Under the pieces are notes generated by a model, which saw only the letters and a list, made by a program, of their open reading frames with translations, did no database searches and was not told the origin of the DNA. Positions 1 through 64,000 of a DNA stretch of 64,000 nt are shown piece after piece. Both the position numbers and the translations under genes were made by a program. The stretch's first letter is position 1; each line of letters starts with the position of its first letter. The stretch lies in NCBI RefSeq assembly GCF_028369105.1, contig NZ_JAQNDO010000001.1, positions 7,348,501 through 7,412,500 on the forward strand, in the 5' to 3' direction. This DNA comes from Polyangium mundeleinium (GTDB lineage Bacteria > Myxococcota_A > Polyangia > Polyangiales > Polyangiaceae).

Positions 1-206
1 TTGCCGGGCCCATCACCCGTGGCCGTCATTCGGCCCGCCTTGCCGCCCCGGGACATCGGTATGCCTACCAGCCTGGATCGGGAGCCTCTTGGGCGGCCTG
101 CCTTGGGCCCGATCACCACGACTCGTCAAGCCCCTTAGCAGCTTATCTGAAGGCGCCCGACGATGCCTCGCCATAACGAGGGGCGTAACGTGGAAGGGGG
201 AAGACG

Positions 207-330
207 ATGCTCATACGAGGCGCGAGCCGCCGCTTGCTCGGGGCTCTGTTACCGCTGTTTTTCTTGTCCGCATGCCAGGCGGGGAGGGTCGTCGAGAGCG
301 CCGGATCCCCTGGCCCCAGCAGCGACATGC
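207..330 (+). pseudogene. Possible lipoprotein N-terminus (gene fragment)
   Basis: A purine-rich ribosome-binding site (a run of five G followed by AAG) precedes an ATG. The first 25 residues form a good lipoprotein signal: basic start, hydrophobic LLGALLPLFFLSAC core, then a lipobox cysteine. After about 40 residues the frame turns into Arg-rich sequence that runs on antisense-like through the peroxiredoxin gene, so no believable mature protein follows. It is either the stub of a broken lipoprotein gene or a chance match. The end coordinate is approximate. Confidence 0.3.
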
Positions 331-489
331 CGCGCGCGACGCGTGACCCGATCCGCCGTACCCGGGAGCCCCGCGAAAAACGACGCGCACACAGTGAATG
401 GGCTGTTTTGCGCCTGCTTTACGATCGAAGCGCCCGGGCAGCGCACCCTCCGTGTCCTGTTCGCGCGCCTTCACTCTGCCGGGAAGGCG

Positions 490-741
490 TTTCTCGATGC
501 ACACGGCGCTGCGTTCGTCACGGGGACCAGCAGCGGCATCGACGCAGGAGTCGTCCTGGCTGCCCTGGAGGCGGGCGACCGCGTCGTCGCCACGGCGCGC
601 AACCTGGAGGAGCTGCGGTCCGCGATTGGCCGGCCGGCGAACGACAGGCTCGCCTTCTTGCCGCTCGACGTCACGAGCGAAGCGCAGGCGCAGCGGTCCA
701 TCGCCGCCGCGGTCGATTGGTTTGGCCGCATCGACGTGCAG
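490..741 (+). pseudogene. Truncated short-chain dehydrogenase/reductase fragment
   Basis: The frame encodes the N-terminal third of an SDR Rossmann fold: cofactor motif VTGTSSGI, the VVATAR strand-2 segment, the PLDVT motif and the start of the GRIDV segment that normally continues as LVNNAG. Just after GRIDV the similarity stops. The catalytic Tyr/Lys region is absent and the frame ends inside the tandem repeat at 795-858. No start codon with a ribosome-binding site is evident directly upstream. Most likely a gene cut by insertion of, or recombination at, a mobile element whose remnant lies just downstream. Confidence 0.65.
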
Positions 742-794
742 GGGACCGCACATTCCACCGCTGTGGGGTGTCGTCGCCGCGGGACGGTCTCCAT

Positions 795-858
795 GTTGCG
801 ATTGAACGCGGTCAGCACCTGGTCACGTTGCGATTGAACGAGGTCAGCACATGGTCAC
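795..858. repeat. Two tandem 32-bp repeats, possible IS21-type end
   Basis: Units 795-826 and 827-858 share the pattern GTTGCGATTGAACG-N-GGTCAGCAC-N-TGGTCAC and differ at two positions. Short direct repeats with GGTCA and GATTGA cores are characteristic of the termini of IS21-family elements (family knowledge). No transposase gene is present. The repeat follows the point where the SDR fragment ends and contains the ATG assigned to the peroxiredoxin, so it probably marks an insertion or deletion scar. Confidence 0.5.
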
Positions 859-1423
859 TCTTGCTCCTCCCCCGCCTGCCTCAGGCATCCGCGCGCACGG
901 CCTGCCACCCGGCACGCGTGCACCCGATCTCGGCCAGCCAGCCACCCCCGACGGGCGTCGCATCACGCTCGCGGACGTCAACGGCTCGCCGGTCGTCCTC
1001 ATCTTCTACCCGGGGGACTTCACCCCCGTTTGCACCAACGAGCTGGGGCTCTTCAACGAGCTGATGCCCGTGTTGGGCCAGTTCGGCGCGAAGGTGTTCG
1101 GCATCTCGTGCGACTCCCTCTGGAGCCACATCGCCTTCGCCAAGGAGCTCCACATCCAGATTCCGCTCCTCTCCGACTTCCATCCGAAGGGAGAGGTCTC
1201 GCGCAGCTACAACGTCTACCGGGAGGACGTCGGCATCTGCGAGCGGTCGCTCTACGTCATCGACGGCAAGGGCGTGATCTACTGGAGCTACGTCTCGCCC
1301 ATCGAGCTCAACCCCGGCGCGGACGGCGTCATCGACGCGCTCGAGCGGCTGACCGGCAAGCAGATGGAGTTCCTCACCTTCCAGCCACAACAGCAGCCAC
1401 CTCAGCCGGAGGCACGGACATGA
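851..1423 (+). CDS. Peroxiredoxin (AhpC/TSA family)
   Basis: A 190-residue thioredoxin-fold peroxidase that would reduce peroxides in the cytoplasm. The peroxidatic motif PGDFTPVC (family PxxxTxxC) puts the active cysteine at residue 61. Other cysteines at C87 and in the GICERS segment could resolve the sulfenate. Length and motif order match 1-Cys/AhpC-like peroxiredoxins. The only ATG lies inside the second 32-bp repeat and has no clear ribosome-binding site, so the first residues may be a fusion with mobile-element sequence. The stop overlaps the ATG of the next gene, suggesting coupled synthesis with a thiol oxidoreductase that may serve as a redox partner (inference). Confidence 0.88.
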   Translation: MVTLAPPPPASGIRAHGLPPGTRAPDLGQPATPDGRRITLADVNGSPVVLIFYPGDFTPVCTNELGLFNELMPVLGQFGAKVFGISCDSLWSHIAFAKELHIQIPLLSDFHPKGEVSRSYNVYREDVGICERSLYVIDGKGVIYWSYVSPIELNPGADGVIDALERLTGKQMEFLTFQPQQQPPQPEART

Positions 1424-2022
1424 GCAGACTTCGTAGAGACGTGGACGCCAATGACTGGGCGAAGGGGCCGGCCGATGCCCCCGTCACCCTCCTGGAGTAC
1501 GGCGACTTCGAGTGTCCCTTCTGTGGGCGCGCCGCCTGGGAGCTGAAGCGGCTCGAGAGCGCTGTCGGAGACCGGGTCCGCTTCGTCTTCCGCCACTTCC
1601 CCCTCACCCAGCTTCACCCGCACGCGCTGCTGGCCGCGGAGGCCGCCGAGGCCGCCGGCGCGCAGGGAAAGTTCTGGGAGATGCACGACATGCTCTTCCA
1701 GAACCAGCAGAACCTGGAGGCTCCCGCGCTGCTGACGTACGCGGCCGACCTGGGGCTCGACATGGGCCGCTTCACGCGCAACCTCCAGGAGCACCGCTCC
1801 CTGCCGCAGGTCCAGCGCGACTTCATCGAGGGCGTGCGCAGTGGCGTGAACGGCACCCCGACCTTCTTCATCAACGGGGAGCGCCACAACGGCGCCTACA
1901 CGGCCGAGGCGCTGCTCGCCGCCATCGAGCAGCGGGCGGGGCCCGACATCGAGCCGATGACGGGGCTTCCCTGGGAAGGCGACCGCGTGCCGCGCATGGG
2001 CCGGCCCCAGTCGCGCATGTAG
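1420..2022 (+). CDS. DsbA-like thiol oxidoreductase
   Basis: A 200-residue DsbA/thioredoxin-fold protein. It has the EYGDFECPFC active site (CPFC at residues 32-35), a helical insertion through the middle, and the cis-proline loop GTPTFFING near residue 147. No signal peptide is visible, so this copy is probably cytoplasmic, as in the family often annotated as DsbA family protein or Na+/H+ antiporter NhaA-like thioredoxin. The start is fixed by the ATGA overlap with the peroxiredoxin stop. A role in reducing or regenerating the peroxiredoxin is plausible but inferred from position only. Confidence 0.85.
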   Translation: MSRLRRDVDANDWAKGPADAPVTLLEYGDFECPFCGRAAWELKRLESAVGDRVRFVFRHFPLTQLHPHALLAAEAAEAAGAQGKFWEMHDMLFQNQQNLEAPALLTYAADLGLDMGRFTRNLQEHRSLPQVQRDFIEGVRSGVNGTPTFFINGERHNGAYTAEALLAAIEQRAGPDIEPMTGLPWEGDRVPRMGRPQSRM

Positions 2023-2193
2023 GGGTCGCAGGGGCCCCGTGACGGCATCGCGACGAGAGTCCTCGGGGGCGAGCGCGAGCGTCAAGCGCGCGGACCAGCG
2101 GTACATGCAACCTCCACGCTTATCTCTCCCGCCGGCCGGCGCCGGAGGAGGAGGCCGACGCGGCGCTCGTCGAGGGAGCCGTGCGCCTCGTCC

Positions 2194-2855
2194 ATGGTGG
2201 CGAGCTGGAGGACGACACTTCCGCGCCGCCGCTTCGTCGGGATCTTCGTGAAGAGACGCCCCTTTCGGGGGTGGTTGCTGTCACTCACGCGTTTCGCCGT
2301 GAAGGACCACGTGAAGCAGCGCTTGGGCTGGTCGACCAGCGTGCGCGTGACATATGGCCTGGAGCGGGGTCGCGGCGCCAGCGTCCCGCGCGAGGCGCTC
2401 GAGGGGGCCGTGCGCGGCCTTCCGGGCGTGCTGACGGCGGAGCTCGACGAACGGACGCTGGTGCTCGGCGTGGAATACCTGCCGGGCACGGCTCGGCCCA
2501 CGCAAATCCACGCCGCAATCGAACGAGCGGGGTACGAAATCACGACCAAGCCGGATCTGCGGCGGAGCAAGCGTGATCTGGTCACGGGGGCGGAGCGGCT
2601 TGACGCCATCACCGAAGCGGGCGCGCGGCCGCCGCTCACCGACGCCGTGACGCTCCACCGGCTGATGACCGAGGTGTCGGCATTCATGGACACCTTTCCA
2701 GACCCGATGCGGAGAGCAGTCCGGATGTGGAAGACGAGCCATTCGACGCGATCGCGATGCAGCTCGGGCTGGAGAACGGGGAGAGGGCACGCGCGCTGGT
2801 GCGGGCAGGGCTCGCGCGGCTGCGGGAACGATTCAGGGGACAGGGCGTCCCATAG
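2194..2855 (+). pseudogene. Remnant region: HMA-like domain, then sigma-like tail
   Basis: Two coding-like pieces lie in different frames. In the frame of 2194, residues around nt 2340-2535 resemble a heavy-metal-associated ferredoxin-like domain (ALEGAVRGLPGV ... AAIERAGYEI) but lack the CxxC metal site. In another frame, nt 2706-2855 encode FDAIAMQLGLENGERARALV followed by an AGLARLRERF helix and a stop. That segment resembles the region-4 helix-turn-helix end of a sigma-70-type protein. The frame of 2194 continues to 3078 only as Arg/Cys-rich noise. I read this as decayed genes. An intact small HMA-like protein ending near 2727 cannot be excluded. Confidence 0.3.
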
Positions 2856-3024
2856 ACGGTGCCAGCGGCGGCTTCACCGCCGAGCATCGGGCGCCTGTCG
2901 GCGCCGCCCCGCCTGTTACTACAGCGCGCGAGGTCAGGTGACGGACGCGCTCCTGAAGAGCTGCGGCGTGGCTCCGGAGGGATGCCGGTGCGTTTGGCGA
3001 AAGGTCAACGATGCAGGCCATTCG

Positions 3025-3234
3025 TCACGTCGACGCAGACGAAAACACGAGCCGTCTCATGGCGTTAGCGTTCTTTAGGCGAAAGCTTCCCACCGCTTCC
3101 GCCACATTCAGCGCGACGCTATGCATGGCCCTGCGTAATTGCCGACCGAGATCAGAGTCCCGTCGTTCAATCTGCTCGGCAATCCCTGCCGCGTCCCCGG
3201 CCATGGTCAAGACCACTTCGTAAATCCTCAGCAT
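3025..3234 (-). pseudogene. Truncated four-helix-bundle (23S intervening-sequence type) protein
   Basis: A strong ribosome-binding site (GGAGGATTCGTT-ATG) starts a 69-residue frame. Its segments LRIYEVVLTM, QIERRDSDLGRQLRRAM and HSVALNVAEAVGS match helices 1-2 of the four helix bundle family named after the 23S rRNA intervening sequence protein. Family members are about 110-130 residues, and here the conserved second half is replaced by an unrelated SFRLKNANAMRRLVF tail. A frameshift or deletion after AEAVGS is the likely cause. The family's molecular role is not established. Confidence 0.6.
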
Positions 3235-3441
3235 AACGAATCCTCCGCCCGACGACCCGATCGCCGGGACCCCGGTCCCGCACCGTCGCGCGCAGACCTC
3301 TTGAAGGCTGCGCAGCACCGCGCGGAGCCGCGCGGAGCAGCACGCAGTGCTGCGAGCACGGCGAGCACGGCTTGGCCTTGAAGAGGCCGAGCACGACGGT
3401 AAGCTCGCCGTCCCCGAGCGGAACCTCCTGACCCCCGTTTC

Positions 3442-3473
3442 CGCTCCCGCCTCCGCTCCCGCCTCCGCTCCCC
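3442..3473. repeat. Short 12-bp tandem repeat
   Basis: The unit CGCTCCCGCCTC is repeated nearly three times just upstream of the M20 peptidase gene, in non-coding sequence. It looks like simple-sequence expansion. No regulatory meaning can be read from it. Confidence 0.6.
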
Positions 3474-3524
3474 GCTTCACCTGGCCCCCCCTTCGGCGCT
3501 AAGGTCCCGCCCGAAGGAACCCGC

Positions 3525-4949
3525 ATGACCACCAAGCTCGACAAGTCGCACGCCGAAGCCTTCTCCGAGCGCATCTGGGAGCAGGAAATCCTCCCCGCCC
3601 TCACGGAGTACATCCGCATCCCCAACAAGTCCCCCTCGTTCGACCGTGCCTGGCGCGAGAACGGCCACATGGAGCGCGCCGTCTCCCTCATCGAGCAGTG
3701 GTGCCGCGCGCAACCCGTCCCCGGCCTGAAGGTCGAGGTCGTGCGCCTCGAAGGCCGCACGCCCGTCATCTTCATGGAGATCCCTGGCAAGGGCGACGAC
3801 ACCGTCCTCCTCTATGGCCACCTCGACAAGCAGCCCGAGATGACCGGCTGGGCCGAGGGCAAAGGCCCCTGGGAGCCCGTGCGCGAGGGCGACAAGCTCT
3901 ACGGCCGCGGTGGTGCGGACGATGGGTACTCGGCCTTCGCCTCCGTCGCGGCCCTCCGCTTGCTCGCCGAGCAGGGCCTCCCGCATGCGCGTTGCGTCGT
4001 GCTGATCGAGGCGTGCGAGGAGAGCGGCAGCTTCGACCTGCCCGCGTACATCGACGCGCTCGCGCCCCGCATCGGCAAGCCGAGCCTCGTCGTTTGCCTC
4101 GACTCCGGCTGCGGCAACTATGATCAGCTCTGGACCACCACCTCCCTGCGGGGCCTCGTGCAAGGCACGCTCGAAGTCCGCATCCTGCGCGAGGGCGTGC
4201 ACTCGGGATCGGCGAGCGGCGTCGCAGCGTCGAGCTTCCGCATCCTCCGCCAGCTGCTCTCGCGCATCGAGGACGAGCGCACCGGGCGGATCCTCCTCGA
4301 CGAGCTCTTCGCAGTCGTCCCCGAGCAGCGCATCGCCCAGGCCGCGTCCGCAGCCGCAGTGCTCGGCGACGCCGTCTACAGGGAGATGCCGTGGGCCGCG
4401 GGCGCGCGGCCGATGGCCGACGACAACAAGGAGCTCCTGCTGAACCGGACGTGGCGCCCCGCGCTCAGCGTCACGGGCGTGGACGGGATCCCGCCGATCG
4501 CGAGCGCAGGCAACGTCCTCCGGCCCTTCACGAAGGTAAAACTCTCGATGCGGATCCCGCCCCGCGTGAACCCGCGGCGCGCGGCCGACGCGCTCAAGCG
4601 CGCCCTCGAAGCGGATCCGCCGTACGGGGCCGACGTGACGTTCTCGCTCTCCGAGCCCTCGGAAGGCTGGGACGCACCTCCGCTCGCGCCATGGCTGGAC
4701 GAGGCGATGCAGCGCGCAAGCGAGGCGTTTTTCGGCCAGCCCGCGATGGCGTTTGGCGAGGGCGGGACCATCCCGTTCATGGCCATGCTCGGCGAGAAGT
4801 TCCCCGAGGCCCAGTACCTCATCACGGGCGTCCTCGGTCCGCAGTCAAACGCGCACGGCCCGAACGAGTTCTTGCACATCCGTTGTGGCAAGAAGCTCAC
4901 GGCGTGCGTCGCCAGCGTCATCGCGGATCATTTCACCCGCGGCGCGTGA
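3525..4949 (+). CDS. M20-family zinc metallopeptidase
   Basis: A 474-residue cytosolic di-zinc peptidase of the M20/M28 dipeptidase-carboxypeptidase group. The full metal site is visible: H99 in YGHLD, bridging D132 in GRGGADD, catalytic/ligand E165-E166 in EACEESGS, D193 in CLDSG and H444 in NAHGPNE. The middle third is the inserted dimerisation domain (about residues 205-370). Substrate is likely a di- or short peptide, but specificity cannot be read from sequence. It stands apart from its neighbours: a repeat-containing spacer precedes it and the next gene starts 44 bp downstream on the same strand. Confidence 0.9.
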   Translation: MTTKLDKSHAEAFSERIWEQEILPALTEYIRIPNKSPSFDRAWRENGHMERAVSLIEQWCRAQPVPGLKVEVVRLEGRTPVIFMEIPGKGDDTVLLYGHLDKQPEMTGWAEGKGPWEPVREGDKLYGRGGADDGYSAFASVAALRLLAEQGLPHARCVVLIEACEESGSFDLPAYIDALAPRIGKPSLVVCLDSGCGNYDQLWTTTSLRGLVQGTLEVRILREGVHSGSASGVAASSFRILRQLLSRIEDERTGRILLDELFAVVPEQRIAQAASAAAVLGDAVYREMPWAAGARPMADDNKELLLNRTWRPALSVTGVDGIPPIASAGNVLRPFTKVKLSMRIPPRVNPRRAADALKRALEADPPYGADVTFSLSEPSEGWDAPPLAPWLDEAMQRASEAFFGQPAMAFGEGGTIPFMAMLGEKFPEAQYLITGVLGPQSNAHGPNEFLHIRCGKKLTACVASVIADHFTRGA

Positions 4950-4993
4950 AGAGATCGGGGCACGGCACGGGCAGGTCGTAGTATCCTCGTGTC

Positions 4994-5713
4994 ATGCCCC
5001 CGTCCTCCGGCTCGAACGAGTTTTCCTCCGGCATCCACCACGTCGACTGGCCCGTCGTCGCGGACGAGGAGCGGCTCCCGCGGGATGCGATGGAGGCGCT
5101 CGACAAGCTGACGCAACTGAACGGTTCGAGCCCCTCGGCAAGCGCGCACGCCTGCGGCGCCGTCTCGCTCGTGGGCGCCATGCTCGCAACCGCAGGGTAC
5201 AGAGGGCTCGTCACGCTCGCCGAGCAGATCGCCGACGAGCTCGACGACGAGAAGCGCACCGAGCTCACGCGGCTCGCCAAGGTCATCGCAGGCGGCGGCT
5301 CAGACGCGACCTACGGCGCGCTCGCAGATTACGCGATCCTCCTCTACCGGCGCTACCGCGGCATGGACGGCGGAATGGAGTACCGCAAGCTGCTCCACCT
5401 GATGCAACGCGCAGGCTTCTCACCGCCGCGCCTGCAAAACGACGACGACCTCGCGCGGACGCTCGACCGCAAAGGCGAATGCTGGCCCGCCAAGATCTCG
5501 ATATTCGGCGACGAGGGCGACCACTGGATCCTCGTTGGCCGCGACACACGCGGGCTCTTCGTCTTCGATCCCTATCCACGCGAAGACGGCAGCCAGATCA
5601 TCCGCCCCGGCGAAGCCGACTGGAAGCGCTACGTCGAGGCCATCGGAAAAGACGAAGCCGGGCGGAACACGATTGGCTTTTTGCCCGCCGTCTCCTCCAG
5701 CGATGGCGCTTGA
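4994..5713 (+). CDS. Uncharacterised protein with C39/papain-like Cys-His pattern
   Basis: A 239-residue protein without signal peptide or membrane segments. Residues around C54 (AHACGAVSLVGAML) resemble the cysteine helix of papain-fold peptidases. H177 in GDHWILVGRD and the following LFVFDPYP (Asp near residue 192) resemble the His and Asn/Asp strands of C39-like peptidases. The order Cys-His-Asp and spacing fit that fold, but overall identity to a named family is not recognisable to me, so protease activity is a hypothesis. It may be co-transcribed with the M20 peptidase upstream (44-bp gap). The hairpin repeat at 5757-6097 follows its stop. Confidence 0.55.
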   Translation: MPPSSGSNEFSSGIHHVDWPVVADEERLPRDAMEALDKLTQLNGSSPSASAHACGAVSLVGAMLATAGYRGLVTLAEQIADELDDEKRTELTRLAKVIAGGGSDATYGALADYAILLYRRYRGMDGGMEYRKLLHLMQRAGFSPPRLQNDDDLARTLDRKGECWPAKISIFGDEGDHWILVGRDTRGLFVFDPYPREDGSQIIRPGEADWKRYVEAIGKDEAGRNTIGFLPAVSSSDGA

Positions 5714-5756
5714 GTTCAAGCTGCTGAAGCTCTGACGGAGCCTCGGGGGGCGTCGC

Positions 5757-6097
5757 GCTGGGGCTTTGCCCCAGGCCCCACCGGGGCTGTCCGCCCCTGG
5801 ACCCGGACCAGCGCAAGCGCTGGACGCGGGGTCGATGAACTGCGCGGTGCGCAGTTCATCGAACAGCCGCTGGCAAGACCGGCGACGAGCCTGCCAACCA
5901 ACACGGCAGCGCTGCAGGTTCCACCGGCAGCGTGTGCGTCGCACGCTCGAGACGCACCTCCATGGTCTTGCCACCGGCCCGTTGGAAGAACTGCGCACCG
6001 CGCAGTTCTTCCACCTTCGGTCCAGGCCGTGCCTGGTCCGGGTCGAGGGGCGGATAGCCCCCGCGGGGTCCGGGGCAGCGCCCCGGCGCGACGCCCC
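5757..6097. repeat. Dispersed hairpin-rich intergenic repeat, copy 1
   Basis: A non-coding element of about 340 bp lies between convergent genes. It begins GCTGGGGCTTTGCCCCAGG and ends with GGGGTCCGGGGCAGCGCCCC. Inside are a CCAGCGC-AA-GCGCTGG palindrome (5808-5823), a 14-bp-arm hairpin with 3-nt loop at 5832-5862 (arm TCGATGAACTGCGC), and another 14-bp-arm hairpin at 5983-6013 (arm TGGAAGAACTGCGC). The second copy at 42910-43203 keeps both long hairpins but lacks roughly 45 bp between them. Probably a mobile, non-autonomous repeat that may act as a bidirectional terminator. Confidence 0.85.
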
Positions 6098-6102
6098 CCG
6101 GC

Positions 6103-6543
6103 TCAGCCCGCAGGGACGACAGGTGCCGGGGGCGGCGGTGAGGCAAGGCGAAACAGCAGCACTCCCGCCGCGACGAGCACCACGTCGCGCAGAACGGTCC
6201 ACATGGTCACGGGGCCTGAGCCCTCGCCGAAGCAGCCGCATGTAATGTTCACGCCGCGCGCGACCACGGACGCCACGGCCAGCGTGAACACGCCGAGCAC
6301 GAGCGTGGAGGCGAGCGCGCTGGCGCGGACCCAGGGCCGTGGGCCTGCGAGGAGGGCGAGGCCGAGGACGATCTCCACGGCCGGCAGCGTCGCCGCGAGC
6401 AGCGGGGCGAGATCCGGGAGGAGCTGGTAGTTGTGGATCTCCAGCGCGAACGAGGTTGGGTCGCTGAATTTGAGCGCGCCGGCCGCGACGAACATCCCGC
6501 CGAGGCCGAGACGCAAGAGCCAAAGAAGCGCGGTTTTTTTCAC
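6103..6543 (-). CDS. MauE/DoxX-like membrane protein
   Basis: A 146-residue integral membrane protein with four predicted hydrophobic helices. It carries the conserved N-terminal LRLGLGGMFVAAGALKFSDP segment of the DoxX/MauE superfamily and the NITCGCFGEGS motif typical of MauE-like proteins, whose paired cysteines link to thiol-redox or quinone pathways. The GTG start overlaps the stop of the upstream rhodanese-like gene in a GTGA, so the two are translationally coupled. A joint role in periplasmic sulfur or disulfide chemistry is inferred from that pairing. Confidence 0.78.
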   Translation of the reverse strand: MKKTALLWLLRLGLGGMFVAAGALKFSDPTSFALEIHNYQLLPDLAPLLAATLPAVEIVLGLALLAGPRPWVRASALASTLVLGVFTLAVASVVARGVNITCGCFGEGSGPVTMWTVLRDVVLVAAGVLLFRLASPPPPAPVVPAG

Positions 6544-7076
6544 GGGCTCGGCTCCTGTTTGTGGGTGATTGCGCAGCCGGGGCATGGGCCCGAGGCGCAC
6601 GCCAGGCCCTCCTGCTCCCACGCGGAAAAGCCGCCGCGTAGCACGCGCACGTCCATCTTGAGCCCGCGACGACGTAGCGTCTCGGCCACCTCGGAGGCCT
6701 CCTCGGTCGAGTCGCCGTAGACCACGATGGTCTGTGCGTGCCCGAGCTCCTTCATCGCTAGCTCGGCGCCGCTCGCGGTCATGTCGCAAGGCAGGTGGAT
6801 CGCATCGGCCACGTGCCCTGCCTCGAAGTGCTCGGCTGTGCGGGTGTCGGCGAAGAGCGTGCCCGGCTGGCCGCACAGGCTTGATGCCTCGCGTGGGGTC
6901 ATCTCGATCACGGGTGCCTCCTCGGCTGCGGCCACGGTGCATGCCGTGGGCGGCTCGAAGCCGGTGAGGACGACACCCTCGGGCCGCGCGGCGTTGATCC
7001 CGAGGCCGAGCGTTGCGCCTCCGAGGAGCAGCGCCAACGACCGCAAGATGAGGGGTCGATCGAGCCCGGACGACAT
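6540..7076 (-). CDS. Membrane-anchored rhodanese-like protein lacking the catalytic Cys
   Basis: 178 residues with an N-terminal membrane anchor (LRSLALLLGGATLGLGI), then a rhodanese domain: LFADTRTAEHFEAGHVADAIHLP, followed by TIVVYGDSTEEASEVAETL and VRVLRGGFSAW. In active sulfurtransferases the loop after VVY begins with the persulfide-forming cysteine. Here that position is Gly121, so classical sulfurtransfer is unlikely. The C-terminus has a separate CASGPCPGC cluster that could bind metal or carry thiol chemistry. First gene of a two-gene operon with the MauE-like protein. Confidence 0.8.
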   Translation of the reverse strand: MSSGLDRPLILRSLALLLGGATLGLGINAARPEGVVLTGFEPPTACTVAAAEEAPVIEMTPREASSLCGQPGTLFADTRTAEHFEAGHVADAIHLPCDMTASGAELAMKELGHAQTIVVYGDSTEEASEVAETLRRRGLKMDVRVLRGGFSAWEQEGLACASGPCPGCAITHKQEPSP

Positions 7077-7214
7077 CTTCTCGCGAAGCTAGCGCGGATG
7101 CGGCGAGGAGGCGAGGTATGCCGCGGCGAAGATGCGCTCCTTTCCATTTCGCGCTTCCCATCGCCTCGACTCCCGGGTGATCATGCCCGCGCCCGATCGA
7201 CCCCGAGGCCCCGG

Positions 7215-8480
7215 ATGAGCGACCCCATCGCAGCACGCAAAGGCGATCATCACCTCTGTATGCAGCATGTCGGCAAGGACATCTTGCCTGCTTGCGCGCC
7301 GACCATCCTCGTCGGTGGCGAGCCTGCTGCCCGCGTGACGGACCTGCTCGAGTGCACGGGCTCGCCGCCCGACGTCATCGGCATCGGCGAGCCCACTGTG
7401 CTCCTCGAAGGCAAGATGGCCGCGCGCTTCGGCGACGGCACGCTCCATGGCGGGCTCATCGACGAGGGGTGCCCCACCGTGATCATCGGCAAGATGACCG
7501 CGGCGGACAAACGCATGCGCCTCATGGAGCGCTTGCGCCTCATCGACGCGGCTCGCCAGCGCGCGGCCTCCATGCCGAACGGCCCCGAGAAGGACCGCCT
7601 CTCGAACGCGGCCGAGCGCCTCGCGCGGAACAACCGCTCGGTCGAGGATGCGCGCCTCGTGAACGACGTCTACCGGACGAACGGCGCGCCCGAGGGCTGG
7701 ACGCGCCTCGGCCCGAACGACCTCCCGCCGGAGCTGCGCAACGCCGTCTTCCACGACGACAGCACCGGGTTTTACTCCGACCTCTACCGCTCCGACATCG
7801 ACGGCAGCTACCGGCTGGTCATGCGCGGCACGGAGTTCGAGACCTGGAAGCAGTGGAACGGCAACGACTGGCTCTGGGGCAACCTCTCGCAGGGCGCGGG
7901 CCTCGAAGGGGCGCAGTACACGCAGGCCGTCGAGCTCTCGCGGCAGGTCGCCTCGGTCTACGGCAACAACGCGAGCATCGCCGGCCACTCCCTCGGCGGC
8001 GGCCTCGCCTCGGCTGGCTCCCTCGCCTCGGGCCTGCCCGCGAACACCTTCAACGCCTCGGGCATCCACGAGAACACGTACGATCGCTACGGCCTCGATC
8101 CCTCGCAGGCGAACGACCTCATCGACGCGTATCGCGTCGACGGCGAGATCCTGACCTGGGCGCAGGAGCAGTCGCCCATCGCCGGGATGATGCCGGACGC
8201 GATCGGCCAGAAGTACGATCTGAACGCGGTGAACCAGAATCCGGACGGCAGCTTCACGGCGCGCGGGTGGCCGCCCGAGCCGACGTTCCAGCAGCCGGAT
8301 CACTGGACGGGGTGGCTCAATCCGTTCGGCATGGGCAAGCGCACCGGCGAGTGGGCGCGGGCGGAGGCGGAGCAGGAGCTCGCCATCTTCGGCGAGAGGA
8401 CCGAGCGGCACAGCACGCACGAGGCGGGCATCGAGCAGCAGAAGAGCCAGGACATCGCGACCATTCAGGGGATGATGTGA
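7215..8480 (+). CDS. PAAR-domain lipase, candidate type VI secretion effector
   Basis: 421 residues in two modules. Residues 1-95 are a PAAR-like spike tip (MSDPIAARKGDHH, then repeated GEPAARVTD and GGLIDEGCPTVIIGK turns) of the kind that caps the VgrG needle. After a charged linker, residues 150-420 form a class-3-lipase-like alpha/beta hydrolase with nucleophile elbow GHSLGGG (Ser259). This architecture is typical of phospholipase effectors delivered into rival cells. The ATG at 7215 follows GAGG. The frame is open upstream but without a better start. The stop overlaps the GTG of the ankyrin gene, the usual arrangement of an effector and its immunity protein. No VgrG or other T6SS genes are in the window. 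Confidence 0.85.
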   Translation: MSDPIAARKGDHHLCMQHVGKDILPACAPTILVGGEPAARVTDLLECTGSPPDVIGIGEPTVLLEGKMAARFGDGTLHGGLIDEGCPTVIIGKMTAADKRMRLMERLRLIDAARQRAASMPNGPEKDRLSNAAERLARNNRSVEDARLVNDVYRTNGAPEGWTRLGPNDLPPELRNAVFHDDSTGFYSDLYRSDIDGSYRLVMRGTEFETWKQWNGNDWLWGNLSQGAGLEGAQYTQAVELSRQVASVYGNNASIAGHSLGGGLASAGSLASGLPANTFNASGIHENTYDRYGLDPSQANDLIDAYRVDGEILTWAQEQSPIAGMMPDAIGQKYDLNAVNQNPDGSFTARGWPPEPTFQQPDHWTGWLNPFGMGKRTGEWARAEAEQELAIFGERTERHSTHEAGIEQQKSQDIATIQGMM

Positions 8481-9193
8481 AAAACGTCGAGCGATTCGCC
8501 GCGGGTCTCGAAGGGAACCTGGGCCCGAGGCCGCCTGTCCCGTCCGCGGGCGTGGTGTTTCCGACGGAGCGGCTGCGCGAGGCCGCTGCGGCCGCCGAGC
8601 GCGGCGACGTGGCGACGCTGCGCGCGCTCGTCGATCGCGGCGCGGATCTCGACGAGGTCGCGCCTTCGGGCGTGAACCTGCTCATGTACGAGCTCGTCGC
8701 GAAGAACGAGCTCGCCGTGCGCGCCTTGCTCGCGGCCGGCGCGAATCCGAACGTGCTCACGCCGATCGGCACCTCGCCGATGCTCGTGGCCGCGACGAGC
8801 CCCGATCCGCGCTTCCTCGGCCTCCTGCTCGACCATGGCGGGAATCCGAACCTCGAAAACGACAAGGGCGTTCCCCTCGCCCACCAGGCCCTCAACTTCG
8901 GGCAATGGCAACACCTGGGGCCCCTGTTCGATCGTGGCGTCCCCGTGGACGTGAAAAACAAGATGGAGCAGACGCCCGCGCTGCGCCTCGCGTACCTCAA
9001 TCGCTACGACGAGGTGTACAAACTGCTCGATCGCGGCGCGGATCCGGACGCGAAAGACCAGGTCGGGATGTCCGTGCGCAAGCTCGCGGAGAAGCCGATC
9101 CCGGCGGCCGATTCGTCGCTCGAAGCGTGGCGGCGCAAGGTCGCGGAGCGGCTCGGGATTCCGGTCGATCAGGGCGGCGCGCCGCCGAGGTAG
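8477..9193 (+). CDS. Ankyrin-repeat protein, candidate immunity partner
   Basis: A 238-residue protein made of four to five ankyrin repeats (AAERGDVATLRALVDRGADL; ELAVRALLAAGANPN; DPRFLGLLLDHGGNPN; YDEVYKLLDRGADPD). It has no signal peptide, so it would act in the cytoplasm. The GTG start sits in a GTGA overlap with the stop of the PAAR-lipase. Cytosolic or periplasmic ankyrin proteins are known partners of PAAR/lipase effectors, hence the immunity proposal, which rests on the coupling rather than on any diagnostic motif. Its 3' end overlaps the convergent RNA ligase gene by 25 bp. Confidence 0.8.
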   Translation: MKNVERFAAGLEGNLGPRPPVPSAGVVFPTERLREAAAAAERGDVATLRALVDRGADLDEVAPSGVNLLMYELVAKNELAVRALLAAGANPNVLTPIGTSPMLVAATSPDPRFLGLLLDHGGNPNLENDKGVPLAHQALNFGQWQHLGPLFDRGVPVDVKNKMEQTPALRLAYLNRYDEVYKLLDRGADPDAKDQVGMSVRKLAEKPIPAADSSLEAWRRKVAERLGIPVDQGGAPPR

Positions 9194-10239
9194 AGTTCCA
9201 CCAGCGCGCGGGCTTCGCTGTCGAGATGGGCCGCGAGCGCGCGGGTTTCGGCCGGCGAGAGGGCGCGCAGGGCGTCGGCGTGGCGCGCGCGTAGTTCGAA
9301 GTCGAGGTCCTCGCGGACGAGCGCGAACACCTCGCCGAGCCGCGCCGTGTCCCCGGGCCGCGTCGGCCCGACCTTGGAGACGGCGGCGTTCAGGCGATTC
9401 TCGTTCACCAGGGACGAGGCCTCGTGCACGAGCCAATCGAGCGCCGAGGCCGCAGGCGCGCGCGGGCCGGACCATTTTTCCGCCTCGTGAAAACGCTCGT
9501 CCTCCGCGAACTCGGCAATCTTGCGTTTCACGACGGGCCGCACCACGCCCGCGCGCCTGGGCACGACGAGCGCGCGCGCGGGCTTCAGGACCACGCCCTC
9601 GGCCTTGTTCGAGGGCCCGAGCGAAGGCAGGCCGAGCCGCGCGGGGATCGTGGTTTCGAAGCCCAGCGGATAGGCAAACGCGTCCTCGTACCGGCCGCGG
9701 AAGAGCGGCCGCGCGAAGGGAATGCCGGCCTCCTCGCACGCCTCGCGGGCCTCGTCTTGATCGAGGTACACGCGCTCCGAACTCCCTTCCTGCACGAACC
9801 CCACGTCGAACGCGCAGAACTCGATCCCCGGGGCATACCAGCACCCCGTTTGCACGGGCTGCACCCCGAAGGCGGGCGGGACGTCGGGGTGCGGATATCC
9901 ACCGCCGAAGAGCTCTCCATACACGAAGACGATCGTGGCCTTCGGCGCGCGGGCTTTCACCCGGGCGAGCACGTCCCGCACGCCGCCCGCGAATCGGCGC
10001 AGGACGCCGCGATGGCCAAAAAAGTCCTCGTCGTCCGCCAGGAGCCCCTTTCGTTTGGCGCACCGCACCTCCTCGCCCTCCGTGACGAAGCAGAAGTTCG
10101 CGCCGTGGATCTTCTCGGTGACGATCCACTCGGCCCGGCTCGACGCGCGGTGGGCCGCCTCGTCATCGCCCAGGGCAGCCGCAAGACTCTCGGCGATCTT
10201 TTCGTACGGGGAAAACGGGGGGATGGGCGGGGGCGTCAT
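9169..10239 (-). CDS. Rnl2-type RNA ligase
   Basis: 356 residues with the ordered nucleotidyltransferase motifs of T4 Rnl2-like RNA ligases: motif I TEKIHGANF with AMP-accepting Lys43, a motif Ia-like AKRKG, motif III VYGELFGG (Glu109), motif IIIa FCAFDV, motif IV EGVVLKP (Glu214) and motif V PVVKRKIAEF (Lys238/Lys240). A C-terminal alpha-helical domain of about 100 residues follows. It would seal nicked or cleaved RNA using ATP. The frame extends upstream without a good start. I chose the ATG before TPPPIPPFSPYEK, where similarity begins. The biological target is unknown and no RtcB or tRNA-repair partner is next to it. Confidence 0.85.
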   Translation of the reverse strand: MTPPPIPPFSPYEKIAESLAAALGDDEAAHRASSRAEWIVTEKIHGANFCFVTEGEEVRCAKRKGLLADDEDFFGHRGVLRRFAGGVRDVLARVKARAPKATIVFVYGELFGGGYPHPDVPPAFGVQPVQTGCWYAPGIEFCAFDVGFVQEGSSERVYLDQDEAREACEEAGIPFARPLFRGRYEDAFAYPLGFETTIPARLGLPSLGPSNKAEGVVLKPARALVVPRRAGVVRPVVKRKIAEFAEDERFHEAEKWSGPRAPAASALDWLVHEASSLVNENRLNAAVSKVGPTRPGDTARLGEVFALVREDLDFELRARHADALRALSPAETRALAAHLDSEARALVELYLGGAPP

Positions 10240-10246
10240 GGGCGAC

Positions 10247-10699
10247 TCATGGGGCGGGCTTTCCCGAGCAAAGCCATTCACAGCCGCAGACCTGGAGCTT
10301 GTGCCCCTTCTCGGAGCACGCGTCCTGGAAGGCGGCGCGGGCGGGCTCGGGCGTGCAATCGTCCTTCGCGGGGGCGCAGGCCTTGCCGTGGCCCTCGGCA
10401 TCGTAGGCTTGTTTCTCGCCGCTGCCCGGATTGCCGCCGCAGAGCATCTCGCAGCCGCATTGGATCATGCGGAAGCCGCCGAGCGAGCAACGATCGGCGA
10501 GGTCACGATCACGCGAGACGGCGGGGCAATCGGCCGGCGGAGGCTCGCACGGCTTGGCCTGCCCGCGGGCGTCGTACCCCTTGGCAGGCGCGGCCGCGGC
10601 GAGAGGCGCGCCGGGCGGACTCGGCGGGGGCGTCTGGCCGGCGCAGGCGAAGAGGGACGTGGTGAGGACGAGGAGGAGCGGGCGCGGCGGAAGGGTCAT
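10247..10699 (-). CDS. Lipoprotein with two identical-spacing Cys6 repeats
   Basis: A 150-residue predicted lipoprotein (signal LLLVLTTSLFAC, lipidated Cys19, then a Pro/Ala-rich linker). The mature part is an internal duplication at about residues 42-89 and 99-146. In each copy a YDARG/YDAEG start is followed by cysteines at relative positions 10, 17, 30, 40, 42 and 46, ending CGCExLC. Exact conservation of cysteine spacing with diverged intervening residues suggests a disulfide-stabilised surface or periplasmic domain. I do not recognise the family. The ATG of TLPPRP gives a sensible signal peptide, while the longer upstream frame does not. Confidence 0.7.
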   Translation of the reverse strand: MTLPPRPLLLVLTTSLFACAGQTPPPSPPGAPLAAAAPAKGYDARGQAKPCEPPPADCPAVSRDRDLADRCSLGGFRMIQCGCEMLCGGNPGSGEKQAYDAEGHGKACAPAKDDCTPEPARAAFQDACSEKGHKLQVCGCEWLCSGKPAP

Positions 10700-10822
10700 G
10701 ACGGGCGGGAGAGGAGACCACTCGTGGGACGAGGCGTCAATGGTGCGGAGGCGGAAGACGGATCCCGGCGTGCGCGCGAGGCTCATGTGACGGGCGTGTA
10801 CGCGGACGCCGACCTTGACCGG

Positions 10823-11176
10823 CTAGAACACCGCCATGAACAAGGCGATGTCGTTCCCAATCATTCCGAAATGGTAGCTCATCCCGTTGTACAGTTCCCT
10901 TCTTTGGACACGCACGCGAGGCGAGGAAACGAACGAGATGTAGATGCCCGTGTCATCGCCGCACGCACGGCTCCACTTGCAGGTGTAATCGTGACTCTCG
11001 TTGGGCTCGAGCGAGAAGTTGGAAGGGGCGCCCGTCCCGCACGCGAGGGAGAAGTCCCGGGTGCCCGACGTTGAATTTTCGATGGTCGCCTTCTGGACGC
11101 ACTCGGCCGAGGCGTCTTTTGACACCGCGAGGAAAGCCACGAACCCCAGCGCGACGAACCGTGTTCTTTTCAGCAT
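10823..11176 (-). CDS. Small secreted protein, paralog 1
   Basis: A 117-residue exported protein. The signal peptide MLKRTRFVALGFVAFLAVSK ending in DASA is identical in its first 24 residues to that of the gene at 11954-12319. The mature domain has four cysteines (ECVQ, LACGT, YTCKWS, RACGDD) and a shared GIYISF ... MSYHFGMIGNDI end. Ribosome-binding site AAGGAGG. The pair are obvious tandem duplicates flanking a chagasin-like inhibitor gene. Function unknown; the compact Cys-containing beta-rich look suggests a secreted binding or inhibitory domain (inference). Confidence 0.75.
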   Translation of the reverse strand: MLKRTRFVALGFVAFLAVSKDASAECVQKATIENSTSGTRDFSLACGTGAPSNFSLEPNESHDYTCKWSRACGDDTGIYISFVSSPRVRVQRRELYNGMSYHFGMIGNDIALFMAVF

Positions 11177-11213
11177 CGCGTCCTCCTTGCTTTCAACGGT
11201 GCACGATCGGCCC

Positions 11214-11238
11214 TACGAGCTTCGAGGTCGAGCTCGTA
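11214..11238. promoter_or_regulatory. Conserved dyad upstream of paralog 1
   Basis: Perfect inverted repeat TACGAGCT-N9-AGCTCGTA, ending 38 bp before the start codon of the secreted protein gene. The same arms occur upstream of the second paralog (12345-12369) although the 9-bp centre differs, which suggests the arms are under selection as an operator or a leader hairpin. Confidence 0.5.
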
Positions 11239-11341
11239 CGACCCGGCCCGCGCTCTCCCGATCGCACCCATGGATGACATGGGACGCTCGCCGGCATCTG
11301 TACAGCGGACCCATGGGCGCCTGTGACGAGCGGGGAGGATG

Positions 11342-11764
11342 TCAGCGCCTCATGGTGACATCGACCTGCCAGAGCGTGGCTCCCTCGATCCCGGGGTCGA
11401 AGGGCCTCAGATAGAGCATCCGCATCCACTCGCCCATCTCGAAGCTCGCAGAGCCCGCGGGAACGAAGTGGAATTCCTCGATGCCCGGACAACCCACGGC
11501 GCCCCCCGGACAACGACCCGCGATGTACCGGTGCTTGGAGAGCTTCAAGATGGAGGTCGGCGAGAGGACCATGTACCACGAGTACCCCGTGGAGGGGTTC
11601 GATTCCAGGCGCAAGATCAGCTCGTCCCCCTGCTGAAGGGTCACCGTTTTGCCATTGTCGGCGTCGCGCAAGACGATTTCGCGTGCCTGCGCGCTCGCCG
11701 GCAGAATGCCGACCATCACCGAGCCCAGCGCGAGGATCGCCGAATACGAGCAGAGCTTCCTCAT
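11342..11764 (-). CDS. Chagasin-like (I42) cysteine protease inhibitor, secreted
   Basis: 140 residues with a signal peptide (SAILALGSVMVGILPASAQA) and a mature domain of about 115 residues. It shows the chagasin hallmarks: NPSTGYSW at residues 56-63 (family loop NPTTGY.W), the GDELILRLESNPSTG strand before it, and a final MLYLRPFDP segment matching the RPW/F loop. Chagasin-family proteins block papain-type proteases. This one would be periplasmic or released. It lies between the two duplicated secreted proteins, possibly a shared defensive or predatory function. Two extra cysteines (GRCPGG, GCPG) sit in the middle insertion. Confidence 0.8.
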   Translation of the reverse strand: MRKLCSYSAILALGSVMVGILPASAQAREIVLRDADNGKTVTLQQGDELILRLESNPSTGYSWYMVLSPTSILKLSKHRYIAGRCPGGAVGCPGIEEFHFVPAGSASFEMGEWMRMLYLRPFDPGIEGATLWQVDVTMRR

Positions 11765-11953
11765 GTTCTCCTCCTCGGAGCCGTCGTCTTCGAGCGCGCA
11801 TCGAGCCGCGCCCGCCGTCCCCCTCTCCATCTGGGGCAGAGAGCGGCCACCGGAAGGGCTCTGCCGACGAAATCCAAGCCCCTCGACGCGCATCCCCCTC
11901 GGGCCGCGCGATCGGAGCCAAGGCGGTGACGGAAGCAGTTGAAATCGCCGCCT

Positions 11954-12319
11954 TTACCGGATCGACACCATCGGAAACAAGTCGACGTCGTTCCCAATCA
12001 TCCCGAAATTGTAGGACATTTGGTCGTACAATTGGTAGTGCTTTCTTTGGACACCCGCGCGGGACGAGGGTGCGAACGAGATGTAGATGCCCGTGTCACC
12101 GCCGCACGAATGGCTCCACTTGCAAATGTACGCGTGGGTCTCGTCGGGCTCGAGCGAGAAGTTGGAAGAGGAGCGCGTCCCGCACGCGAGGGAGAAGTTC
12201 CGGCTGTCCTCCGTTGCATTGTGGATTTCCACCGTCTGGACGCACTGGGCCGAGGCATCTTTTGAAACCGCGAGGAAAGCAACGAACCCCAGCGCAACGA
12301 ACCGTGTTCTTTTCAGCAT
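11954..12319 (-). CDS. Small secreted protein, paralog 2
   Basis: 121-residue paralog of the gene at 10823-11176 with the same signal peptide and the same cysteine framework (QCVQ, LACGT, YICKWS, SCGGD), the shared GIYISFA strand and the MSYNFGMIGNDV end. The upstream 115 bp, including the AAGGAGG ribosome-binding site and the dyad, is also duplicated, with an 11-12 bp indel next to the start region. The coding sequences have diverged mainly in the ends and in polar positions. Role unknown. Confidence 0.75.
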   Translation of the reverse strand: MLKRTRFVALGFVAFLAVSKDASAQCVQTVEIHNATEDSRNFSLACGTRSSSNFSLEPDETHAYICKWSHSCGGDTGIYISFAPSSRAGVQRKHYQLYDQMSYNFGMIGNDVDLFPMVSIR

Positions 12320-12344
12320 CGCGTCCTCCTTGCACGATCGGCCC

Positions 12345-12369
12345 TACGAGCTTCGAGGCCAAGCTCGTA
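12345..12369. promoter_or_regulatory. Conserved dyad upstream of paralog 2
   Basis: Inverted repeat TACGAGCT-N9-AGCTCGTA, the counterpart of the element at 11214-11238, here ending 26 bp before the start codon. Arms identical, centre changed. Confidence 0.5.
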
Positions 12370-12517
12370 CGAGCCGGCCCCCGCTCTGTCGATCGCACCC
12401 ACGGATGACATGGGACGCTCGCCGACATGTGTCCACCGACGCGCGAAGGCCGGCGGCGACGACGGGTTCAAGCACCGCCGAGCTCGTCAGGCGCCGCGAT
12501 GCCGGGTCACCACCGGG

Positions 12518-13300
12518 TCACCACCGGAGCACCAGCCGCGCCATCGTGTCGCCGGCGACGGCACCCAGCGTCGTCACCAGGTGCAGCCAGGCGGGCGAGG
12601 CGAGGTCGTCGTCGGCCTCGATGGCGTCCGCGGTCATGCGCCCGGCTTCGGCCTCCGACTGCCAGAGCAAGGCGAAGCGCGGATCGCGGAATATGGTGGG
12701 CAGCCGCTCGAGCACGCCGGGGTTACGCACGAAGTAGCTGCCCTCCTTGATGCGCGAGGGCTCGACGTAGGTGACGCCGACACCGGTGCCGTGCAGGTCC
12801 TCGCGCAGGCCCTCGGCGAAGCCGTGCAGGGCGTGGCGCGAGGCCTTGTAGGCGACCGCCGGGAACGGCAACGCGCGTACCGGCGAGCCGACGACGACGA
12901 AGCGGCCGCTGCCGCGCGCGCGCATGTCGGCGACGAAGCCGCGGAACAGGTTGAACGCGGCGAAGTAGGTCGACGCCATGGCCTCGACGACGTCGGCCGG
13001 CTGGCTCTCGGCCAGGCCGAGGAAGCGGCCCGAGGCCGAGCTCGCGACCACGACGTCGGGGACGCCACTGCGGGCCCGGATCTGCGCGCAGACCTCGGCC
13101 ACCCTGCCGGCGTCGGTGAGATCGACGGAGTATGTGGTCGCCTGCGCGCCAATCTGGGCCGCCGTCGCGGCAAGCGCCTCCGGGCCTCGGGCCAGGAGCA
13201 CGACCTCGCGGGCGCCGCGGCGGGCGGCTTCGCGCGCGATTCCCGAGCCAATCCCCTGGCTCCCTCCACCGACGACCACCAGCGCTCCGCGCAGCTCCAT
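12518..13300 (-). CDS. Short-chain dehydrogenase/reductase with Lys-to-Arg active site change
   Basis: 260-residue classical SDR: cofactor motif GGGSQGIGSGIA, VDLTD at the adenine pocket, Ser139 in VVVGSP and Tyr151 in AYKASRHAL. In active SDRs the catalytic motif is YxxxK. Here position +4 is Arg155, and a Lys stands at +1 instead. This may weaken or alter catalysis. The region around AYKASRHALHGFAEGL resembles 3-ketodihydrosphingosine reductase-like SDRs. The NASG loop is replaced by ASSASG. Substrate cannot be assigned. It is divergent from the GNAT gene that starts at 13495. Confidence 0.8.
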   Translation of the reverse strand: MELRGALVVVGGGSQGIGSGIAREAARRGAREVVLLARGPEALAATAAQIGAQATTYSVDLTDAGRVAEVCAQIRARSGVPDVVVASSASGRFLGLAESQPADVVEAMASTYFAAFNLFRGFVADMRARGSGRFVVVGSPVRALPFPAVAYKASRHALHGFAEGLREDLHGTGVGVTYVEPSRIKEGSYFVRNPGVLERLPTIFRDPRFALLWQSEAEAGRMTADAIEADDDLASPAWLHLVTTLGAVAGDTMARLVLRW

Positions 13301-13494
13301 AACCGAGATCTACCGCGGGGCAGCGCGCCTGCGCATCCGATTTCGCGCCGACGGTCGATTCGCCCGGCCGATGAGCAACCAGCAGCCGGCTCCCAGGACC
13401 CCACCGCTGCCGTCCTCTCGTCATCCTCGGAGATGCGTGGAAGGGTCGACCGAACGGCTACGCGAAATGAGCCGGCGCGTGGTAAGAGACCGTC

Positions 13495-14013
13495 ATGGGC
13501 TCGGACGCGCCTTCGATTCGAAACGCACGACCTGAGGACGCTCCGCGGCTCGCGGCGGCCGAGCGCGCGATCGCGCGCGTGCCGGGGATGCTCGCGTCGA
13601 GGCCCGACGAGATCGACGATGACGCCGTTCGAAGGATGATCGTCGACCTCGAAGAGCGCGGCCGCGGCATTTTTCTCGTCGCCGAACGCGCGGGCACGCT
13701 CGTCGGGCATGCGCTCTTGGAGTCGCTCTCGCTCGCGGTGACATCGCACGTCGTCCGGCTGACGATCGCCGTTCACGAAGGGCATCAACGCCAGGGTGTC
13801 GGAAGGGCCCTCATGAACGAGCTCTTGCGCTGGGCGCGGTCGAACCCGCGCGTCGAAAAAGTCGAGCTCCAGGTGCGCTCGTCGAACGATCGCGCGATCG
13901 CGCTGTATCGATCGCTCGGGTTCGTCGAAGAGGGTCGCAAGACGCGGCGGTTGAAGATCGGCCCGAACGTGTACATCGACGACATCTACATGGCGCTGTG
14001 GGTCGGTCCGTAG
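13495..14013 (+). CDS. GNAT-family N-acetyltransferase
   Basis: A 172-residue single-domain acetyl-CoA-dependent acetyltransferase. The acetyl-CoA loop HQRQGVGRALMNELL (family Q/RxxGxG/A) is at about residues 101-115, preceded by the LTIAVHEG strand and followed by VELQVRSSNDRAIALYRSLGF, the standard C-terminal GNAT signature. The YIDDIYMAL end resembles the L-amino-acid/RimI-like subgroup. It could act on a small amine or a protein N-terminus; the substrate is not predictable. Confidence 0.85.
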   Translation: MGSDAPSIRNARPEDAPRLAAAERAIARVPGMLASRPDEIDDDAVRRMIVDLEERGRGIFLVAERAGTLVGHALLESLSLAVTSHVVRLTIAVHEGHQRQGVGRALMNELLRWARSNPRVEKVELQVRSSNDRAIALYRSLGFVEEGRKTRRLKIGPNVYIDDIYMALWVGP

Positions 14014-14340
14014 CGCGTCGACCTCGGAGCGTCGCTCCCCTCCTCAGGCTACCCGATCCGCCACGACGACGTGCAGATGATTCTCGCAGCAGGACCATCC
14101 AATCAACTCGATCTACGTCGGGGGGTCGCGCCATAACCCGCCGGTTGTCCGCGCCGGCAATCAGCGGGGGCGAGACGTTCACCGAAGGCGGCGCATCAGG
14201 GCTGCCCTCGCCGGCGAGCTGTCGGGAATGGCATCCGGGGGGTCTTTCAGGCGTGCGCGCGGCGGTCGGATCCTGTATCGTCGCGAGGACGCTTTGTCGC
14301 CGCGTCACGCGGCTCCCGCGGCGTCTGACGAGGTAGATAG
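14014..14340. other. Gene-free stretch
   Basis: 327 bp between the GNAT gene and the beta-propeller lipoprotein. I see no convincing coding frame. A short segment (about 14050-14137) could encode HDDVQMILAAGPSNQLDL before a stop, but it has no start signal. The promoter of the downstream gene presumably lies here. Confidence 0.4.
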
Positions 14341-16167
14341 ATGCTTCCGCTCCAGCGCCGTCAAGCGCTTTTCATGCAATCCGTATTCATCCAAGCGTTC
14401 TTCGCCGCGGCGATTTGCGGCGGCTTTGCGGCTTGTGGCGGGGGCGACCCAACGCCCCAAGGCGCCTCCTCCTCGCAGGGCAGCGGCGGAAGCACCTCGA
14501 GCGCGGGGACAGGCGCGACCGGGGGTGGCGGCGCGGGCGGCATCGGCGGCGCAGGCGGCGCGGGCGGCATCGGCGGCGCAGGCGGCATCGGCGGCATCGG
14601 CGGCGTCGGCGGCGCGGGCGGCATCGGCGGCGCAGGCGGCATCGGCGGCGTCGGCGGCGCGGGCGGCATCGGCGGCGCAGGCGGCGTGTGTGTGCCCGGA
14701 TCTACGCAGACGTGTTATGGCGGACCCCCGCCGACGAACGGCGTGGGAGTCTGTAAGGCGGGCACGCAGACGTGCAACGCAGATGGCATGGGATACGGCG
14801 TTTGCGTCGGCGAGGTCCAGCCCGCGATTGAAAACTGCCAGACGCCCGAAGACGAAGACTGCAATGGTAGCTCGATGTGCCCCATAGGAATGGGGCCGTG
14901 GAGCAAACGTTTCGGCGATGGGGCCGATCAATCGGGTCAAGGAATTGCAATCGACGGGACAGGGCACGTCCTTTTGGCAGGGACATTTGCAGGCGCCCTC
15001 GATTTGGGTGGAGGGCTGCTCTCCAGCGCCGGCGGCGACGACATTTTCGTCGCCAAATTCAGCCCTGACGGGGAGCACATCTGGAGCAAGCGCATTGGCG
15101 GAGCGCAGAATCAAGGTGTCGGCGACATCGCCGTAGACGCTGCTGGCAACATTTGGCTTACCGGCTCGTGTAACGGCACGATCGATCTCGGCGCCGGGGC
15201 CATGAGCTGCGGAGGCACGCTGAACGTGTTCGTGGCCAAGTTTGATCCAGGCGGAGCGCCTCTCTTCGGCAAGCTCTTTGGGAGCGCGGCTGGCCAATAC
15301 AGCCAGAGCTCGGATATTGCCGTGGACGGCGCGGGCAACGTCGTCGTTACGGGGTATTTTACGGGCCAAATTGATTTTGGAGGAGGACCTCTTTCGTCGC
15401 AGGGAAGCGGCTGGGACGTCTTCGTCGCCAAGCTGAGCTCCACGGGCCAGCACGTCTTCAGCTCACGCTTCGGTGACGGGGACGATCAAATGGGTTTTGC
15501 TGTCGCGTTCTCTCCCAACGGTGACGTCATCGTTGGGGGGCACATGAAAGGCGCTCCGAATTTTGGTGGAGGCGCCCTGGCGAGCGCCGGAGGGGACGAC
15601 ATCTTCGTGGCGAGGCTCAGCCCGGATGGAGCACATATCGCGAGCAAGCGGTTCGGCGGCTCCGCCAACGACGGGCTCTTCGATCTCGCGACCGACGCTG
15701 CCGGCAATGTCGTGACGACAGGATTCTACCGCAACATGGTCGATTTCGGCGGCGGCGCCTTGGTCGGCGGGGCCTTGCCCAGGATCTTCGTCACGAAGCT
15801 CGATCCGAGCTTCGCGCACATTTCGAGCAAGGGCTTTGGGAATCAAAGCGGCTACGGCAACAGGGTCATGGTCGACAGCGCAGGCAACACCGTCGTTTCA
15901 GGGACGTTCCAGGGATCCATCGATTTTGGCGGCGGCGTGCTGAACAGCGCAGGGGGAAACGACATCTTTGTCGCCACACTGAGCTCTGCGGGAGCACACC
16001 TCTCCAGCGCGCGGTTCGGCGATGCAAGCGGTCAATATGGGGCTCCCCTCGCGAGGGATGCCGCGGACCATATCTTCATGACCGGGAGCTTCGTCGGCGG
16101 CATCGACCTCGGCACAGGACCCCTGACCAGCGCGGGCGGCCTTGATGTCTTTGTCGGGCGCCTATAG
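14341..16167 (+). CDS. Surface lipoprotein with Gly-rich linker and SBBP-type beta-propeller
   Basis: 608 residues. The signal ends in lipobox GFAAC (Cys32). A Ser/Gly linker then passes into a GGAGGIGG array, followed by a Cys-rich module (STQTCYGGPPPTNGVGVCK ... QTCNADG ... DEDCNG) common in myxobacterial exported proteins. Residues 190-608 hold about eight repeats of roughly 50-60 residues with the pattern D-AGN-V-TG-F-G-IDFGGG-L-S-GG-D-FVAKL, the SBBP (seven-bladed beta-propeller) repeat. Probably a cell-surface binding or adhesion scaffold; no enzymatic motif is seen. Start ATG has GAGG seven bases upstream. Confidence 0.82.
   Translation: MLPLQRRQALFMQSVFIQAFFAAAICGGFAACGGGDPTPQGASSSQGSGGSTSSAGTGATGGGGAGGIGGAGGAGGIGGAGGIGGIGGVGGAGGIGGAGGIGGVGGAGGIGGAGGVCVPGSTQTCYGGPPPTNGVGVCKAGTQTCNADGMGYGVCVGEVQPAIENCQTPEDEDCNGSSMCPIGMGPWSKRFGDGADQSGQGIAIDGTGHVLLAGTFAGALDLGGGLLSSAGGDDIFVAKFSPDGEHIWSKRIGGAQNQGVGDIAVDAAGNIWLTGSCNGTIDLGAGAMSCGGTLNVFVAKFDPGGAPLFGKLFGSAAGQYSQSSDIAVDGAGNVVVTGYFTGQIDFGGGPLSSQGSGWDVFVAKLSSTGQHVFSSRFGDGDDQMGFAVAFSPNGDVIVGGHMKGAPNFGGGALASAGGDDIFVARLSPDGAHIASKRFGGSANDGLFDLATDAAGNVVTTGFYRNMVDFGGGALVGGALPRIFVTKLDPSFAHISSKGFGNQSGYGNRVMVDSAGNTVVSGTFQGSIDFGGGVLNSAGGNDIFVATLSSAGAHLSSARFGDASGQYGAPLARDAADHIFMTGSFVGGIDLGTGPLTSAGGLDVFVGRL
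14521..14691. repeat. GGC-rich tandem repeat encoding the GGAGGIGG linker
   Basis: In-frame repetition of units such as GGCGGCATCGGCGGCGCA encodes the Gly-rich linker of the lipoprotein. Near-perfect nucleotide repetition implies recent slippage and likely length polymorphism between strains. Confidence 0.75.
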
Positions 16168-16309
16168 CCCTGAGGACCTCCGCGCGGCGAGCCGGTGCAC
16201 ACGCCGTTGACGGCCGCGACGGTTCTATGATCTACGTTCCCGGTGCGCTCTTCCCTCGCCCAAGACCGGCCCTGAGGTCCCGGCCAGACGAACCGCGAGG
16301 GGCGCGACG

Positions 16310-16830
16310 CCGCGCGCGCCGCCCATCCGCTATCGCCTCCCCGACGGCCGTCGAGGCCGCTTCAGGAAGGACGCGCTCTCCCAGACTCTCCCCGGCGCTC
16401 GTGCCGAGGAAAAGCGCTTCCTCATGAACATCGCGAAGTACGGCTCCCCCTACGCGCCGTCGGACGAACCCGACCAGGACGCGGCAAACGCATGCGGCCC
16501 CGCGTCCACGGATTCCACCGATTCCCCTTCGAGCCCCGGAAAAACCTTTGCCGACGTCGTGACCGAGTTCCGCGCCACGTACATGCTCACGGAGCTCAAA
16601 GTCACGACGCGCCGCGGATACGACTCCGTCCTCGATCACACTTTGCTTCCTCGATTCGGCGAAATCGCGCGCCTGCTCGTGCCCGATCGAAGTCGACTCA
16701 CGCGACGGTCACCTCACCCTGAACCAGCGAGGCCGGCCGTGAGGTCAGTACGGCCTCGTGCATGCCTTCGAGCGAGTACGTGACCGCGTCGGTCTCGGCG
16801 GATGGTCGGTGTACGTGCTGCGGCACTACG
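16310..16830 (+). pseudogene. Tyrosine recombinase/integrase remnant
   Basis: Two pieces of one integrase in different frames. The first (about 16313-16672) encodes IRYRLPDGRRGRFRKDAL, then EEKRFLMNIAKYG and TFADVVTEFRATYM...TTRRGYDSVLDHTLLPRFG, the N-terminal SAM-like DNA-binding domain of phage-type integrases. The second (about 16746-16830) encodes YGLVHAFERVRDRVGLGGWS followed by VYVLRHYA, matching the box II H-x-LRH region. Most of the catalytic core and the nucleophilic tyrosine end are missing, replaced by a simple repeat. No tRNA gene is adjacent. It marks former integration activity beside the resistance block. Confidence 0.65.
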
Positions 16831-16835
16831 CGAAG

Positions 16836-16910
16836 CGGAAGCGGGCGCGGCAGCGGAAGCGGGCGCGGCAGCGGCAGCGGGCGCGGCAGCGGCAGCGGCA
16901 GCGGAAGCGG
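16836..16910. repeat. Degenerate GCGGAAGCGGGCGCG tandem repeat
   Basis: Short units of the type GCGGAAGCGGGCGCGGCA and GCGGCA repeat for about 75 bp immediately after the integrase box II remnant. In either strand they encode only low-complexity Arg/Gln, Gly/Ser or Ala runs. The 16911-17267 stretch after it has no convincing gene. Confidence 0.7.
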
Positions 16911-17267
16911 CCTCTTCTTCCCTTGTCTTTGCTCGCCGCCGTCTTTTTCTCCCGCAAACGCCTGGACCAGCGTACGAAACGGTCGCGCAGCGGCTCACCG
17001 ACGCTGCGGGACGTACGGGCGCGTCGAGACGCCGTGGACGCCTACGTACGCATCGCGGGGAGCGCCGCCGCGCCGCGGGGTTGTACGGCCGGGTGTCGGG
17101 TGCCGCCGGTCGCGCGGCGATCCGTACGGGACCTTGCAGCTCGTCGGCCACTGACGCGCCGCGCGGCTTTCCGTGCGTGTGTTTCCGAAAGGTTTGTCCC
17201 AATGGTTTGTCCCGGTGCGAAATTCGTGGGAACGATGTTTGGCGCTCTCGCGCGAGTAGGTGAACTT

Positions 17268-17600
17268 ATGTCCCGACGAATCGATCGCAGTGCAGTCTCC
17301 TCGAAAGTTGGCGCTCGTATCCGCGAATTGCAGACCGAGCGTGGCATGACGCTGCAAGAACTCGCCGAGGCTGGCGCATTGTCGGCAAACTACCTGGCGA
17401 GCGTCGAAGACGGCTTCGCGACGCTTACCGTCGAGACGCTCGATCGCATCGCACGCGCCCTCGACGTCCCACCCATGCGCATCATCGTGTTCCCGGAAGA
17501 CGACGAGCGGGATCTCATCGCGGACCTGATTTGCAAGCTTCCGGAGCATGAGCACCACAAGGTGCGGAAAGATATCGAGGAGTGCATGGCGCAGTCGTGA
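17268..17600 (+). CDS. XRE-family (Cro/CI-type) transcriptional regulator
   Basis: 110 residues with an HTH_3 domain at about residues 16-72: VGARIRELQTERGMTLQELA, then AGALSANYLASVEDG and VETLDRIARALDVPPMRI. A short acidic/basic C-terminal tail follows (EDDERDLIADLICKL ... VRKDIEECM). It probably binds DNA as a dimer. The frame is open far upstream, but the family match begins at this ATG. Located between the integrase remnant and the direct repeat at 17662, it may be a leftover regulator of the mobile element. Confidence 0.82.
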   Translation: MSRRIDRSAVSSKVGARIRELQTERGMTLQELAEAGALSANYLASVEDGFATLTVETLDRIARALDVPPMRIIVFPEDDERDLIADLICKLPEHEHHKVRKDIEECMAQS

Positions 17601-17645
17601 CAGCGTGCCCGACCTGGTCGTCGGACGTCGCAGGAGCTCCCCCAC

Positions 17646-17672
17646 GGGGCCCCCTCCACCCGAGGGGGCTCC
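17646..17672 (+). terminator. Probable terminator hairpin after the XRE gene
   Basis: GGGGCCCCCTC-N5-GAGGGGGCTCC forms an 11-bp stem with one G-U pair, 46 bp after the XRE stop. Only a weak pyrimidine tract (CTTCTC) follows. Its right arm lies within the direct repeat at 17662-17705. Confidence 0.5.
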
Positions 17673-17705
17673 CTTCTCGCGTCCGCGAACCTGCGCGCCA
17701 AGGGT
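17662..17705. repeat. Direct repeat A flanking the resistance block
   Basis: About 42-44 bp matching 23961-24002 in the same orientation with only two substitutions and one indel; the core is CGTCCGCGAACCTGCGCGCC. Together the copies bracket the fluoride, sigma-factor and arsenic genes. Copy A ends four bases before the fluoride operon promoter. Confidence 0.75.
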
Positions 17706-17708
17706 CCG

Positions 17709-17736
17709 TTGACATCTACGACGTGCGTCGTAGACA
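17709..17736 (+). promoter_or_regulatory. Promoter with overlapping dyad operator for the fluoride operon
   Basis: A TTGACA -35 box (17709-17714) is followed after 16 bp by TAGACA (17731-17736). The spacer is a perfect inverted repeat TCTACGAC-GTGC-GTCGTAGA (17715-17734) that overlaps the -10 box, so a dimeric repressor bound there would block RNA polymerase. The regulator is unknown; the shape resembles operators of BlaI/CopY- or TetR-type repressors (inference). Transcription would enter the riboswitch about 80 bp downstream. Confidence 0.65.
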
Positions 17737-17822
17737 ATCAAGCTTACAACTCGCGTGCTGCGGGCTACGCTGCGAATCCGCCTTGACGGCGCAGGCGGTG
17801 CTCGGACAAGATCCAAGTCGAT

Positions 17823-17875
17823 GGCGGTGGAGTCCGCCGATAACCGCGGTCCTTGGACCGCCAATGACTCCTACG
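17823..17875 (+). promoter_or_regulatory. Fluoride riboswitch (crcB motif)
   Basis: The sequence follows the crcB/fluoride aptamer consensus: GGCGGTGGAGTCCGCC (P2 with loop), then GATAAC, a P3 stem CGGTCC-TT-GGACCG, and the 3' strand AATGACTCCTACG. The diagnostic pseudoknot is present: GGAGT at 17829-17833 is fully complementary to ACTCC at 17867-17871. Fluoride-bound RNA should hold ACTCC and prevent the terminator at 17866-17903 from forming. The downstream gene is a CLC-F fluoride antiporter, which independently supports the assignment. Confidence 0.9.
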
Positions 17876-17912
17876 ATGTATGCCCCCGGGCACCGTAGGA
17901 GTCGTTCGTCTT
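17866..17912 (+). terminator. Riboswitch expression-platform terminator
   Basis: GACTCCTACG (17866-17875) pairs perfectly with CGTAGGAGTC (17894-17903) around an 18-nt loop, followed by GTTCGTCTTTCTCC. The left arm contains the ACTCC segment used by the aptamer pseudoknot, so aptamer folding and terminator formation exclude each other: an ON switch with fluoride. Confidence 0.82.
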
Positions 17913-17950
17913 TCTCCTCCGGTGCCGCAAGAACCAGGAGAAAGAACGAC

Positions 17951-18202
17951 GTGACGATCAACGCTTCGGGAGCCCTGTCGGTGCTCCGCATCTACCTTCC
18001 CCGCCGCACCGTCAAGCGCGGTCGAGGCTTCTGGGGGGTCGCCGACCTCTCCGATACACCACCAAACACGCTTCCGAGCTGCGTCAAGCTCATCGGAACG
18101 CATGACATCCTCGATGCGTTCGTCACGACGCACCACGAGGACCATCGAGGCACGGTCATCGTCCGTCTCGATGGAGTTGCCATGTCCGGGGGGCCATCAT
18201 GA
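17951..18202 (+). CDS. Small protein of the fluoride operon
   Basis: 83 residues, GTG start 10 nt after AGGAG and directly downstream of the riboswitch terminator. It begins TINASGALSVLRIYLPRR and ends IGTHDILDAFVTTHH...GTVIVRLDGVAMSGG. The LRIYLP strand and the later alpha/beta segment faintly recall DUF190 proteins that accompany fluoride exporters, but the match is too weak to assert. No membrane segment. Its stop overlaps the ATG of the CLC-F gene, so the two are co-translated. Exact function unknown. Confidence 0.6.
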   Translation: MTINASGALSVLRIYLPRRTVKRGRGFWGVADLSDTPPNTLPSCVKLIGTHDILDAFVTTHHEDHRGTVIVRLDGVAMSGGPS

Positions 18203-19551
18203 CGTGGCGGCGATTCTCGACGTTCGTGCAGTGGATTGTCCTCGGCGCGTGCGTCGGCGTGTTATGCGGGGGCGCGTCCGCGCTCTTCCTGCATCTCCTC
18301 GAAAAGGCCTCGGAGGTCCGCACGGGTCACGAGATCGTCGTATATACCCTGCCCCTCGCGGGCCTCATCATTGGCTGGGTCTACGAGCGCTTCGGAAAGC
18401 CGATCAAGGCCGGGAGTAACCTCATCATCGATACCATTCACGACGGGGGCCCCGAGATCCCGCTGCGCATGGCTCCCATGGTGTTGATCGGCACGGTATT
18501 GCCCCACCTCTTCGGCGGCAGCGCCGGACGAGAAGGAACGGCTGTGCAGATGGGGGCGAGCCTCGCCGATGCCTTGGCTTACCGCCTCGGTTTGACCCAA
18601 GAGGTGCGCAAACAGCTCCTCGCGGCCGGCGTCGCGGGCGGCTTCGGCTCGGTTTTCGGCACACCGATCGCCGGCACGGTGTTCGGGCTCGAGTTCATCA
18701 CGCTCGGCCGCATCGAGTACAACGCCCTCGTACCGGCGCTGGTCGCGTCCGTGGTCGGCGACATGACGACGCGCTGGCTTGGCATCGGGCATACCCACTA
18801 CCCTGCTCCGCCGCACGTCCCGCTCTCCTCGCTGCTCCTGTTGAAGTGGCTCCTGTTCGCCGTTGCCATTGCGGCTTCTACGACGATTTTCATCGAGCTC
18901 ACCCATTTCATCAAGAGGCAAATGGAGAAGCGGATTCCTCGGCTACCCTTCCGGATGATGCTCGGCGGCGTCGTCGTGGTCGCGATGTGGCAGCTCATCG
19001 GGATGAGCGACTACCTCGGCCTCGGGGTGCCGATGATCGTGCGTTCGTTCGAGGATCCCGAGCTCCCCGTGTATGCGTTCGCGGCCAAGCTCTTGTTCAC
19101 GGCCGTAACGCTCGGGGCGGGTTTTCTAGGCGGCGAGGTGACGCCGCTCTTCTTCGTTGGCGCGGCGCTCGGGAACGCGCTCTCGGGGCCACTCGGGCTA
19201 CCGCTCCCGCTCTGCGCGGGCGTCGGCCTCGCCGCCATGTTCGCGAGCGCGTCGAACACGCCGCTGGCTTTGTCGATGATGGCGATGGAGCTGCTCGGGG
19301 CCAATGTCTTCCCGCACGTGGCCGTGGTCTGCGTGCTTTCGTATCTGCTGGCAGGCCATCGCAGCATTTACCCAGCGCAGCGGCTCTGGCAACGTAAGGA
19401 TGGGAGCCGGCTGTTCCGCCCCATCCCGTTACGGGACCTGGACGAAGTCGAACAGGAACGCAAGTCTGGTTTTCACGACATGCATCCCACCGTGGGACAA
19501 CAGGCTGACGGCCTCTCATCCGCGGCCCAGCCGCATGCCCACGACCGCTAG
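18199..19551 (+). CDS. CLC-F type fluoride/proton antiporter
   Basis: 450 residues, about ten membrane helices, CLC fold. The subfamily-defining signatures are all present. The anion-filter loop reads AGSNLIIDTIH (residues 71-81), where Cl- transporters have GSGIP. The second loop is GGSAGREGT (106-114). The GxFxP-equivalent loop is GGEVTPLF (311-318). CLC-F proteins expel cytoplasmic fluoride in exchange for protons. A polar C-terminal tail replaces the CBS domains of larger CLCs. It is controlled by the upstream fluoride riboswitch. The last 36 bp overlap the convergent membrane protein gene. Confidence 0.93.
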   Translation: MTWRRFSTFVQWIVLGACVGVLCGGASALFLHLLEKASEVRTGHEIVVYTLPLAGLIIGWVYERFGKPIKAGSNLIIDTIHDGGPEIPLRMAPMVLIGTVLPHLFGGSAGREGTAVQMGASLADALAYRLGLTQEVRKQLLAAGVAGGFGSVFGTPIAGTVFGLEFITLGRIEYNALVPALVASVVGDMTTRWLGIGHTHYPAPPHVPLSSLLLLKWLLFAVAIAASTTIFIELTHFIKRQMEKRIPRLPFRMMLGGVVVVAMWQLIGMSDYLGLGVPMIVRSFEDPELPVYAFAAKLLFTAVTLGAGFLGGEVTPLFFVGAALGNALSGPLGLPLPLCAGVGLAAMFASASNTPLALSMMAMELLGANVFPHVAVVCVLSYLLAGHRSIYPAQRLWQRKDGSRLFRPIPLRDLDEVEQERKSGFHDMHPTVGQQADGLSSAAQPHAHDR

Positions 19552-20070
19552 CGGCGCGGACCCGAGCGCGAGCGCCACGGCCATGCCGCCCACAGCTCCG
19601 AGCCCCATCCCCATGCATCCAAGCGCGCCCATCAACGCGGCGATCACGGATGCGGACAGCGTGAAGCCGCGCCGTCCTTCGCTCTCGCCTACCGCACGCA
19701 GACCAACCACGATCCCGGCAGCCAATCCTGCGCTCGTGCATACCGGCAGGCATAGCGGCGAGCACGCACCCGCCATGCAGCAATGCCCCGTCGCGCGCAG
19801 AACGAGGGGCGCCAGAAGCGGGATAGCTCCGGCCATGAGCCCAGGCCGCACAGCACGCCCGAGCGCGCCACCGCGCCAGAGGAGCCCGACCGCGGACATC
19901 CCGAGCGCCGCGCCCACCCCCACCGTCCACGCGATCCCCGCGCTGCCGCCCAGGAGCGCGAGCGCCACGGCAGGCGCGAGATAGACGAGGATTTTCGCCG
20001 TCGATCGCAGCCTCCCGAGCTCGTATGCGCGCCTCGCACGCGCCGCGAGCTCTCGCTCACTCGGTCCCAT
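19516..20070 (-). CDS. Cys-rich polytopic membrane protein, candidate anti-sigma factor
   Basis: 184 residues with a short charged N-terminal arm (ERELAARARRAYELGRLR) facing the cytoplasm, followed by about six hydrophobic helices. One loop carries a dense cysteine cluster (GHCCMAGACSPLCLPVCTSAG), a plausible metal- or redox-sensing site, with another Cys in ALGCMGMG. Its start lies 14 bp inside the upstream ECF sigma gene, the usual position of a membrane anti-sigma factor. Metal-sensing multi-pass anti-sigmas such as NrsF (DUF1109) are a functional parallel, though I do not claim homology. Confidence 0.6.
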   Translation of the reverse strand: MGPSERELAARARRAYELGRLRSTAKILVYLAPAVALALLGGSAGIAWTVGVGAALGMSAVGLLWRGGALGRAVRPGLMAGAIPLLAPLVLRATGHCCMAGACSPLCLPVCTSAGLAAGIVVGLRAVGESEGRRGFTLSASVIAALMGALGCMGMGLGAVGGMAVALALGSAPLAVVGMRLGRG

Positions 20071-20602
20071 GTTTCACCCTCCACGCCTCGCGCAGCCGCC
20101 GCATCGCGCGCTCCACCCGTTTCCGGAACGTCGCGCCCTCGGGCCGCTCATCGGCAAGGACCCGCCGCAGCGTATCGACGTCCTCGGCGCCCAGCGTCCC
20201 CAGCGCTTCGAGGGCAGCCTCCTGCAAGTCCTGCGCGATCACACGCTCCTCGGGTGTCCCCTCATCAGTGCGGGCGAGCGGACCGAGCTCCTCGATTCCA
20301 CCCAGCTCCTCCCGACGCCGACGCGCCTTCTGTCGCAGCGTCCGGCACTCGTACGCCACGATTCCCAGGATCCAGGAGCGCGCGTCGCGCGTCGCGTCGA
20401 ACTCGGACGCGCGCGAGAACACCTTGATCAACGCCGCTTGCGCGGCGTCCTCGGCGTCCGCCTCGCTCCGCATCGCCCGCGCGGCGAATCGCCGGAGGAC
20501 AGGCCAGACCGCTGCATAAACCGGATCGAACGCACTCCGATCCCCATCGGCGAGGCGAACCATCGCCCTGTGCAGTTGCTCGCGTTCGTCCCGGTCCATC
20601 AC
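20057..20602 (-). CDS. ECF-type RNA polymerase sigma factor
   Basis: 181 residues. Region 2 is clear: FDPVYAAVWPVLRRFAARAM, then EADAEDAAQAALIKVFSRAS and ATRDARSWILGIVAYECRTL, including the -10 recognition segment. Region 4 is a helix-rich end (EALGTLGAEDVDTLRRVL ... TFRKRVERAMRRLREAWR). Comparable myxobacterial sigma factors often sit in operons with their own membrane anti-sigma, as here. The gene lies between a Cys-rich exported peptide (upstream, 38-bp gap) and the Cys-rich membrane protein (14-bp overlap), suggesting a metal- or thiol-stress regulon. Confidence 0.87.
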   Translation of the reverse strand: MMDRDEREQLHRAMVRLADGDRSAFDPVYAAVWPVLRRFAARAMRSEADAEDAAQAALIKVFSRASEFDATRDARSWILGIVAYECRTLRQKARRRREELGGIEELGPLARTDEGTPEERVIAQDLQEAALEALGTLGAEDVDTLRRVLADERPEGATFRKRVERAMRRLREAWRVKHGTE

Positions 20603-20640
20603 CTGGCGTTATTTCCGTCCTCCGGCGATGCGTAAGTCCG

Positions 20641-20784
20641 TCAGTGCCCGCAGGGGCAGCCCGAGCCGCACGGGCACGACGTACCACAGGGGCAGGGCGC
20701 CGCATCCGCGAGCGCGCCAACCGGCATGGCCAGCAGCGAGAGGGCAGTGACGGCGCGTACGAGGGTGTTCTTGAAGGTCTTCAT
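20641..20784 (-). CDS. Exported 47-residue CPCG-repeat peptide
   Basis: A very short gene with a purine-rich leader (GGAGGAAAAGAAGAG-ATG). It encodes MKTFKNTLVRAVTALSLLAM, then PVGALADA, a standard Sec signal peptide, and a mature tail APCPCGTSCPCGSGCPCGH: six cysteines in three CPC units plus a terminal histidine. This looks like a small periplasmic metal-binding peptide in the style of a metallothionein. It is the first gene of a unit with the ECF sigma factor and the Cys-rich membrane protein, so it may buffer or present metal to that sensor. No named family is recognised. Confidence 0.72.
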   Translation of the reverse strand: MKTFKNTLVRAVTALSLLAMPVGALADAAPCPCGTSCPCGSGCPCGH

Positions 20785-20926
20785 CTCTTCTTTTCCTCCG
20801 GCCGCTCAAGAGCGCGGCGATTCGGATAGGCGCGAGGCGGTCGAAGCGTGACCGTGCGGGGCTCTTTTTGTCAGCCACGCACGGCCCTCGCCTACTTCCA
20901 CTTTTCTTGAACAAGCCCCTTGCGCT

Positions 20927-20950
20927 CTACTTCGAGGATGTTAGAAATAG
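20927..20950. promoter_or_regulatory. Imperfect dyad before arsR1
   Basis: CTACTTC-N10-GAAATAG, six of seven positions symmetric, ending four bases before the GTG of arsR1. A likely operator for the ArsR protein itself; it resembles, but is not identical to, the GAACTA/TAGTTC dyad in front of arsR2. Confidence 0.4.
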
Positions 20951-20954
20951 GCCC

Positions 20955-21272
20955 GTGACCTCGACGCTAGATCGTCACGCCCAGCAGCTCAGCGCGCTCG
21001 GCCATCCTGTTCGCCTTCAGATCCTGCGCTTCGTCGTGCAGGGGGGCGACGGGGGGACGTCCGCTGGGGAGATCCAGGCGCATGTCGATCTACCCCCGTC
21101 GACCCTGAGCCATCACCTGAAGCGGCTCGTCGAGGCTGGCCTGTTCACGACCCGCCTCGAAGGCACGTTCCACTATTACGCCGCCGATTACGCGGCGCTG
21201 ATGGCCCTCACGGCGTACGTCTGGGAGGACTGCTGCAAGCGTGGCAAAGGCGGAAAGGGCGGCTGCTGCTGA
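20955..21272 (+). CDS. arsR: ArsR-family metalloid-responsive repressor 1
   Basis: About 105 residues from the GTG at 20955, where the family match begins (RHAQQLSALGHPVRLQILRF). A frame extends further upstream but through promoter-like sequence. The winged helix is LPPSTLSHHLKRLVEAGLF with the wing TTRLEGTFHYY. The metal site differs from classical ELCVCDL: the C-terminus has two vicinal pairs, Cys93-Cys94 and Cys104-Cys105 (EDCCKRGKGGKGGCC), as in ArsR subtypes that bind As(III) at the C-terminus. Precedes arsI by 63 bp. Confidence 0.87.
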   Translation: MTSTLDRHAQQLSALGHPVRLQILRFVVQGGDGGTSAGEIQAHVDLPPSTLSHHLKRLVEAGLFTTRLEGTFHYYAADYAALMALTAYVWEDCCKRGKGGKGGCC

Positions 21273-21335
21273 GCGGCTGCTTTTTTCTGCGCGTTGGTTC
21301 GAGTTTTTTGGAACAAAGCAGAACGGAGACTCCAT

Positions 21336-21827
21336 ATGAACGTCCTCAAGCCCCACGTGTCTCTGAACGTCACCAACATCGAGCAATCCGTTGCCTTCTA
21401 CGAGAAGGCGTTCGGCGTCGCGGCGACGAAGCGGCGTCCCGGATATGCGAAATTCGACCTGGAGACTCCCTCCCTCAACCTGACGATGCAGGAGGCTCCC
21501 CGCACGGGCGTCAACGCCAGCCACTTCGGCGTCCAGGTTGCGGCCACCGACGACGTCATGGAGGCGAAGACCCGCTTCGAAACCGCGGGGCTGAAGACGA
21601 TGACGGAGGAAGACACGTCGTGCTGTTTTGCCGTGCAGGACAAGGTGTGGATCGAGGATCCGGACGGCAACTCGTGGGAGGTGTTCGTCGTGAAGGCCGA
21701 CGCCGCCGTCATGGGTGATTCCCCGGCGCTGCGAAAGGACGCGAGCGCGTGCTGCACGCCTGTCTCCCTCTCGGAAAAACCCGAGGTCAAGCCTTCGGCA
21801 TCGTCCTGCTGCGGCCCGAAGACGTGA
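21336..21827 (+). CDS. arsI: ArsI/CadI-family C-As lyase (VOC superfamily)
   Basis: 163 residues of the vicinal-oxygen-chelate fold. ArsI is an Fe(II)-dependent dioxygenase that cleaves the carbon-arsenic bond of trivalent organoarsenicals. Metal-ligand candidates His7 (KPHVSLNV), His63 (ASHFGVQV) and Glu115 (GNSWEVF) are in place. The substrate-binding vicinal thiols are Cys96-Cys97 (DTSCCFAVQDKVW), the same numbering reported for the characterised family member. Two further CC pairs occur in the tail (SACCTP, SSCCGPKT). Start chosen at the ATG after GGAG. Confidence 0.88.
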   Translation: MNVLKPHVSLNVTNIEQSVAFYEKAFGVAATKRRPGYAKFDLETPSLNLTMQEAPRTGVNASHFGVQVAATDDVMEAKTRFETAGLKTMTEEDTSCCFAVQDKVWIEDPDGNSWEVFVVKADAAVMGDSPALRKDASACCTPVSLSEKPEVKPSASSCCGPKT

Positions 21828-21841
21828 GGGAGCATCGGCGC

Positions 21842-21870
21842 TTGACAGGAACTAGGCCCCGTAGTTCTAT
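21842..21870 (+). promoter_or_regulatory. arsR2-acr3-arsC promoter with embedded operator
   Basis: TTGACA (21842-21847), 17-bp spacer, TTCTAT (21865-21870). The spacer carries a perfect inverted repeat GAACTA-N7-TAGTTC (21849-21867) spanning the -10 edge. Position and symmetry fit an ArsR operator that occludes RNA polymerase until As(III) binds the repressor. The ArsR2 start codon is 13 bp downstream. Confidence 0.72.
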
Positions 21871-21882
21871 CGTCCTTCCACG

Positions 21883-22230
21883 ATGAAAGGTGACGCACCC
21901 CCCGGCCCCCCCTGTTGCCCTGCGCCTAGCGTTGCGCAGGACCTGCGCCCCGTGGAAGGGCGGGAGGCCGATGAAGAGTTGGCGGCGCTGGCCAAGGCCA
22001 TCGCACATCCCGCCCGGGTGCAGATCCTCCGTCTCCTCGTCCGGAAGACCGCTTGTATCTGCGGGGACATCGTGGACGAACTGCCGCTCGCGCAGTCGAC
22101 CGTCTCGCAGCACTTGAAGATCCTGAAGGAAGCCGGGCTCATCCGCGGCGAGGTCGACGGGCCACGCGTCTGTTACTGCATCGAACCCGCCGCCCTCCGG
22201 CGCCTCAAGGCGCTGGTGGGTGGGCTGTAA
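21883..22230 (+). CDS. arsR: ArsR-family arsenic-responsive repressor 2
   Basis: 115 residues, winged helix-turn-helix: [14 protein letters not shown], then [20 protein letters not shown] and the wing [17 protein letters not shown]. The classical helix-alpha3 metal site is present as [10 protein letters not shown] (Cys58 and Cys60), with an extra N-terminal pair (GPPCCPAP) and Cys97/Cys99 in the wing. First gene of the arsenite export unit. The promoter dyad just upstream is the expected target. Confidence 0.9.
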
Positions 22231-22243
22231 GTTTTTTGCTCCA

Positions 22244-22265
22244 TTCATCGATCATCGACGATGAA
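22244..22265. promoter_or_regulatory. Inverted repeat between arsR2 and acr3
   Basis: TTCATCG-N8-CGATGAA, a 7-bp perfect dyad following a GTTTTTT tract in the 107-bp gap. It could be a hairpin that attenuates read-through or a second operator; nothing decides between these. Confidence 0.35.
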
Positions 22266-22337
22266 CGAAGAGCGGTCGCCCCCGGGTCGGCCACCCCTTC
22301 GCGGCAGAAGCCATAACGCCAGCAAGGACTTGACAAC

Positions 22338-23453
22338 ATGCGATCCGAGAAGGCCGGGATCGTCGGCAAGCTCTCTTTCCTCGATCGTTACCTGACGCTG
22401 TGGATCTTCCTCGCCATGGGGCTCGGTGTTGCCCTCGGCTACACGGCGCCCGGTTTCACGGCGCTCCTGAATCGCCTGAGCGTGGGCACAACGTCGATCC
22501 CGATCGCCATCGGGCTTGTCGTCATGATGTACCCCCCGCTCGCGAAGGTGCGCTACGAGGAGCTTGGGAGGGTCTTTCGCAACAAGCGCGTGCTGACGCT
22601 ATCGCTCGTGCAGAACTGGATCATCGGCCCGGCATTGATGTTCGGCCTCGCCGTGCTCTTCCTGCGCGACAAGCCCGAGTACATGCTGGGGCTCGTCCTC
22701 ATCGGGCTCGCGCGGTGTATCGCGATGGTCATCGTCTGGAACGATCTCGCGAAGGGGGACACGGAATACTGCGCTGGATTGGTCGCGTTCAACTCGATCT
22801 TTCAGGTGCTGTTTTTCTCGGTGTACGCATATTTTTTCGCGACGCTCCTGCCCTCCTGGCTTGGGCTCGAAGGCGCGGTCGTGAACATCACCATCATCGA
22901 GATCGCGAAGAGCGTCGCCATCTACCTGGGAATCCCCTTCGCAGCCGGGTTCCTCACACGCCGGGTGCTCGTGTCTTCCAAGGGAGCGGGCTGGTATCAG
23001 AAGCGTTTCGTCCCGCGTATCGGGCCGATCACGCTCGTCGCGCTGCTCTTCACCATTGTGGTGATGTTCTCTCTGAAGGGCGAGACCATCGTGCAACTCC
23101 CGCTCGACGTGCTCCGCATCGCGGTGCCGCTCCTGGTCTACTTCGTCGTGATGTTCTTCGTCTCGTTCTTCCTGAGCAAGCGCGTCGGCTCGGACTACAA
23201 ACAGGCCGCCACGCTCTCGTTCACGGCGTCGTCGAACAACTTCGAGCTCGCCATCGCCGTCGCCATCGCGACGTTCGGGATCCATAGCGGGGCGGCGTTC
23301 GCGGCGGTCATCGGACCGCTCGTCGAGGTGCCGGTCCTGATTGGGCTCGTCAACGTCGCGCTCTGGCTGGGGAAGCGGTTCTTCCCCGGTGGCGTCGAGG
23401 TCGTACCGCCGCCCTGCGCGGTGCCCGCCACGGAATCGGAGGCCCAAGGATGA
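22338..23453 (+). CDS. acr3: ACR3-type arsenite efflux permease
   Basis: 371 residues, about ten membrane helices, of the bile/arsenite/riboflavin transporter superfamily. Hallmarks are [20 protein letters not shown] at the N-terminus, the [14 protein letters not shown] helix, the essential cysteine in [15 protein letters not shown] (Cys127), the [11 protein letters not shown] segment and the [14 protein letters not shown] helix. It exports arsenite using the proton-motive force. The stop overlaps the arsC start (ATGA). Confidence 0.94.
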
Positions 23454-23905
23454 ATGCCATGTCGACCCCCAAGAGCATTCTTTTTCTCTGCGTCGCGAAC
23501 TCGGCCCGCAGCCAGATGGCGGAAGGTCTCGCACGGGAGATCTTCGGTGATCGCGTGCGGGTTCAGAGCGCCGGCAGCAGCCCGTCCCGCGTCAATCCCT
23601 TCGCCACCGAAGTGATGCGGGAGGTCGGTATCGACTTGACCACGCATGCGTCGAAGTCGGTCGACTCGATCGACCCTGCATCGGTCGACATGGTGATCAC
23701 GCTCTGCGCCGAGGAGGTGTGCCCTGTTTTCCTCGGCAAGGTTCGGCGGCTCCACTGGCCGGTCCCCGATCCCGCGAGCAACGACCCTTCGCTGTCGCGC
23801 GAGCAGATGCTCGACCGTTTCCGCACGGCCCGCGGGCAGCTCCAGGCTCGTTTGGAGGGGCTCGCGGCGCTTTTCGACATCCCTCTTGCGAAGAGCACGG
23901 CGTGA
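23450..23905 (+). CDS. arsC: Arsenate reductase, low-molecular-weight phosphatase type
   Basis: 151 residues. The phosphatase loop LCVANSARS gives nucleophile Cys14 and Arg20. The pair needed for intramolecular disulfide relay is [12 protein letters not shown] (Cys86, Cys91), as in thioredoxin-coupled ArsC. The WPVPDPAS segment supplies the general-acid Asp. It reduces arsenate to arsenite for export by the upstream permease, with which it is translationally coupled. Confidence 0.93.
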
Positions 23906-23960
23906 GTCCAAGCCCAAGCATCAAGTTTCTGGCGGAGGGCGCGAACGGATAACCAACCAT

Positions 23961-24002
23961 GAGGGGGCCCCCTTCTCACGTCCGCGAACCTGCGCGCCAG
24001 GG
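23961..24002. repeat. Direct repeat B flanking the resistance block
   Basis: Second copy of the 42-44 bp repeat at 17662-17705, same orientation, 56 bp after arsC. The 281-bp gap 23906-24186 holds this repeat and no convincing gene. Confidence 0.75.
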
Positions 24003-24186
24003 CCAAGGACGGAAAGGATCGCGTTCCGGGATCGAACGTGCCGCTCTTGCAATCGTCGCATTCCCGTCCGTTTGGGGGACTTCGTGGTGACGTCCTTTCG
24101 GAACCAGGTCAGGAACGCCAGATCGCCGCAGTGGAGGCCGCAAACAGCTCATCCGACCGGCCGGCGGAGCGCGGCCTCCCCCTTGC

Positions 24187-24819
24187 TCACCTAAGCATGT
24201 CTCGCCAGTGCTCGATGACTTCAGGGAGCGCCACGGCGACAAGCTGACGCGTTTGATGAAGCTGCCACTCGTCGGACGTGAGTGGATACATCGCATCGAT
24301 CTCGACCAGCCCGCCCGACGGGGTGCGAAAGGCCGCATGCTCTCCGAACTGCCGCGACGGCGCAACGAGAAGCGCGAACACATGTGGCGAACCATGAACG
24401 GCCTCCGCCGAGTTGAAGACCACACCTCCCTCATCCGGCGCCAAGCCCGCGGCCAGGATCGCACTCGATGCCCGCTGGAACATGTAGGCGGGCCATCTCT
24501 CGCTTGGGTTCCAGTCAACGGGCAGTGACATCACGAATTCAAAGCGCCGATCCTCTCCCTTGGGCCCTTGCAGAACGACCTCCGCTTCCGCCTCGCCATG
24601 GAACTTTCCTAGCGCATCTCGCGCCTTGGGGTTTGTCCACGGATCCGGGGGAGGATCAGGGAGCTTGCGGACGGCGTTTGTGTACACCCGCTGCACCTTG
24701 TCGTCCGCGGACTCGCGCGTGTACGTCTCGTCGCTCTCGACGATGCGCTTGATCTCGAGCCGCAGGCCAAGGAGCTCGGCGAGCCAACGGAGGGGAGGCG
24801 GCTTGGAAGAAGGTCCCAT
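24187..24819 (-). CDS. Possible SUFU-domain-like protein
   Basis: 210 residues, soluble, no signal peptide. Features include VMSLPVDWNPSERWPAYMFQ, ALLVAPSRQFGEHAAFRTP and VEIDAMYPLTSDEWQLHQ. The last resembles the conserved PLT..E strand of bacterial Suppressor-of-Fused-like domains, which occur widely as immunity or toxin-associated proteins. The match is by eye and tentative. The chosen ATG (MGPSSKPPP) starts where predicted structure begins; a longer 235-residue form is possible. It is convergent with the arsenic genes. Confidence 0.5.
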   Translation of the reverse strand: MGPSSKPPPLRWLAELLGLRLEIKRIVESDETYTRESADDKVQRVYTNAVRKLPDPPPDPWTNPKARDALGKFHGEAEAEVVLQGPKGEDRRFEFVMSLPVDWNPSERWPAYMFQRASSAILAAGLAPDEGGVVFNSAEAVHGSPHVFALLVAPSRQFGEHAAFRTPSGGLVEIDAMYPLTSDEWQLHQTRQLVAVALPEVIEHWRDMLR

Positions 24820-24945
24820 GACCAAAACAATGTGCGGTGAGGCAAGAGGTAACGGAAAAAAATTGCATCCGGTAGGAGCGCGACATTTCGCCATCGCATC
24901 GCGTCCCGGGCCTCGTCGCGCGGGCGGGCGAGTGTCATCGACGCC

Positions 24946-25572
24946 TCAAGCGACCCAACTGTACCAATCGGTCACGAGCTGCGCGACGGAGAGGCTGCTG
25001 AGCCACAACGCTCTCGATTCGACAGCGTAGTTCCTCATGAAAATTCCATTCTTGTTCACGACTTTTTTGTTGTAAACGCTGCTGTAAAGCTCTGCGCTGT
25101 GGTCCATCATCGAAAACAGCGAGTGGCACCACGCGTAGATGACGACACCGCCGGCGAGCGCTTGCCTCGTGTTGGCCTGCAAAATCGCCGTGGTCGCCGT
25201 CTGGGGGTTCTGCCCGACGTCGACCACCTTCACCGCATTGCCGAATTGCGCCGCCGCCCTCACATCGTTTTGATAGAATGCCTTGTCGAGGACGAGTTTG
25301 GAACTCAAAAGCCCCTTGCTCTCGGAGACCGCCTGTCCAGCCTGTGTGCCGTGCCGTCCCGAGAACACGGTGAACGTCGCTTGTCCCTGGCTCTTCAGGT
25401 GCTTGACCAGTGTCGGCCAGGAGGAATCGGACGTTTGGGTCACGGACATGTAAAGGTTTCCCACCTTCACCCACGGGCACGTCGTCCACGGATCGTCCGC
25501 GTTGTTCTTGATGTGGTCCTCCATGAGGGCGAGCGGGGCTCTCTGGTCATTCTTTTGAATAATCTCGAACAT
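24946..25572 (-). CDS. Uncharacterised soluble protein
   Basis: 208 residues with a strong ribosome-binding site (AGGAGGCACC-ATG). Sequence begins MFEIIQKNDQRAPLALMEDH and contains TTCPWVKVGNLYMSV, an ATTAILQANTRQAL helix and an aromatic C-terminus SVAQLVTDWYSWVA. No signal peptide or membrane helix. Asn/Ser/Thr/Lys content is higher than in neighbouring proteins. I do not recognise the family. It precedes, in opposite orientation, the giant kinase gene. Confidence 0.6.
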   Translation of the reverse strand: MFEIIQKNDQRAPLALMEDHIKNNADDPWTTCPWVKVGNLYMSVTQTSDSSWPTLVKHLKSQGQATFTVFSGRHGTQAGQAVSESKGLLSSKLVLDKAFYQNDVRAAAQFGNAVKVVDVGQNPQTATTAILQANTRQALAGGVVIYAWCHSLFSMMDHSAELYSSVYNKKVVNKNGIFMRNYAVESRALWLSSLSVAQLVTDWYSWVA

Positions 25573-25792
25573 GGTGCCTCCTGGACGCGTGAACAGGCGC
25601 GCTGCATGCGCAGGATATGGCAAAACGCCCGTGCCAGATCCATGAATTCCGCCCCCCCGCATGCCTGACCATTCCTCTCATCCCAACAGCCCTGCCCCAT
25701 CGAGCTGTCGCAGCCTGCGGGCGCCAAGCGTTCGAGCCCTCGACCGAGGGGATGGATCCTGGCGGGCCGCCTGAAGGCTTGCCCGCGCCGCC

Positions 25793-28700
25793 GTGTCAAC
25801 CCTCACGCGATCGAGCTCATGGACGACAACGCATGACACGCGCCGCCGCATGGTCGAGAATCAATCGCGCATGGCATACGTCGTCGGCGAGATCCTCTAC
25901 ACCGGGACGGACATGCGCATCGCGCGAGCCGCCGAGGCCAAGAGCGGCGCGCAGGTGGTCCTCAAGCTTCCGTATGGCGATCTGCCGAGCCAGCGCGCTC
26001 TCGAAGAGCTCCGGCACGAATACGCCGTCCTGCGCGCCCTTGAAGTACCCGGCGTCATCCGGGCGCTCGGCCTCGAAGAGCACGACCGCAAGCCGGTCCT
26101 CGTGCTTTCGTCCTGGGGCGACACCTCGCTCGCCCGCGTGCTCGATGAGGGCCCCCTGCCCGTCGGGGTCGCGATGCGCCTCGCCGCCACGCTCGCGCGG
26201 AGCCTGGGCGAGGTGCACCGGCGCGGCATCCTCCACCGCGACATCAAGCCGCACAACATCCTCGTCGACGCCGAACGCACGCAGACGTGCTTGATCGATT
26301 TCGAGCTCGCGACCTGGTGGACGCCCACGCTCGCCGAGCCGATGTCGACGGAGGCCGTTTCAGGGACGCTCGCGTACATGGCGCCCGAGCAAACGGGCCG
26401 GATGAACCGCGCGCCGGACGCACGGGCCGACCTGTACGCGCTCGGCGCCACGCTCTACCAGATGCTGACGGGCGCCCTGCCCTTCGACGCCACCGACCCG
26501 CTTTCGCTGATCCACGCGCACATCGCCCGCTCGCCCGTGCCTCCCCACGAGCGCGCGCCCGAGCGGGGCATCCCCGAGGCCGTGAGCGCGATCGTGCTCA
26601 AGCTGATGGCCAAGAGCCCCGAGGACCGCTACCAGACCGCCAGCGGCGCGGCCTGGGATCTGGAGCGGGCGGCGCGGGCCTGGGTCGAGACGGGGACGGT
26701 GGCGCCGTTCCCGCTGGCGAAACGCGATTGGGACGATCGGGTCCGCGCGCCCTCGCGCCTCTTCGGTCGGGAGCACGAGACCGCCGCGCTCGCAGCGCTC
26801 TTCGACCAGGCGTGCGCCGGCGCGACGGTGCTCTCGCTCGTGGCGGGGCCTTCGGGCGTGGGCAAATCGGCGCTGGTGCAGACGCTCCAGGGCGAGGTGC
26901 GCGCGCGCCGGGGCCTCTTCGCCGCCGGCAAGTTCGACCAGCTTCAGCGCAGCACGCCGTACGCCGCGGTGGCGCAGGCGCTGCGCTCGGTGGTGCGGCG
27001 GCGGCTCTCGGATCCGGCCGAGGTGCTGGAGCGCTGGAGGCTCGCCTTTCAGGAAGCCGCGGGGCCGAATGGGCAGATCCTCGTCGAGCTGATGCCCGAG
27101 CTTTTGCACATCCTCGGCGAGCCGAAGCCCCTCGTCGAGCTCGGGCCGATGGAGGAAAAGCTCCGCTTCCAAGCGACGGTGCTGCGCTTCGTGCGGACGC
27201 TGGCCACCGTCGAGCACCCGCTGGTGCTCTTCATCGACGACCTGCAATGGGCGGATGCCGCGTCGCTTTCGCTCCTGGGCGAGCTCTTGAAGGAGCCCGA
27301 AGGCCAGCACCTGCTCGTGGTCGGGGCCTACCGGGACGAGGCGGTGGGCCCCGAGCACCCGCTCCACGCGCTGCTCTTGGCCCCCGCGGCCCCGGGCGCC
27401 GCGACAGCGCGGATCGTGCTCTCGCCGCTTGACGAGGAGGCGGTCGCGGCGATGGTGGCGGACATGCTCGATCGGCCCGTGCCCGAGGTCGAGGAGCTCG
27501 CGCGGCTGATCAAGGACAAAACCGACGGCAGCCCGTTTTTCGTGGGGCAGTTTTTGCAGCTCCTGCACGAGCGGAAGCTGCTCGTGCGGGATGCGGAGAC
27601 GGGGCGGTGGCAATGGCAACGGGACGCGATCGAGCGGGCGGGCATCACGGACAACGTCGTCTCGCTGCTCACCCGCCGTCTGCAGCGGCTCTCGCCGGAG
27701 CTGCGACGCGCGCTCCAGACCGCGGCGTGCGTCGGCGACCGGTTCGACGCGGGGCTGCTCGCGCACCTGCTCGGGCAAGAAGCGGTGATGGTCAGCGCCC
27801 TCTTGGCGGAGGCGTCACGCGAGGGGCTGGTGGTGCACGAGGGCGATCGGGCGCACGAGGCCTACGCCTTCGTGCACGACCGGGTGCAGCAGGCCGCGTA
27901 TGAAGCGCTCACGGCCGAGGAGCGGCTCTCGCTGCACCTCTGGATCGGCCGAACGCTGCGGGCGAGGTACGGCGTCGCCTGCGCCGACGGGGAGCTCTTC
28001 GAGACGCTCTACCACCGCAACCGGGCCGCGGAGCGGCTGACCGAGGCCCAGGAAAAGCGCGATCTCGCCGAACAGAACCTGCGCGCCGGGCAACGCGCCA
28101 AGGCCAGCGCGGCCGACGCGCAGGCGGCGGCGTTCCTCGGGACGGCCGCGTCGCTGCTCGGCGAGGCGGGGTGGACCGAGGCCCCGGAGACGACCTTCGA
28201 GGTGCACCTGGTCATGGCCGAGGCGCTCTGGCTCGCGGGGCAGGTCCACGAGGGAGAGCGGCTCTTTTGGCGCTGCCTCGAACGAACGACCGACCCGCTC
28301 GACCGCGCGCGCGTGGCCAGCATCTTCATCGTGTATCTCCAGGTCGACGGCCGCTTCGCGCAGGGCATCGAGCTCGGCTTCGAGGGGATGGCTTGGCTCG
28401 GGCGCCCGCTGCCGCGGACCCCGGAGGAGCAGCAGGCGCTGTTCGGCGCGCTCATCGCCGAGATCGAGCCCGCCCTGCAGCGCATGACCGTCGAGGACTG
28501 GAAGGCGCTGCCGATGGGCACCGACCGCGCCCACGCGCTGCGGTGCAGGATCCTGGAGGTGCTGGGGCCTTGCTCCGCCTTCTGGATGTCCTCGCTGAGC
28601 CGCTGCTGCTGGCCGATGATCGTGCGGGAGACGCTGCAGCACGGGCTGACGAAGAGCTCGTTCGCCGGGTGCGTGAGCACGGCCCTGCTCCTGACGTACA

Positions 28701-31700
28701 TCCTGGCGAAGGTGTCGCTCGGGCGCCGGCTGCACGAGGCGATGCTGGCGCTCCTCGAGCTCTACGACGTCTCGCGCGTCACCGCGCGCTTCAACAGCGC
28801 CGTGGCCTCCATGTACTGGATGCCGCCTTCGGAGGTGCGGGCGTTTTACGCGCGCGCGACGCGCACCGCCCTCGAAGAGCGTGATCTCGTGTTCGAGGCT
28901 TACTCGGAGATCCAAGGCGAGATGTTCCAGCTCCTCGCCGGCGCCGACCTCGATCGCACCGCACACGACCTCGAGCGCATGGTCTACCGCGACCAGATGG
29001 CCACGGGGTTTCGGAACGTCCTTTCCCGCTCGGTCGCCGCGCTCGCCCAGGCCCCGGCCGCGCAGACCGCCGCGCAGGCGCTCGAGGACATCACGCAGGT
29101 CGCGAAGGACACGCAATCGACGGTGTTCAGGGCCACGACGATGGCCATGGCGGGCTTCACCGGGCTCCACCTCGGCGCCGACGCGTGGGCGCTCGATACG
29201 GTCCTCGCCATCGAGCCGGACTGGCAAGTGTCGTGGGGCACGCCCATGCTCGTCGCGCTCACGCTCACGCTCTGCATCGCCGGCGCGGAGGCCCTGCCCG
29301 CCGCCCCCGCCGAACAGCGCGCGCGACGGGAGGACCGGCTCGCCTTCCACGGCGCGCGCCTCACCCTCTGGGCCGAGAGCTGCCCCGAGACCTTCGAGGC
29401 CGCGCGCCTGCTCATGGAGGCGGGCCGCGCCCGCGCCCGGGACGAGCACGACGAGGCCGGACGGCTCTACGACCAGGCCATCGAGCAGGCCCAACGCCAC
29501 GATCTGATCAACGCCGAGGCGCTCGGCCTGCGCCTCGCCGGCGAGCACCGCCTCGCCCGCGGGCACCGCGCCCTCGGCCGCGCCTATCTCACGGCCGCGC
29601 ACGACGCCTACCTGCGCTGGGGCGCGCGCGCGGCCGCTGCGTGGCTCGCCCAGCGTTACCCGGACAGCATCACGACGTCGGGCCGCCCGGCGCTTGGCGC
29701 CGGCGAGCCGCCGGACGCGGCATCCTTGCCGAAAAGCACGACCATCACCGCCCGCACGCTCAACGCGTCCCTGGACATCGCCTCCGTGCTGCGCGCCACG
29801 CAGGCGCTCTCCGGCGACCGCAACCTCGAATCCCTCGTCGGCCGTATGCTCCGCCTGCTCGCCGAGTACTCCGGCGCCGAGCGCGCGGTGCTCGCCCTCG
29901 TGCAAGGCGGCGAGCTCGTCCTCGCCGCCGAGCTCTCGGTCAACCCCGAGCACCTGGAGCTCTCGCTGAACGAGCCCGTCGCCGGCTCGACGCGGCTGCC
30001 GGCGACGCTGGTGCAGTACATCGCGCGCGGCAAGGAGCCGGTCGTGTGCGGGCGGGCGGCGTCCGACAGCCGCTTCGACGAGGACCCCTACCTGCTCGCC
30101 CACCGGCCCGGCTCGGTGCTGGCCGTGCCGCTCGTGCACCAGGGCCGCCTCTCCGGGGTGATGTACCTGGAGCACCCGCACGTGCAGGACGCCTTCCCTG
30201 AAGCGCGCGTCGAGCTGGTCACGCTCCTCGGCGCGCTGGCGGCGACGGCGGTGGAGAACGCCACGTTCTACACCGAGCTGTCTGCCTACAGCGAGCGGCT
30301 CGCGCGCGAGGTCGCCCAGCGCACCGCCGAGCTCGTGGCCGCCAAGGAGGCGGCCGACAACGCGAACCGCGCGAAGAGCGACTTCCTCTCCAGCATGAGC
30401 CACGAGCTGCGCACGCCGCTGAACAGCATCCTCGGGTATGCCCAGGTCCTCGGCAAGTTGCCCGCGTTGCCCCCGAAGGCCGCCGATTCGGCGCGTATCA
30501 TTCACACCGCCGGCACGCACCTCTTGAACCTCATCAATGACGTGCTCGATCTGGCCAAGATCGAGGCCGGCAAGCTTCCCTTCCACCTGAGCGCCGTCGA
30601 CCTCGACACGCTCCTCCGGACCGTCGCCAACCTCTGCTCGGTGCGCGCCGAACAGAAGGGCCTCTCCTTCGTGTACACGTATGTCGGCCCCAAGCAACTG
30701 GGGGTATGCGCCGACGAGAAACGCCTCCTGCAGGTGCTGCTCAACCTGCTGGGCAATGCCCTCAAGTTCACCATGCACGGCGGGGTGACCTTGCGCGTCG
30801 AGGTGCAGGAGCCGCCCGAGGATCATCGGCGCGCCGTGCGCTTCCAGATCGAGGACACGGGCCCCGGCATCGCCCCCGAGCACCTGTCGCGGATCTTCGA
30901 GGCCTTCGAGCAGGTCGGTGATCCGAGACAGCATACCGAAGGCTCGGGGCTCGGGCTTGCCATTACCAAGGAGCTCGTCGAGCGAATGGGAGGCCACATC
31001 GAGGTCCACAGCCAGCTCGGCCAAGGCTCCGTGTTCACGGTGACGCTCCGCCTGCTCGAGGCGACCTCCGTCCAAGGGAGCGCGGGGTTGTCGTGGGAGA
31101 CCATCCTCGGGTACGAGGGCAAACGCCGCTCGATCCTCGTGGTCGACGACAACGCCGACAACCGCGCGCTCCTGCGCGACCTGCTCCAGCCGATTGGCTT
31201 CGAATGGCTGGAGGCCGAGAGCGGCGAGCGCGCGCTCGTGCTCACCCGCGAGCGGACGCCGGACGTCATCCTCATGGACCTGGCGATGCCCGGCATGGAT
31301 GGGTACGAGGCGACCCGGCGCTTGCGGCAAAGGCCCGAGCTCGCCCGGACCGCGATCATCGCTTCGTCCGCCAGTACGTCGGAGGCGGAGCGGCGCACGA
31401 GCCTCCGCGCGGGATGCGACGACTTTTTGCCCAAACCCGTACAGGCCGGCGCGCTCTTGGAGCTGCTCCGCGCGACGCTTCAGCTCGAATGGGTGCGCCG
31501 CGCGGAGCAGGGCGTGGCCGCGCCCCGAGCCCCCAGAAACGATGCGGAGATCCACGCGCTCACGCCGCCGCCGGCCGAGGAGCTCGGGCGGCTCCTCGAC
31601 CTGGCAGAGAGAGGGCTCGTCAGCCGGGTCCTCGGCGAGCTCGACCGGCTCGAAGCGAGCGACGCCCGGCTCGGTCCGTGGATCGGCGAGGTGCGCGCGG

Positions 31701-31783
31701 TGGCGAAAAACTTCCAGACCAAGCGGCTCCGCTCCCTGCTCCGGACTCAGCTCGATGCGACGTCACAGCGCGTGCGTGCATGA
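25793..31783 (+). CDS. Trifunctional Ser/Thr kinase - AAA ATPase - hybrid histidine kinase
   Basis: A 1996-residue cytoplasmic signalling protein. About 40-310: eukaryotic-type kinase (VVLKLP, HRDIKPHNIL near residue 150, metal motif DFE instead of DFG, then MAPEQTGRMN and DARADLYALG). About 320-620: AAA_16-like ATPase with Walker A GPSGVGKS near 355 and FIDDLQWADA. 640-1300: helical TPR-like region. 1350-1500: GAF domain. 1535-1760: HisKA (SHELRTPLN) and HATPase (NLLGNALKFT, DTGPGIA, GSGLGLAI). 1780-1900: receiver domain (VVDDNADNR, MDLAMPGMDG, KPV). It precedes a second hybrid kinase by 51 bp. The GTG at 25793 is uncertain; ATGs at 25850 or 25871 are alternatives. Confidence 0.88.
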   Translation: MSTLTRSSSWTTTHDTRRRMVENQSRMAYVVGEILYTGTDMRIARAAEAKSGAQVVLKLPYGDLPSQRALEELRHEYAVLRALEVPGVIRALGLEEHDRKPVLVLSSWGDTSLARVLDEGPLPVGVAMRLAATLARSLGEVHRRGILHRDIKPHNILVDAERTQTCLIDFELATWWTPTLAEPMSTEAVSGTLAYMAPEQTGRMNRAPDARADLYALGATLYQMLTGALPFDATDPLSLIHAHIARSPVPPHERAPERGIPEAVSAIVLKLMAKSPEDRYQTASGAAWDLERAARAWVETGTVAPFPLAKRDWDDRVRAPSRLFGREHETAALAALFDQACAGATVLSLVAGPSGVGKSALVQTLQGEVRARRGLFAAGKFDQLQRSTPYAAVAQALRSVVRRRLSDPAEVLERWRLAFQEAAGPNGQILVELMPELLHILGEPKPLVELGPMEEKLRFQATVLRFVRTLATVEHPLVLFIDDLQWADAASLSLLGELLKEPEGQHLLVVGAYRDEAVGPEHPLHALLLAPAAPGAATARIVLSPLDEEAVAAMVADMLDRPVPEVEELARLIKDKTDGSPFFVGQFLQLLHERKLLVRDAETGRWQWQRDAIERAGITDNVVSLLTRRLQRLSPELRRALQTAACVGDRFDAGLLAHLLGQEAVMVSALLAEASREGLVVHEGDRAHEAYAFVHDRVQQAAYEALTAEERLSLHLWIGRTLRARYGVACADGELFETLYHRNRAAERLTEAQEKRDLAEQNLRAGQRAKASAADAQAAAFLGTAASLLGEAGWTEAPETTFEVHLVMAEALWLAGQVHEGERLFWRCLERTTDPLDRARVASIFIVYLQVDGRFAQGIELGFEGMAWLGRPLPRTPEEQQALFGALIAEIEPALQRMTVEDWKALPMGTDRAHALRCRILEVLGPCSAFWMSSLSRCCWPMIVRETLQHGLTKSSFAGCVSTALLLTYILAKVSLGRRLHEAMLALLELYDVSRVTARFNSAVASMYWMPPSEVRAFYARATRTALEERDLVFEAYSEIQGEMFQLLAGADLDRTAHDLERMVYRDQMATGFRNVLSRSVAALAQAPAAQTAAQALEDITQVAKDTQSTVFRATTMAMAGFTGLHLGADAWALDTVLAIEPDWQVSWGTPMLVALTLTLCIAGAEALPAAPAEQRARREDRLAFHGARLTLWAESCPETFEAARLLMEAGRARARDEHDEAGRLYDQAIEQAQRHDLINAEALGLRLAGEHRLARGHRALGRAYLTAAHDAYLRWGARAAAAWLAQRYPDSITTSGRPALGAGEPPDAASLPKSTTITARTLNASLDIASVLRATQALSGDRNLESLVGRMLRLLAEYSGAERAVLALVQGGELVLAAELSVNPEHLELSLNEPVAGSTRLPATLVQYIARGKEPVVCGRAASDSRFDEDPYLLAHRPGSVLAVPLVHQGRLSGVMYLEHPHVQDAFPEARVELVTLLGALAATAVENATFYTELSAYSERLAREVAQRTAELVAAKEAADNANRAKSDFLSSMSHELRTPLNSILGYAQVLGKLPALPPKAADSARIIHTAGTHLLNLINDVLDLAKIEAGKLPFHLSAVDLDTLLRTVANLCSVRAEQKGLSFVYTYVGPKQLGVCADEKRLLQVLLNLLGNALKFTMHGGVTLRVEVQEPPEDHRRAVRFQIEDTGPGIAPEHLSRIFEAFEQVGDPRQHTEGSGLGLAITKELVERMGGHIEVHSQLGQGSVFTVTLRLLEATSVQGSAGLSWETILGYEGKRRSILVVDDNADNRALLRDLLQPIGFEWLEAESGERALVLTRERTPDVILMDLAMPGMDGYEATRRLRQRPELARTAIIASSASTSEAERRTSLRAGCDDFLPKPVQAGALLELLRATLQLEWVRRAEQGVAAPRAPRNDAEIHALTPPPAEELGRLLDLAERGLVSRVLGELDRLEASDARLGPWIGEVRAVAKNFQTKRLRSLLRTQLDATSQRVRA

Positions 31784-31834
31784 TAGGATCCTCCGAACAC
31801 GGATTCGCCACCGAGGTGAGGGCGGGGAGAACCG

Positions 31835-33646
31835 ATGAGCCGAACAGCGCCTGATGCGGTGTCGTCGTACACCATCCTGATTGTCGATGATCTGCCCGCC
31901 AGCCTGGCCATGGCGATCGCGCATCTGGAAGAGCGCGGCTATCTGGTGGCGATCGCGCAGGACGGTGAAGACGCGCTCGATCTGGCCGAGCGCCTTTCGC
32001 CCGATCTGATCCTGCTCGATGTCTTGATGCCGGGAATGGATGGCCTCGCGACGTGCCGATGTTTGAAGGCGTCCGAAAAAACCAGAGGGATCCCGGTCAT
32101 TTTCATGACCGCGCTTGGAGAGACGTCCCACAAGGTCGCCGGGTTCGAAGCGGGCGGCGTCGATTACGTCGTCAAGCCGCTCGAGATCACCGAGGTCATC
32201 GCGCGCATCGAGACCCACGTGGCCTTGCATGCGATGCGCGCGCAGCTCGAAGCGCAGAACGCAGAGCTCCGGCGGGAGGTCGCCATGCGCGAGGAGCTCG
32301 CGGCCGAGCTACGGCGTGCCCACGACAAGCTGGAGAAACGAGTCCAGGCGCGCACGGTCGAACTCGCCGCGGCCAATGACGTCCTGAAACAGGAAATCAC
32401 CGATCGCAAGCGCGCCGAGGAAGAGCGGGAGAGGCTCCTCGCGAGCGAGCAGGCGGCGCGCGCCAAGGCCGAGGCCGCCGACCGATTGAAGGACGAGTTC
32501 CTCTCCACGCTCAGCCACGAGCTACGCACCCCCTTGACCGCCATCCTCGGCTGGGCGCAGATGCTCCTCCGCTCGGCCCCTTTGGACGCGGCCAAGGTGC
32601 AGCGCGGCCTCGAGGTCATCGAACGCAATGGCATGGCCGAGCTGCGGCTCGTCGAGGCGCTCCTCGACGTCTCCGCCATCCTCCGCGGCAAGGTGGACCT
32701 GAAGCTACAGCCGGTCCTCATCGCCCCGTTGATCCAGGCGGTCGTCGACGCTGCCATCCCGAGCGCGGAAGCGAAGTGCATACGCCTCTCGCAGTCGCTC
32801 GGCCCGACGAGCAGCAGGGTGTGGGGCGATCACGGCAGGCTCGAGCAGATCGTCCGGAATCTGCTGACCAACGCCATCAAATTCACGCCTGCCGGCGGGT
32901 GCGTGGCCGTCTCGCTTCGTGAGGTGGGGGCGATGGTGCAGCTCCGCATCAGCGACACGGGCGAGGGAATCGGCGCCAACGTTCTTCCCTTTGTCTTCGA
33001 CCAGTTTCGCCAGGCCGACAGCTCGTCCACGCGTCGGCACGGCGGGCTCGGCCTGGGGCTCGCCATCGTGCGGGATCTGGTGAGAATGCACGGCGGCACG
33101 GTTCGGGGGGAGAGCGCCGGGGAGGGTCATGGCGCGGTGTTCACCGTGGACCTGCCTCTGATGCTGGGGGGCGAGGAGGCCGCTGGGTTGCCAAAGGCCG
33201 GCGCTTTGGAACGCGGCGCCGGGTCGTTCCCTTCGATCCTGGCCGGGCTGCGCGTGCTCGTGGTGGACGATGAATCCGACATGCGGGAGCTGATGCAGTG
33301 CATCCTGGGGGAGGCCGGGGCGGAGGTACGCGTGGCGACGGTCGCGCGGGAAGGTTTTGAAATCTTCGAGCGGTGGCGCCCGGACGTGCTCGTGAGCGAC
33401 ATCGGGCTGCCGGATGAAGATGGGTATGCGCTGATTCGAAAGATCCGGGCGCTGCCCGTCGATCAGGGCGGTCGAACGCCCGCGGCCGCGCTGACCGCCT
33501 ACGCCGACCCGGACACGCGCGAACAGACGTTATCGGCGGGATACCAGGTGCACATCGCCAAGCCCGTCCACCCCACCTCGTTCAAGGAAACGGTCGCCAG
33601 GCTCGTTGTCCGTTCCCCCGACGGCCGCGCCTCCGGGTATCAATAA
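31835..33646 (+). CDS. Hybrid histidine kinase REC-HisKA-HATPase-REC
   Basis: 603 residues. N-terminal receiver (13-130; ILIVDDLPASL, DVLMPGMDG, KPLE), coiled coil (130-220), HisKA with SHELRTPLTAILGW (His near 228), HATPase_c (330-445; NLLTNAIKFT, DTGEGIG, GGLGLGLAIV) and a second receiver (475-590; VLVVDDESDM, SDIGLPDEDGY, KPVHP). No membrane segment, so input probably comes by phosphotransfer or protein contact, for example from the trifunctional kinase encoded 51 bp upstream on the same strand. The 3' end overlaps the convergent gene by 7 bp. Confidence 0.9.
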   Translation: MSRTAPDAVSSYTILIVDDLPASLAMAIAHLEERGYLVAIAQDGEDALDLAERLSPDLILLDVLMPGMDGLATCRCLKASEKTRGIPVIFMTALGETSHKVAGFEAGGVDYVVKPLEITEVIARIETHVALHAMRAQLEAQNAELRREVAMREELAAELRRAHDKLEKRVQARTVELAAANDVLKQEITDRKRAEEERERLLASEQAARAKAEAADRLKDEFLSTLSHELRTPLTAILGWAQMLLRSAPLDAAKVQRGLEVIERNGMAELRLVEALLDVSAILRGKVDLKLQPVLIAPLIQAVVDAAIPSAEAKCIRLSQSLGPTSSRVWGDHGRLEQIVRNLLTNAIKFTPAGGCVAVSLREVGAMVQLRISDTGEGIGANVLPFVFDQFRQADSSSTRRHGGLGLGLAIVRDLVRMHGGTVRGESAGEGHGAVFTVDLPLMLGGEEAAGLPKAGALERGAGSFPSILAGLRVLVVDDESDMRELMQCILGEAGAEVRVATVAREGFEIFERWRPDVLVSDIGLPDEDGYALIRKIRALPVDQGGRTPAAALTAYADPDTREQTLSAGYQVHIAKPVHPTSFKETVARLVVRSPDGRASGYQ

Positions 33647-34155
33647 TCGAAGAGGACGAGATCCACGCCGAGCTCGCGGGTCTTCGCCACCCAGCCCGTC
33701 AGCGCCTCGATGAAATCGGCGCCCTCGCCGTCGTAGGCGTCGGGGATCTTGGCGGCGAGCGCCGCGAGCCGGTCCCGGGGGATGAGGGTCAAAAGCGGGT
33801 ACTCCGGGGTGTTGGGGATGGGAACAAACCAGGTTTCGTCGGGGTAGTTGAGGTCCGGGCTGTCGACGTCGTCGATGCCATAGATCGTCTTCATGCTGCG
33901 GACCTCGCCCGGAAGCCGGGTCCCCAGCGTGTGCATCAGCGCCACCACCGCGTAGCCGTACCGCGACGGAGGGCGATCGCCGAGGGCGCCGGCGAGGACC
34001 TCGTCGAGCGCGCCCGCGCTCGGATCGTCGATCGTCGCGAGATACTTGCTGTATTGCGCCGCGAGGACGCGCGCGCGGAGGCTCGCGTCGTTCGAGCCCC
34101 ATGCCGCCTTCACCCGATCGATGTCGACGGCGACCGCCGTGGTGTTGCTTCCCAT
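33640..34155 (-). CDS. DUF7691-like protein of unknown function
   Basis: 171 residues from an ATG in a 48-bp divergent promoter gap. The pattern AVDIDRVKAAWGSNDASLRA, YGYAVVALMHTLGTRLPG, WFVPIPNTPEYPLLTLIPRD and VAKTRELGVDLVLFDY resembles the DUF7691 family, common in actinobacteria and myxobacteria, often as single-domain proteins beside polymorphic toxin loci. No catalytic motif. A longer frame upstream reads through the divergent gene and is not believable. Confidence 0.6.
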   Translation of the reverse strand: MGSNTTAVAVDIDRVKAAWGSNDASLRARVLAAQYSKYLATIDDPSAGALDEVLAGALGDRPPSRYGYAVVALMHTLGTRLPGEVRSMKTIYGIDDVDSPDLNYPDETWFVPIPNTPEYPLLTLIPRDRLAALAAKIPDAYDGEGADFIEALTGWVAKTRELGVDLVLFDY

Positions 34156-34203
34156 GCACGGCACATAACACGACGGGGGGGCGGATGTGCCATCCTCGCC
34201 GTC

Positions 34204-35220
34204 GTGCTCTCGCTCTTCCGCGCGCTCCTCCAGTACCTCCGCGTCGTGCTCCTCCCGCCTCCCGCGCCGCCTGCACCGCCGGCACCGCCTGCGCCGCCGG
34301 CACCGCCCGCGCCCGTGGGCGGCTATCGAACCTCCGCGCGTTCCCCCGACGAGCCTTCGCCCTGGCCCAGGGACGAAACACCGTCGACGGCGCGGCGCTT
34401 CAGCGCGGTCCTCCGCGCGTTCCACGCGTCCGGCGGGCAGCCGAGGCGCGGGACACGGATTGCGCGCGTCGACCCGCCGGGATTGCTGGAGGGATGGAGC
34501 ATCACGAGCGTGCACGAGTATTTCTGGCAGTATCAGTGGTTCAGCGTGCTCTTCTTCCATCGAGGCCCCGAGCGGTATGTCTACGTCCCCGCGGATTGGG
34601 TCGAGAGGTTGCCCGTGGATCTCGCCACCCTGAGAGACGAGATGACCTGGCTGCGCACGCAGAGCGCCCCGGCGACGGCGACGACGACGCTGGGACGAAA
34701 TCGCCTCCTCGGCTGCGCGCTGCGAGGCGAGCCCGGGGAGCATGCCTGGAGCGACGTGGTGCGCGGCGCGCGGGGGGAAACGAGCGTGGCCGATTGTGTT
34801 GATTTCGCGCCGCTCCTGCGCGACGACCTCGTCAGGGCCGCGGACACGGGGCGCATGGCCGAGGCCTTCGCGCTCCTCGATGTGCTCGCCAGGTTCGGGG
34901 GCATCGGCAGCGCGTCGGCGGATCTCCCCCGCGTCTTCGCGGGCGCCGAGGCGGAGGCGCTGCTCGTGGAGCGGCTCGGGCCCGGGGCGCGCGAGGACGT
35001 TTGCCGCGAGCTGTCCCCGGGCGCGCCCGGGGCGCAGCCTGCCGACGGGAATCGGGTCTTCGCGGCGCTCCTCGATCGGCACGTGGACTTCGACGAGAGC
35101 AGCGGTTCCCACGCCGATCTGGCCATCGGACGGCTCTTGCTCTCCGCGGAGGGGGACACGTGGAGCTACGAGCACGAGATCCTCTGGTCCGAGACCAGGG
35201 AAGGATCGCCCTATAGCTGA
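34204..35220 (+). CDS. Uncharacterised protein with Pro-rich linker
   Basis: 338 residues from a GTG. A short hydrophobic N-terminus (LSLFRALLQYLRVVLL) precedes an Ala-Pro-Pro repeat linker, then a globular part with LEGWSITSVHEYFWQYQWFS, FHRGPERYVYVPADWVERLP, and a C-terminal half rich in Ala/Leu helices (TGRMAEAFALLDVLARFGGI). I recognise no family. The N-terminus could be an anchor or an uncleaved signal. Divergent from the DUF7691-like gene, with which it may form a functional pair. Confidence 0.6.
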   Translation: MLSLFRALLQYLRVVLLPPPAPPAPPAPPAPPAPPAPVGGYRTSARSPDEPSPWPRDETPSTARRFSAVLRAFHASGGQPRRGTRIARVDPPGLLEGWSITSVHEYFWQYQWFSVLFFHRGPERYVYVPADWVERLPVDLATLRDEMTWLRTQSAPATATTTLGRNRLLGCALRGEPGEHAWSDVVRGARGETSVADCVDFAPLLRDDLVRAADTGRMAEAFALLDVLARFGGIGSASADLPRVFAGAEAEALLVERLGPGAREDVCRELSPGAPGAQPADGNRVFAALLDRHVDFDESSGSHADLAIGRLLLSAEGDTWSYEHEILWSETREGSPYS

Positions 35221-35251
35221 GCTTGACGTGACGCTCCGCAGCGTCGCAGGT

Positions 35252-36100
35252 TCAGACGTCGACGGTCTTCCATTGCACGCCCTTGATGTAGGTCGTCACC
35301 AGCAGAAATCGCCCGATCCCCAGCACCATGGCCGCGTCCACCTGGCCGAACTTCTGATCCTTGATCATACCTTCGAGCTTCTGGCGCAGCTTCCCCGCGC
35401 CGACCCTGCCCTTGCTGGCCTCGGCGATCGTCTCGGCCGGCTCCTGCTTCGATTCGAACATTTCGCCGAGACGCCCGGCCTTCGCCTCGTCCACGACGCC
35501 GGTGCCCTTCTCGATGCCGTCGAGGTACGCGATGAGGGCGGCGTACTTTTCGATCGTCGCCAGAGCACGGAGGGCCGCCTGGCTGGGGGCCTCGGGATCC
35601 AGCTCGAACCCGAACGCGCTGTAGTACCCGATGAGACCCACGGTGTTGGCGGTCAGCGTCACCCGCTGCGCATTTTCAGCGGCCCAGGAGAACAGGCTGC
35701 CGAGCGGACGCATGTTCACGCGCCTCCTGTACATCTGCCGGAGGCTCTCTTTCTCGTTCGTTCGGAGCCATTCGAAGAACTCGAGGTCGTCTCTTTCGTC
35801 CAGAATCTTGGCGTCGCTCACCTTCGTCGGGTTCCCCACGACCTCGGAGACGTCCATGGTGCTCCCGTTGAAGCGGACCTTCCCGAGCATGTACACGGTG
35901 CCCGAAGTGTGGAAGACGCTCACGAGGAGGTCCTGCTTCGTCCTCTTCTCGATCGCGGTGTTGAGCCCCTTCCAGTTGCTTAACCACGCGGCCGTCATCC
36001 CGTCCTTGCTGCCTTGCTGCTCGACGGTCTTCAGCCAGCTCGACATCGTGGCCCTGAACTTGACGAGCGCGTCTTCGTTGATGATCGCGATATAGATCAT
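35252..36100 (-). CDS. Uncharacterised protein beside the palindrome array
   Basis: 282 residues, ATG preceded by GGGGAG. It starts MIYIAIINEDALVKFRATMS and contains a Lys/Asp-rich middle (VSDAKILDERDDLEFFEWL) and helices such as APSQAALRALATIEKYAALI and GRVGAGKLRQKLEGMIKDQK. The VTLTANTVGLIGYYSAFGFEL segment might be a single membrane or buried helix. No signal peptide, no recognised family. Its promoter must lie in the 703-bp gap that contains the 43-bp-period array, so it is one of the two genes the array could control. Confidence 0.6.
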   Translation of the reverse strand: MIYIAIINEDALVKFRATMSSWLKTVEQQGSKDGMTAAWLSNWKGLNTAIEKRTKQDLLVSVFHTSGTVYMLGKVRFNGSTMDVSEVVGNPTKVSDAKILDERDDLEFFEWLRTNEKESLRQMYRRRVNMRPLGSLFSWAAENAQRVTLTANTVGLIGYYSAFGFELDPEAPSQAALRALATIEKYAALIAYLDGIEKGTGVVDEAKAGRLGEMFESKQEPAETIAEASKGRVGAGKLRQKLEGMIKDQKFGQVDAAMVLGIGRFLLVTTYIKGVQWKTVDV

Positions 36101-36292
36101 GGTCGCTCCCCTGGATGTGCGCACACCGACAAGAGAGACCATGAATACAGCAAGGACGCGGCACACGACAACCCGCGATACGTCCTCGCGTGTTCTTTGC
36201 TGCGCTGCATTGTGCGCGCGCCTGAGGTCGCGGCCACGATGCATCCGGCCATGCGCAGCCACGAGGGGTTCGCACCACGTGCCTCGGCCGCG

Positions 36293-36652
36293 GCTGCGTT
36301 CACGCAAATCGGTCGCGAGCACCTGCACGGTCGTCCTTGCATCGGCGCGAAGGCGTCCGTGCCATGGGCACAGCGTGGGATGCACCGGCGCAAAGGGGGC
36401 TGGGACGCCGTCCTCGCCGCGCTTGCGTCGATGCAAGCGCCGACAGGAACACGTCACGGCGACGCTTGCGCGCACGCAAGCGCTCTCGCGCCGCGGGCGT
36501 GACGTCCCTTGAACCCGTGCAAGGCACGCCGCGCAGATCGCTCGGAGCGCCTTGCACGCGTGCAACACCCACCGAGCCACCGCCACCGGACGCTTTGCGC
36601 GCACGCAAGGCGCGTCGCGCGCCCCCACCGGAAGACGTTGCGCGCTCTTGGG
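36293..36652. repeat. Array of 16-bp palindromes at exact 43-bp spacing
   Basis: Nine elements start at 36293, 36336, 36379, 36422, 36465, 36508, 36551, 36594 and 36637, always 43 bp apart. The core is CTTGCRYSSRYGCAAG, itself palindromic. Elements 4-8 (36422-36609) are near-perfect; the outer ones are degenerate, and a weak tenth may sit at 36250. The 27-bp intervals do not resemble each other. 43 bp is about four helical turns, so all centres face the same side of DNA. The array occupies most of the 703-bp divergent gap 36101-36803; no cas gene or coding sequence explains it. Confidence 0.85.
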
Positions 36653-36803
36653 GCCCGTTCCCACGAGGGCTCCTTTCGCGCGGCATGGCCGCCTCCCACG
36701 AGATCGAGCGTCCACGGACGGCTCCGCGCCGGACATCCCGCCGATCCCACGGGACCGCCAAGAACATGTTTACACGCCCTCGCCATTCGCGGATAATCGC
36801 CCA

Positions 36804-37811
36804 ATGGGTCAAGCCAAAATCCAGGTCTTTTACCCGATCACGCGGGGGCGCGTCGTGCTCAGGACGGAATTCGACTGGAATCGGTCCGTCGAGCCGAAGT
36901 ACGTCAGCGACGATCACACGATCACCGAGTTCGAGATCGAATCCGACCAGAAGTACTTCTACTTCAAGCCATGCCTCGAAGGCGACGGCGGGCTCACCTG
37001 GTCGCAGGGGGACAACTACCTCGCCACCACGGCCGACACCTCGATTCGCCGGTGTTATCCGCACTTCTTCTGCTCCGCGCAGGGCACGTTCTCCCCGGTC
37101 GTTCGCGTGCCGGAGGGCGACACCGAGGCGAACCACCTCATCCGGGTCTACATCCCCCCGGGGTACGACGAGAACACGGTGAAGCGGTATCCCGTGCTTT
37201 ACATGCACGACGGGACGAACCTCTTCTTCGGCGACGAGGCCTTCGGCGGCAACGAGTGGCGCGTCGACGAGAACGTCGAGCTGCTCCATTCGATGAACCT
37301 CATCGACAAGGTCATCGTCGTCGGCATCTACGCGAAGGACCGGATGTACGAGTACACGAAGCCGGGCTACGAGCGGTACGGCGATTTCATGGTGAACCAG
37401 CTGAAGCCCTTCATCGACGCGCGCCTCCGCACCCTGACCGATCCGCAAAACACGGCCGTCATGGGCTCTTCGCTCGGCGGCGTGGTCTCGTTTTTCCTCG
37501 GGTGGCATTACCCGCACGTCTTCGGCAAGGCCGCCTGCCTGTCGAGCACGTTTGGCTACCAGGACGACCTCATGGAGCGCGTGGCGTCCGAGCCCAAGCG
37601 GAACGTGCGTTTCTACATCGACAGCGGCTGGCCACGCGACAACTACGAGCGCACCACGGCCATGCGGGATCAGCTCCTCGCGAAGGGCTTCGAGTTCGGC
37701 AAGGACCTGCTCTACTTCGCCTTCCCCGGCGCCCTCCACAACGAAGACTCGTGGGCCGCGCGCAGCCACGTCCCGTTCCAATATTTCTTCGGCAAGGCCG
37801 CGCGAATCTGA
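36804..37811 (+). CDS. Esterase-D-like alpha/beta hydrolase
   Basis: 335 residues. The first 110 form a beta-rich N-terminal domain (AKIQVFYPITRGRVVLRTEF ... FEIESDQKYFYFKP) resembling a CBM48/early-set module. The rest is a putative-esterase (COG2382/Fes-like) hydrolase: VYIPPGYDENTVKRYPVLYM, HDGTNLF oxyanion region, nucleophile GSSLGG (Ser223), acid DSGWPRDNY and His in GALHNEDSW. Enzymes of this type cleave acyl, feruloyl or siderophore esters. No signal peptide. ATG chosen where the family match begins; the open frame upstream runs through the palindrome array and is not coding. Confidence 0.82.
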   Translation: MGQAKIQVFYPITRGRVVLRTEFDWNRSVEPKYVSDDHTITEFEIESDQKYFYFKPCLEGDGGLTWSQGDNYLATTADTSIRRCYPHFFCSAQGTFSPVVRVPEGDTEANHLIRVYIPPGYDENTVKRYPVLYMHDGTNLFFGDEAFGGNEWRVDENVELLHSMNLIDKVIVVGIYAKDRMYEYTKPGYERYGDFMVNQLKPFIDARLRTLTDPQNTAVMGSSLGGVVSFFLGWHYPHVFGKAACLSSTFGYQDDLMERVASEPKRNVRFYIDSGWPRDNYERTTAMRDQLLAKGFEFGKDLLYFAFPGALHNEDSWAARSHVPFQYFFGKAARI

Positions 37812-37883
37812 CACGCGCAGCTCCCCGCCCCGCCCGCTCGTCCCTCAGGAACCACGGCGCACGTCTTGCTCCGACGTGTCGCC

Positions 37884-38240
37884 ATGCCATTCGGATTCCT
37901 CCTCGTCATGTTGCTGATCGTCGCGGCGCTCGTCGTGGGCATCTGGGCGACGTTCAGCGTGTTCGGCGTGCTCGTCACCCTGGCCATTGCCGCGGTCGTC
38001 GGCTGGATCGCCGATCAAATCGTGCCCGGCCGCCTGCCGTACGGCTGGGCGGGCGCGATGGTGGCGGGCCTGCTCGGGAGCTGGGTCGGCTCCCTGCTCT
38101 TCGGCCACGTGGGCCCCACGGTCGCGCGGATCCCCATCATCCCAGGGATCCTGGGCGCGGTGCTCGTGGCGCTCGTGGTGCAGTTCCTCATGAAGCGCGG
38201 CATCGGCCCCCGCCCGCGCGGCCCGGAGACGCGCGCCTGA
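37884..38240 (+). CDS. GlsB/YeaQ/YmgE-type membrane protein
   Basis: 118 residues with three hydrophobic helices: LLVMLLIVAALVVGIWATF, VFGVLVTLAIAAVVGWIADQ and, after the conserved PYGWAGAMVAGLLGSWVGS motif, VLVALVVQFL. The GW.AD.I and G..G...G pattern identifies the transglycosylase-associated/GlsB family of general-stress membrane proteins. Exact function is unknown. An ATG six codons into the open frame is the better start. Confidence 0.8.
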   Translation: MPFGFLLVMLLIVAALVVGIWATFSVFGVLVTLAIAAVVGWIADQIVPGRLPYGWAGAMVAGLLGSWVGSLLFGHVGPTVARIPIIPGILGAVLVALVVQFLMKRGIGPRPRGPETRA

Positions 38241-38306
38241 CCCGCACACAACCGGCCGTGCAACGGGCGCGACTTTTCTCTGGTCCTTGCCTATGGTTGC
38301 GCTCGC

Positions 38307-38735
38307 ATGACGGTCGAGCGCGACGGGTACCCGCCGGTCGAGATGGGCCTCCACGCGGTGCAACGTGAGGGGCCCCTCGTCCATGTCGCGATACGTGGCC
38401 ACACCTCGCTCGCGGAGATGCAAGCGATCGTCCGTGTCTACGAGGCGGCCCTCGACGAGTCCGGCTACCTCCTGATCCTGCTCGACATGACGGACGCGGG
38501 GGGCCTCAACACGCCCGCTCGCAAGTACGTCACCGATTTCGTCAAGGCGCACACCGAGGAGATCGCCGCGGCCGTGTACGGCGCGTCGTTTTCCCTCCGC
38601 ATCACGCTGGAGCTGATCAGCCGCAGCGTCCGGGCCCTGTCGCGCCGGACCATCGAGGTCACCTTCCACGCGAGCGAGGTCGAGTGCCGCCGCTACCTCG
38701 CCGCGCAGGTCCCCCGCCTCCGCGCGCAGAGATGA
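38307..38735 (+). CDS. SpoIIAA/STAS-like protein
   Basis: 142 residues: alternating strands and helices GPLVHVAIRGHTSLAEMQAI, GYLLILLDMTDAGGLNTPAR, FSLRITLELISRSVRAL. This matches the single-domain STAS-like (SpoIIAA/SEC14-type) proteins abundant in myxobacteria; a broken homologue lies at 42383-42829. No phosphorylatable Ser can be assigned with confidence. It lies 61 bp upstream of a Ser/Thr kinase gene on the same strand, so it could be a target or partner (inference). Confidence 0.7.
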   Translation: MTVERDGYPPVEMGLHAVQREGPLVHVAIRGHTSLAEMQAIVRVYEAALDESGYLLILLDMTDAGGLNTPARKYVTDFVKAHTEEIAAAVYGASFSLRITLELISRSVRALSRRTIEVTFHASEVECRRYLAAQVPRLRAQR

Positions 38736-38796
38736 ACGAAGGCGGGGCACGGGAGCCGGTTGCCCCTGCCCCGGGCGTGCGCCTATTCTGTCCGGG

Positions 38797-39897
38797 TTGA
38801 TCGGCCGTAAGCTTCAGGAAAGGTTCGAGATCGTCCGCTCCATCGGCCATGGCGGCATGGGGACCGTCTACGAGGCGCGCTCGCTCTCCGGGCAGGAGCG
38901 GGTCGCGATCAAGTGGATGCACGCGCGTCCCTTCGCCGCGGGGGATCCCGATCTGCTGCGCTTCGTGCAGGAGGCGCGTATCGTGGGCGCGCTCGAATCG
39001 CCGCACGTGCCTCGCCTGATCGAGCTCGCGCAGGACCCGGACGTGCAGGTGCCTTACCAGGTGATGGAGCTGCTCGCGGGCGAGGATCTCGGCGCGCTGC
39101 TCGATCGGGTGGGCGCGCTCCGGCCGGACGTGGCGCTTCGCATCGCCGCGCAGGCGTGCAAGGGGCTCGCCGTGGCCCACGCCGCGGGCGTCGTGCATCG
39201 CGACGTCAAGCCGCAGAACCTCTTTCTCGCCCGCAAGGAAGAAGGGGGCCTTCTGGTCAAGGTGCTCGATTTCGGCGTCGCCAAGATCCGCCGCGCCCCC
39301 GCGGGCGCGCCGAAGGGGCTCACCGCGCCGTCCTCGTCGATGACGGACAGCGGCCAGGTCGTGGGGACGCCGCTCTACATGGCGCCCGAGCAGCTCGAAG
39401 GCGCCAAGCACGTCGACGCGCGGAGCGACGTGTATTCGATGGGCGTGACGCTGTATGCCTTGCTCGCGGGGAAACCGCCGCACGCGGACGCCAAATCGCT
39501 GCTCGAGCTCCTGAACCGGCTGGTCAGCGGGCCCCCGCCCCCGCTCGTGGACGCGGCGCCCTGGGTGCCTCCTGCGATCCGGACCGTCGTCGAGCGGGCG
39601 ATGGCCGCGAGCAAGGAGGCCCGGTATCGTGACGCCGGCGCGCTGCTCGAAGCACTGGAGCCGCTCCTGCCCGAGGGCGCGGATCTGACGGAGGAGATGC
39701 TCGTCCCGGTGGACGAGGCCACGAAGGGAGAGGCGCTCGCGCGACAGGGGCAGGCGCTGGACGCGGGGGGCGGTGGTGCCGCCGCGGGGCTCCACACGCC
39801 CGAGGAGCGGCGAAGGTCCCCGGGACGCGGGGTCGCCGTCGCCGTCCTGATCATGGCCGTGGTCGTGGGGCTCTGCTGGGTGCTGCTTCGCAGGTGA
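38797..39897 (+). CDS. Membrane-anchored Ser/Thr protein kinase
   Basis: 366 residues from a TTG start: the kinase begins only eight residues later (RFEIVRSIGHGGMGTVYEA). VAIKWM carries the ATP lysine, HRDVKPQN (His134) the catalytic loop, DFG the metal site (Asp158) and MAPEQ the activation-segment end. A Pro/Ala-rich juxtamembrane segment and one C-terminal helix (VAVAVLIMAVVVGLCWVLL) follow, leaving no extracellular sensor. Typical PknB-like myxobacterial kinase; the likely partner is the STAS-like protein just upstream. Confidence 0.9.
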   Translation: MIGRKLQERFEIVRSIGHGGMGTVYEARSLSGQERVAIKWMHARPFAAGDPDLLRFVQEARIVGALESPHVPRLIELAQDPDVQVPYQVMELLAGEDLGALLDRVGALRPDVALRIAAQACKGLAVAHAAGVVHRDVKPQNLFLARKEEGGLLVKVLDFGVAKIRRAPAGAPKGLTAPSSSMTDSGQVVGTPLYMAPEQLEGAKHVDARSDVYSMGVTLYALLAGKPPHADAKSLLELLNRLVSGPPPPLVDAAPWVPPAIRTVVERAMAASKEARYRDAGALLEALEPLLPEGADLTEEMLVPVDEATKGEALARQGQALDAGGGGAAAGLHTPEERRRSPGRGVAVAVLIMAVVVGLCWVLLRR

Positions 39898-40053
39898 TGG
39901 CTGGCGCCTGCGGAGATGACGATCCCGTCCTCCGGCACGCGCTGAACCTCGAGAGCGCCTACACGTACGAAGGCACGGACGAGGTGCACACGCGGATTCT
40001 CGGCAGCGCCCTCACCGGCCACGACGCCTTCTGAGCGCTCGGCGTTCGAGCAT

Positions 40054-41469
40054 TCAGAGATTCTTGTTCTTCTCCATCATCTCCTGGAGCTTGCTGCGGC
40101 CCGATTTCGCGGCCTTCGTGGAGCGTACGACCGGGACCATGCGAATGCGCATGGTGATGGGGTGCGCTCCGACGTGCGAGTCCCGGCTCGCCTGGGCGTG
40201 AAAGGATTGGCCGCCGGCCCCATACATGGCGAAGTACCATTTGTCGTTCTTGGCGCTCAAGAGCTCGGTGGACAGGTTCTCGAGCGTCACGTAATCCGGG
40301 CCGTCGCGCAAGATCACGCCCGCCCAGTGGAAGTTCCAGAGGTCCACCTCCCCGCCCCTGTCGGCCGCGATCTTCTCCCCTTCGTCGTTCACCTGCGTGA
40401 GCGCCTCGCCGACGAGGGGAGCGGCGTATTCATTGAGCTGAAACGTCTCCGCGAACAGGCGCGAGAGAAACCAATGATCGTAGATCGCTCGGTAGATCCT
40501 CGCGCACTTTGCCATCATCTCTTTGCCGATCGATTCCCCACGAAGCTCGTCGATGCTGCCCTTCAAAGCGAGGTAGCGCTCGCGCTTCTTCGTTTCCGAT
40601 TCGTTCTTCGCGAGGTCCTCGAGGAGCGCGCCGAACTCGGGTATCGCATAGAGGAGAGTCGAATACATCGCGCGGTTGGCGCCCGCATCGGAGTTCAGTT
40701 TGTACAGGGATTTATTGAGCGGCGGGAGCAGCCGCAAGCCGTTGTCCGGCGCCACGATCACCACTTGCTCGCTGTCGTCGCTGCCGATGGGATTGTCATC
40801 GGAGCCCATGACGGTCTGGCTGGTGAGGTGACAATCGGCGTGGCTCACGTGCTTCGACGTGTCCTGTCCGTTCAATATCGCCAGGTCGCGATGGTAGGAC
40901 GATACGTTGGTCAACTGGTGCCGACCGGGTCGCATGCGTACCGTCACCTGGAGGAGATCCGGGTCGTCCCCGTACACGGCGCCGGTCGTCACGAGCTGCA
41001 CGTACGAGCCCCTGCCACCATTCACGGCGTCGAGCGCCCTGTTCGCGGACACGATGAGCTCTGCCCTGGCGTAGAGGGTCTTTTTGTCCCACAGGACGAT
41101 GCCCCCGCGATCGGAGGTGCGCTCGTTGAAGCCGTCCATCACGTAGGGCGACCCCGTGTAGCGCTGCACGGTCCGCCCGTCGGAGGCCCGCGGAAACGAT
41201 CGAACCGAGCCGCGGCCGGGGGAATGCGGCTGCGGCTGGCCCGCCGGAGGCTGCGGCCATCCCGCCGGGCCGGCCGCCGAGGGCTTCGGCTGCGCGACGG
41301 TCGCAGGATGCGGCGCCCGCGCCGAATGCGCCACCGTGGCAGTGTGCGGCCGCGTCGCCCATGGAGAGCGCTTCGGTTGCGCAACGGTCGCAGGATGCGG
41401 CGTCCGCGCCGGCTGCGCTACCGTGGCAGCGTGCGGCGGTCTCCTCGGATCCAACGGGCGTGTCGACAC
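40054..41469 (-). CDS. Protein with HPATVAQ repeats, possible delivered effector
   Basis: 471 residues starting at a GTG six bases after AAGGAG. Residues 1-80 contain three to four repeats of the type PHPATVAQPKRS/ARTPHPATVAQ, then a Pro/Gly linker and VQRYTGSPYVM. Such HPATV(A/V/L)Q repeats, usually ending in VQR, head many large myxobacterial proteins with toxin-like or contractile-injection-associated domains. The C-terminal 370 residues (GGIVLWDKKTLYARAELIVS ... FHWAGVILRDGPDYVTLENL ... WYFAMYGAGGQSFHAQ) match no family I know; the VTLENL ... MYG stretch recalls toxin domains of polymorphic systems. Function is inferred only from the N-terminal repeats. Confidence 0.6.
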   Translation of the reverse strand: MSTRPLDPRRPPHAATVAQPARTPHPATVAQPKRSPWATRPHTATVAHSARAPHPATVAQPKPSAAGPAGWPQPPAGQPQPHSPGRGSVRSFPRASDGRTVQRYTGSPYVMDGFNERTSDRGGIVLWDKKTLYARAELIVSANRALDAVNGGRGSYVQLVTTGAVYGDDPDLLQVTVRMRPGRHQLTNVSSYHRDLAILNGQDTSKHVSHADCHLTSQTVMGSDDNPIGSDDSEQVVIVAPDNGLRLLPPLNKSLYKLNSDAGANRAMYSTLLYAIPEFGALLEDLAKNESETKKRERYLALKGSIDELRGESIGKEMMAKCARIYRAIYDHWFLSRLFAETFQLNEYAAPLVGEALTQVNDEGEKIAADRGGEVDLWNFHWAGVILRDGPDYVTLENLSTELLSAKNDKWYFAMYGAGGQSFHAQASRDSHVGAHPITMRIRMVPVVRSTKAAKSGRSKLQEMMEKNKNL

Positions 41470-41878
41470 GCAAAGCTCCTTGCTGCCCGAACGTCTCACG
41501 CCGCGAGAAGGTGGGGCAAAAAAACCGAGATTGAGCCTCCGAAGTCGACGACGAAGGCACCTCGTCGAGCGGCTGCGGCTCCTCGAAGACCCCCCTCATC
41601 GCGTGTCCCCAGGAGCCTCATCCATAACGAAGGATTGTCGCTCGATCCCGCAGCGCGAGGCAAGCCGTCCACGAATCCCGTCCGCTCGCCCGCCGTCCCC
41701 TCCGCGGCGGGTGAGCACGCATGCATGCCCCCGAGGCCGCTCGCTCTACAGCGCGGTGCGCTTGCTCGTCCGGCAGTGTGTCGTTTGCTCCGGACGAACG
41801 GCGAGCGTGCAGCGCGGTTTCTGTTCCCCTGGCACTCGTGTTGCTGAGGTTTCTGCGAGCGAGAAAGGAGATCGACCT
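41470..41878. other. Divergent intergenic region
   Basis: 409 bp between the HPATVAQ protein gene (minus) and a small lipoprotein gene (plus). It should hold two promoters. I see no coding frame with a start signal, no strong dyad and no RNA motif that I can name. Confidence 0.4.
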
Positions 41879-42289
41879 ATGATCCAACGCTACCTGGTTC
41901 ACGCCGCGGTGTGCGCTGCCTCCGTCCTGTTCTTCGGCTGCGCGGGTGAAGAACCGGGCTCGGCCGCGCGCGACACGGGTCATCTGACCGTGAACTGGAC
42001 GATCAGCAACCAGCGGGCCGCGAACTACTGCGTGGCGTACGAAGCGGCGGGCGCGCTGATCGACATTCGCAACGACAAGGAGGAGTTCGTCGCGCAGATC
42101 CGGGTGCCGTGCAGCCAGTTCGAATCGAGCATCGAGCTGCCCGTGGACAATTACCAAGCGACGATCGTGCTCGTGAAGGAGAACGGCGACCCCGTCGGCA
42201 ACAAGATCGATCTCGGCAAGTTCAAGGTCGGCGCCGGGGACGATATCGACCGCAAGGCGACCTTCGCAATGCCGCCGCCCCGAGACTGA
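41879..42289 (+). CDS. Small lipoprotein of unknown function
   Basis: 136 residues, start preceded by AAGGAG at good spacing. Signal VHAAVCAASVLFFGC with lipidated Cys21, then a beta-rich domain (HLTVNWTISNQRAANYCVAY ... IRVPCSQFESSIELPVDNYQ ... VGNKIDLGKFKVGAGDDID) with two cysteines that may pair. This small beta-sandwich lipoprotein type is common in myxobacteria and its function is unknown. Confidence 0.72.
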   Translation: MIQRYLVHAAVCAASVLFFGCAGEEPGSAARDTGHLTVNWTISNQRAANYCVAYEAAGALIDIRNDKEEFVAQIRVPCSQFESSIELPVDNYQATIVLVKENGDPVGNKIDLGKFKVGAGDDIDRKATFAMPPPRD

Positions 42290-42382
42290 CGCAACACAAG
42301 AAAGAAGACGGTCGTGGGGGCATCTGGGCGGTGTTCGCGCCTCGTGCCCCCATTTCTGCATTCGCGGGCGGTTCGCCCTCCT

Positions 42383-42829
42383 TCAGGCATCAAGCGAGGC
42401 GACCGCCCCGGGGCGCGGGAGGCCGAGCTCGCGCCGTCGTTCATCGAACCAGGCGCGGGCCTCCGTCTGCGTGTCCAGAAACCGGACGGGGAAGCCAGCC
42501 GTGCGGTGGAGCAGCCGGATCGCGCGGAACAACATGGCGCCAAGGACACGAAATTGAAAACTCGCGCCGACGACGGCAATCCCATGGATCGTCACGTCAT
42601 CGTCCGGCGTACCGGACGTCTCCGACGCCACGCGGCGCGCCTCCGCCGAGAGGTGCACCATCCGATGAAGGTCGATGATCAAAAAAACGTACGCTTTGCC
42701 GTCGACGAAGCGCCGCCGGATGGCAGTCAAGCGCCGGACGTCATCGCCGGTGACGTGTCCAATTTAGTGCGCAATGGCCACGTCGGGCTCCTCGAGGACC
42801 GCGAAGGACTCGTCACGAACAGCGGGCAT
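42383..42829 (-). pseudogene. STAS-like gene interrupted by one in-frame TAA
   Basis: The frame from the ATG at 42829 reads MPAVRDESFAVLEEPDVAIA-H, stop, then IGHVTGDDVRRLTAIRRRF and onward to 42383 without any frame change. The only defect is a TAA at 42764-42766 (codon 22). Both sides match the same SpoIIAA/STAS-like family (GHVTGDDVRRL, AYVFLIIDLHRMVHLSAEAR), so a point nonsense mutation is the simplest reading. A shorter product starting at an internal codon near 42730 would lack the first strand of the fold. Confidence 0.65.
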
Positions 42830-42909
42830 TTTGAGGCCGATGGTAACGGAGGCAGGCGGGGCACGGCAAGGTTCGGGAGCGCGACGCGGTTTCCTATGGG
42901 AGCCGCTGA

Positions 42910-43203
42910 GCTGGGGCTTTGCCCCAGGCCCCACCCGGGGCTGTCCGCCCCGGGACCCGGACCAGCGCAAGCGCTGGACGCGGGGTCGATGAACTGCGCG
43001 ATGCGCAGTTCATCGAACAGCCGCTGACGGTTCCACCGGCAACGTGCCGCTGCGTGCGACAACGTCCATGGTCTTGCCACCGGCCCGTTGGAAGAACTGC
43101 GCACCGCGCAGCTCTTCCACCTTCGGTCCAGGCCGTGCCTGGTTCAGGTCGAGGGGCGAACAGCCCCCGCGGGGTCCGGGGCAGCGCCCCGGCGCGGCGC
43201 CCC
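42910..43203. repeat. Dispersed hairpin-rich intergenic repeat, copy 2
   Basis: Same orientation as 5757-6097 and again next to the 3' end of a minus-strand gene. The hairpin at 42986-43016 keeps the TCGATGAACTGCGC arms with loop GAT instead of GGT; the hairpin at 43089-43119 has one arm change. It lacks about 45 bp present in copy 1. It ends two bases before the stop of the histidine kinase gene. Confidence 0.85.
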
Positions 43204-43205
43204 AA

Positions 43206-44987
43206 CTACCCCCCGAGCACCTCGCGGACCTTGCGGAGGAGCGCTTCGGGGGTGATTGGCTTGGGAATGAAGTTGATGCCCGAGTCGAGCACGCCGTGAT
43301 GCACGATCGCGTTCTCGGTGTATCCCGACATGAAGAGCACCTTCATGGCGGGCCGCACGTTCCGTAGCCGTTCGGCGAGCTGCCGGCCGCTCATCTTGGG
43401 CATCACGACGTCCGTCAGGAGCAGGTGGATCGTCGCGCCGTGTTGCTCGCATACGAGCAGCGCTTCGCCTCCGTTCGCCGCCTCGATGACGTGATAACCG
43501 ACCCGCGACAGGATCCCGCGCACCAGCATGCGGACCTGCGGGTCGTCCTCGACGACGAGGACCGTCTCCGACCCTCGCACACGGCTCTCCTGGGCCTCGG
43601 CCACGGGCGCCTCGACTGCGCCGTCTCCGGCGCACGGGAGATACACCTTGATGGTCGTCCCCTTCCCCGGCTCGCTGTAGACCCACACGCAGCCTCCGCT
43701 CTGCTTGACGATGCCGTACACCATCGACAAACCGAGCCCCGTGCCCACGCCTTTGGGTTTGGTCGTGAAAAATGGCTCGAACATGCGCGCCTGCGTGGCC
43801 CGATCCATCCCTACGCCGTTGTCGCTCACCGACAGCACCACGTGCGGTCCGGCGTTCGCCTCGGGGTGTTCGCAGACGTATTGCTCGTCGAGGTCTGTGT
43901 TTGCCGTCTCGATCGTCAACTGCCCGCCTTCCGGCATCGCGTCGCGGGCATTGACCACGAGATTGAGGAGGATCTGCTCCATCTGCCCCGGATCCACGAA
44001 ACAGGGGTGGAGGTCCGGCGAGAGCACCGTGCGCATCTCGATGTCCTCGCGCAGGAGCCGGCGGAGCATCCGATCGATGCCCGAAACGATGGTATTGAGG
44101 TTCAGCACGCGGGGCGAGAGGATCTGCTGGCGGCTGAACGCGAGCAATTGCCGCGTCAGGTCGGCGGCGCGCTTGCCTGCGAGGCGAATCTGCTCCACCT
44201 CCTCGCGCATCGGCTCGCCGGGGCGGAGCTCGTCGAGGAGGAAATCGCTGTAGCTGAGCACCACCGACAGGATGTTGTTGAAGTCGTGCGCGACGCCGCC
44301 GGCGAGGCGACCGACGGCCTCCATCTTCTGCGATTGCCGCAGTTTTTCCTCGGTGCGCTCGAGCACCTCGCGCGTGCGCTTGTGCTCGGCGAGCTCGGAT
44401 TGGACTGCCGAGAGCAAACGAGCGTTCGCGATCGTCATCGCGACGAGATCGGCCAGCACGAGCAGGAGGTCGACGTCGCCCTGCGCGAAGGGAACCATCG
44501 CCGCGCCCTGGCGCAGGAGGGTGAGCGTCCCGAGGATCGCGCCTCGAACCTGGAGCGGGACACACACGACGCTACGAAACCCGATGTGCTCGAGGAGATG
44601 GGCGAGCTCCGGCCGGAGGTCCGCCGTCCACGACGCGGGGAGCGGATGGTGCATGATGAGGGGCTGCCGCGTCCGGATCACGGTGGGGGCAAACCCGCCC
44701 TCGTCCCGCGACATGCGCCGCGAGCCCATGAGCGCCACGATCGTCGTCAGGGTCTCGGGATTGGGCGCGAACTCCGCGGCCACGTCCCACCACGCGCCGT
44801 CCTCCGACACGAGCCCGAGCACGCAGTACGCGTCCATGAGCCGCCCGGTCTCCTCGACGACCGTGTGCATGAGGCGCTGGTAGTCGTTCGTCGTCGCGGC
44901 GAAGATGCGGGCGAGCTCGGCCAGCATGCGCATCCGGTCGATGCGCGCGCTCTCGCGAGCCGGGTGGTCGTGGTCGTCGTGCTGCAT
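43206..44987 (-). CDS. GAF-containing hybrid histidine kinase
   Basis: 593 residues, soluble. Residues 20-190 GAF sensor ([18 protein letters not shown] ... [20 protein letters not shown]); short coiled coil; HisKA of the HDFNN type ([20 protein letters not shown], His near 240); HATPase (355-465; [27 protein letters not shown]); C-terminal receiver (480-590; [28 protein letters not shown]). The HDFNN histidine box and terminal receiver match NtrB-like hybrid kinases. The next minus-strand gene upstream, an AmpG-like transporter, ends 46 bp from its start. The cognate output protein is not in the window. Confidence 0.9.
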
Positions 44988-45033
44988 GTCCCCCTCTCCC
45001 CCCTCCTATGCGATGCGCGGAAGGCCTCTGGCG

Positions 45034-46377
45034 TCAATGCCCCGCGGGCAGACCGCCGCCCTTGGCCTCCTCGGTGGCCACCCCGAAGGGCGCGAGGAAC
45101 GCGAAGAGCACGGGCGGGATGGACGCGAAAAGTACGATCGTGAAGAAATGCGTGTGTCCCACGGCTTCCTGAATGGGGCCGCTGATCATCCCGGTGAACA
45201 TCATGCTGAGGCCCATGATGCCGGTCGCGAACGCGTAGTGGGCGGTCTTGTACGGCCCGGGCGCGAGCTGCTGCATCATGTAGAGCATGTGCCCGACCGA
45301 TCCGAAGCCATAACCGAACTTCTCGATCGTCACGACGGCCGTGATGAGCCAGAGATCCTCGGGGCGGGCGTGGCTCAGGTAGAAGTACGTCAGGTGCGGG
45401 ACGTTGAGGGCGAGCGCGAGGAGCACGAACGAGCGCTTGAGCCCGAGCCGCGCGCAGAAGAGCCCGCCGAGCAGCGCCCCCACGATGAAGCCGATCGTGC
45501 CGAACGTCCCGTTGATGTTGCCGAGCGCCTGGTTGTCGAGCCCGAGGCCGCCCACCTCGCGTTTGTCGAGCATGAACAGGGGCCCGACCTTCTCGATGAG
45601 CCCCTCGCCGAACCGATAAAAGAAGACGACGAGCAGCATCATCACGATGTGCTTCTTCTTGAAGAAGCTCGCGAATGCGTCGCCAAACGTCTTCACCCCG
45701 TCCCCGACGCCCGACGGCGCGTCCTGCGCCTTGCCGCCGGTGGGCAGCACATTGATGTGCCACACGCCGGAGAGGCCCATGAGCGCGGCGAGCAAGCCCA
45801 TCACCACCATCCAGGATTTCGCCCAGTCGAACCCGAGCCCGTTGTGGAGCCAGCCCGTGAACGTCACGAGCAGCCCGGAGGCGATGATACGGCCGATGTT
45901 CCAGGCGATCCCCTGCACCCCGACGTATTGCGCCTGCTCGGTCTCCGACATCGAGCTGATGTAGACGCCGTCCGCGGCAATGTCCTGCGTCGCCGAGGCG
46001 AAACCCGTGATCCAGAAAAAAGCAAGCGTCGGGCCGAGATAATTCGGGAGCGAGAGCGAGAGCGCCACGCAGCCGAGCGTGACCATCATGAGGAATTCCA
46101 TACAGAGCACAAAAAACCGCTTGGTCCTGAACATCTCCACCACAGGGGACCAGAGCGGCTTGATGACCCACGGCAGGTACATCGAGCTCGTGTAGAGCGT
46201 GATGTCCGTATTCGAGAGGCCGAGGTTCTTGTACATGATGGCCGCGACCACGGAGACCGTGATCATCGGCGTGCCCATCGCGACGTAGAGCGAAGGCACC
46301 CACAACATCGGGTGCCGCCTCTTTGCATTCGAAGGCGTGGCCTCGGCGCTCGCCGGCGCCGCGGAGAAGTCGGTCAT
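45034..46377 (-). CDS. MFS transporter, AmpG/PAT-like
   Basis: 447 residues with twelve membrane helices. The N-terminus PMLWVPSLYVAMGTPMITVS and the SSMYLPWVIKPLWSPVVEMF segment (helix 2-3 loop) follow the AmpG-like PAT subfamily that moves muropeptides or acyl-CoA; FASATQDIAADGVYISSMSE is the conserved helix 4-5 region. Cargo cannot be decided. Sugar or muropeptide uptake would fit its place between a sensor kinase and the cellulase locus. Confidence 0.8.
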   Translation of the reverse strand: MTDFSAAPASAEATPSNAKRRHPMLWVPSLYVAMGTPMITVSVVAAIMYKNLGLSNTDITLYTSSMYLPWVIKPLWSPVVEMFRTKRFFVLCMEFLMMVTLGCVALSLSLPNYLGPTLAFFWITGFASATQDIAADGVYISSMSETEQAQYVGVQGIAWNIGRIIASGLLVTFTGWLHNGLGFDWAKSWMVVMGLLAALMGLSGVWHINVLPTGGKAQDAPSGVGDGVKTFGDAFASFFKKKHIVMMLLVVFFYRFGEGLIEKVGPLFMLDKREVGGLGLDNQALGNINGTFGTIGFIVGALLGGLFCARLGLKRSFVLLALALNVPHLTYFYLSHARPEDLWLITAVVTIEKFGYGFGSVGHMLYMMQQLAPGPYKTAHYAFATGIMGLSMMFTGMISGPIQEAVGHTHFFTIVLFASIPPVLFAFLAPFGVATEEAKGGGLPAGH

Positions 46378-46426
46378 GGCGCGATGCTACGAAAAGGACC
46401 GGCCCCTGTCTCTGGAAAAACGACGC

Positions 46427-47434
46427 TCAGGGTTTGGCGCGCTGCGCGAGCCCAAGGGCATACTCGGGCCACCACTCCCCGGCGCGAGGCCCGCCGTTGC
46501 AGGCCCCGTCCGATTCGCCGGGGAGCTTGATCCACAGATAGGCATCCACGAGCGGCTCCCCCGTCTCGGCCGAGGGCGGCCGGCCGAGCGCGCGTCCATC
46601 GGGGTTGCACCATTGCAGCTCCTTTGTCGGCCCGTTCCCGTTCCGGCTCGTGTCGACGACGAAGGGCTTGCTGGAGAGCAGCGCCGAAATTTCCTTGCCG
46701 TACGCGACGCTCTCCTCGGTGGTCACGAAATTGGAGACGTTCAGCGCGAACCCGCGCGCGCCGGCGATCCCCGCGGCGCGCAGGCGCTCGGCCATCACGG
46801 GCGGGGGTTGCCATTTCGCGTTGCCCGCGTCGATGTACACGGAGACCGTGCCGCTCTGCCCGAGGACGGTCACCGCGTCCGTGAGGAGCGCGAGCCGCTC
46901 CTCCTGCTGCGCGGGCGTGAGGCAGTCTTTCAAGAGCCCGAGCGCGTCCGGCTCCAGAATCACGGCGGCGCGACGCGTGCCGATTCCTCGGGCGAACGCC
47001 CGGACCCAGGCCTTGTATGCTTCCGCGGCCGAGGCCCCGCCCGCCGAGTGATTGCCGCAGTCCCGGTGGGGGATGTCGTACGCGACGAGGAGCGCGAGCG
47101 CGCCCGTGCGGGCGATCTGCGAGACGCGCCAGTCCACGTCCGCCGTGACGTCCTGGTTCCAGTCACCGAACCAGAACGACTGCGGCTCACGGGCGATTTT
47201 TTCGATCATCGCCGCGTCCGCGGGGCGGGTGTCGCGCCACGTCTCGACCTGCTTGCGCGCGGAGGAGCCCGGGTCGACGAAAAGGCGACCTCCGGTGAAC
47301 GGGTTTTCCCCGGGCGCGGGCAACACCGCGCTTCCGCGCGCGTCCGGCGTTCCCGCCTCGGGCCTCGGGATGCACGCACAGTGGAGCGCCGCCGAGGCGA
47401 CGACCCAGGGGAAGACACGACGACGCCGCTCCAT
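46427..47434 (-). CDS. GH6-family cellulase (exported)
   Basis: 335 residues. N-terminus MERRRRVFPWVVASAALHCAC is a signal with a possible lipobox (Cys21). The GH6 signatures follow in order: WNQDVTADVDWRVSQIA, LVAYDIPHRDCGNHSAGG, ILEPDALGLL (acid Asp), VSVYIDAGNAKW, GFALNVSNF, FVVDTSRNGNGP, WCNPDGRALG and LWIKLPGESDG (base Asp). It inverts and cleaves beta-1,4-glucan, as an endo- or cellobiohydrolase. No separate binding module is fused. Start chosen at the ATG that gives the signal peptide. Divergent from the propeller lipoprotein gene. Confidence 0.92.
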   Translation of the reverse strand: MERRRRVFPWVVASAALHCACIPRPEAGTPDARGSAVLPAPGENPFTGGRLFVDPGSSARKQVETWRDTRPADAAMIEKIAREPQSFWFGDWNQDVTADVDWRVSQIARTGALALLVAYDIPHRDCGNHSAGGASAAEAYKAWVRAFARGIGTRRAAVILEPDALGLLKDCLTPAQQEERLALLTDAVTVLGQSGTVSVYIDAGNAKWQPPPVMAERLRAAGIAGARGFALNVSNFVTTEESVAYGKEISALLSSKPFVVDTSRNGNGPTKELQWCNPDGRALGRPPSAETGEPLVDAYLWIKLPGESDGACNGGPRAGEWWPEYALGLAQRAKP

Positions 47435-47658
47435 CCTTATCGTGTAGTGCCGTTCGAGCTTCGAAAGCAACGGCCGTGTCGCGCCCCTGGGCACGCCTCG
47501 GCGCTCCCCTGCGCATCGATTGTCGCTCGGATGGATTTTTCTCCGCCCCTGGGAATGCGGCGCGCGGCGCGCGGCTCCGCAAAAAAACTCGTGGAGCCGA
47601 GGGGCGCTCCATGAGAATCTCCTTCCCGACCACGATCTTTTTTATCAGGAGGCGAGCG

Positions 47659-49599
47659 ATGCGATTCATAGGGGCATCCTTCATCTTGGGCATCGTCATG
47701 GCCGTCGGGTGTTCGGCAGGCGGCGGGGGCGACAAGACGCCCTCGGGAGGCACGGGCGGCGCGGGCGCATCGGGAGGCCAGGGCGGAACCGGCGGCGACA
47801 TCTTCAACCCCTCGGGCGGGATGGGCGCGGCGGGCGGCACGCCGGTCGGCGGCGACGTGATCGTGAACCCGAACTGCACGGGGAACTGCGACGATTTCCC
47901 CGCCGATCCGATCTTCGACGGCGTGGCCCCCTCGAACGCCCCCGAGCTCTTCGGCGCGCCCGACAATTACACGCCGGGGCTCTGCATCGTCGAGCCGCAC
48001 CTCGGAGACGCGGGCAAACCCGGCGCGTTGTTCCCGGCAAACTGGCTGCGCGTCCGGTTCCGCGTCAAACCCGCGAACAACGAGAACCTCTTCGAGATCC
48101 GCCTCAAGGCGGGAAACCAGAAGAACGAGCTCGTCGCCTACTCGGCGAGCCCGGTCTGGGCCATGCCCAAGGAGATCTGGGAGGCCATCGGTGTCAAGGG
48201 CGGCGCCATCGATCAACAGATCCAGGTGACCATCCGCGGCGTGAACTCGCAGAACCCCGGCACACCCACGGGCGCGACAGGCACGTTCACGATCGCGCCC
48301 GTCACGGCGGGCGGCTCGATGGTGTACTGGGCCGCGACGTCGTCCGAGGTCACGCCGACGACGAGCAAGCTCGTTGGTTTTTATGTCGGCGACGAGACCA
48401 CGATCGACGCGCTGACGGTCCCGCAGGTCCAGCAGGGCAACATCCTCTCCGAGGGCGGGCGCGAGCTGCGCGGCAAGTACACCGATCCCAAGGGCGTCCC
48501 CCAGGGGCGCGTGCAGTGCATCGGCTGCCACGTCTCGACGCCCGAGGGCAAGGACGTCGGATACACCGATCACTGGCCCTGGAACAACGTCGTCAGCAGC
48601 ATCGAGGAGGACAAGGCGGGCCAGGTGCCGGCCTATTTCACCCCGGGCGCGCAGCGGCTCTTGAGCCAGCCGTGGCTCGGAATGATGACGTTCTCCAAGG
48701 CGGTATGGGGCGCCGGCAATCGTATCGCGCTCACGCCGTACGCGAACCGGAACGTGGACATCGGCTTCACCGACAGCACCGGCTACGGCTCCGACCGGCT
48801 CGCGTGGTTCGACCTCGAGACGAACGCGAACATTCCCTGGACCGAGGGGCAAAGCGGGCCGACGAACGACGCCATCAAGGGCGCGCAGGGCACGGCGTGG
48901 GGCTTCCTCCAGACGAGTGGCGAGTCGCAGGGCATCGTCGCCCCGAACTGGAGCCACGACGGCAAGACGATCGTGTACACGTCGGCAGGAAAATCCCAGG
49001 ACGGCCGCATCGCCGACAATGTCGAGACCGATATCAAGACGGTCCCGTACAACGACCGCAAGGGCGGCACCGTCACGCCGGTCCAGGGCGCGGCGACGTC
49101 GGGTGTGTCCGAGTATTACCCGTCGTTCTCCGCGGACGACAAGCTCATCGCGTACAACCGCGCGGGTAATACGAGTGGAAAGATCTACTATCGTCCCGAC
49201 GGCGAGGTGTACGTCATCCCGTCGGGCGGCGGGACGCCGATCCGCCTCGCGGCGAACGATCCGCCGGCCTGCACGGGCCAGACGAGCCCGGGCGTCATCA
49301 ATAGCTGGGCCAAATGGTCGCCCACGGTGCTCGGGGGCGTGCCGAACGGCAAGACCTACTACTGGCTCATCTTCTCCTCGGCGCGGGATTACCCGGGCGC
49401 GTTCATCGTGCCGCCGAACCAGTACAGCCCGCCGGACACGCGCTCCTCGCAGCTCTACATGACGGCCATCGTGCGCGACGCGCAGGGCAACTACGAGACG
49501 TACCCGGCCGTCTACATCTGGAACCAGGATCCGAAGACCAGCAACCTGACGCCGGCCTGGGACATCTTCGACATCCCGCCGCCCCCTCCCCCCAAGTAA
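47659..49599 (+). CDS. Lipoprotein with TolB-like beta-propeller and a CxxCH motif
   Basis: 646 residues, AGGAGG before the ATG. Signal ends GIVMAVGC; a Gly/Ser linker (SGGTGGAGASGGQGG) follows. Residues 60-270 form beta-rich domains (RVRFRVKPANNENLFEIRLK). At residues 287-291, CIGCH is a c-type heme or metal binding motif. From about 430 onward WD40/PD40-like blades appear (SHDGKTIVYTSAGK, YYPSFSADDKLIAYNRAG). It is surface- or periplasm-anchored. Its position at the head of the cellulase locus suggests a binding or redox role in polysaccharide attack, but no enzyme activity can be assigned. Confidence 0.78.
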   Translation: MRFIGASFILGIVMAVGCSAGGGGDKTPSGGTGGAGASGGQGGTGGDIFNPSGGMGAAGGTPVGGDVIVNPNCTGNCDDFPADPIFDGVAPSNAPELFGAPDNYTPGLCIVEPHLGDAGKPGALFPANWLRVRFRVKPANNENLFEIRLKAGNQKNELVAYSASPVWAMPKEIWEAIGVKGGAIDQQIQVTIRGVNSQNPGTPTGATGTFTIAPVTAGGSMVYWAATSSEVTPTTSKLVGFYVGDETTIDALTVPQVQQGNILSEGGRELRGKYTDPKGVPQGRVQCIGCHVSTPEGKDVGYTDHWPWNNVVSSIEEDKAGQVPAYFTPGAQRLLSQPWLGMMTFSKAVWGAGNRIALTPYANRNVDIGFTDSTGYGSDRLAWFDLETNANIPWTEGQSGPTNDAIKGAQGTAWGFLQTSGESQGIVAPNWSHDGKTIVYTSAGKSQDGRIADNVETDIKTVPYNDRKGGTVTPVQGAATSGVSEYYPSFSADDKLIAYNRAGNTSGKIYYRPDGEVYVIPSGGGTPIRLAANDPPACTGQTSPGVINSWAKWSPTVLGGVPNGKTYYWLIFSSARDYPGAFIVPPNQYSPPDTRSSQLYMTAIVRDAQGNYETYPAVYIWNQDPKTSNLTPAWDIFDIPPPPPPK

Positions 49600-49622
49600 T
49601 AGTATAAGGAGACGGCATCGAC

Positions 49623-49669
49623 GGGTTTGCCCGCATCCGAGGTAAAACTTTCGGGTGCGGGTAAAACCC
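49623..49669 (+). terminator. Hairpin after the propeller lipoprotein gene
   Basis: GGGTTTGCCCGCATCCGA-N9-TTCGGGTGCGGGTAAAACCC forms a stem of about 17 pairs with small bulges, 24 bp after the stop. There is no T-run, so it may be a stabilising or factor-dependent terminator structure. Confidence 0.45.
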
Positions 49670-49772
49670 TCCGCTGCATCCCGCCCCGTCGCCTCTCCGC
49701 GTCAATTTTTTGTTCGTGACGTGCATGCGGTGGTTGTCAGCGTTTATGGATCTGGTGTAAGGTACCCAATTC

Positions 49773-51350
49773 ATGGACCGCCGCTTCTCCGGAGCGCTCC
49801 CGCGCGCCGCGTCCGTTGCATTTTTCCATTTGCTCATCGCCGCCGCGCGGGTGGCGAACGCAGAGCCGAATGACGCCGCCGCGCTCGATCTGGCGAAAAA
49901 AGCAATCGAGGCGGATTACCTCGGCACCAAGTTCACCGAAGCCGAAAAAAAGCTCAAGCAAGCGCTCACGCTCTGCGGCCCGAAGTCCTGTTCGAACAAG
50001 GTCGTGGCGCGGCTGCACCGGGATCTCGGCGTCGTGTATGCCGGCGGCATGAACAAGGTCGAGGACGGCAAAACCGAGTTCGTCGCGGCGCTCAAGGCCG
50101 ATCCCGACATCACGCTCGATCCGGATCTCACCTCCGAGGAGATCGAGACCGTCTTCAAGGACGCAAAGGCGGCGGCAGGCATGGGCGGCGCGCCCGAGCC
50201 TGCCCCGAACCCGACGCCGGTCCCAGGGCCCGTCGCGCCCACACCGGCGCAGGGCGATCTCGTGCACGCGCCCCCACCCGAGCAGACGGTGATGACGCCC
50301 GTGCCGCTTTATACGGAGATGCCGGACGGCGTGGAGGCCACCAAGGTCGTGCTGCAGGTTCGGCCTTTTGGTGCCTCGGCCTGGAAGACGCTGGAGATGC
50401 AGAAGGTCGAGAAGGGGTATGGAGCCGAGGTCCCCTGTCTCGACGTCGGGAGCGTGACCGGGCAGCTCAAGTATTTCATCCAGGCCTTCGACAAGGACAA
50501 CAACGTCGTCGCTTTCGCCGGGACCCGGAAAGAGCCGCTGAGCGTGGAGATCAAGCTCCAGATCGAAGGCGCGTCGCCGAGCTTGCCGGGAAAACCGCCG
50601 CCCACGCGCTGTTCCGAGGCGGCAGATTGCCCGCCGGGGCTCCTCGGGTGTCCCAAGCCAGGCGAGGAGAAGACCTGCCCGGAGGGGGAGGTCTGCGACA
50701 AACCTCCGGCGCCGTCCCTCGCCCGAAAAAACTGGGTGACCCTCGGTCTCCAGCAGGATTTCCTGGGGCTGTCGGGCACCACCGGCACGTGCTCCGGCGG
50801 CAACGAGTATACTTGTTTCTCGGGCGACGATTATTACGAGGCCATCCCCTACGACAAATCCGGCGGCGAGCTCGCCGGGGGCCTCGCGGCCGCGACGACG
50901 CGGATCTTCGTGGGTTACGAGCGGGTCTTCGGGAGAAACATCACGGCCGGGCTGCGCGCCGGGTTCGTGTTCCGCGGCGGGCCGCAGGCGCCGGGCGGCG
51001 CGGCATTCGTCCCCATTCACGCCGAGGCGCGCGCGGCCTACTGGTTCGGCGCCGATCCGTTCGCCAGCGCGGGTTTCCGGCCCTTCTTGACGCTCGGCGG
51101 CGGGCTCGCGCAGGTCGACGCCTCGGTCAAGGTCACGGTGTACAATACGGAGCAGGACTTCCTCGCGGACAAGAGGCTCGTCCTCGACGCATGGAAAAAG
51201 TCCGGGCTCGTCTTCATCGCGGCGGGCGGCGGCGCGATGTACGCGATTCGGCCGAATACGGGGCCCCTCGCGGAGGTCCGGCTGATCCAGCTCTTCGGCG
51301 CCTCGGGCACCGCGCTCAGCGCCACGTTCGGGTATTCACACGGCTTCTGA
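49773..51350 (+). CDS. TPR-like plus outer-membrane beta-barrel protein
   Basis: 525 residues. A signal peptide (SVAFFHLLIAAARVANA) leads into a TPR-like helical segment (AEKKLKQALTLC ... GGMNKVEDGKTEFVAALKAD), a Pro linker, a beta-sandwich (VVLQVRPFGASAWKTLEMQK ... YFIQAFDKDNNVV), a Cys-rich spacer (CSEAADCPPGLLGCPK ... CPEGEVCDK) and, from about 310, alternating amphipathic strands ending in ALSATFGYSHGF with C-terminal Phe, the outer-membrane barrel signature. This composite protein type recurs in myxobacteria; its role is unknown. A 49-bp gap leads to the second barrel. Confidence 0.72.
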   Translation: MDRRFSGALPRAASVAFFHLLIAAARVANAEPNDAAALDLAKKAIEADYLGTKFTEAEKKLKQALTLCGPKSCSNKVVARLHRDLGVVYAGGMNKVEDGKTEFVAALKADPDITLDPDLTSEEIETVFKDAKAAAGMGGAPEPAPNPTPVPGPVAPTPAQGDLVHAPPPEQTVMTPVPLYTEMPDGVEATKVVLQVRPFGASAWKTLEMQKVEKGYGAEVPCLDVGSVTGQLKYFIQAFDKDNNVVAFAGTRKEPLSVEIKLQIEGASPSLPGKPPPTRCSEAADCPPGLLGCPKPGEEKTCPEGEVCDKPPAPSLARKNWVTLGLQQDFLGLSGTTGTCSGGNEYTCFSGDDYYEAIPYDKSGGELAGGLAAATTRIFVGYERVFGRNITAGLRAGFVFRGGPQAPGGAAFVPIHAEARAAYWFGADPFASAGFRPFLTLGGGLAQVDASVKVTVYNTEQDFLADKRLVLDAWKKSGLVFIAAGGGAMYAIRPNTGPLAEVRLIQLFGASGTALSATFGYSHGF

Positions 51351-51399
51351 TCGGCCGGTGTTCAAAGATGTATTTCCAGAGGTGGTGAGAGGAGCTCCG

Positions 51400-53094
51400 A
51401 TGCGTTTGTCCTCGTTGACCATGCTGCTCTGTGGTGTGCTCGCGCCCATGCCGGCGCTGGCGCAGGGCGATCCGAAGGCTGCCGATGAGGACGCCCCGGT
51501 GCAGATGCAAAACACCAGCGCGGGAGGCTCGGCGGCGGCCGCGCCCGCAAAGCCCGCGCCCGCGCAAACGGCGCAAAAGCCGGCCGCTCCCGATGTCCAG
51601 ACGCCCCAGGGCCCGCCGCCGAGCTTCGGCAACTCGAGCCCCGTGGTGACGGGCTCCGGAGGCAATGCCGGGAACAAGGCCGAGGGATTCGATTTCCACG
51701 GCTACTTCCGCGCCCCGATGCGCATCGGCATCGGCGCCCGCGACAACCCCCTGCCCGATCAGAGCCGGACGACCCTGCACGCGCCCGTCGTGCCGGACGA
51801 TCAATACCTGAACTGGCAATACACCGGCCACCAGGCGCGCGACTGGGCCGAGCTCTACTTCAGCTACTCGAAGGGGTGGGCCAAGGCCACGGCGGGCATC
51901 CTCGCCTTCAACTTCACGGACGCCGCGTGGAAGGAGAACCTCGCGCAGTTCGGCATTGCCCAGGGCTGGATCACGCTGACGCCGGAGCTGCCGTGGCAGA
52001 ACGTCCGGCTGGAGGCCAAGGTCGGCAGCTTCTGGGGCCGCTATGGCATGGCGGGCCGTTACGACGCCGGGTACTACGACACGTTCCTCTTCGGCCGCAC
52101 GCATACCCTGGGCGAGACGCTCCGCATGGAGATCGACGTCGCCGACTGGACCCTGTGGGGCGAGCAGGGCTTCGGCGTGCGCCGCCCGAACCCGAGCATC
52201 TACAACGACGCCCGCTTCACGCTCGTCAATCACCTCCATGCCGGCGTGAGCTGGAAAAAGACGGTCGACCTCTCCTTGCATCATTTTTACACCTGGGCGC
52301 AGGAGGAGGATCGGCCCGGCTCGGCCCTGACGAACGTGCCGAACGGCAACATGAGCGTGATCGGCGCGGACGTGCGCGTCGACGCGAACATGTACGGTTA
52401 TCTCTACGCAGGGTTTTCCCACGTCTCCGCGGAGAACGCGCGCGTGGTCGGGCCCGCGGTCGAGGTGATCCACGCGAACGGCGGCGGCGAGTTCGCGCTC
52501 GGCATCACGAGCAACTACCTCGACGGACCGACGCGCCAGAGCAACGGCAACGGCGCGGTGAACACGCTGCTCGCGCAATACGAGCTCAGCATCGCCAACA
52601 TCCTCACGAACATGAAGACGCCGGGACAGCGGTACTGGGGCGAGGGACCCGACCTCAAGATCGCGGCCTTCACCATGGTGAACTTCATCTCGAGCGACGA
52701 TGCCGACATGGATGGCGTCCGGAAGCTCAAGTACGGCTTCGACCTCAACGGCCGCATCAAATCGTGGCTCGGGCTCGGCATGCGCTTCGACCGCTTGCAG
52801 CCGAACTCCAGGATCCCCGAGCAGTCGTTCGCGATCCTCTCGCCGCGAATCGTCTTCCGGTCGGACTGGCTCGCGCACGAGGAGATCGCGCTCCAGTATT
52901 CGCGTTATTTCTTCAACCAGCGGGAGTGCGGCAATACGGCCGAGCCGCTGCTCTGCACGCAGGCGCCGGCGGCGCCCACGCTGCCCGACGGCTTCGGCGC
53001 GACGACGACGAACCAGGATCCCGGGACCCGCGGCGCGCCGGCGACCCGCCCCGATCTCAATGTCATCCGGCTGCAGGCCTCGATCTGGTGGTGA
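51400..53094 (+). CDS. Outer-membrane porin-like beta-barrel protein
   Basis: 564 residues from an ATG after AGAGGAG. Signal SLTMLLCGVLAPMPALAQG; an Ala/Pro-rich periplasmic linker; then a long beta-strand-rich domain (FDFHGYFRAPMRIGIGARDN, WAELYFSYSKGWAKATAGIL, LEAKVGSFWGRYGMAGRYDA ... IRLQASIWW) ending in an aromatic residue as in porins. Likely an outer-membrane channel. Placed directly before the carbohydrate-binding lipoprotein and GH9 genes (9-bp gap), it is the best candidate in the locus for passage of cello-oligosaccharides (inference). Confidence 0.7.
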   Translation: MRLSSLTMLLCGVLAPMPALAQGDPKAADEDAPVQMQNTSAGGSAAAAPAKPAPAQTAQKPAAPDVQTPQGPPPSFGNSSPVVTGSGGNAGNKAEGFDFHGYFRAPMRIGIGARDNPLPDQSRTTLHAPVVPDDQYLNWQYTGHQARDWAELYFSYSKGWAKATAGILAFNFTDAAWKENLAQFGIAQGWITLTPELPWQNVRLEAKVGSFWGRYGMAGRYDAGYYDTFLFGRTHTLGETLRMEIDVADWTLWGEQGFGVRRPNPSIYNDARFTLVNHLHAGVSWKKTVDLSLHHFYTWAQEEDRPGSALTNVPNGNMSVIGADVRVDANMYGYLYAGFSHVSAENARVVGPAVEVIHANGGGEFALGITSNYLDGPTRQSNGNGAVNTLLAQYELSIANILTNMKTPGQRYWGEGPDLKIAAFTMVNFISSDDADMDGVRKLKYGFDLNGRIKSWLGLGMRFDRLQPNSRIPEQSFAILSPRIVFRSDWLAHEEIALQYSRYFFNQRECGNTAEPLLCTQAPAAPTLPDGFGATTTNQDPGTRGAPATRPDLNVIRLQASIWW

Positions 53095-53102
53095 AGACGA
53101 AC

Positions 53103-53861
53103 ATGAACAAGGCGATGACATACACGGTGGGGGCCTTCGTCGCGCTTTGCGCGTTCGCGCCGGCGATCTCCGGATGCATCCCCCGCGCGCCGGGCGGCGG
53201 AGGCGCGGGTGCGGGCGCCGGCACGGGCGTCGAGAACTCACCGGACGCCAAGGCTTGTCCGGCCGATGGCGTGCTCGACGACGGCGAGGACAACAACAAC
53301 CAGCTTGCGATGAGCAAGGGCCGGGGCGGCTACTGGTACACGTTCGCCGACAAGGCCGGCTCGACGATCACGCCGCAGGCGGGCGCGCTGGGCGGCACGT
53401 TTTCGATGAGCCCCGGCGGCGCGAACGGCTCGCAGAGCGCGGCGCGCATGAACGGCAAGGTCGGCGGATCGGGCACGGTCTTCGCGGGCATGGGCTTCAA
53501 CTTCGTCGATCCGAAGGCGCCCTTCGACGTCTCGCAATACAAGGGCATCTCGTTCTGGGCGAAGCGCGGAGAAAACTCGGCGGGCGCCGTGCGCGTGAAA
53601 TTGCCGGACGTGAACACGGATCCGGAGGGCAAGGTCTGCACGGAGTGCTTCAACGACTTCGGCATGGACATCCAGCTCACGACGACGTGGACCCAGTACT
53701 TCGTCTTGTTCAGCGCGGCGCAGCAGCAGGCCGGGTGGGGCCAGCCCCGCCCCGGCGCGTCCGACAGCACGAAGATGTACGGCGTGCAGTGGCAGGTGAA
53801 CACGCCCGGGGCCGACTACGACATTTACATCGACGACATCCAGTTCACCGGGTGCCCGTGA
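53103..53861 (+). CDS. Carbohydrate-binding-type lipoprotein A
   Basis: 252 residues. Signal YTVGAFVALCAFAPAISGC with lipidated Cys25, short Gly/Ala linker, then one jelly-roll (galactose-binding-like) domain: ADGVLDDGEDNNNQLAM, GISFWAKRGENSAGAVRVKL, VCTECFNDFGMDIQLTTTWT, DYDIYIDDIQFTGC. The DDxED start and IDDI end recall CBM families of the CBM4/9/11 type. It is paralogous to the lipoprotein at 56384-57172 and is followed immediately by the GH9 gene. No catalytic residues; a cellulose- or oligosaccharide-capture lipoprotein is the likely role. Confidence 0.72.
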   Translation: MNKAMTYTVGAFVALCAFAPAISGCIPRAPGGGGAGAGAGTGVENSPDAKACPADGVLDDGEDNNNQLAMSKGRGGYWYTFADKAGSTITPQAGALGGTFSMSPGGANGSQSAARMNGKVGGSGTVFAGMGFNFVDPKAPFDVSQYKGISFWAKRGENSAGAVRVKLPDVNTDPEGKVCTECFNDFGMDIQLTTTWTQYFVLFSAAQQQAGWGQPRPGASDSTKMYGVQWQVNTPGADYDIYIDDIQFTGCP

Positions 53862-53887
53862 TGCGGGGACGTTCCGCGAGGTTTGTC

Positions 53888-56251
53888 ATGCGCAACGCGA
53901 CCTCATCGAGCACGCTCTGCCTGGCCCTCCTGCTCTCGGGCTGCACGCCCGGCGCCGCTTCGCAAGACCCGAACGCGCCCAGCAGCGATCCGGGCCCTGC
54001 GCCGGTGGCGAATGGGCCGCAGGTGGCGCCGCAGACCGGCAACAACCTGCTCAAGAACAGCGATTTCGAGGACGGCACGAGCCTGCCGTGGACGACGTCG
54101 TTCACCGCGCCCGCGGCGGGCAAGGCGGCCGTCGAGAACGGCGCGTTTTGCCTGAAGATCGACGAGAAGGGCGCAAACCCCTGGGACGCGCAGGTCCGCC
54201 ATCGCGAGATGGTCGTCAAGCGCGGCCACACGTACACCGTGCGTTTCAAGGCCTGGGCGAGCAAAGCCACGCGCGTCCGTCCGAAGGTGGGCATGGCCGG
54301 GCCGCCGTACGCCGAATACTGGTCGAGCACGATCGAGCTGAAAACGAAGCCGCAGCGCTTCGAGGGCGCGTTCGTCATGGGCAGGGGCGACGATCCGACG
54401 GCGGAGCTCGCCTTTCACATGGGCGGGGGCCTCGCCGCCGAGGGGGGCGTGACGATTTGCCTGGACGATATTCGTCTGGACGATCCCGACTTCAAGGCGC
54501 CGCCGCCGCCGCCGCAGGTGAAATTGCCCAAGGTGCGGGTCAACCAGGTCGGGTATTTCCCCGGGCTCGTGAAGAAGGCGATCGTGAAGGCCGCGCCGAA
54601 CAAGCCCCTCGCTTGGGAGATCGTCCGGGAGGGCAAGGAGTCGGTGGCCAAGGGGACGACCGCGGTTTTCGGCGACGATCCCGCGTCCGGCGAGCACGTC
54701 CACGTCGTGGATTTCACCTCGTTCGCGAAGGTCGGCGACAAGTACGAGCTGCGCGTCGAGGGCGAGACGAGCTTTCCTTTCAACGTCCGGAAGGATCTCT
54801 ACGGAAAGCTCAAGTACGACGCGCTCGCGTATTTCTATCACAACCGCAGCGGTATGCCGATCACCATGCCGCACGCGGGTGAGGAGAAATGGGCCCGCCC
54901 CGCCGGTCATACGAGCGACAAGAGCGTGCCGTGCGCGCCGGGGACGGGCTGCTCGTATTCGCTCGACGTGTCGGGCGGCTGGTACGACGCCGGCGATCAC
55001 GGCAAATACGTGGTCAACGGGGGCATCTCGGTCTGGACGATGCTCGCGCAGTACGAGCGGGTGAAGCACCTCGGCACGAGCGCGGCCGATTTCGGGGACG
55101 GCAAGCTCGCGATCCCCGAGAACAAGAACGGGGTCCCGGACATCCTCGACGAGGCGCGGTACGAGCTCGAGTGGATGCTCAAGATGCAGGTGCCGGACGG
55201 CCAGCCGCGCGCGGGCATGGTGCACCACAAGGTCCACGACGAGAAATGGACCGGGCTCGGGCTCGCGCCGCACGAGGCCAACATGAAGCGGTTCTTGCGC
55301 CCGCCGAGCACCGCGGCGACCTTGAACCTGGCGGCGAACGCGGCGCAGGCGGCGCGCATCTGGAAGACGCTCGATCCGGCGTTCTCGGAGAAAACCTTGG
55401 CCGCCGCGGAGAAGGCCTGGGCCGCGGCGAAGGCGAACCCGGCGGTCTACGCGCCACCGAGCGACAACCAGGGCGGCGGGCCGTACGACGACATCGACGT
55501 GAGCGATGAGTTTTATTGGGCCGCAGCCGAGCTCTTCATCACGACGGGCAAGGAGGAGTACCAGACGGCCTTCACGAAGTCGAAGCATTACATGGCCGTC
55601 CCCCAGACGGGCGCGTTCACGGGCAGCGGCTCGTCGACGTCCATGACCTGGCAGATGACGCAGGCGCTCGGCACGATTTCGCTCGCCGTCGTCCCGAACA
55701 AGCTCGACAAGGACCTCGTCGCGGCCATGCGATCGAGCGTCGTCGCGGCCGCGGACGCGTACCTCGGCATCCTCGACGCCGAGGGGTATCGTTTGCCCTT
55801 CAAGGCGGGCGGGTCGAAAAAGTACCCCTGGGGCTCGAACTCGTTCCTGCTGAACAACCTCGTGATCCTCGCGCTCTCGCACGATTTCACGGGCAAGCCG
55901 AAGTACCTCGGCGGCGCGATCGAGGGGATGGATTACCTCCTCGGCAAGAACCCGATGGTGCAGTCGTACGTGACCGGCTACGGGTCGAATCCTCTCAAGA
56001 ACCCGCACCATCGATTCTGGGCAAACCAGGTCGACGCGAAGTTCCCGACGGCGCCGCCCGGCGCGGTCTCGGGCGGCCCGAACTCCGGGCTCGACGATCC
56101 CTACGGCCAGGCCGCGGGGCTCGCCGGCTGCGCGCCGCAGAAGTGCTTCGTCGATCACATCGAGGCCTGGGGTTTGAACGAGATCACCATCAACTGGAAT
56201 GCGCCCCTCGCCTGGATCGCTGCGTTCCTCGACGAAAAAGGTCGACTCTGA
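53888..56251 (+). CDS. GH9 endoglucanase lipoprotein with CBM and Ig-like domain
   Basis: 787 residues. Signal SSTLCLALLLSGC; residues 45-200 CBM4/9-like module (NLLKNSDFEDGTSLPWTTSF ... ICLDDIRLDDPDF); 210-305 CelD-N/Ig-like domain (KVRVNQVGYFPGLVKKAIVK ... YELRVEGE); 315-785 GH9 catalytic domain: SGGWYDAGDHGKYVVNGG with Asp367/Asp370 as base pair, HHRFWANQ, and the acid Glu765 in LNEITINWNAPLAW. Inverting endo/processive glucanase acting on cellulose at the cell surface. The second ATG gives a proper signal peptide; 53861 is an alternative start. Confidence 0.93.
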   Translation: MRNATSSSTLCLALLLSGCTPGAASQDPNAPSSDPGPAPVANGPQVAPQTGNNLLKNSDFEDGTSLPWTTSFTAPAAGKAAVENGAFCLKIDEKGANPWDAQVRHREMVVKRGHTYTVRFKAWASKATRVRPKVGMAGPPYAEYWSSTIELKTKPQRFEGAFVMGRGDDPTAELAFHMGGGLAAEGGVTICLDDIRLDDPDFKAPPPPPQVKLPKVRVNQVGYFPGLVKKAIVKAAPNKPLAWEIVREGKESVAKGTTAVFGDDPASGEHVHVVDFTSFAKVGDKYELRVEGETSFPFNVRKDLYGKLKYDALAYFYHNRSGMPITMPHAGEEKWARPAGHTSDKSVPCAPGTGCSYSLDVSGGWYDAGDHGKYVVNGGISVWTMLAQYERVKHLGTSAADFGDGKLAIPENKNGVPDILDEARYELEWMLKMQVPDGQPRAGMVHHKVHDEKWTGLGLAPHEANMKRFLRPPSTAATLNLAANAAQAARIWKTLDPAFSEKTLAAAEKAWAAAKANPAVYAPPSDNQGGGPYDDIDVSDEFYWAAAELFITTGKEEYQTAFTKSKHYMAVPQTGAFTGSGSSTSMTWQMTQALGTISLAVVPNKLDKDLVAAMRSSVVAAADAYLGILDAEGYRLPFKAGGSKKYPWGSNSFLLNNLVILALSHDFTGKPKYLGGAIEGMDYLLGKNPMVQSYVTGYGSNPLKNPHHRFWANQVDAKFPTAPPGAVSGGPNSGLDDPYGQAAGLAGCAPQKCFVDHIEAWGLNEITINWNAPLAWIAAFLDEKGRL

Positions 56252-56383
56252 TCTCCTCGAACGAATGAAGCGAAAACGGAATCACGCGCGGCTCATTGTG
56301 GTCGCGCGGCGGCTCCGCTACGATGTCCCCATTCCTTACCGAGCGGCGCCCCCTCCGCTCCCCCCGAAAGGTTCGGTATAGCC

Positions 56384-57172
56384 ATGAAATTCGTGAACCA
56401 GAATCGTGCTCTCTTCGCCGTCGTGATGGGCTTGCTCGTGGTCTCCGCCGCCGCGTGCGACGAGGGCTCGACCAGCAACGGCGATGGCGGCTCGGGCGCG
56501 AGCGGCGGCGGCGGCCCGGGCGGCGGCGGCCCGGGCGGCGGCGGTCCGGGCGGTGGCGGCCCCGGCGGCGGCAGCTCGGGCAAGGTGACCGTCATCGACG
56601 ACATGGAGGACCAGAACGGCTCGATCATCCCGAACGCGGGCATGCTGGGCGCCTGGTACACGTACAACGACGAGACGGCCGGCGCGACGCAGACGCCCGT
56701 CGTGGGGGATCCCTTCGAGATGACCGCGCTTTCGCCCCCCCGGGGTTCGAGCGCGTACGGGGCGAACACGAAGGGCAGCGGGTTCACGACGTGGGGCGCC
56801 GGCTTCGGGTTCGACCTCAACAACGACGGCGTGGCGAAAAAGGCGTTCAATGCGTCGCAGTTCGCGGGGATTCAGTTCTGGGCCAAGATCGGCGGCGGAA
56901 CCGGCGCCGTGCGCTTCAACGTCGGCGACTCGCAGACCACGCCCGAGGCCGGCAACTGCGGCGCGACGTGCAGCGACGACTTCGGCGCGAACATCACGCT
57001 CACGACGGACTGGAAGGAATTCAAGTACAGCTTCGCCGAGCTCGCGACCGTGAACTGGTCGAAGCAGAACCTGACGGCGATCAAGAAGGACGCGCTCTAT
57101 TACGTCCACTTCCAGGCGGGGGCGAGCGCGACGTTCGATATCTGGATCGACGACATCGCCTTCTACGAGTGA
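56384..57172 (+). CDS. Carbohydrate-binding-type lipoprotein B
   Basis: 262 residues. Signal ALFAVVMGLLVVSAAAC, then a GGGGPGGG linker and a single jelly-roll domain: VIDDMEDQNGSIIPNAGML, FAGIQFWAKIGGGTGAVRFN, NCGATCSDDFGANITLTTDW, FDIWIDDIAFYE. The fold order, the paired cysteines before DDFG and the DDM-ED / IDDI ends match lipoprotein A at 53103, so the two are paralogs. It lies directly upstream (8-bp gap) of the GH5 gene, so each CBM lipoprotein is paired with one cellulase. Confidence 0.75.
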   Translation: MKFVNQNRALFAVVMGLLVVSAAACDEGSTSNGDGGSGASGGGGPGGGGPGGGGPGGGGPGGGSSGKVTVIDDMEDQNGSIIPNAGMLGAWYTYNDETAGATQTPVVGDPFEMTALSPPRGSSAYGANTKGSGFTTWGAGFGFDLNNDGVAKKAFNASQFAGIQFWAKIGGGTGAVRFNVGDSQTTPEAGNCGATCSDDFGANITLTTDWKEFKYSFAELATVNWSKQNLTAIKKDALYYVHFQAGASATFDIWIDDIAFYE

Positions 57173-57180
57173 GGAAACCC

Positions 57181-58371
57181 ATGCAATCACGACGCGGCTT
57201 CGTGTTCCTCGGTTGGTCGCTCCTCGGGATCTCGCTCGGGGTGCTCGGGTGCGACGTCGGCGAGACGTCCAGCCAAACGGGCGGTCAGGGCGGCGACGGC
57301 GGCGCCCAGTCCACCATGGGCATGGGCGGCTCCTCGCCCGGCGCGGGCGGCACGGGCGGCGCGGGCGCGTCGGGTGCATCGAGCGGGCCCGGCTCGTCGA
57401 GCTCCAGCAGCTCGTCGAGCTCGGGCACGGGCGGCAGCGGCGGCGCGCCGCCCGTTCCCCCGGGCGGGTATTACGTCCAGGGGAACAAGATTTACGATGA
57501 GAATGGCAACGTGCACGTGTTCCGCGGGCTCGCGCGGCCGTCGCACGAATGGACGCCCCAGGGCGAGAACGTCTCGCTCTCCGATTTCCAGAAGATCAAG
57601 GGCTGGGGCGCGAACGTCACGCGCCTCTCGCTGAACCAGGGCTTCTGGCTGCCGGGGCACGTCCGTTACGACGGGCAATACCAGCAGAACATCGATCAGG
57701 CGATCCAGTGGGCACAGCAGGCCGGGCTCGATGTCATCCTCGATCTGCACTGGTCGGATCGCGGAGACATGAACAACTGGGACACGAAGCAGCAGCGGAT
57801 GGCCGATCAGAACTCGGTGAAGTTCTGGCAATCCGTGGCCGAGAAATACAAGAACAACGGCCGGGTGTTGTTCGAGCTTTACAACGAGCCGCGGGACGTC
57901 TCCTGGGGCGTGTGGCGGAACGGCGGCGACAGCGGCGAGGGCTACCAGGCCGTGGGCATGCAGCAGCTCTACGACACGGTCCGGGCCACGGGCGCGCAGA
58001 ACCTCGTCCTCGTCGGGGGCCTCGACTGGGCCTTTGATCTCTCGGGCGTGTCGCAGAACCGCGTCCAGGGGAACAACATCGTGTACGTCACGCACCCCTA
58101 CGATTTCGAGAGCAAGCAGCCCGGGACGTGGGAGCAGAAGTTCGGCTTCCTCGCAGCGACCGATCCGATCTTCATCACGGAGTTCGGGAGCTTCGATTGC
58201 TCGACGAACTACACGACCCAGCTCCTCGAGTACGCGAAGCAGCGCGGCCTGTCCTGGACTGGCTGGGCTTGGTACCCGAAAGGCTGCGACTTTCCGTCGC
58301 TCATCACGAACTGGAACGGCGATCCGAGCGCGTCCGGGCAGGTCGTCAAGGCCGCGCTGCAGAACCCCTGA
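57181..58371 (+). CDS. GH5 cellulase lipoprotein
   Basis: 396 residues. Signal VFLGWSLLGISLGVLGC, a Gly/Ser linker (GAGGTGGAGASGASSGPG, then SSSSSSSS), and a GH5 TIM barrel from about residue 98: VFRGLARPSHEW, VTRLSLNQGFWLPG, VILDLHWSDRG, LFELYNEPRDV (acid/base Glu236), VYVTHPYDF, and FITEFGSFD (nucleophile Glu334). Retaining endo-beta-1,4-glucanase. The poly-Ser linker would hold the enzyme away from the outer membrane. Last gene of the plus-strand cellulose run; the next gene is convergent. Confidence 0.92.
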   Translation: MQSRRGFVFLGWSLLGISLGVLGCDVGETSSQTGGQGGDGGAQSTMGMGGSSPGAGGTGGAGASGASSGPGSSSSSSSSSSGTGGSGGAPPVPPGGYYVQGNKIYDENGNVHVFRGLARPSHEWTPQGENVSLSDFQKIKGWGANVTRLSLNQGFWLPGHVRYDGQYQQNIDQAIQWAQQAGLDVILDLHWSDRGDMNNWDTKQQRMADQNSVKFWQSVAEKYKNNGRVLFELYNEPRDVSWGVWRNGGDSGEGYQAVGMQQLYDTVRATGAQNLVLVGGLDWAFDLSGVSQNRVQGNNIVYVTHPYDFESKQPGTWEQKFGFLAATDPIFITEFGSFDCSTNYTTQLLEYAKQRGLSWTGWAWYPKGCDFPSLITNWNGDPSASGQVVKAALQNP

Positions 58372-58388
58372 GGGGGTGTTCCCCAGGG

Positions 58389-59198
58389 TCAGGGCTTTCG
58401 TCCCCACACCTGAAAAAACAGATGTGAGATCACGAGGACGTCCTCGCGCGCCAGGTGCGTCGCGAGGGCGTCCATCAGCTCGTCGAGCTCCCTCGGCTCG
58501 ATCCTGCTCGCTTCGATCAACGCGGTGCGCACGTTCTTGACGAAGCGTGCAAAAATATCGCGACGCGGATGGCCGCACGGATAGACGTGCGCGAGCGGTC
58601 GGACCTGGATGTCCGTCAGTCCTGCCTCGCGAAACAAGCGATGGGTCCGGCGACCCACGAACAAGTCGACGCCACAATCACGCGCGTGCGCTTCGTAGAG
58701 CTGGAAAAGGCGGTCCCACGCTTCGCAGGGCGGGTCACAACGATGCGACGTATAGTCGGCCTCGTGGCTCGCGACCCTGCCGCCCGGCCGCGCCAGCGCC
58801 ATCATCTCCCGGACGACTTCTTCGGGTCGCGGGACGTTGACGAGCAAGAGGCGCGCGTGGACGAGATCAAAGGTGCCAGGCGGAAGGCCCGTCGCGCGGG
58901 CGTCGGCTTCCATCAATTCGACATTGCTCAGGCCACGCGCGGCGACGAACGCGCGCGCCATCTCGACCGTTCCTCGGCTGCGCTCGAGGCCCACCACCGT
59001 GCCGGCGGAGCCCACGCGCGCGGAGAGCTGTTCGAGCGCGCCACGCGGGCCACAACCCAGGTCGATCACGCGGGCGCCCGGTCGGACATCGAGCTGGTCG
59101 AAGAGCCAATCCGCCTCCACCGCCAGCTCTTCCGCCTGCCCCACGAGCCGCTGCTCCTCCGAAGCGCTGTGGCCGAGCAGATAAACTTCCTCACCCAT
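58389..59198 (-). CDS. SAM-dependent class I methyltransferase
   Basis: 269 residues. Methyltransferase_11/25-type Rossmann fold: ARVIDLGCGPRGALEQLSAR (motif I), VGLERSRGTVEMAR (motif II acid), LMEADARATGLPPGTFDLVH, HARLLLVNVPRPEEVVREM and a GGRVASHEADYTSHR loop. The C-terminal helical part (RDIFARFVKNVRTALIEASR) may bind the acceptor. Substrate unknown. The ATG at 59198 has AAGG upstream; a GTG five codons earlier is possible. Confidence 0.82.
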   Translation of the reverse strand: MGEEVYLLGHSASEEQRLVGQAEELAVEADWLFDQLDVRPGARVIDLGCGPRGALEQLSARVGSAGTVVGLERSRGTVEMARAFVAARGLSNVELMEADARATGLPPGTFDLVHARLLLVNVPRPEEVVREMMALARPGGRVASHEADYTSHRCDPPCEAWDRLFQLYEAHARDCGVDLFVGRRTHRLFREAGLTDIQVRPLAHVYPCGHPRRDIFARFVKNVRTALIEASRIEPRELDELMDALATHLAREDVLVISHLFFQVWGRKP

Positions 59199-59388
59199 GG
59201 TTCCGACCTTCACTCCCTCGTAGAGCGTCGAGACGCACCCTGCGCCTTCGCTTTGTCAAAACGTGGCGTGTTGGTCGAATTTTCTTGCTCTGCGGACTCA
59301 CACATGCGTTTTCGCTCACATATCGAGACGGTCGCATCGGGAGGCCCGAGGAGGCGGGGGTTTCCCACGGAATGAGGTTCTCCTCACG

Positions 59389-60189
59389 ATGTCCAACATC
59401 TTCACCGAGTTCGCTCGCTTGTACTTGGGCCCCGGCGAGGTCCTGACGGCCCCCCAAGCCGAATCACTGCTCGAACGGATCCTCGGCGAACGTGGCTCCT
59501 ACTGGGTCCCCGTTTGGTACGACCTCGCGACGCCCGGCTACCTCGACGTGCAGGTTGGTTCGGGGAAAGGCGCCGGCTTGTACCACCTCGAAGTGGAAGA
59601 GCTCGTGCAGTTCGAGGAGATCTGGGTGCGCTTCGCCGACGAAGGCACGGACGCCGACGTCATCTACGAATGGGCACCCGTCCTCGGGGAATCAGCGTTC
59701 GATGGATACCGGCGACGGCGTCCTTGTCGGTATGCCTTCGACGAGGTGCGCATCGTTTCCCGGGATCAAACGCTCCTGCGACGTCTGCCCGAAGGCCTGC
59801 CGTGGGAAGAGACGGCCGAGGGATACAGGGTCGCCTGCGCGGGGACTCACCTGGCCCTGAACGAGCGTATCGATATGGCGGTGGGTCCCGGTGCGCGGTT
59901 CGGCACCGACGTGGAGCGAACGGCGGGAGGATTGCCCACCCCGACGACGCCGTGCCACGGAGGCAGCACGCCGGTCCGCGCGGTGGAGCCCGGGGAGCTC
60001 GGGGCGTGGGTGCAACGCGGCGACAGGACGATCACGCGCTTGGATCTGCTGCACGCGGGGCGCATCGTGCATCGCGCCGCGTGGGGTCGTCGCTACGAAC
60101 GCTCGCCGGAGGACGAATGGCTGAGCCAATGCGCGGATGGTTGGGACAACTGCGCCGACGAGCTGTTCGTGCGTGTCCGCGGTGCGTGA
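59389..60189 (+). CDS. Uncharacterised soluble protein
   Basis: 266 residues, no signal peptide. Begins MSNIFTEFARLYLGPGEVLT; contains SYWVPVWYDLATPGYLDVQV, WEETAEGYRVACAGTHLALN and AWGRRYERSPEDEWLSQCAD. I recognise no family. Composition is that of a globular cytoplasmic enzyme or immunity-type protein. The stop abuts the stop of the convergent GH1 gene with no gap. Confidence 0.6.
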   Translation: MSNIFTEFARLYLGPGEVLTAPQAESLLERILGERGSYWVPVWYDLATPGYLDVQVGSGKGAGLYHLEVEELVQFEEIWVRFADEGTDADVIYEWAPVLGESAFDGYRRRRPCRYAFDEVRIVSRDQTLLRRLPEGLPWEETAEGYRVACAGTHLALNERIDMAVGPGARFGTDVERTAGGLPTPTTPCHGGSTPVRAVEPGELGAWVQRGDRTITRLDLLHAGRIVHRAAWGRRYERSPEDEWLSQCADGWDNCADELFVRVRGA

Positions 60190-61563
60190 TCACCCCTCTT
60201 CGACGGCGTTCGCCGCGATGACGCCGCGGTACCACAGCGCGCTGTCCTTCGGGATGCGCTTCTGCGTCGTGTAGTCCACCCACACGATGCCGAAGCGCTG
60301 CGTGTAGCCGCGCTCCCACTCGAAGTTGTCGAGCAAGGACCAGACGAAGTAGCCCGCGAGCGGCACGCCCGCGTCGATCGCGCGGCGCGCCGCGACGAAG
60401 TGGTCGCGCAAGAAGCGGGTCCGCCGCTCGTCCCGCACGCGCCCCTCCGCGTCGGGCCCGTCCGAATAACTCGCCCCGTTCTCCGTGACGTAGAGCTTCG
60501 CCGGCCCGTATTCGAGGTGCAGGCGCGTCAAGAGCTGGCGCAGGCCATCGGGGTAGACCTCCCATTCCATGTCGGTCCACTCCGAGCGCGGCGCGACGTG
60601 CACGGTGCGCGGGAGGTTCTCCTCCTCGGGCACCTTGTCGCTGCGCGTGACGGTGCGGTTGTAGTAGTTGACGCCGAGGAAATCGCAGGGGGTGGCGATG
60701 ATCTTGAGGTCGCCCGGGCGCACGTCCGTGAACCCCTCGGGCGGCAGGTGCCCGGCCTCGATGTAGTCGGCGATCATGTCGGCCGGATAGTGGCGGCCGA
60801 AAAGCGGATCGAGGAACCAGCGATTGAAGTAACCGTCGTGGTGCCTTGCCGCGTCGAGATCGGCGGCGCTCCGGGACGCGGGGAACGTGGGCGCGAAGTT
60901 CAGCGTGATGCCGACCTCGGCGCCGGGGCTGTTCTGGCGCAGGACGGGCACGGCGAGGCCGTGCGAGAGGAGCAGGTGGTGGCTCACGGAGAGGGCCGCG
61001 CGATAGTCGCGGAGCCCCGGCGCGTGGAGGCCGATCTGGTTGCTGAGCAGGGCCGCGCACCAGGGCTCGTTGTGCGTGATCCACTTCTTGACGCGATCGC
61101 CGAGGCGCCGGCTCACGACGTCGGCGTACGCGGCGAACGCCTCGGCGGTGGCGCGGTTCGCCCATCCGCCCTCGTCCTGCAGCGCTTGCGGGAGATCCCA
61201 GTGGTAGAGCGTGAGGTAGGGCTCGATGCCCGCTGCGAGGAGCGTATCGACGAGGCGATCGTAAAAATCGAGGCCCGCCGCGTTCGTCGCGCCGCGGCCC
61301 TTCGGCAAGACGCGCGGCCACGCCACCGAGAAGCGATACGCGCGCACGCCGAGATCCTTCATGAGCGCGACGTCGTCGCGATAGCGATGGTAATGGTCGC
61401 AAGCGACATCGCCGTTCGATCCGTCGTTCACCTTGCCCGGTGTCTTCGAGAACCGGTCCCAGATGGACTCGCCGCGGCCGTCTTCGTTCGCCGCGCCTTC
61501 GATCTGGTACGAGCTCGTGGCCGTACCCCACACGAAATTCTCAGGAAAAACGTACTTGGACAT
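60190..61563 (-). CDS. GH1 beta-glucosidase
   Basis: 457 residues, cytoplasmic (no signal). GH1 family landmarks: FPENFVWGTATSSYQIEGA, RFSVAWPRVLP, LYHWDLPQAL, THNEPW (acid/base Glu166), LGVNYYNR, YVTENGAS (nucleophile Glu360) and WSLLDNFEWERGYTQRFG. It hydrolyses cellobiose and short cello-oligosaccharides to glucose. It lies 15 bp downstream of the ABC ATPase gene in the same operon, so imported sugar would be cleaved inside the cell. Confidence 0.95.
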   Translation of the reverse strand: MSKYVFPENFVWGTATSSYQIEGAANEDGRGESIWDRFSKTPGKVNDGSNGDVACDHYHRYRDDVALMKDLGVRAYRFSVAWPRVLPKGRGATNAAGLDFYDRLVDTLLAAGIEPYLTLYHWDLPQALQDEGGWANRATAEAFAAYADVVSRRLGDRVKKWITHNEPWCAALLSNQIGLHAPGLRDYRAALSVSHHLLLSHGLAVPVLRQNSPGAEVGITLNFAPTFPASRSAADLDAARHHDGYFNRWFLDPLFGRHYPADMIADYIEAGHLPPEGFTDVRPGDLKIIATPCDFLGVNYYNRTVTRSDKVPEEENLPRTVHVAPRSEWTDMEWEVYPDGLRQLLTRLHLEYGPAKLYVTENGASYSDGPDAEGRVRDERRTRFLRDHFVAARRAIDAGVPLAGYFVWSLLDNFEWERGYTQRFGIVWVDYTTQKRIPKDSALWYRGVIAANAVEEG

Positions 61564-61578
61564 GGTGCCTCGTTGGGT

Positions 61579-62586
61579 TTACTCGCTTCGGGTCCGAGAA
61601 GGCTCGGGGTACAGGTGACAACGGACGACGCGCCTCTCGTCGAGCGAGATGGGGCGCGGAGTTTCGCGCCGGCAAACGTCGGTGACGTCCGGGCAACGCG
61701 CGGCGAAAGGACATCCCGGCGGCGGATCGACGAGCGCGGGCGCGCCGGATCGCGCGGGCAGCCCGCGGGCAAACGAGCCTTCGAGATCAGGGACCGCCGA
61801 GAGCAGGAGCTTTGTATACGGGTGCAGGGGTTTTTCCAGCAGCGCGTCGCTCGGCCCTGCTTCCACGATGTGGCCCGCGTACATCACCATCATCCGATCC
61901 GCGACGTACCGCGCACTCGCGAGATCGTGGGTGATGTACAGGAACGAGATGCCGCGCTTCTCCTTGAGGTCGAGCATCAGGTTGAGGACGTCGGCGCGGA
62001 TCGAGACGTCGAGCATGCTCACCGGCTCGTCCGCGAGGATGAGATCCGGCTCCACGGCGAGGGCACGCGCAATCGCGACACGTTGCCGCTGCCCGCCGGA
62101 GAGCTCCTGCGGGTATTTCGCGGCGACCTCGGGCGCAGGGACGAGGCCCACGGTGTCGAGCAAGGCATGGACGCGAGTGGAGAGATCGGCGCGCGTCTTC
62201 GCCTTGTCATGCAGGAGCAGCGGGCGTTCGAGGTGCTGGCCGATGGTGCGCGCGGGGTTCAGGGAGCCGAACGGGTCCTGGAAGATCATCTGCACGCGGC
62301 GGCGATACGCGAGCGTCGCGCGGCCTCGCTCTTCGTGAAGGACGTCGCGGCCGTCGAGAAGGATACGCCCGCTCGTCGGCGCTTCGAGGCGCACGCAGAG
62401 CCGCGCGATCGTGCTCTTGCCGCTGCCCGATTCGCCGACGAGCGCGAGGATCTCGCGATGACCGAGCGTGAAGGAGGCGTCGTGGAGCGCCCGCAGGTGC
62501 TTCGGGCGCAACCATCCTCCGACGCGGTAGAGCTTGCCGAGCTGCTGCACGTCGAGGAGCGGGGGCGTTTGATCGGGCTCGCTCAT
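61579..62586 (-). CDS. Oligopeptide/oligosaccharide ABC transporter ATPase, DppF type
   Basis: 335 residues. Walker A GESGSGKST (51-59), signature ELSGGQRQR (161-169), Walker B DLILADEP (181-188), and the C-terminal cysteine motif PPPGCPFAARCPDVTDVC that binds an Fe-S or stabilises OppF/DppF ATPases. The family imports peptides, but several actinobacterial and thermophile members carry cellobiose or cello-oligosaccharides; coupling to GH1 supports that here. The start overlaps the preceding gene's stop (ATGA). Confidence 0.9.
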   Translation of the reverse strand: MSEPDQTPPLLDVQQLGKLYRVGGWLRPKHLRALHDASFTLGHREILALVGESGSGKSTIARLCVRLEAPTSGRILLDGRDVLHEERGRATLAYRRRVQMIFQDPFGSLNPARTIGQHLERPLLLHDKAKTRADLSTRVHALLDTVGLVPAPEVAAKYPQELSGGQRQRVAIARALAVEPDLILADEPVSMLDVSIRADVLNLMLDLKEKRGISFLYITHDLASARYVADRMMVMYAGHIVEAGPSDALLEKPLHPYTKLLLSAVPDLEGSFARGLPARSGAPALVDPPPGCPFAARCPDVTDVCRRETPRPISLDERRVVRCHLYPEPSRTRSE

Positions 62587-63548
62587 GGAGACACGAGGTG
62601 GCAAGCGGTGGAGTGGTCCTCGCCGATCCCGCGCAGCGCGGGCGCTTCCATCGCGCACCTCGCCGTGGCCTCGGCGCAACGCGCGCGGAAGGCGCAGCCT
62701 GCGGGCAACCGACGCAGATCAGGGGGGGAGCCCGGGATGCCCGCGAGCCTGCGGCGCGGGCCGTGCAGGGAGACGAACGAGCCGAGCAGGCCCTTCGTGT
62801 AGGGATGTCGCGGCGCGCGGAAGAGCTCACGCGTGGGCGCCATCTCCACGAGGCGCCCCGCGTAAAGCACGCCGATGCGCGTGGCGAACTGCGACACGAT
62901 CGACATGTCGTGCGTGATGAAGAGGACGGACAAGCCGAGCTTCTCCTTGAGCTCGGCGATCTTCGAAAGCACCTCGTGCTGGACGACCACGTCGAGCGCC
63001 GTCGTCGGCTCGTCCATGACGACGAGCGGCGGATCGAGGGCGAGCGCCATGGCGATGCCAACACGTTGACGCATGCCGCCCGAGAGCTCGTGGGGATGGC
63101 TCGCGAGCCGCGCAGGATCGATGCCGACGAGCTCGAGCAGGTGGGCTGCACGCTCACGCGCAGCACGCGCGCTCGTCCGCTCGTGCGTGACGAGGATGTC
63201 GATGATCTGCTCGCCGATCGTCAGGACGGGGCAAAGCGCGTTCATCGCGCTCTGGAGGACGAAGGACATCTTGCGCCAACGAAAGCGGCGCAGGTCGTCC
63301 TCGGGCATGGCGAGGACGTCGTGGCCCTCGAAGAGCACGCGGCCGGCCGTGATCATCGCGGGCGGGCCGAGGATCCTCGCGAGGGCCTGCGCGACCGTCG
63401 ATTTGCCGCTGCCCGACTCGCCCACGAGGCCGAGCACCTCGCCGCGCTCGAGCACGAACGATACGGCGTCGACGGCGCGCACCGGGCCCGACGGCGTCAT
63501 GTATTCGACGACGAGATCCTCGACCGAAAGGAGGGGCGCGTCAGCCAT
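62583..63548 (-). CDS. Oligopeptide/oligosaccharide ABC transporter ATPase, DppD type
   Basis: 321 residues. Walker A GESGSGKST (43-51), MSFVLQSAMNALCPVLTIGE (Q-loop), ELSGGMRQRVGIAMAL (signature), PLVVMDEPTTALD (Walker B), FITHDMS (H-loop) and a final GCAFRARC cysteine motif. It pairs with the downstream DppF-type subunit to form the usual heterodimer. Its start overlaps the permease gene by 8 bp. Confidence 0.9.
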   Translation of the reverse strand: MADAPLLSVEDLVVEYMTPSGPVRAVDAVSFVLERGEVLGLVGESGSGKSTVAQALARILGPPAMITAGRVLFEGHDVLAMPEDDLRRFRWRKMSFVLQSAMNALCPVLTIGEQIIDILVTHERTSARAARERAAHLLELVGIDPARLASHPHELSGGMRQRVGIAMALALDPPLVVMDEPTTALDVVVQHEVLSKIAELKEKLGLSVLFITHDMSIVSQFATRIGVLYAGRLVEMAPTRELFRAPRHPYTKGLLGSFVSLHGPRRRLAGIPGSPPDLRRLPAGCAFRARCAEATARCAMEAPALRGIGEDHSTACHLVSP

Positions 63549-64000
63549 GATCCCTCACGACCGGGGTCGACGCGCCCATGCGGATCCCGCGGGCGGCGAG
63601 GGCGCGGGCCGAGGCCGACACGGCGCGCAGGCGCGGATTCGTGATCTCGTCGAGGGAGAAGCTCACGAGGACGAGCGCGGTGCCGACGAGCGCGACGGAG
63701 AGGCCCGTCGGCACGAGCGTCCACCACGCGCCCGTCAGGAGCGCGGCATCGTTGCTGGCCCAATAAAGGTTCGTCCCCCACGTCACGAGGCTCATGTCGC
63801 CGAGCCCGAGGAACTCGAGGCCGACCTGCGCGCCGATCGCGTACACCGTCGCGCTGATGAAGCACGACGCGAGGACCGACGTCATGTTCGGCAATATCTC
63901 GCGAAAGACGATGTGGAGCCTGCTCTCGCCCGTGACGATCGCCGCGGCGACGAAATCCTTGTTGCGGAGCGAGAGTACCTGCGCGCGGATCACCCGCGCA
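63541..64000 (-). CDS. ABC transporter permease, DppC type (cut by window edge)
   Basis: C-terminal part of a binding-protein-dependent permease; the gene continues beyond the right edge. Visible are RNKDFVAAAIVTGESRLHIV (coupling region), FREILPNMTSVLASCFISAT and QVGLEFLGLGDMSLVTWGTN, the conserved DppC segment, then a helix LVPTGLSVALVGTALVLVSF and the terminal LDEITNPRLR. Operon order permease-DppD-DppF-GH1 indicates the promoter and the solute-binding protein lie outside the window. Confidence 0.9.
   Translation of the reverse strand, partial: ARVIRAQVLSLRNKDFVAAAIVTGESRLHIVFREILPNMTSVLASCFISATVYAIGAQVGLEFLGLGDMSLVTWGTNLYWASNDAALLTGAWWTLVPTGLSVALVGTALVLVSFSLDEITNPRLRAVSASARALAARGIRMGASTPVVRDHG

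Follow-up and report, generated by a model that had tools for sequence, protein, structure and literature searches.

A putative thiophilic-metal switch composed of an ECF sigma factor, a six-helix membrane protein and an exported cysteine-rich peptide in Polyangium mundeleinium

The CnrYXH and NccYXH systems of Cupriavidus combine an ECF sigma factor with a membrane anti-sigma factor and a periplasmic metal-binding partner; CnrY is an anti-sigma factor with a single transmembrane (TM) helix and CnrX is a folded sensor. Bacterial metallothioneins of the SmtA/MymT type are short cysteine-rich peptides that buffer soft metals. In Caulobacter, the ECF sigma factor SigF is restrained by NrsF, a protein of six TM helices whose N-terminus is short and cytoplasmic and which has two cysteines in the periplasm; this control is lost when the periplasmic cysteines are changed (PMC3511200). 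SigF drives the expression of small DUF2282 proteins, which were subsequently named bufferins (PMC3511200, PMC12452194). In Myxococcus xanthus, the copper-dependent ECF sigma factor CorE carries a C-terminal Cys-rich domain, and no anti-sigma factor is linked to it (PMC3107203).

Genes and predicted proteins of the trio

The window, which is the whole stretch of 64,000 nucleotides of P. mundeleinium DNA analysed here, contains three consecutive genes on the minus strand encoding a peptide (20784-20641), a sigma factor (20602-20057) and a membrane protein (20070-19516), in the order given in the original prediction. The last two genes have 14 nt in common. The features of the locus are:

20641..20784, minus strand: exported Cys-rich peptide of 47 amino acids (open reading frame; no Pfam or NCBIfam family; positional analogues at 35 of 76 loci)
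20057..20602, minus strand: ECF-type sigma factor of 181 amino acids (Sigma70_r2; AF2 model; structure matches to ECF sigma factors)
19516..20070, minus strand: six-TM membrane protein of 184 amino acids, probable anti-sigma factor and metal sensor (overlap with the sigma gene; pair present at 76 loci; AF2 model)
19738..19788, minus strand: sensor loop GHCCMAGACSPLCLPVC, residues 95-111, predicted to be periplasmic and to lie between TM3 and TM4 (AF2 model and conservation)
20827..20852, minus strand: predicted operon promoter GTCACG-N14-CGCCTA, ending 42 nt before the ATG of the peptide gene (motif found across loci)

The peptide (MKTFKNTLVRAVTALSLLAMPVGALADAAPCPCGTSCPCGSGCPCGH) is preceded by GGAGG, which resembles a ribosome binding site. 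Its N-terminus is signal-peptide-like and ends with MPVGALADA, and all six cysteines are located in the mature part after the ALADA site, including the tail PCPCGTSCPCGSGCPCGH. No Pfam or NCBIfam model matched the peptide, and a look-up by sequence alone returned close relatives and a few weak matches.

The sigma factor gene starts at GTG 20602 or ATG 20599. The protein matches PF04542 (Sigma70_r2) with 35.1 bits (cut-off 24, E 1.2e-8), and its single-chain AF2 model (pLDDT 91.6) has three helices beyond residue 115. The model aligns with a Z score of 14.2 to the E. coli sigmaE/RseA chain and with Z scores of 13-15 to region 2 of sigmaE, SigW and SigC; the structure matches include E. coli sigmaE with RseA and CnrH with CnrY (4cxf). 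Region 2 and the fold of the ECF sigma-70 factors are thus both present. The Sigma70_r4 domain is not recognized in Pfam searches of this protein. Across 74 family members the distance from D140 at the end of region 4.1 to R159 in the RKR of the recognition helix is 18-27 residues, most often 21, which we take to be about ten residues below that of typical ECF sigma factors, judged from RpoE. This shortfall is consistent with the extra residues that one PDB-matched sigma factor carries in the same stretch and with the alignment to region 4 of SigL, in which 70 positions of 80 residues are aligned. It looks as if region 4 is present and its first helix-turn-helix helix has been shortened or lost across the family. 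The GTCACG (-35) element is strongly kept despite the shortened region 4 of the window sigma factor and its 73 homologues. The protein ends after region 4 and has no Cys tail.

For the membrane protein, single-chain AF2 modelling with 74 homologues gave six TM helices (5-40, 46-66, 74-93, 107-127, 133-155 and 157-183) with a mean pLDDT of 91.2. The first of these helices links an N-terminal arm (RRAYELGRLR) to TM1, and in this arm Y16 is conserved in 69 and R20 in 73 of the 74 members. Because the arm and the loops are arginine-rich, the positive-inside rule places the arm in the cytoplasm and the 95-111 loop and C152 in the periplasm; an orientation with a cytoplasmic arm and a periplasmic Cys loop is therefore predicted on the basis of the model. 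No Pfam or NCBIfam model matched this protein, and no fold match was found in the PDB at E <= 0.001. The best VIA-align Z score of 6.1 reflects a common helical arrangement, and matches to the TM bundles of RND transporters (Z about 5-6) were not trusted.

Distribution of the pair, its promoter and its peptides

Relatives of the membrane protein were found in 19 of 59 close genomes, in 71 of 184 genomes of the order and in 41 of 379 genomes drawn from the phylum. The sigma/membrane-protein pair occurs at 76 non-redundant loci, nearly all in Myxococcota (the labels Phycisphaerales and Bdellovibrionales of two carriers may result from mis-binning), and a family-specific ECF sigma gene lies immediately upstream of the membrane protein gene in essentially every intact locus, with an overlap of 4-14 nt in the 17 loci examined first. 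Named carriers among the matches listed are Sorangium cellulosum So0157-2, So ce26 and So ceGT47, Myxococcus xanthus AM003 and Myxococcus sp. CA023, an incomplete list which rests on a single short pattern from a subset of the alignment. The trees and counts given here take loci of metagenome-assembled genomes (MAGs) as reliable; gene calling in draft MAGs is crude, so that calling any one locus free of a peptide or metal operon is approximate.

The original prediction regarded the trio as a unit that should recur in other genomes, and it does: next to the 76 loci with the pair, a peptide gene was found upstream at 28 to 35 of them, depending on the search. A strict detector (a small ORF with a basic N-terminus, a hydrophobic stretch and then at least 5 Cys, with its stop at most 300 nt from the sigma gene) found a peptide directly upstream of the sigma gene at 28 of 76 loci compared to 2 of 4,086 random control positions in the same loci. 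Inspection raised the number to 31, and a promoter-anchored search added four loci (L132, L134, L141, L156), giving 35 of 76. The peptides can scarcely be aligned between loci. They include CPCG repeats (Sorangium and the window genus), ECCGTGAACCKPGAACC, DCCALGLLCCDWLPCC, CCPGPCCESGCPMCP and CCCDNCDGCDCGCD as well as forms of 80-99 amino acids rich in CACD/CKC. Despite this wide divergence, Cys richness and a signal-like N-terminus persist, and a fixed position and Cys richness with the rest drifting freely is the pattern expected of a metal chelator.

In the original prediction the peptide was thought to bind or buffer the signal as a part of the switch itself. A buffering role is probable. 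An obligatory part in sensing is not, since a peptide is missing in about half of the loci and is thus probably the output of the switch. One could still envisage a co-sensor: with or without bound metal, the peptide would touch the membrane protein's loop and thereby govern sigma release. In favour of this, the operon opens with the peptide gene and cysteines abound in both exported parts, but many of the loci without a nearby peptide gene have the same sensor signature, and peptides that are almost unconserved next to a conserved loop do not look like a binding partner, which makes this explanation improbable. We therefore regard the peptide as probably a metal-buffering output of the switch.

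The motif GTCACG-N13/14-CGCCTA (at least 11 of 12 matches, spacer of 13-14, at most 500 nt upstream of the sigma gene) was found upstream of the sigma gene at 50 of 76 loci, compared to 0.86% of control stretches. It generally precedes the peptide gene in peptide loci and lies close before the sigma gene in many others. In the window, the copy at 20852-20827 (minus strand) is the sole exact match. The 13.25 Mb genome of the window contains three exact matches (four for a backward-pattern control), two of which are apparently within coding sequence, and the only intergenic copy is that of the trio operon; the switch thus seems to serve mainly its own operon in this genome. A 12-nt inverted repeat (CCGTGCGGGGCT/AGCCACGCACGG, 9-nt loop) at 20852-20884 directly adjoins the -35 element predicted for the trio promoter. 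This repeat is a possible operator or terminator and is not evident in the congener locus L020.

Sensor signature, neighbouring genes and the metal

At loci without a peptide, genes downstream on the same strand mostly encode an outer-membrane efflux protein (OEP, 15), multicopper oxidase (7), heavy-metal-binding domain (HMBD, 5), RND pump (4) or CusB-type adaptor (4), and none of these classes was found downstream in peptide loci. NCBIfam models further identified CusB/CusA-like pump parts and copper-resistance oxidases at non-peptide loci, and a copper-translocating (CopA-type) P-type ATPase exceeded the cut-off in L125 and L024. Counted by locus, copper genes are present at 17 of 41 non-peptide loci and at 0 of 35 peptide loci (Fisher p 4e-6), a p value that has to be discounted because two changes on the sigma tree suffice for the peptide and copper states; as evidence for functional equivalence of the two outputs, the contrast is inflated by descent and weak. 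On this tree most copper loci group in one part, and the peptide loci are scattered over the remainder of the phylum. Neither a peptide nor a recognised metal operon is present at about 14 loci. A second, sigma-less copy of the six-TM protein was observed downstream in four copper operons (L096:5572-7432, L100:5908-6451, L107:7121-7667 and L108:5967-6513); in L096 it may be part of a fusion, as its open frame continues into the next efflux-protein gene.

The putative sensor residues are conserved among the 74 members as follows: H96 in 50, C98 in 71, C103 in 63, C107 in 73, C111 in 68 and C152 in 72. The full signature, H-C-C-C-C-C-C, includes a second Cys two residues after C152 and is found in 17 of 17 copper loci. 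The eight sensors that lack both H96 and C103 are exactly those of the eight loci beside small MerT-like or CCxF[LF]x[FW] proteins. Signature and neighbouring genes thus shift together, as would be expected of a metal-sensing membrane protein. Common descent accounts for some of this: the link between signature and MerT-like neighbours follows a clade, with two changes on the sigma tree. The sub-family without H96 and C103 comprises L027, L028, L033, L035, L129, L139, L142 and L143; no Pfam or NCBIfam model matched its MerT-like (CVxCCALP) and CCxF[LF]x[FW] neighbours, and it is possibly a mercury-type unit or one for another thiophilic metal.

Sensing of a metal, one of the two kinds of signal originally suggested, agrees with a Cys cluster of the membrane protein that is near-invariant and predicted to be periplasmic, and with sister-locus neighbours that act in the detoxification of metals, chiefly copper. 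By analogy to these sister loci, the metal for the family is most likely Cu(I)/Ag(I). Cys clusters are also capable of redox sensing, and an HOCl-responsive ECF system has been described (PMC8315932), so the switch could respond to thiols or oxidants (disulfide stress, HOCl), and the exported peptide would then act as a reductant or a sink for oxidants. Genes neighbouring the module in sister loci code for metal exporters and copper oxidases and not for thiol repair, and we consider a redox switch very improbable.

For the window genus itself, arsenic has to be weighed. A divergent operon encoding ArsR, an ArsI/CadI-type enzyme, a second ArsR, Acr3 and ArsC (20868-23905, plus strand; tail of the first ArsR CCKRGKGGKGGCC) starts about 100-160 bp from the trio. 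Among the loci examined, this arrangement is kept solely in the congener genome G002, and the sensors of the window and of the congener locus L020 have a private signature in which C97 is gained and C154 is replaced by Gly. These two traits, limited to the window and its congener, make arsenic a candidate for this genus: the trio could be the sigma-controlled arm of the ars operon, responding to arsenite or other As species. In the periplasm the peptide would then trap trivalent organoarsenicals or As(III), for the latter of which CxC thiols are well suited. However, ars genes accompany no other peptide-bearing locus, copper genes are what the family at large is associated with and the promoter motif is common to the whole family, and we judge an arsenic switch unlikely. 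On the other side, a ClC-family channel gene (18199-19551, plus strand) that probably encodes a fluoride exporter converges on the trio, with a fluoride riboswitch (RF01734, 44.7 bits) at 17814-17880 (plus strand), about 320 nt upstream of it.

Proposed switch and comparison with described systems

We favour, with moderate confidence, the explanation that the sigma factor and the six-TM protein form an autoregulated switch for thiophilic metals, with the six-TM protein as the anti-sigma factor and an exported metal-buffering peptide as its output in the window. Computation yielded the conservation of trio and pair, the promoter motif, the topology model and the association of sensor signature with neighbouring genes; from these we infer sequestration of the sigma factor, metal binding, release, peptide function and the choice of metal. 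At rest, the six-TM protein would sequester the ECF sigma factor, probably via its N-terminal cytoplasmic helix (RRAYELGRLR). Release of the sigma factor would follow when a soft metal ion binds, on the periplasmic side, to H96, C98, C103, C107 and C111 of the TM3-TM4 loop and to C152 in TM5. The freed sigma factor would transcribe from GTCACG-N13/14-CGCCTA, which in the genome of the window means its own operon, so that the exported Cys-rich peptide would be made first and then more sigma and anti-sigma factor. After processing at ALA-DA, the peptide would buffer metal in the periplasm or outside the cell. In other species, the peptide is replaced by a copper efflux/oxidase operon with the module at its head.

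More tentatively, the module may represent an unnamed Myxococcota-wide family of six-TM anti-sigma sensors in which the His/Cys signature sets the metal, the outputs are interchangeable (most commonly unmodified, fast-diverging metallothionein-like peptides) and sigma factors with a shortened region 4 act at GTCACG-N13/14-CGCCTA. If true, this would be a second, apparently unrelated family of membrane anti-sigma factors that sense periplasmic metals, and it would reveal a large pool of exported Cys peptides, too short for annotation, that buffer metal without RiPP enzymes. Sensor signatures matched with particular neighbouring genes offer ready-made pairs for studying the choice of metal by the membrane protein, and the narrow, self-directed regulon with its strong promoter motif makes the switch a candidate biosensor part.

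Compared to described systems, the trio shares with CorE the phylum and an ECF sigma factor and, as proposed here, a copper response in which a Cys-rich metal site governs activity. It is not of the CorE type: the sigma factor has no C-terminal Cys-rich domain, and the cysteines are found instead on a membrane partner that is always linked. Like SmtA and MymT, the peptide is short, Cys-rich and a probable soft-metal buffer; it differs from these metallothioneins in having a predicted signal peptide, putative control by an ECF sigma factor and no Pfam or NCBIfam match. The latter also sets it apart from the bufferins (Buf1/DUF2282, Buf2). Modification by an MNIO enzyme, as in MNIO-modified RiPPs, is not a requirement: there is no MNIO (PF05114/DUF692) gene at the locus, the nearest being more than 1.5 Mb away, and none was found in the trio-bearing genomes G017 (97% complete), G108 (98%), G227 (93%), G435 and G382 (both 91%). 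The three-part logic is that of CnrYXH and NccYXH, but here one six-TM protein would do both the anti-sigma and the sensor job, and the third part is a Cys-rich peptide of 40-100 amino acids that is often absent.

The trio itself was not found described in the literature searched, but the original statement that no system of this composition was known needs correcting, as SigF, NrsF and the DUF2282/bufferin peptide of Caulobacter are very similar in make-up (PMC3511200, PMC12452194). Judged by profile comparisons, the membrane protein does not belong to the NrsF family (PF06532, DUF1109): no match was found in the genome of the window, with Caulobacter as a positive control, nor in any of 17 family members, and hhalign against Myxococcota NrsF proteins gave a probability of 5.8%. 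With no solved structure having matched, NrsF and the six-TM family may have a remote common origin. The promoter motif differs from that of SigF, and the loop has 4-5 Cys. In common with SigF-NrsF-Buf1 are an ECF sigma factor adjoining (here overlapping) a six-TM protein which, according to the model, starts with a short cytoplasmic segment and has conserved Cys on the periplasmic side, small exported Cys-bearing peptides probably under the control of the sigma factor and a connection to heavy-metal or copper stress (PMC3511200, PMC12452194). The resemblance to NrsF is thus one in the proposed way of working and not in family membership.
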